Source of the DNA: Nocardioidaceae bacterium
Lineage (GTDB): Bacteria > Actinomycetota > Actinomycetes > Propionibacteriales > Nocardioidaceae
Assembly: GCA_025965395.1 (NCBI GenBank)
Contig: JAOPXA010000289.1
Span: 1-17,650 of the forward strand
Direction: 5' to 3'
Length of the DNA: 17,650 bases
In this document: positions 1-17,650 of the stretch, piece by piece
Layout of the letters: each line of letters opens with the position of its first letter
Position numbering within the stretch: position 1 is the first letter of the stretch
Made by a program: the position numbers and the translations under genes
Notes under the pieces: generated by a model
Told to the model about the DNA's origin: nothing
Databases searched by the model: none
Seen by the model: the letters and a program-made list of their open reading frames with translations, nothing else

Positions 1-629
1 AGGGGGAAGCCCAGGAAGACCAGCACGCTCACGGTGATGGCGGCGATCGAGAAATCAGCGCTCGTTGTCTCAAGGCCGAGCCATCCCGGCAAGGTCTGGA
101 GATAGAACCAACCAAGGGCTGCGAACGCGAAGACCTGGAAGACCGAGTTGATCGCGACGAGCACGGCTGCAGCCTCACGGTCACCGCACGCTAGATCGTT
201 CCAGATGAGCACCATCGCGATGCACCGCGCGAGGCCCACGATGATCAGCCCGGTGCGGTACTCGGGCAAGTCGGGCAGCAGCAACCATGCCAGCGCGAAC
301 ATGAGCGCGGGGCCGAGAATCCAGTTCATGAAGAGCGAGGCACCGAGCAGGCGTCGATCGCTCGTGATGCGCGAAGTCTCGCTGTAACGGACCTTCGCGA
401 GCACCGGATACATCATGACGAGCAGGCCGATCGCAATCGGCACGGACACCGATCCAACCGAGAAGGCGTCGAGTGCGTCGGTCAAGCCCGGGATGGCACG
501 CCCGAGCACGAGGCCGAGCGCCATCGCAAGGACGATCCACACCGGCAGGAACCGATCGAGATGCGACAGCCGCTGGATGACCGGCTCGTCAACGCCCGCC
601 GTGGCGATGTCGCCGGATGCCTCGTTCAC
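1..629 (-). CDS. acr3: ACR3-family arsenite efflux permease (3' part cut by window edge)
   Basis: Integral membrane carrier that exports arsenite (and sometimes antimonite) driven by the proton motive force. I translated this frame by hand: it is open from a GTG at 627-629 to the left edge, about 209 residues. The N-terminus has the family-typical LSHLDRFLPVWI, followed by several hydrophobic segments. Around residues 130-150 it carries GLARCIAMVLIWNDLACGD, which matches the conserved ACR3 segment with the essential cysteine. AGGAAA lies 6 bases before the GTG; the ATG at 643-645 is in another frame. The gene is divergent from arsR across 93 bases and is almost certainly repressed by it. The C-terminal part is missing only because the window ends. 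It is not an ArsB-type antiporter, whose sequence is unrelated. Confidence 0.9.
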   Translation of the reverse strand, partial: MNEASGDIATAGVDEPVIQRLSHLDRFLPVWIVLAMALGLVLGRAIPGLTDALDAFSVGSVSVPIAIGLLVMMYPVLAKVRYSETSRITSDRRLLGASLFMNWILGPALMFALAWLLLPDLPEYRTGLIIVGLARCIAMVLIWNDLACGDREAAAVLVAINSVFQVFAFAALGWFYLQTLPGWLGLETTSADFSIAAITVSVLVFLGFP

Positions 630-638
630 TGCGTTTCC

Positions 639-667
639 TTGACATGGTTACATCGACAGGTATCGAT
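639..667 (+). promoter_or_regulatory. Candidate arsR promoter
   Basis: A perfect TTGACA (639-644) is followed after 17 bases by ATCGAT (662-667), a weak -10. The -10 lies inside the first operator-like palindrome, as expected for autorepression by ArsR. The weak -10 keeps confidence moderate. Confidence 0.45.
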
Positions 668-703
668 ATAGAGAGCGTAACAATTCATCGACGTATGTCA
701 ATG
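651..703. promoter_or_regulatory. Two operator-like palindromes, probable ArsR sites
   Basis: O1 contains ATCGACAGGTATCGAT (652-667), an inverted ATCGA/TCGAT. O2 is CATCGACGTATGTCAATG (686-703), where 7 of 9 base pairs are symmetrical. Both begin with CATCGAC (651-657 and 686-692), 35 bases apart. Their place between divergent arsR and acr3, over the candidate promoters, points to ArsR binding. This is inference from position and symmetry. Confidence 0.5.
674..701 (-). promoter_or_regulatory. Candidate acr3 promoter
   Basis: On the minus strand, a perfect TTGACA (701-696) is followed after 16 bases by TACGCT (679-674). It overlaps the second operator-like palindrome and faces the arsR promoter, so the two would share repressor binding. 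The -10 is only a partial match. Confidence 0.4.
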
Positions 704-722
704 CAAGGTGCATACTGGACTC

Positions 723-1079
723 ATGACCACGTTGCTAACGGTGTTGGATCAGCCTGCTGAGCTCTGCTGCACGCCCATCACCCGCGATGCGATGAGTGCC
801 GAGAACGCTGCCTTGCTTGCTGCGAAGTTCAAGGCGATCGGCGACCCGACGCGACTGCGTCTCCTGTCCTTGGTTGCCGCGCACGACGGCAACGAGGCCT
901 GCGTCTGCGATCTCAACGAGCCGCTCGATCTGTCTCAACCGACGGTGTCCCACCACCTCAAGATCCTCGTCGACGCGGGTCTTTTGACGCGCACCAAGCG
1001 CGGCACGTGGTCGTTCTACGCACTCGTGCCCGGCGCGCTCGACAACCTCGCCGACATCCTGCGAACTCCCGCAAGCTGA
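723..1079 (+). CDS. arsR: ArsR-family arsenic-responsive repressor
   Basis: Winged-helix metalloregulator of 118 residues that leaves its operator when it binds As(III)/Sb(III). The DNA-recognition helix is the stretch LSQPTVSHHLKILVDAGLL (about 71-90), standard for the family. I chose the ATG at 723 over the in-frame GTG at 708. The ATG start puts a CC pair at Cys15-Cys16, the numbering known for the Corynebacterium glutamicum ArsR whose As(III) site uses Cys15, Cys16 and a third cysteine before the HTH. Cys60 and Cys62 (ACVCDL) could supply that third ligand. AAGGTG at 705-710 is a somewhat distant ribosome binding site. The gene is divergent from acr3 and ends 10 bases from the convergent LysR gene. 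Confidence 0.92.
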   Translation: MTTLLTVLDQPAELCCTPITRDAMSAENAALLAAKFKAIGDPTRLRLLSLVAAHDGNEACVCDLNEPLDLSQPTVSHHLKILVDAGLLTRTKRGTWSFYALVPGALDNLADILRTPAS

Positions 1080-1089
1080 GTGTCGCGGG

Positions 1090-1986
1090 CTACCCGATGA
1101 GTCGGTCGAGCTCAGCGCGTACGTGTTGCAACGCCGGGTTGGCCGCTGTCGAATGCCGCCAGGCCGCCTGCACGCGGCGCGTAGGAATCGGATCGACAAC
1201 TTCGACCGCAATGACCTCGGCAGGCAGGATCTCACGACCGAGCCGCGGCACGAATGCGGTCGTGACACCGTGTTGCACCAGAGCGATGTGGGTGCTGAAG
1301 TCGCCGTCGTAGTAGGCGATATTGGCCGTGAAGCCCGCGCCGGAAAACAACTGGACGAGCCCCTCGTTGCAGATCGTCCCTCGCGGCGTGGCGACCCAGG
1401 TCTCGTCGGCGAGGTCGGCCGGCGTGAGAGACACAGCCCCAGCGAGCGGGTGATCACGATGCATGAGGGCGTCGACACGGTCGACGAGCAGGGTGGAGCT
1501 ATCGAGGGAGGCCGGAATCTCGAGCACGACGGTGTTCCAGTTGTGCACGATCGCGAGGTCGGCCCCACCGCGCTCCACGAGAGCCAGCGCATCCCACGGG
1601 TCCAGCTCGATCACCGTCACATGCAGGGCCGGGGCCGTGTCGCGAAGCCGTGCGAGGAGCGGAGCGATCAGCCCTTTGCCGGCGGTCGAGAACGACGAAA
1701 TCCGGATGGTGCCGTCCACCGGCGCGTCGGCCGACAGCGCCAAGCTCTCGAGCGATTCGATGTCGGAGAACAAGCGATCCCCTCGCTCGGCGACCAGTCG
1801 TCCGTGCTCGGTGAGGATCACGCGACGACCCACTCGTTCGAGCAACGTTGAGCGCGTATGTCGTTCGAGTCGCTTAATTTGCTGGGAGACGGCCGACGGC
1901 GTGAATCCGAGGCTCTCCGAAGCAGCGACGACGGAACCGTTGTCGCGTACGGCGATCAACGCGCGCAGCGCACCCAAATCGATCAT
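1090..1986 (-). CDS. LysR-family transcriptional regulator
   Basis: 298 residues, the normal LTTR length. The N-terminal winged HTH spans about 1-60: LRALIAVRDNGSVVAASESL followed by SAVSQQIKRLE, with the usual ALLSQ-like recognition helix. The remainder is the periplasmic-binding-protein-like effector domain. LTTRs usually autorepress and control the divergent neighbour, here the EamA-like exporter 72 bases away, so this is probably its regulator. The inducing ligand cannot be read from sequence; for an EamA exporter a cysteine-pathway metabolite or another amphipathic solute is possible. The start codon lies inside a 23-bp palindrome (separate entry). The gene converges with arsR with 10 bases between stops and no visible terminator hairpin. 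Confidence 0.88.
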   Translation of the reverse strand: MIDLGALRALIAVRDNGSVVAASESLGFTPSAVSQQIKRLERHTRSTLLERVGRRVILTEHGRLVAERGDRLFSDIESLESLALSADAPVDGTIRISSFSTAGKGLIAPLLARLRDTAPALHVTVIELDPWDALALVERGGADLAIVHNWNTVVLEIPASLDSSTLLVDRVDALMHRDHPLAGAVSLTPADLADETWVATPRGTICNEGLVQLFSGAGFTANIAYYDGDFSTHIALVQHGVTTAFVPRLGREILPAEVIAVEVVDPIPTRRVQAAWRHSTAANPALQHVRAELDRLIG

Positions 1987-2004
1987 GTAGCGACGCTACC
2001 TGAT
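1982..2004. promoter_or_regulatory. 23-bp palindrome over the LysR start codon, likely operator
   Basis: The inner part GTAGCGACGCTAC (1987-1999) is a perfect inverted repeat around one central base. ATCA (1982-1985) and TGAT (2001-2004) continue the symmetry, with one mismatched pair (1986/2000). It covers the ATG (1986-1984) and the leader just before it. It could be an LTTR autorepression site or an RNA hairpin at the start codon. Confidence 0.45.
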
Positions 2005-2058
2005 TAGGGGTGGAAAGTATCGCTTTAATTTCATGATTGAGCCTGCCATGGTAGAGGT

Positions 2059-2973
2059 ATGACACTCCGACACAGCGCGCTCGCCACCCTCGTCGCGCTG
2101 ATCTGGGGACTCAACTTCGTGGTCATCGACCGAGGTCTCGAAGGGTTTCCGCCGTTCCTGTTCCTGGCGTTGCGCTTCCTGCTCGTCTCGATTCCGGCGG
2201 TCTTCTTCATCCCCCGTCCCGATGTTGGCTGGAGCGTCATTCTGGCCGTCGGCGCGTTCCTGAGCCTAGGTCAATTCACCTTCCTCTACCTTGCCCTGCA
2301 CCTCGGAATGCCGGCCGGACTGGCCTCGCTCGTCCTCCAGGCACAAGTCATGCTGACAGTCGTCCTCGCCGCCGGAGTTCTGGGCGAGCTTCCCTCGCGA
2401 CGTCAAGTCATCGGTGTCGTCGTCGGCATGCTCGGACTCATGCTGGTGATCTCGGCTCACGGCATGAGCGCGCCACTCATTCCCGTCTTCGTGACCCTGC
2501 TCGCCGCGACCTCGTGGGCCATCGGCAACGTGCTGAGCCGCAGGTCCAAGGTGGCGTCAGGTCTGGGTCTTGTGGTGTGGTCGGGTCTCGTGGTCCCGAT
2601 CCCCGCAGCGGCACTCTCGCTCCTCATCGATGGTCCCGACGAAGTGCAGCGCGCACTCACGCACATCTCGACTGCAGCGGTGTTGAGCACGCTCTACACG
2701 GCGATCTTCGCTTCTCTCGTCGGATACGGCATCTGGAACTCACTGATGGCGAAGTACCCGACAAGCTCCGTGGTGCCCTTCACGCTGCTCGTCCCGGTCG
2801 TCGGGATAGCGGCGGCGTGGGCGTTCCAGGACGAAGTGCCCGCCCACGCCGAGGTTTGGGGCGGCGTCATCATGCTGGCAGGACTGGCCGTCGCGACGAT
2901 CACGTGGGAGCGCTCGCGGAAAGGCCGCGCGATCGACTCTGCTCGGGAACCCTCGGCAACGTCCGCGAGTTGA
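2059..2973 (+). CDS. eamA: EamA-type DMT-superfamily exporter
   Basis: 304-residue polytopic inner-membrane protein with the two-repeat EamA fold, about ten hydrophobic segments. It follows the E. coli O-acetylserine/cysteine exporter EamA closely by eye: ALIWGLNFVVI near the N-terminus, MPAGLASLVLQAQ around residue 85-97, SWAIGN around 155, and VGYGIW plus LLVPVVG in the second repeat. It ends in a basic, hydrophilic tail (ERSRKGRAIDSAREPSATSAS from about residue 284). The family exports O-acetylserine, cysteine and related metabolites, but paralogues differ in substrate, so cysteine export is inference. The divergent LysR gene probably controls it. The ribosome binding site is weak: GTAGAGG ends one base before the ATG at 2059. 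Confidence 0.85.
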   Translation: MTLRHSALATLVALIWGLNFVVIDRGLEGFPPFLFLALRFLLVSIPAVFFIPRPDVGWSVILAVGAFLSLGQFTFLYLALHLGMPAGLASLVLQAQVMLTVVLAAGVLGELPSRRQVIGVVVGMLGLMLVISAHGMSAPLIPVFVTLLAATSWAIGNVLSRRSKVASGLGLVVWSGLVVPIPAAALSLLIDGPDEVQRALTHISTAAVLSTLYTAIFASLVGYGIWNSLMAKYPTSSVVPFTLLVPVVGIAAAWAFQDEVPAHAEVWGGVIMLAGLAVATITWERSRKGRAIDSAREPSATSAS

Positions 2974-2997
2974 CGTAGGTATGGAGGTAATTCGACG

Positions 2998-3258
2998 ATG
3001 AAATGTCCACACGATGGCAGCACCCTGGTGATGAGTGAGCGTTCGGGCATTGAGATCGACTACTGCCCTGAATGCCGAGGCGTATGGCTCGACCGTGGCG
3101 AGCTCGACAAGATCCTCGACCGCGCAAGCGCAGCTCCCGCAGTAGCTCAACCGCTCTCGCACCAACCCGATCCGGTTCGCTATCAACGGCAGCCGGAACA
3201 GCCCCAGTATGGGCGCAAGAAGAAACGCGAAAGCTGGTTGAGCGAGATCTTCGACTAG
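2998..3258 (+). CDS. Small zinc-ribbon protein (zf-TFIIB type)
   Basis: 86 residues. The N-terminal half is a TFIIB-type zinc ribbon as found in many bacterial small proteins: MKCPHDG at the start and YCPECRGVWLDRGELDKIL at about 22-40. The second knuckle has a normal CxxC. In the first the second cysteine is replaced (CPHD), a common variant in this family. The C-terminal half is proline- and glutamine-rich, then basic (GRKKKRESW), so probably disordered. The family's role is unknown; nucleic acid or protein binding is a guess. GGAGG lies 11 bases before the ATG. It starts 24 bases after eamA and ends 42 bases before the hydrolase gene, on the same strand, so co-transcription is plausible. 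Confidence 0.8.
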   Translation: MKCPHDGSTLVMSERSGIEIDYCPECRGVWLDRGELDKILDRASAAPAVAQPLSHQPDPVRYQRQPEQPQYGRKKKRESWLSEIFD

Positions 3259-3300
3259 CCCTGCGGCGCGTCCTTCGGGCCGGCTAGTAGGGTGGAGAGC

Positions 3301-4155
3301 ATGTCCAGCACCGAAGTCACGTTTCAGGCTCAAGGACTCAGCATCGTCGCGGACCGGTGGTTGCCGCCGGACGGCGTGGAGTCGCGCGGGACGGTTATTC
3401 TCCTTCACGGTGGTGGCCAGACGCGTCACTCGTGGAGCAAGACTGGAGCGCGTTTCGCAGCATTTGGCTGGACCTCATACGCGATCGATGCCCGTGGCCA
3501 TGGCGACAGCGAGTGGTCCCCCACCGGCGACTACTCCATGGATGCGCTCGTGGGCGACCTGCACGCGATCATCGACGCAATCGACGTTCAACCGATTCTG
3601 GTGGGCGCGTCACTCGGTGGGCTGACCTCCCTCGTGGCTCAAGGAGAGTCCCCCGATCTTGCGCGCGCGATGGTCCTGGTCGACATCGCTCCCAAGATGG
3701 AGCGCGCGGGCATTCGACGGATCCTCGACTTCATGGCAGAAAATCCGAGCGGGTTTGCAAGTCTCGAAGAAGTCGCCGCCGCTATCCAGGCGTACAACCC
3801 CCGACCCGACCGCCCCGTCAACCTCGACGGACTGAAGAAGAACGTGCGCCTGCATGACGACGGACGTTGGTATTGGCACTGGGACCCAGCGTTTCTCAAC
3901 ATGGGCGACGAAGCATCCCGTGACACCCGGCAGTCACGTTTGGATGCAGCAGCGGCGAACATCCATATCCCTACGTTGTTGGTGCGAGGCGCCAACTCTG
4001 ATGTTGTCAGCACCGAGGGCGCCGAGGAACTGCAGAAGTTGATTCCTGGTGCACAGGTCAGCGAAGTGGTCGCTGGCCACATGGTCGCTGGCGACGACAA
4101 CGACGTCTTTGCCGAACGCGTCGTGGAGTTCCTCGACGACGCGCTCCCCGCGTAA
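3301..4155 (+). CDS. Alpha/beta-fold hydrolase
   Basis: 284-residue cytosolic hydrolase. The oxyanion-hole strand is VILLHGGGQTRHSW (about 32-45), followed by DARGHGDS (63-70). The nucleophile elbow is GASLGG with Ser104. The acid is probably Asp234 (GANSDVVS) and the histidine His260 (VAGHMVAGDDN), so the triad is complete. The insertion at about 135-215 between nucleophile and acid forms the lid that sets specificity; it does not identify a substrate. Esterase, lactonase or C-C hydrolase are all possible. I chose the ATG at 3301 because GGTGGAG ends 5 bases before a gap of suitable length; the in-frame GTG at 3292 falls inside that site. No signal peptide is seen. Confidence 0.88.
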   Translation: MSSTEVTFQAQGLSIVADRWLPPDGVESRGTVILLHGGGQTRHSWSKTGARFAAFGWTSYAIDARGHGDSEWSPTGDYSMDALVGDLHAIIDAIDVQPILVGASLGGLTSLVAQGESPDLARAMVLVDIAPKMERAGIRRILDFMAENPSGFASLEEVAAAIQAYNPRPDRPVNLDGLKKNVRLHDDGRWYWHWDPAFLNMGDEASRDTRQSRLDAAAANIHIPTLLVRGANSDVVSTEGAEELQKLIPGAQVSEVVAGHMVAGDDNDVFAERVVEFLDDALPA

Positions 4156-4160
4156 TTCGC

Positions 4161-4180
4161 TGGTTGAGCTTGTCGAAACC
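4161..4180. repeat. REP-like 20-base element
   Basis: TGGTTGAGCTTGTCGAAACC, an imperfect palindrome with GGTT/AACC ends. From memory this motif and close variants recur in intergenic regions of several actinobacterial genomes. Only one copy is in this window, so its repetitive nature cannot be shown here. Confidence 0.5.
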
Positions 4181-4262
4181 CCGATGTCAGTGGCACCTGG
4201 GACCATGCCGGCGCATTGCGAATTCGGCTGGAATCGCAGCGCATGTGCCCGACATTGGGGTT
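4177..4262. repeat. Long imperfect hairpin before the HNH gene
   Basis: AACCCCGATGTC (4177-4188) pairs with GACATTGGGGTT (4251-4262) at 11 of 12 positions. GGCAC (4192-4196 region) pairs with GTGCC (4245-4249). GCGCATTGCGAATTC (4211-4225) pairs imperfectly with GGAATCGCAGCGC (4230-4242). The right arm is followed by a TTTT-containing stretch (4267-4270). It may end the hydrolase transcript or be part of a REP-like element together with 4161-4180. Confidence 0.5.
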
Positions 4263-4290
4263 GGCTTTTGTCGGCGCGACGTGCAATAAT
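4261..4290 (+). promoter_or_regulatory. Candidate promoter of the HNH gene
   Basis: TTGGCT (4261-4266), an 18-base gap, then AATAAT (4285-4290), a 5 of 6 match to the -10 consensus. The LexA box begins at the last base of the -10 and covers the expected transcription start near 4297. Confidence 0.45.
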
Positions 4291-4305
4291 AGAACATACG
4301 TTCGA
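4290..4305. promoter_or_regulatory. LexA (SOS) box
   Basis: TAGAACATACGTTCGA fits the mycobacterial-type SOS box TCGAAC-N4-GTTCGA with one mismatch (A for C at position 2). It lies 30 bases before the start codon and just downstream of the -10. Some 13E12-family genes of Mycobacterium tuberculosis are known to carry LexA boxes, which supports the call. Confidence 0.75.
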
Positions 4306-4335
4306 AATATCGCGTTCCGTCTAAGGACCCACCGT

Positions 4336-5694
4336 ATGACTGCCCAACCCTTGTTCGCACCGCATCCGGTGCTCGCAGGTCTTGGTGCTGCGCGGTCGAC
4401 GCTGGCTCAGTTGCATCAGACGCCTCTAGCGGGATTGTCGGCGAATGAGCTGGCGGGTGCGGTCTCTGACGCACACCGCCTGGTCGCACAGGCTGAGTCG
4501 GTCGCGATGCTGCTCACGGTGGAAGCTGAGAAGCGTGACGTGGCCCGGAGCCAGGGTGCGACATCGACCGCAGCGATGATTGCCGGTGCCTTCGGTGGCG
4601 ACAGGGCCGCCGCAGCGAAAGAGTTGAAAGTCGCCCAACAGTTGCAAACATCTGCGCCACTAACCCAGAAGGCAATGGCGCAGGGACAGGTCTCGCGGGA
4701 ACAGGCTGAGCTGATCACCAAAACCATGACCACCCTCCCCAAGACGGTCACCGACGCTGAACGTGAAGCGGCCGAAACCACGCTGGTTAGCGACGCACAA
4801 TCCTTGACGTTGAAAGACCTCAGCCGGCGAGCATTGCGGATCGCGGACGTATTCGCCGAACCACCGGTCGTCGACCAGATCGAGGGCGACGCGTTGATCG
4901 CACGAGACAAAGCGGCCTGGCGCAAAACCACGTTTTGGATGCTCGATCAGGGCGACGGAACCGTCAAAGGTGGGTTCGTGATCCCCGAAGCCCACGCCGA
5001 CATGCTCCGCACACCCCTCGAAGCGATCGCCGCGCCCCGCAGAGACGCACTCAAGCACGGCGCACCCGGCAACGAACTCGGTAGTATCGACGACGGGACC
5101 GGTGACTCGACCCGGACCTATCCAGAAAAGATGGGCCACGCGTTCCTGGAGTTGATCACCCATATTCCTGCCGACCGGCTCCCCACCTCCGGTGGTGTCG
5201 GGGCCACCGTGACCGTCAACCTCGACTACACCCAACTGGTTTCCGGGATCGGGGCTGCGACCCTCTCAACCGGCACGAGGATCCCGGTCGAACAAGCCCG
5301 GATGACGGCCTGCAACCACCACATCCTTCCCATGGTCTTCGCAGGCAAACCCTTCCCCCTCGAACTCGGCCACGACGCACGACTCTTCTCCCGAGCCCAA
5401 CGCATCGCCTTAGCGGCCAGAGACGGTGGGTGCGCGTTCCCAGGATGCGACAGGCCCCCACCCTGGTGCGAAGGACACCACGCGAAAAATCCCTGGGCCC
5501 AAGGCGGCGAAACCAACCTCGACGAAGGCATCCTGCTCTGCGCAAGACACCACCACACCATCCACCACCACGGCTGGGACGTCCACCTCGACCACCACAA
5601 CCAACCCTGGTTCACGCCACCCGCATCAATCGACCCCCAACGCAAACCCCGCCAAAACACCCGCTGGAAACCACCCAAACAAACAACCGACTAA
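4336..5694 (+). CDS. DUF222 / HNH endonuclease-domain protein (13E12 family)
   Basis: 452 residues, typical of the family. The N-terminal two thirds is DUF222, mostly helical and of unknown role. The C-terminal HNH zinc nuclease motif spans about 363-410: C366 and C371 (GGCAFPGCD), H381-H382 (CEGHHAKNPWAQGG), and C402 with H405-H406 (LLCARHHHTIH). All expected metal and catalytic residues are present, so it is probably active on DNA. I start it at the ATG at 4336 with AAGGA 8 bases upstream; the in-frame TTG at 4216 would put the promoter and LexA box inside the gene. The tail is rich in proline, lysine and asparagine (about 430-452), likely disordered. These genes are often multicopy in actinobacteria and are suspected of mobility; their function is not established. 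The stop overlaps that of nadS. Confidence 0.88.
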   Translation: MTAQPLFAPHPVLAGLGAARSTLAQLHQTPLAGLSANELAGAVSDAHRLVAQAESVAMLLTVEAEKRDVARSQGATSTAAMIAGAFGGDRAAAAKELKVAQQLQTSAPLTQKAMAQGQVSREQAELITKTMTTLPKTVTDAEREAAETTLVSDAQSLTLKDLSRRALRIADVFAEPPVVDQIEGDALIARDKAAWRKTTFWMLDQGDGTVKGGFVIPEAHADMLRTPLEAIAAPRRDALKHGAPGNELGSIDDGTGDSTRTYPEKMGHAFLELITHIPADRLPTSGGVGATVTVNLDYTQLVSGIGAATLSTGTRIPVEQARMTACNHHILPMVFAGKPFPLELGHDARLFSRAQRIALAARDGGCAFPGCDRPPPWCEGHHAKNPWAQGGETNLDEGILLCARHHHTIHHHGWDVHLDHHNQPWFTPPASIDPQRKPRQNTRWKPPKQTTD

Positions 5695-6809
5695 GCAATA
5701 ACCCGGCGTATGGCCCCAGCGACTTCCGAAGCGGCGGTGTCTAAGTCTTCGTCGGTTGCCTCGCGATCAAACGTGAAACGTACGGCGGTCTGAGCTGTCT
5801 CTGCGTCGAAGCCCATGGCCGTCAGGACGGGTGAAGGTTCGTCACTGCCCGCAGCGCATGCCGACCCGCTCGAGCAGAGGATGCCCCGGGACTCAAGTTC
5901 CAGCAAGATGGCCTCGCCACTTGTGCCGGGGAAGCAGAAGGATGCACTCCCCGGCAGTCTCCTCGTCGGATGCCCGGTCAGAACTGCGGTAGGCACGTCG
6001 GCAAGAACGCGCTTGATGAAGTCGTCGCGGCGCGCGATAACGGGGTCATTGTCTCCGCCCGCGAGGCGCAAGGCGGTCGCCATACCCACTGCAGCAGCAA
6101 CGTTTTCCGTCCCAGAACGACGGCCTTGTTCTTGTCCTCCGCCATGGATCAAGGGTTCCCACGGCGTGCGACGTTGAACGTACAAGATGCCGATCCCCTT
6201 GGGCGCGCCAAGCTTGTGACCCGAGATGCTCATCGCCTGGACTCCCAAGGACTCGACCTTGAGGTCTAGCCAACCGGCCGCCTGGACAGCATCGGTGTGC
6301 AAGGGGATGCCGCGAGGTTGAGTGAGAGCACTTACCTCAGCGAGCAGCTGGATTGTCCCGACCTCGTTGTTGGCGTACTGGATGCTGACGAGAGTCGTGT
6401 CGTCGCGCAGGGCCGCGCTGAGCGCAGATGGCGCAACGAGACCGTGGGAGTCTACGTCAAGGATCGTCACTTCGTAGCCGAGTCGAGCGAGGAAGTGAAC
6501 GGACTCGAGGACAGCCGGATGCTCAATCGCCGCGGTGATGATGTGGCGACCGCGTGGTTCGGCGAGTGCGATGCCCTTGATTGCCGCGTTGTCGGACTCA
6601 GTGCCGCCCGAGGTGAAGGTGATCTCGCTGGGTCGGGCGCCCAGCACCTCGGCAATGTCACGACGCGCCGATTCGAGGGCCCGCCGAGCAGATTCGCCGA
6701 CCTCGTGGTGGCTCGAGGGGTTGCCAAACTCGGGACCAAGGTAGGGCCACATCGCCTCGAGAACCTCGCGCTTGAGCGGGGTGGTTGCGGCCGCGTCAAG
6801 ATAGATCAC
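5691..6809 (-). CDS. nadS: NifS/IscS-like cysteine desulfurase of the NAD operon
   Basis: 372-residue PLP enzyme (class V aminotransferase fold) that takes sulfur from cysteine to a protein persulfide. Visible features: YLDAAATTPL at the N-terminus, EHPAV with His97 stacking on PLP, HTDAVQ with Asp173 and Gln176, SGHKLGAPKG with the PLP lysine Lys199, and the catalytic loop CSSGSACAAG with Cys318 as sulfur carrier. It starts with GTG (6809-6807), 10 bases after nadC, with only a poor ribosome binding site, so translation probably depends on nadC. In Corynebacterium glutamicum a desulfurase (NadS) in an ndnR-nadA-nadC-nadS operon is needed for quinolinate synthase activity; the same role is inferred here, supplying the NadA 4Fe-4S cluster. 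It could also serve general Fe-S assembly. Confidence 0.9.
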   Translation of the reverse strand: MIYLDAAATTPLKREVLEAMWPYLGPEFGNPSSHHEVGESARRALESARRDIAEVLGARPSEITFTSGGTESDNAAIKGIALAEPRGRHIITAAIEHPAVLESVHFLARLGYEVTILDVDSHGLVAPSALSAALRDDTTLVSIQYANNEVGTIQLLAEVSALTQPRGIPLHTDAVQAAGWLDLKVESLGVQAMSISGHKLGAPKGIGILYVQRRTPWEPLIHGGGQEQGRRSGTENVAAAVGMATALRLAGGDNDPVIARRDDFIKRVLADVPTAVLTGHPTRRLPGSASFCFPGTSGEAILLELESRGILCSSGSACAAGSDEPSPVLTAMGFDAETAQTAVRFTFDREATDEDLDTAASEVAGAIRRVIA

Positions 6810-6819
6810 GGGAAGGTTC

Positions 6820-7665
6820 TCACGAGACTGACATGTCGAGACCCAGGTCGAGGGAGCGGACGCTATGGGTCAGCGCGCCCACAGAGATGACATCGACGCC
6901 GGTTTGAGCGATAGCCCGTATCGTCTCGAGATTGACGTTTCCGCTGGCCTCGACGATCGCCCGGTCACCAATGTGGGCCACTCCCGCGCGGAGGTCGTCG
7001 AGTGTGAAGTTATCGAGCATGATCGTGTCGACGACGCCGGACGCAAGGACCTCATCAAGCTGTTCGAGACGATCAACCTCGACCTCGATGTGCGTCGTAT
7101 GAGGCAAGTCGCGACGGGCCTGCTGGAGCGCCTCGCCGAGATTGTCGCGAACCACGGCAAGGTGGTTGTCCTTGGCCATGACGGCATCGGACAGCGAGTA
7201 GCGGTGGTTATGGCCACCACCGGAGCGCACAGCGTGACGCTCGAGCGCGCGCAGTCCCGGCGTGGTCTTGCGGGTGTCGACGAGTCTGGCCTTGGTGTCG
7301 GCGACCAACGCCACGTAGGTCATCGTGAGGGTCGCGATGCCGCTCATACGCTGGACCAGGTTGAGTGCGACTCGCTCCGACTGAAGGATCGACCGAGCAG
7401 ATCCCGAAACGGAGGCGAGGACGTCGCCCCTAAGGAAAAGATCGCCGTCGGCAGTGCCGATGGTGACCTTGACGTCTGGGTCGAGCATCGTGAACGCAGC
7501 GGCGAAGACCTCTCCCCCGCTGAACACCCCTGGTTCGCGCGCGACGAGATCGGCCGTCGCGGAGGCTGTCGCAGGTACAAGGGTCTGTGACGTGATATCG
7601 CCATGGGGCGCGTCTTCCTCGAGCGCCATCGCGACGACTCGCTCAATCTGCTGACGCGTCAGCAT
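6820..7665 (-). CDS. nadC: Nicotinate-nucleotide diphosphorylase (quinolinate phosphoribosyltransferase)
   Basis: 281 residues, normal for NadC. It converts quinolinate and PRPP to nicotinate mononucleotide, CO2 and pyrophosphate, the point where the de novo route joins the common NAD pathway. Conserved motifs: EEDAPHGDITS (16-26), DTRKTTPGLR (130-139), HRYSLSDAVMAKDNH (154-168), EVEVD (194-198), MLDNF (216-220), EASGNV (239-244) and SVGALTHS (261-268); these include the basic residues that bind quinolinate and the PRPP-binding end of the barrel. I start at the ATG at 7665 with GGGAGA upstream; the same frame stays open further upstream into nadB, but homologues begin here. It lies 46 bases after nadB and 10 bases before nadS. 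A 16-bp perfect palindrome spans its start codon (separate entry). Confidence 0.95.
   Translation of the reverse strand: MLTRQQIERVVAMALEEDAPHGDITSQTLVPATASATADLVAREPGVFSGGEVFAAAFTMLDPDVKVTIGTADGDLFLRGDVLASVSGSARSILQSERVALNLVQRMSGIATLTMTYVALVADTKARLVDTRKTTPGLRALERHAVRSGGGHNHRYSLSDAVMAKDNHLAVVRDNLGEALQQARRDLPHTTHIEVEVDRLEQLDEVLASGVVDTIMLDNFTLDDLRAGVAHIGDRAIVEASGNVNLETIRAIAQTGVDVISVGALTHSVRSLDLGLDMSVS
7649..7664. repeat. 16-bp perfect palindrome at the nadC start
   Basis: TGCTGACGCGTCAGCA covers the last two bases of the nadC ATG and the next codons. It could fold as a 6-bp stem with a 4-base loop in the mRNA. It may be chance within the MLTRQ coding sequence. Confidence 0.4.
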
Positions 7666-7711
7666 CCCGTCTCCCTCATCCCCATCGCTCGCGAGTCGGC
7701 TACGAGCGGGG

Positions 7712-9253
7712 TCATGCGAGAGCCTGTATGGGTGGCTTGGCCAGAAGCGCCGAATGCTGGGCAAAGCTTGGCGCGACGTCTGGGAAATCCGTGCGATAGT
7801 GCCCGCCCCGCGACTCCTCGCGCGCAAGAGCAGCCGCGACGATCGCCCGCGAGACGATGAGCAAATTGGCGTCCTCAGCCGACTTGGCATCCAGCACCTC
7901 TGGCGTCTCCCAGCCAGCAAGCTGAGACGCAGCCGCTGCCAGATGATCCCCGTCGCGAGCTAGTCCTGCGGCATCCCACATGAGACGCTGCAGATCCGAG
8001 CGTAGGAACGGCACCGTGTCGGCACCATCGAGCAAGTTGGCAACGATCGGCGCGCCCCACTCCGCATCCCACTCATGGACAGGCGGGTGCGACGTCAAAC
8101 CCTCGATGCACCGCGTCGCATAGACCGCAGCCTCAAGCAACGAGTTGGACGCAAGCCGGTTGGCGCCATGCACACCGGTGCACGCCACTTCGCCGATCGC
8201 ATACAGCCCCGGCAGCGATGTGCGCCCCCACTCGTCCGTGCGGACACCGCCCATCCAATAGTGCGACGCGGGAGTGACCGGTATGGGCTCGCTGCCCCAG
8301 GTGAATCCTTGACGCTTGGAAGCCGCGTCGATGGTCGGGAAACGCTTGGCCAAGAACTCAGCGCCCAGCATCGTCGCGTCGAGACGCACAGGCACACCCG
8401 GCTGCTTGGCCATCTGTGCCGCAATGCCGCGCGCCACCACATCACGTGGGGCGAGCTCGGCGTCGGGATGCACGTCAGTCATGAAGCGCTTGCCCTCGCT
8501 GTCGATGAGCACCGCTCCCTCACCGCGTACGGCCTCGGAGACAAGGAAGTTGCCGGGAGCATCGAGCGCTGTGGGATGGAACTGGTAGAACTCGAGGTCA
8601 GAAACGATGGCTCCCGCTCGGATCGCCATCGCCACCCCGTCACCCGTGGCGATCTGCGGGTTGGTCGTGTACGGGAAGATTTGGCCAGCACCGCCGGTCG
8701 CGAGGATGACGTGGTCGGCGCGGATCTCGCGACCGCCCAGCACCGAAACACCCACCGCACGGCCGTCCTCGATCAGGAGATCGAGCACCGTCGTCGACTC
8801 GTGCACCTGGATCGGACTACGACGCACTTGGTCGATCAGTGCCACGGCAATGCCCGCACCCGTGGCATCGCCGCCCGCATGCAGGATGCGCGGATGGCTG
8901 TGCGCCGCCTCGAGACCCTGGGCAAGCTTGCCATCCTTCATGTCAAACTTCACGCCGCGTTCGATCATCTCGGCTATCACCGCGGGTCCCTTGGAGCACA
9001 AGACGATCGCAGCTTCAGCGTCGGTCAGGCCAGCCCCGGCAACGAGCGTGTCGGCCACATGGGACTCGACGCTGTCGTCGGGCGAGGTCACGACCGCGAC
9101 TCCACCCTGGGCATACCAGGTATTGCTCTGGTTGAGCTCGGCCTTCGTGACGAGCTGCACGTCGTATGCGTCGCTCGCCTCGAGCGCCGCGGTGAGGCCG
9201 GCGACGCCGCTGCCGATGACAAGGACCGTCTGGCGCGGGGACGTACTAGTCAT
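7712..9253 (-). CDS. nadB: L-aspartate oxidase
   Basis: 513-residue FAD enzyme that oxidises L-aspartate to iminoaspartate, the substrate passed to NadA. The Rossmann nucleotide-binding site is VLVIGSGVAGLTAALEA (10-26). Other conserved parts: NTWYAQGGVAV (44-54), FHPTAL with His226, RGEGAVLID (243-251), LAPRDVVARGI (267-277) with the active-site arginines, HYWMGGV with His331, and GVHGANRLASNSLLEA (360-375). All belong to the succinate dehydrogenase/fumarate reductase flavoprotein family, and the length and operon place fit NadB rather than SdhA. Its ATG at 9253 lies inside the end of nadA, an 8-base overlap (9246-9253), so translation is probably coupled. In C. glutamicum the related operon lacks nadB; here it is present. 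Confidence 0.95.
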   Translation of the reverse strand: MTSTSPRQTVLVIGSGVAGLTAALEASDAYDVQLVTKAELNQSNTWYAQGGVAVVTSPDDSVESHVADTLVAGAGLTDAEAAIVLCSKGPAVIAEMIERGVKFDMKDGKLAQGLEAAHSHPRILHAGGDATGAGIAVALIDQVRRSPIQVHESTTVLDLLIEDGRAVGVSVLGGREIRADHVILATGGAGQIFPYTTNPQIATGDGVAMAIRAGAIVSDLEFYQFHPTALDAPGNFLVSEAVRGEGAVLIDSEGKRFMTDVHPDAELAPRDVVARGIAAQMAKQPGVPVRLDATMLGAEFLAKRFPTIDAASKRQGFTWGSEPIPVTPASHYWMGGVRTDEWGRTSLPGLYAIGEVACTGVHGANRLASNSLLEAAVYATRCIEGLTSHPPVHEWDAEWGAPIVANLLDGADTVPFLRSDLQRLMWDAAGLARDGDHLAAAASQLAGWETPEVLDAKSAEDANLLIVSRAIVAAALAREESRGGHYRTDFPDVAPSFAQHSALLAKPPIQALA

Positions 9254-10529
9254 GCGGATCTCCCTTGGCGATGGGCTTGGGCAGTGCGGCCAACATGCGC
9301 TCGAGTGCGACCTTGGCGTGCTCGGCGATGCGGGGCTCCACGATGATCTGGTTGTGCACCTCGCCGTTGACGAGGCCTTCGAGCGTCCAGGCCAGGTAGC
9401 CAGGATGGATGCGATACATGGTCGAGCATGGGCAGACAACCGGGTCGAGGCAGAAGATCGTGTGCTCGGGATGCTCGGCCTGGAGCCGGTTGACCATGTT
9501 GACCTCGGTGCCGATGGCGAACGTCGCCCCCGGAGGAGCGGCCTCGATCGCCTTGCGGATGTAGTCGGTCGAGCCCGCCTCGTCGGCCGCATCGACCACT
9601 GGCATCGGGCACTCGGGATGCACGATCACGCGTACGCCCGGAAAGTCGATGCGCGCCTTCTCGATCTGAGCGACGTTGAAGCGCTTGTGCACGGAGCAGA
9701 AACCGTGCCACAGCAGCACCTTGGCGCTCAGCAGATCGTCACCGCTGTTGCCTCCCAACGGCTTGCGGGGATTCCACATCGGCATGTCGTCGACGCTGAT
9801 GCCCATCGCCTTCGCGGTGTTGCGGCCCAGGTGCTGATCGGGGAAGAAGAGCACGCGCTGGCCACGCTCGAAGGCCCACTCAAGGACTGTCGCGGCATTG
9901 GAGGACGTGCAGACGATGCCACCGTGCTCGCCACAGAACGCCTTGAGCGCCGCCGATGAGTTCATGTAGGTAACCGGGATGACGGGCACTTTGCCGTCCG
10001 CATCGGGCTCGGTGCCGTAGAGCGCCTCGAGGTCTTCCCAGCAAGCGGTCACCGAGTCGATGTCAGCCATGTCGGCCATCGAGCAGCCTGCGGCGAGATT
10101 GGGCAGGATGACCTTCTGCCCCTCACGCGCCAGGATGTCAGCGGTCTCGGCCATGAAGTGGACGCCACAGAACACGATCGTCTCTGCCTCGGGCATGGTC
10201 AACGCGGCGTTGGCCAGCTGGAATGAGTCGCCGACGAAATCGGCATACTGGACCACCTCATCGCGCTGGTAGAAGTGCCCAAGAATGACCAACTTGGAGC
10301 CGAGCGCCTTCTTGGCTGCGGAGATCCGGCGGTGCAGGTCCTCTTCGGAAGCACGTTGGTACTCGACGGGGAGCTGACCCGGGCGAACGGTCGGGTCGGG
10401 GATGACGTCGTACTCCGACGCACCCGGCCCGTAGCCAGGCGCGAGGTCAAAATTCCAAGGACCCTTCGCGAGATCGGTGTCACAGCTCGCTGCCGGATCG
10501 GCGACGATGGTGGCGTTGACGGAAGACAT
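9246..10529 (-). CDS. nadA: Quinolinate synthase (4Fe-4S), type A
   Basis: 427-residue cytosolic enzyme that condenses iminoaspartate with dihydroxyacetone phosphate to quinolinate. The three cluster cysteines are visible: Cys149 (AAGCSMAD), Cys307 (HPECPMP) and one in VVCPCSTMYR (Cys366 or Cys368). Other family motifs are LGHFYQRDEVVQYADFVGDS (83-102), CGVHFMAETA (121-130), YMNSSAALKAF (188-198), CTSSNA (207-212) and FFPDQHLGRNTA (228-239). The N-terminus (about 1-60) is an actinobacterial-type extension before the catalytic triplicate domain. The ATG at 10529 overlaps the nrtR stop in TGATG, with GAGGAG as ribosome binding site. The exposed oxygen-sensitive cluster explains the desulfurase in the operon. 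Confidence 0.96.
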   Translation of the reverse strand: MSSVNATIVADPAASCDTDLAKGPWNFDLAPGYGPGASEYDVIPDPTVRPGQLPVEYQRASEEDLHRRISAAKKALGSKLVILGHFYQRDEVVQYADFVGDSFQLANAALTMPEAETIVFCGVHFMAETADILAREGQKVILPNLAAGCSMADMADIDSVTACWEDLEALYGTEPDADGKVPVIPVTYMNSSAALKAFCGEHGGIVCTSSNAATVLEWAFERGQRVLFFPDQHLGRNTAKAMGISVDDMPMWNPRKPLGGNSGDDLLSAKVLLWHGFCSVHKRFNVAQIEKARIDFPGVRVIVHPECPMPVVDAADEAGSTDYIRKAIEAAPPGATFAIGTEVNMVNRLQAEHPEHTIFCLDPVVCPCSTMYRIHPGYLAWTLEGLVNGEVHNQIIVEPRIAEHAKVALERMLAALPKPIAKGDPHD

Positions 10530-11251
10530 CAGTGGCTCCTCGTGGGTGTGAGCGGACCTTGGTCCGCCATGGTGAAATCTGAGTTGTAGCGATAGAGCCT
10601 CGGAGGGCGATGGCTCGTGCCGGTCAGGCGTCGACCGGTGTCCACGATCGCTCGCGAGGCGAGCATCTGGCGTCGAAAGTTGGCCGGATCGACGGGCTTG
10701 CGCAGCACGGCCTCGTAGACCTCCCGCAGCTGGGCGAGTGTGAAGGTCTCCCCGAGGAACGCGTGAGCGACGCGGCTGTACTCCATCTTGTTGCGCAGCC
10801 GCCACAACGCGTACTCGACGATCGTGTTGTGATCGAAGGCAAGCGTCGGCAGGTCATCCGCGACATGCCACTCGACGTTGTCATCGCTGACGGCTCGCTC
10901 GGCTTCATCGGACTGGACGAGCGCCCAGTAGACGACCGAGACGACGCGCGATCCGCCGGGAGACCGATCGACGGCACCGAACGCATACAGCTGCTCGAGG
11001 TACTTAGGCGTCAGTCCGGTGCTGCGCTTGAGGGTGCGCGCGGCCGAGTCCGCGAGGCTCTCCTCACAATGCAATGGGCCGCCAGGCAGCGCCCATTGGC
11101 CCTCATGCGGCTCGCGGATTCGCTTGACGAGCGGAATCCAGAGGGTCGTGAGACCGGTTTTAGGGTCGATGCGAAGCGCGAAGATGACGGTCGAGACGGC
11201 CAGCGCCACATCGGTGCTGATGTCCGTCGGTTGCTCGAGCTGAGCAGCCAT
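10529..11251 (-). CDS. nrtR: NrtR-type Nudix-related repressor of NAD biosynthesis
   Basis: 240 residues: N-terminal Nudix-like domain (about 13-150) and C-terminal winged helix (about 155-230) with the family ending LYRYN (219-223). The Nudix box starts GGPLHCEESLADSAARTLKR (57-76); the catalytic REUxEE reads RTLKRS (72-77), so the metal-binding glutamates are gone and it should bind but not hydrolyse its ligand. Known NrtR proteins sense ADP-ribose or NAD-related nucleotides, and corynebacterial NdnR represses the nad operon with NAD as co-repressor. I take the ATG at 11251 with AGGAG 7 bases upstream rather than the GTG at 11257, which abuts the site. First gene of the nad operon, with a TGATG overlap to nadA; probably autoregulated through the inverted repeat in its promoter. 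Confidence 0.92.
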   Translation of the reverse strand: MAAQLEQPTDISTDVALAVSTVIFALRIDPKTGLTTLWIPLVKRIREPHEGQWALPGGPLHCEESLADSAARTLKRSTGLTPKYLEQLYAFGAVDRSPGGSRVVSVVYWALVQSDEAERAVSDDNVEWHVADDLPTLAFDHNTIVEYALWRLRNKMEYSRVAHAFLGETFTLAQLREVYEAVLRKPVDPANFRRQMLASRAIVDTGRRLTGTSHRPPRLYRYNSDFTMADQGPLTPTRSH

Positions 11252-11276
11252 ACACACTCTCCTACTAAAGGTATGT

Positions 11277-11303
11277 ATGACATTAACCCCGCCTTAAAGT
11301 CAT
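11277..11303. promoter_or_regulatory. Inverted repeat in the nrtR promoter, probable NrtR operator
   Basis: ATGACATTAA (11277-11286) and TTAAAGTCAT (11294-11303) are inverted copies with one mismatch, separated by CCCCGCC. They cover the -10 and the whole spacer of the promoter, the usual place for a repressor. That NrtR binds it is inferred from position. Confidence 0.55.
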
Positions 11304-11308
11304 GTCAA
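11280..11308 (-). promoter_or_regulatory. Sigma-70-type promoter of the nrtR-nadABC-nadS operon
   Basis: On the minus strand, a perfect TTGACA (11308-11303), a 17-base spacer, then TAATGT (11285-11280). The expected start is near 11273, giving a leader of about 20 bases with AGGAG before the nrtR ATG. Confidence 0.65.
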
Positions 11309-11317
11309 CCCTTACCC

Positions 11318-11413
11318 CGCCGGCGAGAGAGTATTGCACCACCGAGGAGAGAAATTTGTTCGTATGGACGTGCAGAACTCTCTCGCGAATGGTGAAATAT
11401 TCGCTCGCCGGCG
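11318..11413. repeat. 96-base imperfect inverted repeat between dnaE2 and nrtR
   Basis: The arms 11318-11340 and 11391-11413 match as inverted copies at 20 of 23 positions, the outer ten perfectly (CGCCGGCGAG / CTCGCCGGCG). The right arm ends at the base next to the dnaE2 stop codon. A second perfect pairing, GCGAGAGAGT (11323-11332) with ACTCTCTCGC (11377-11386), competes with it. There is no T tract after either end, so it is not a standard terminator. It could be a factor-dependent terminator, a small inverted-repeat element, or an RNA switch. Confidence 0.6.
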
Positions 11414-14400
11414 TTATTGGAAGTTGCGGGCGGAGTGACGCGCAGGGAGTGCCGTCGCCGCAGCCGGGATGGCCTCGACGAGGTTGTCCATCCGATCGGC
11501 AATGAGGTTGATGGTGCCATCGGAGCTCTCCATGATGCCGCGGATCACCATGCCTGCAGCATTGCGAGCGACCTGGCGATAGCGCCCCCACACCCCGACC
11601 GAGCAGATGACGTTGAGCATGCCGGTCTCGTCCTCGAGGTTGAGGAACGTGACACCAGCGGCCGTCGAGGGCCGCTGGCGATGCGTGATGAGCCCCCCGA
11701 CCCGGACGCGGGTGCCCGACGGCACCGCAGCCAAGTCGGCGACCGAATAGATGTCACGAGCGGTCAACAGACCACGTATGTGTGCCACAGGATGCTCCCC
11801 CGGCGAGATCTTGGTCGCCCACAGGTCCGCCAGAGTCACCTCGACCTCGCTCATACCGGGCAGCGTTGGCGGCGCTGAGTCGACCGACGTGCCCTCGAGT
11901 TGGTCGAGACTCTCAACATAACCGGCATTCCACAAGGCCTGGCGCCGAGAAACCCCAAACCCGTCGAAAGCTCCAGCAGTTGCGAGTGCCTCCATCTGCG
12001 CGACACTCAGCTCGGCGCGGCGCGACACGTCGGCCATGTCGCGGAACGGCTGCCGCTCGCGCTCCGCCACGATGCGCCTTGCGACCTCCTTGCCGAGGCC
12101 CTGGACGGAGTCGAGTCCGAGCCGCACGGCGAAGCTGCCGTCGCGGCGGTGTGCTGGGGTCGGGTCTGGCGTGCCGCGGACGAAGTCAGGCACCGGGTCC
12201 TGAACTCGCTCCACACATGCGTCCCTCCCGGTCGTGCCACCGTCACCCAGCGCCTCCAGATCAGCCTGCGGCTGAGACAGCAGAATGTCGGGGCGCAAGA
12301 TTTCGACCCCGTGCCTGCGCGCATCCGTCGTCAGCGACTGCGGCGAGTAGAACCCCATCGGCTGGGCCCGCAGCAACGACGCCAGGAACACACCCGGATA
12401 GTGCAGCTTGAGCCACGAGCTCGCATAGACAAGCAGCCCGAAGCTGAGCGCATGGCTCTCGGCGAACCCGAAGTTGGCGAAGGCTTCGATCTTGTCGTAG
12501 ATCGAGTCGGCCAGGTCATCGACGATGCCCCGACGCTCCATGCCTTCGTATAGCTTGCCCTTCAACGTCTCGATCTTCTCGATGCCGCGTTTGGATCCCA
12601 TGGCCCGCCGTAGGAGGTCGGCGTCGTCGGCGTTGATGTCACCGACCGCCATGGCCATCTGCATGAGCTGCTCCTGGAAGAGCGGAACGCCCAGCGTGCG
12701 TTTGAGCACCTTCTCGAGATCAGGGTGCGGGTAGGTGACGTCCTCGACACCGGTCTTGCGGCGGATGTAGGGATGCACCGCACCACCCTGGATGGGACCC
12801 GGTCGAATGAGCGCGATCTCGATGACGAGGTCGTAGAGCTTGCGGGGCTGCAGCCGTGGCAGGGTACCGATCTGGGCCCGGCTCTCGACCTGGAAAACCC
12901 CGATCGAGTCGGCGCGACAGAGCATGTCGTAGACGCCGGCCTCCTCCTTCGGGATGGTGGCTAGCGTCCAGCGCTCGCCGAAATGCTGGTCAGCGAGGTT
13001 GAACGCATGGTTGATCGCGCCGAGCATGCCGAGACCGAGTAGGTCGAACTTCACCAAGCCCATGTAGGCGCAATCGTCCTTGTCCCACTGGAGCACCGTG
13101 CGATCATCCATACGGCCACGCTCGATCGGACATACCTCGCCCACCGGGCGCTCGGTCAGGACCATCCCTCCCGAGTGGATGCCGAGGTGCCGTGGCGATC
13201 CGCGGAGCTCCTCGGCGAGGTCGACGACGGCAGGAGGTACGCCATGGGTGCCTGGCTCGATCGAACCCCACCCCTCAACCTCCTTGGACCAGGCATCCTG
13301 CTGTCCGGTGCTGTAGCCGAGCGCTTTGGCGGTGTCGCGGATCGCTGACTTAGGACGGTACGTGATGACGTTGGCGACCTGCGCGGCGTTGCGGCGGCCA
13401 TAGCGCCGGTAGACCTCCTGGATGACCTCCTCACGTCGGTCGGAGTCGAAGTCGACGTCGATGTCGGGCTCCTCCTCGCGTGTGGTGGCGAGAAAGCGTT
13501 CGAAGGGCAGGTCGTAGAAAATCGAGTCGACGGCGGTGATGCCGAGCGCGTAGCAGACCGCCGAGTTGGCCGACGAACCTCGACCTTGGCACAGGATGCC
13601 GCGCTCCTTGGCGAACTGGACCATCTCGTTGACGATGAGGAAATAGCCCGGGAAATCCTTGGCTGCGATGACGTCCAGTTCCTTGTCGAGACGCAGCTGG
13701 GCTTCGTCGCGGTTGTGGGCATAGCGCACGTCGGCGCCGCGGCTGGTGAGCTCGCGCAGCCACGACATCGGCGTGTGGCCCTCGGGGATGTTCTGTTTGG
13801 GCAGTCTTGGGCTGGCCGCCCGCAGGTTGAAGGCGAGCGCATCGGCGATATCGACCGTACGTGCAACAGCACCCGGGAACCGTCGCATCAGCAGCGCCAT
13901 CTCGGCCCCGGAGCGGATGTGTGCCGAGCCGGATGTGGGGGTCCAGCCATCCATTTCGGCGAGGCTGCGACGCGCGCGGACAGCGGACATCGCGGCGGCC
14001 AGCCGGTGGTCCTTGGGCTTGGCGTAGTGGACGTTGTTAGTCGCGACTGTGGGGAGACCGTGCTGGGCGGCGAGGTGCGCGAGAGCGTCGTTGATGGTGC
14101 CATCACGCGGTGAACCATGCTCGTAGAGCTCGACGGCAACGTGGTCGAGCCCGAACAAAGCGGTCAATCGGTCGATCTCCACGGCCGCGGCCTCGGACCC
14201 GCTCGTGGCAAGCGCGCTGCGCACGGCGCCTTTGCGGCATCCGGTCAAGACGAACCAGTGATCACGACCGCGGGCGGACAGTTCCTCGAGGTCATAGACG
14301 GGCCGGCCCTTCTCGTCACCGCGCAGCTGAGCATCGGTGATGGCCGCGGCCAGCCGGTGGTAGCCCTCGACCCCTTGGGCGAGCACCAGAAGGTGATTGC

Positions 14401-14809
14401 CCTCGGGGTCAGCGACACCGTTCTGGGGTCCGCTGAGCCCCAACGACAGCTCCGCTCCGAAGACCGTCTTGAGGCCCTCAGACTCATACTTGGAGGCGAT
14501 CTCGGCGAACCGCGGTGCACCGTAGAAGCCGTCGTGGTCGGTGATCGCGAGACCGTGGAGGCCGACCGTGATGGCTTCTTCGATGAGCTTGTCGGGTCCG
14601 CTCGCCCCGTCGAGGAAGCTGTAGTTGCTGTGCGCATGGAGCTCGGCGTAGGGCACGACTGGTCCCGTCGGTCGAGTGACCGCGCCCTCGTTGTCGTATG
14701 CCTGCCGCTTGCGGGACCAGCCAGGGGCGTCGCCGCCATCGGGGCGGACCTTGCCCGACAAGCGGCGCTCGAGCTCCATCCAGGAGACGCCTGGGTTGTT
14801 GAATCCCAT
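11414..14809 (-). CDS. dnaE2: Error-prone DNA polymerase DnaE2
   Basis: 1131-residue C-family polymerase that extends across lesions with ImuA' and ImuB and causes damage-induced mutagenesis. The start MGFNNPGVSWMELERRLSG is typical of actinobacterial DnaE2. The PHP domain follows (about 54-270: YAELHAHSNYSFLDGAS, LAITDHDGFYG). The palm holds PDIDVDFD with Asp451 and Asp453 as two catalytic carboxylates, and GRGSSANS (409-416). The fingers contain a helix-hairpin-helix-like ALATAGAFDGFG segment later on, and an OB domain sits near the C-terminus (VRVGGLITHRQRPST to IRGIMES). No beta-clamp motif is obvious at its end; in mycobacteria ImuB supplies clamp contact. It lies 95 bases after imuB with a strong Shine-Dalgarno GGAGGTGG (14824-14817) locked into a hairpin. 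No LexA box of its own is seen. Confidence 0.96.
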   Translation of the reverse strand: MGFNNPGVSWMELERRLSGKVRPDGGDAPGWSRKRQAYDNEGAVTRPTGPVVPYAELHAHSNYSFLDGASGPDKLIEEAITVGLHGLAITDHDGFYGAPRFAEIASKYESEGLKTVFGAELSLGLSGPQNGVADPEGNHLLVLAQGVEGYHRLAAAITDAQLRGDEKGRPVYDLEELSARGRDHWFVLTGCRKGAVRSALATSGSEAAAVEIDRLTALFGLDHVAVELYEHGSPRDGTINDALAHLAAQHGLPTVATNNVHYAKPKDHRLAAAMSAVRARRSLAEMDGWTPTSGSAHIRSGAEMALLMRRFPGAVARTVDIADALAFNLRAASPRLPKQNIPEGHTPMSWLRELTSRGADVRYAHNRDEAQLRLDKELDVIAAKDFPGYFLIVNEMVQFAKERGILCQGRGSSANSAVCYALGITAVDSIFYDLPFERFLATTREEEPDIDVDFDSDRREEVIQEVYRRYGRRNAAQVANVITYRPKSAIRDTAKALGYSTGQQDAWSKEVEGWGSIEPGTHGVPPAVVDLAEELRGSPRHLGIHSGGMVLTERPVGEVCPIERGRMDDRTVLQWDKDDCAYMGLVKFDLLGLGMLGAINHAFNLADQHFGERWTLATIPKEEAGVYDMLCRADSIGVFQVESRAQIGTLPRLQPRKLYDLVIEIALIRPGPIQGGAVHPYIRRKTGVEDVTYPHPDLEKVLKRTLGVPLFQEQLMQMAMAVGDINADDADLLRRAMGSKRGIEKIETLKGKLYEGMERRGIVDDLADSIYDKIEAFANFGFAESHALSFGLLVYASSWLKLHYPGVFLASLLRAQPMGFYSPQSLTTDARRHGVEILRPDILLSQPQADLEALGDGGTTGRDACVERVQDPVPDFVRGTPDPTPAHRRDGSFAVRLGLDSVQGLGKEVARRIVAERERQPFRDMADVSRRAELSVAQMEALATAGAFDGFGVSRRQALWNAGYVESLDQLEGTSVDSAPPTLPGMSEVEVTLADLWATKISPGEHPVAHIRGLLTARDIYSVADLAAVPSGTRVRVGGLITHRQRPSTAAGVTFLNLEDETGMLNVICSVGVWGRYRQVARNAAGMVIRGIMESSDGTINLIADRMDNLVEAIPAAATALPARHSARNFQ

Positions 14810-14816
14810 CAGCTCA

Positions 14817-14894
14817 CCACCTCCGCTGAGAGTGACGTTTTGGCTGTCCCGACACGGCGCGTCGCGACCAAAACGTCACTCTCAGCGGAGGAGG
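14817..14894 (-). promoter_or_regulatory. Long perfect stem-loop covering the dnaE2 ribosome binding site
   Basis: Bases 14820-14843 and 14868-14891 are perfect inverted copies (24 bp); after one A-A mismatch, 14817-14818 pair with 14893-14894. The 24-base loop can form a small tip stem, CGAC (14850-14853) with GTCG (14861-14864). The 3' arm in the mRNA contains the dnaE2 Shine-Dalgarno GGAGGTGG (14824-14817); seven of its eight bases are paired. The 5' arm starts about 14 bases after the imuB stop codon. No U tract follows, so this is not an intrinsic terminator. It may be a dispersed palindromic element adopted as a translation control. Confidence 0.75.
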
Positions 14895-14904
14895 AGGGGG
14901 ACAG

Positions 14905-16422
14905 CTAGTCATAGCGGGCCTCGGTCCACCAGCGGCCGTCCTCGACCATCATGAGCCAGGCGCTGCCATCGACCCCGACCACCTGGAAGCGGGCGATGCG
15001 CCGCGCGGCCGCTTCGTCCCACCAGAGCTCGTCGATCGGCCACGGACCCGCCCATGCCGCCACCGGCTGCATTCGGTCGGACCCAGGCGCGCGGAACCGC
15101 ATAGGCTCCCCCGTCACCACGCCGCGCCCGCTGACCCCGATGACCTGGCCCTCCGCGCCGACCACCAGGGCCTCCTGGGGCTCGGCGAACACCGTGGCGG
15201 GAGCTGGCTCGGGAATGCTCCCCGGCCAAGGCAGCCCGCGGGGCCGCAACGCGACCGCTTTGTCGCCCCATGGCACCCACGCCTGACGATCGGCGGGGCC
15301 GCGACCGCCCTGGACGACCGGCGAGACCACCGCTTCGTGACCGACCATGCTCTGGACGCGCGCCAACCCCCGGTCGATGCGCTCGGCGGGGCCACTCCCC
15401 CACAGAGTGTCGGCGTGATTGGCCAACGGCTCGACCGTCTCTGGCACCAGCCGCACGCGGCTGACGGGCTCGCGCGCGGGATCAGCCTGGAGCTGCCACC
15501 GCACCCGGTCGACGCAGTCGGTGGGGCTGAACCAGCGTGGGTGCAACCACGTGCGCAGACCGACCACGGAGCCCTCGCACTCGACCTCGATGCGCAGCGT
15601 GGTGCAGACGAGACCGACGCCGGCCAGACCCGCGACGAACTCCTCGCTGCACCGCCGGAGGCTGAAGGCGATGGACTCGGCGTTGGCCAGCGGAGGCTCG
15701 AAGTCACTGTGCCGCTCGATGTCGGGCGGCGGGGTGCGGCGGGAGATGTCGGCCACCTCGACGCCACGCGCCAGCCGGTGCATCGTGGCGCCCAGGTTTC
15801 CGAACCGCATGTGCACATCGCGCGCAGGTAGTGCCGCAAAGTCGCTGATCGTACGAATGCCCATCCGGCGCAGCAGGCTCACCATGGCCGGGTCGTCGAC
15901 GATCTCGATAGGCAAGGCGGCCAAGAACTGCGCGGACTCCCCCGCCGGCACGACCAGACTGTCCTGCGGGGCGGCGCGGCGGGCGGCCTGCTCGGCGGCA
16001 AAGATCCCGTCGGCGATGCCTGCCCGGCAGTCCCACATGCCCAGCTCGACCAACCGCTCGGCGATGACGGCCGCCGCCTCGGCCTCGCCCCCGTAGAAGC
16101 GAGCCGGGACCCGCAGCGCACACAGCCCGGGCCTGATCGGCGAGACCCCCGGGCTCAGCGCCTCGACCGCAGCCAGCACCGCTTCGAATGCCCGTGCATC
16201 GACGTCAGGGCGGTGGTCGAGCACCACAAGGTCGGGACACCGAGACTGGGCGTCGCGCTGGCGCATGTCACGCCGCACACCGTCACGTCGAGCCGCCGCA
16301 GAGCAGGCAAATACCTGGCCCTTGGCGAAGACTGCGACAGGCATGTGGGCCGGGAGATCCTCATCGTTCATCGCGGCGACCACCGGCCAGTCGGGGCACC
16401 ACAGCACCATGAATCGCGCCAT
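14905..16422 (-). CDS. imuB: ImuB, catalytically dead Y-family polymerase homologue
   Basis: 505-residue hub of the mutasome, linking the beta clamp, ImuA' and DnaE2. It has the Y-family palm/fingers/little-finger layout (about 1-330), but the catalytic acidic residues are missing: VLWCPDWPVVAA (6-17) replaces the first metal site and PGVSPIRPGLCAL (91-103) replaces the SIDE motif. The mycobacterial clamp-binding motif QLPLWG has a counterpart at 337-342, ADTLWG, that keeps LWG but loses Q. The C-terminal region (about 370-505) is tryptophan-rich (WDEAA, WLMMVEDGRWWTEARYD) and is the partner-binding tail in homologues. The ATG overlaps the imuA' stop as TGATG, so translation is coupled. Confidence 0.95.
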   Translation of the reverse strand: MARFMVLWCPDWPVVAAMNDEDLPAHMPVAVFAKGQVFACSAAARRDGVRRDMRQRDAQSRCPDLVVLDHRPDVDARAFEAVLAAVEALSPGVSPIRPGLCALRVPARFYGGEAEAAAVIAERLVELGMWDCRAGIADGIFAAEQAARRAAPQDSLVVPAGESAQFLAALPIEIVDDPAMVSLLRRMGIRTISDFAALPARDVHMRFGNLGATMHRLARGVEVADISRRTPPPDIERHSDFEPPLANAESIAFSLRRCSEEFVAGLAGVGLVCTTLRIEVECEGSVVGLRTWLHPRWFSPTDCVDRVRWQLQADPAREPVSRVRLVPETVEPLANHADTLWGSGPAERIDRGLARVQSMVGHEAVVSPVVQGGRGPADRQAWVPWGDKAVALRPRGLPWPGSIPEPAPATVFAEPQEALVVGAEGQVIGVSGRGVVTGEPMRFRAPGSDRMQPVAAWAGPWPIDELWWDEAAARRIARFQVVGVDGSAWLMMVEDGRWWTEARYD

Positions 16423-17087
16423 CAGCCGACCCTCAGCGCAGTGACGGGAGCAGCGGCAACCGCGGGCTCGATGGCACGGATCCGCAGGGACTCATCGGGC
16501 AGCCACATCTCTCGCATCCGCGCTGGCGCGTTTCCGCGCTGCACCGCGACCGTGCACCGCCGCGCAGCCAGGTGCCCGTGGCCGCGCCCCACGCCCATCC
16601 AAGAAGACTCAACAACCGAGAGACGCGCCTCGCACCGCGGCCACTCTCCCCAGGCAATGAGCGTCGCACCCCGCTGACGAAGCCGCGCACGAAGCCGGGC
16701 AGCCGTACCCTCGCTGACCTGCTTGGCAGGCTTGACCACCACCACGGTCAAGACGTCGAGAAGCGCGGCGGTGACTTCGACCCACTGGTCGCCAGGATCG
16801 GGCACCAGGATCGTGCGCGACAGATCGACTCCCGCAGCGGCGGCGGCCTCGATGCCGAAATCCCGCGAGCCCACGACGGCCGCCCAGGCGCCCGCCTGCG
16901 AGGGGCCAGCCATGAGTGCCATCGCAAGGCTTGCGCTGTCGACGCCGTACGTGGATCCGGTGCGCATCGCGAGCAAACCGGCGAACACGGTATGTGTGTC
17001 GAGCGCATGAGTGGCAGGTGTCCCCTGCATGCGTTGGACGCGCTCTTGAAGCTCTTGGATGCGAAGCGCAGCGGGGGTGGCGACCAT
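16422..17087 (-). CDS. imuA': ImuA', RecA-like mutasome accessory protein
   Basis: 221 residues with a truncated RecA-like fold. A short helical N-terminus (about 1-25, ALRIQELQERVQRMQ, possible coiled coil) is followed by the core with LAMALMAGPSQAGAWAAVVG (54-73), RTILVPDPGDQWVEVTAALL (91-110) and TVVVVKP (114-120). No Walker A (GxxxxGKT) is present; GPSQAGAW occupies its place, so ATP hydrolysis is unlikely. In mycobacteria ImuA' is needed for DnaE2-dependent mutagenesis and binds ImuB. I start it at the ATG at 17087: the frame continues to a GTG at 17144, but that would put the LexA box and the -35 inside the gene. Only GAAGAG precedes the ATG, and the promoter geometry suggests a leaderless message. 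First gene of the imuA'-imuB-dnaE2 operon. Confidence 0.88.
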   Translation of the reverse strand: MVATPAALRIQELQERVQRMQGTPATHALDTHTVFAGLLAMRTGSTYGVDSASLAMALMAGPSQAGAWAAVVGSRDFGIEAAAAAGVDLSRTILVPDPGDQWVEVTAALLDVLTVVVVKPAKQVSEGTAARLRARLRQRGATLIAWGEWPRCEARLSVVESSWMGVGRGHGHLAARRCTVAVQRGNAPARMREMWLPDESLRIRAIEPAVAAAPVTALRVG

Positions 17088-17093
17088 CTCTTC

Positions 17094-17122
17094 ATGATCG
17101 AACACTAGTTCGATCATGTCAA
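17094..17122 (-). promoter_or_regulatory. imuA' promoter
   Basis: On the minus strand, a perfect TTGACA (17122-17117), a 17-base spacer and GATCAT (17099-17094, 4 of 6). Seven bases below the -10 is the A of the imuA' ATG, so the transcript probably begins at the start codon. The spacer is filled by the LexA box. Confidence 0.6.
17098..17113. promoter_or_regulatory. LexA (SOS) box of the mutasome operon
   Basis: TCGAACACTAGTTCGA is a perfect match to TCGAAC-N4-GTTCGA. The symmetry continues outward to 11-bp arms (17093-17103 and 17108-17118). It lies between the -35 and -10, so bound LexA would block polymerase. imuA'/imuB/dnaE2 are known LexA targets in mycobacteria. Confidence 0.92.
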
Positions 17123-17157
17123 TGTGGCGAAGGCAACCGTCCACATGTCGAAAGACA

Positions 17158-17650
17158 TCAGGTAGAGCGCTCGTACTCCGAGATTGATCGACCGAGAGAG
17201 CCCACGATCATCCCGCGTCCACGCCAGGCCATGCGGAGACCGAGCGCACGATGGCTCACGTTGCGCGACACCACCCCGAGCAGGTACCGCGCCCCACCGA
17301 AACCACACCTTCCGACGCCTCCGACAATGCCCTCAACCCGCGCGCGCATCCGCCCCGCCCCGCGTCCAGCGAGCAAGATGGTGACGCGCGCATCGGTGGC
17401 ACCATGCCCCATAGCGCGATGAAGCGCCCAGCGGCGGCTGAGCCGTTCGGCTGGGACGTGATCTTCAGTGACCGACTCCTGGCACCACACGATGCGACCC
17501 CCGAGTTGCACCAACTGCCGCGAAAAGAGAGTGTCTTCTCCCCCGGACAGCCCCAAGGCAGGGTCGAAGTTGAGATCAAAGCCTCGAATCTGGCCCAGGT
17601 CGAGCAGCAAGCTTGCCGATGCCGCGGCCTCGAGCCGCGTCCCGGTGACG
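17158..17650 (-). CDS. Family 2 glycosyltransferase, C-terminal part (5' end outside window)
   Basis: The frame is open from the right edge to the TGA at 17160-17158, about 163 residues; the TTG at 17610 is an internal leucine. The segment FDPALGLSGGEDTLFSRQLV followed by LGGRIVWCQESVTEDHVPAERLSRRW is the second half of a GT-A catalytic domain: GGED carries the ED motif with the probable catalytic base, and EDHVPAERL is the acceptor-side strand seen in many actinobacterial GT2 enzymes. After it come glycine-rich, weakly hydrophobic helices that may touch the membrane. Donor and acceptor cannot be read from this part; cell-envelope glycan synthesis is a guess. It ends 70 bases before the imuA' start, on the same strand, with the SOS promoter in between. 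Confidence 0.8.
   Translation of the reverse strand, partial: VTGTRLEAAASASLLLDLGQIRGFDLNFDPALGLSGGEDTLFSRQLVQLGGRIVWCQESVTEDHVPAERLSRRWALHRAMGHGATDARVTILLAGRGAGRMRARVEGIVGGVGRCGFGGARYLLGVVSRNVSHRALGLRMAWRGRGMIVGSLGRSISEYERST

Follow-up and report, generated by a model that had tools for sequence, protein, structure and literature searches.

The hairpin upstream of dnaE2 in a Nocardioidaceae genome is probably a copy of a dispersed, REP-like palindrome tied to a nuclease gene bracketed by its own palindrome

The window, i.e., the whole 17,650-nt stretch of DNA analyzed, carries on its minus strand an imuB gene of the IMS family (14905-16422), matching an IMS-family, ImuB-like protein in Pfam, and a dnaE2 gene (11414-14809), matching a DnaE-type polymerase (DNA_pol3_alpha, PHP, and finger domains). 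The ORF upstream of imuB (16422-17144) has no Pfam match, and near its start lies an SOS-box-like sequence, TCGAACACTAGTTCGA (17098-17113), with 0 mismatches to an SOS-box pattern. The 95-nt gap between imuB and dnaE2 (14810-14904) consists largely of an inverted repeat (14820-14891, no strand assigned), which belongs to a dispersed palindromic element: the left arm (14820-14843) comprises CCTCCGC and the core TGAGAGTGACGTTTTGG, the 24-nt loop (14844-14867) includes a directional ACGGCGnGTCGCGA-like motif common to many copies in the genome, and the right arm (14868-14891) is the perfect complement of the left one over 24 bp. When extended to 27 nt (14817-14843 and 14868-14894, 24 nt apart), the arms are 96% complementary. 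The Shine-Dalgarno (SD) sequence of dnaE2, GGAGGTGG (14824-14817, minus strand), has its GGAGG inside the perfect stem and seven of its eight bases inside the extended one, and the 5' arm in the mRNA begins 13 nt past the imuB stop. The initial annotation had described the arms, the mostly palindromic gap, and the SD bases in the stem correctly, and had placed the 5' arm about 14 bases after the stop. It had also proposed folding the transcript and computing SD accessibility: the mRNA strand of the hairpin folds at -79.4 kcal/mol, as against -54.8 +/- 3.9 kcal/mol for shuffled sequences (n = 200, z = -6.3, none as low), and in the predicted fold the SD is buried, its opening costing about 16 kcal/mol. 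A second, imperfect palindrome (11318-11413), with 46-nt arms, 72% complementarity, and a 4-nt center, is located directly past the dnaE2 stop. This one does not represent the element, and at the loci examined in the same genome it gave only scattered 11-mer matches.

In the assembly to which the window belongs (G000; 1.8 Mb, 63% complete), the core was found 26 times in forward and 27 times in reverse orientation with up to three mismatches, versus once in each orientation for the reversed control, and the matches are nearly always paired as inverted repeats with a constant offset of 41 bp. Twenty-five copies of the element were read and 24 were aligned, since the remaining one (C153) is cut by a contig end. 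The copies are 57-72 bp long, their loop is directional, and their core letters are constant beyond what pairing alone accounts for; covariation of the arms among these copies was not above that of shuffled alignments. The copy in the imuB-dnaE2 gap is the top match to the covariance model in this genome. No flanking direct repeats of 4 nt or more, such as target-site duplication would leave, were detected at the 23 of the 25 copies tested. In contig C111 (locus L012), two elements 1.6 kb apart (216-287 and 1842-1913) bracket a gene (398-1834) which by sequence is not the nuclease discussed below.

The element also occurs elsewhere in the family. The covariance model built from the own-genome copies matched at least 74 of the 341 genomes of the family (E <= 1e-3, best 12 candidates per genome scored), and a looser core pattern had matches in 17 of 24 chosen genomes, with up to 42 forward matches and a reversed control of 0 except for one match; in genomes from the order's other families, there were 0-2 matches. 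The named matches belong to Aeromicrobium and to Propionibacteriales MAGs. Aeromicrobium has related palindromes, and so do Nocardioides-type relatives, in which the arms are different. Within a lineage, the outer letters of the core remain stable; the inner stems vary between species yet stay paired.

In the own genome and in relatives, a gene encoding a protein of about 330 amino acids lies between two copies of the element. Among its strong homologs (39 matches at E < 1e-75, all scored for their flanks, out of the best six candidates per genome searched), 38 have similar sequences on both flanks, versus one of 1000 random windows, and the nuclease and its palindromes probably form a true module. 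The one exception, L281 in G056, has a flank score of 9.5, and its right flank carries a short ACACGC/GCGTGT-type inverted repeat. A strict hairpin test misses 13 of the 32 nuclease loci tested, and among the weaker homologs, the limits of which were guessed, 4 of 13 score below 24. The protein is predicted to fold into an N-terminal AbiEi-like half and a VSR/I-Bth0305I-like nuclease half related to DUF559. The predicted nuclease combines a VSR/PD-(D/E)XK-type fold with conserved acidic residues of putative catalytic role; Foldseek gave no match at E <= 0.001. The G007 match is split over two frames, and in the alignment the N-terminal part of its row (L204) is out of frame. Judging from the loop motifs read by eye, the bracketing copies are inverted relative to each other in the own genome and at the second copy in G009, and direct at the second copies in G012 and G066. 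G012 and G026 each harbor two nucleases and two element types, every nuclease being bracketed by its own type. More distant DUF559-type genes in G006, G005, and G017 (L266, L268, and L270) have bracketing palindromes of their own with unrelated arms (CCGAGATGTCGG..., CGAGATTTGCTC...), and these brackets suggest that the association may be wider.

The distances between nucleases and those between arms are correlated (Mantel r = 0.36, 0/5000 permutations; 30 loci with arms typed by eye, L226, L234, and seven further strong-homolog loci being left out), although this co-divergence may partly reflect the common descent of both. G048 encodes a second nuclease whose closest counterparts are in G010 and G020, and its arm is nearly the same as theirs; the third nuclease of G336 has its closest counterpart in G337, and the two share an arm. 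In genome group g2, which we infer to be Aeromicrobium, element-model matches occur in 24 of 24 genomes carrying the nuclease (a fragment in the case of G025) as against 6 of 25 genomes without it (p = 1e-8); this comparison deals with presence and absence among the best six nuclease and best 12 element candidates per genome, so that absences are soft. These six genomes are exceptions to the correlation, as is G339 (98% complete, 480 contigs), with 42 forward element matches and no nuclease homolog at E <= 1e-10. Filled and empty sites were also identified: G001 lacks the element-nuclease-element module found in G015 (about 1.16 kb) and has 10 nt between flanks that are about 89% identical, and the imuB-dnaE2 gaps of these two genomes differ by 70 nt containing the element. 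The pair could instead reflect loss, and the module case concerns a single genome pair.

The best-supported reading, which we consider probable, is that the dnaE2 hairpin represents a copy of a dispersed, REP-like palindrome tied to a nuclease bracketed by its own palindrome. Since copies of the repeat are scattered throughout the genome and bracket a probable nuclease gene, the hairpin resembles a mobile repeat that comes with an enzyme of its own more than a switch built for dnaE2. The observations behind this reading, all obtained by computation, are the dispersed family, the bracketing, the co-divergence, the correlated presence, and one filled and one empty site; it is weakened by the bracketing of the non-nuclease gene at L012, the unbracketed homolog in G056, the lack of flanking repeats, the nuclease-free G339, and the lack of arm covariation in the own genome.

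It might be argued instead that the elements are bidirectional terminators, or protectors of mRNA 3' ends, serving convergent genes, the link with the nuclease being secondary. Their positions agree with this idea: by crude gene calls, 18 of the 25 copies have a stop codon at a distance of -15 to 40 bp, and of the 20 copies with two called neighbors, 10 lie in convergent gaps, 9 between codirectional genes, and 1 in a divergent gap (p = 0.001 versus the other gene pairs at the same loci). The hairpins are also predicted to be very stable on both strands. However, the T tract which would become the U tract of an intrinsic terminator is absent, with a mean of 1.3 T in the 8 nt past the right arm and 1.4 on the other strand (24 copies); the core letters are conserved more than pairing would call for, and the bracketing of the nuclease at 38 of 39 loci would be left unexplained. 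We therefore find a primary role of this kind unlikely.

The initial annotation had proposed that the hairpin evolved at dnaE2 to gate the translation of the mutagenic polymerase, to be opened by the translation of imuB or by RNase cleavage. Thirty genomes were searched for dnaE2, and 29 loci were used, including that of the own genome (G053, with only a distant match, was left out). The element precedes dnaE2 at 10 of the 29 loci (G000, G007, G011, G012, G015, G026, G027, G034, G040, and G047), and another type of hairpin does so at four (G002, G006, G009, and G016), which speaks for the proposed gate, as do the burial of the SD in the predicted fold and the pairing kept through compensatory changes. 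On the other hand, at nine loci (G001, G005, G010, G020, G061, G066, G088, G212, and G340) the gap is short, ranging from -1 to 31 nt, and lacks a hairpin, G015 carries the element but has its SD outside the stem, the palindrome in the G009 gap is of the type bracketing the second nuclease of that genome, and some 25 copies of the element occur elsewhere in the own genome. As judged from the own-genome copies and the 29 loci, the structure is neither specific to dnaE2 nor conserved there, and a dedicated gate seems improbable to us. Hairpin control of dnaE2 was not mentioned in the titles or abstract openings among the matches listed in the open-access literature.

The remaining six loci were not classed (G003, G042, G336, G112, G070, and G339, the latter being truncated). 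The 153-nt gap of G003 (L193) contains a palindrome-like stretch of another kind (GGTTTCGATACG ... CGTATCGAGATC), which may represent a further repeat family. At L190 (G336) and L192 (G112), no imuB end was found ahead of dnaE2, and a GAAC-N4-GTTC-type sequence is present just upstream of it. At L184 (G012) and L189 (G026), the element also occurs directly past dnaE2, so that dnaE2 is bracketed by elements in both species. The palindrome type in the G016 gap recurs near a DUF559-type gene of the same genome.

The less specific part of the proposal, namely that the hairpin limits the translation of dnaE2, stands as a possible effect. The predicted cost of opening the SD at the 10 element loci was 16.3, 8.7, 18.4, 15.7, 13.6, 2.7, 13.7, 18.9, 24.6, and 18.4 kcal/mol, as against 1.6-12.1 kcal/mol at 11 loci without a recognized hairpin (the nine short-gap loci, G003, and G042), where it was lower (Mann-Whitney p = 0.003), and it was 6.0-12.5 kcal/mol at the loci with another hairpin type. 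The folding models suggest that the element usually buries the ribosome-binding site, and damped translation is plausible. Since GGAGG (CCTCC at the opposite end) is present at the ends of 17 of the 24 aligned own-genome copies, the GGAGG of the dnaE2 SD may, judging from sequence, be supplied by the element itself. The compensatory changes which the initial annotation had proposed to look for among relatives do occur, the 10 orthologous dnaE2-gap elements showing them in 12 pairs (33 cells; 0/500 shuffles). Since the type of palindrome found there follows the element type of the species, these changes are no proof of selection for dnaE2 control, and turnover of the whole element family would be expected to produce them as well.

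In the mobile-repeat reading, we infer that the palindrome spreads through being bound and cut by the enzyme, the mobility and the enzymatic activity being likewise putative. The enzyme would most likely recognize its own palindrome and help to copy or insert it: the AbiEi-like half might bind it, the VSR-like half might nick or cut, and repair or transposition would copy the palindrome into 3' intergenic gaps, often at gene 3' ends and in convergent gaps. Nuclease-bearing genomes would thus accumulate their own type of palindrome, in some cases to tens of copies. The copy in the dnaE2 gap would fold the SD into its stem, a secondary damping of dnaE2 translation that is probably incidental and, according to the folding models, likely in sign. 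That the protein is instead a regulator or defense protein binding nearby palindromes as AbiEi does, the dispersed copies being its operators, would fit the AbiEi-like N-terminal half and the binding of AbiEi and Rv2827c to inverted repeats in promoters described in PMC7319586, but it is a doubtful alternative given that the copies lie mostly at 3' ends rather than promoters, that the bracket lies on both sides of the gene, and that the protein has a nuclease-like half in which acidic residues are conserved.

More tentatively, and with rather less confidence than we attach to the repeat itself, actinobacterial AbiEi-VSR (DUF559-related) proteins might constitute a second, HUH-independent class of palindrome-spreading enzymes, in which the AbiEi half recognizes its own palindrome, the homing-type nuclease nicks, and repair-driven conversion does the copying. 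If this is so, conversion would also rewrite old sites, which would explain the species-specific palindrome types at imuB-dnaE2. REP-type palindromes have a wide distribution. A non-RAYT enzyme tied to its own palindromes across an actinobacterial family would provide a testable second route for the origin and spread of such repeats, and some of the abundant DUF559-related proteins would gain a suggested role. The case is also a warning that a conserved and covarying hairpin ahead of a gene can be a copy of a repeat and not an evolved riboregulator. No paper among the matches listed in the open-access literature linked DUF559, VSR, or AbiEi proteins with dispersed palindromes, and the association between this nuclease and its palindromes was not found in any of them.

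As regards known systems, the elements resemble MITEs in being short, palindromic, and non-coding and in their link to a longer, enzyme-coding version, but differ from them in the absence of target-site duplication at the 23 own-genome copies tested. Like the CGTC-tagged REPs, they are palindromic dispersed repeats; PMC3733652 describes these as a large class without a dedicated transposase, with 8-9 bp stems, loops mostly of 4-5 nt, and a terminal CGTC motif, whereas in the present elements CGTC is internal to a long stem. The main text of PMC3733652 contains none of the words actinobacteria, Nocardioides, and Streptomyces. Unlike VSR and I-Bth0305I-type homing endonucleases, the nuclease is joined to an AbiEi-like half and its gene lies between palindromes, and unlike AbiEi antitoxins, the protein carries a nuclease-like half. 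In its workings, the system resembles REP/RAYT: according to PMC2817692, RAYT genes are flanked by two REPs, with which they coevolve and correlate in abundance, REPs usually exceed 100 copies per genome, and the RAYT transposase is the only dedicated REP enzyme described there. Here too, the palindromes are dispersed, mainly intergenic, and mostly downstream of genes, the enzyme gene is flanked by two cognate palindromes (except in G056), enzyme and palindrome co-diverge (common descent not being separated), and the presence of the enzyme tracks that of the palindromes, with the exceptions mentioned above. The differences are that the elements occur in tens of copies, measure 57-72 bp versus 20-40 bp, and lack the GTAG tag, and that the nuclease matches DUF559/VSR and AbiEi and not the HUH/Y1 tyrosine transposase, the domain of which (PF01797) was detected in two of 41 genomes (one being G339) and not in the own 63% complete assembly. 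Since the enzyme class, the tag, and the size all differ, we do not file the element under REP/RAYT; we read the element and its nuclease as a two-part system resembling REP/RAYT but based on a different nuclease.
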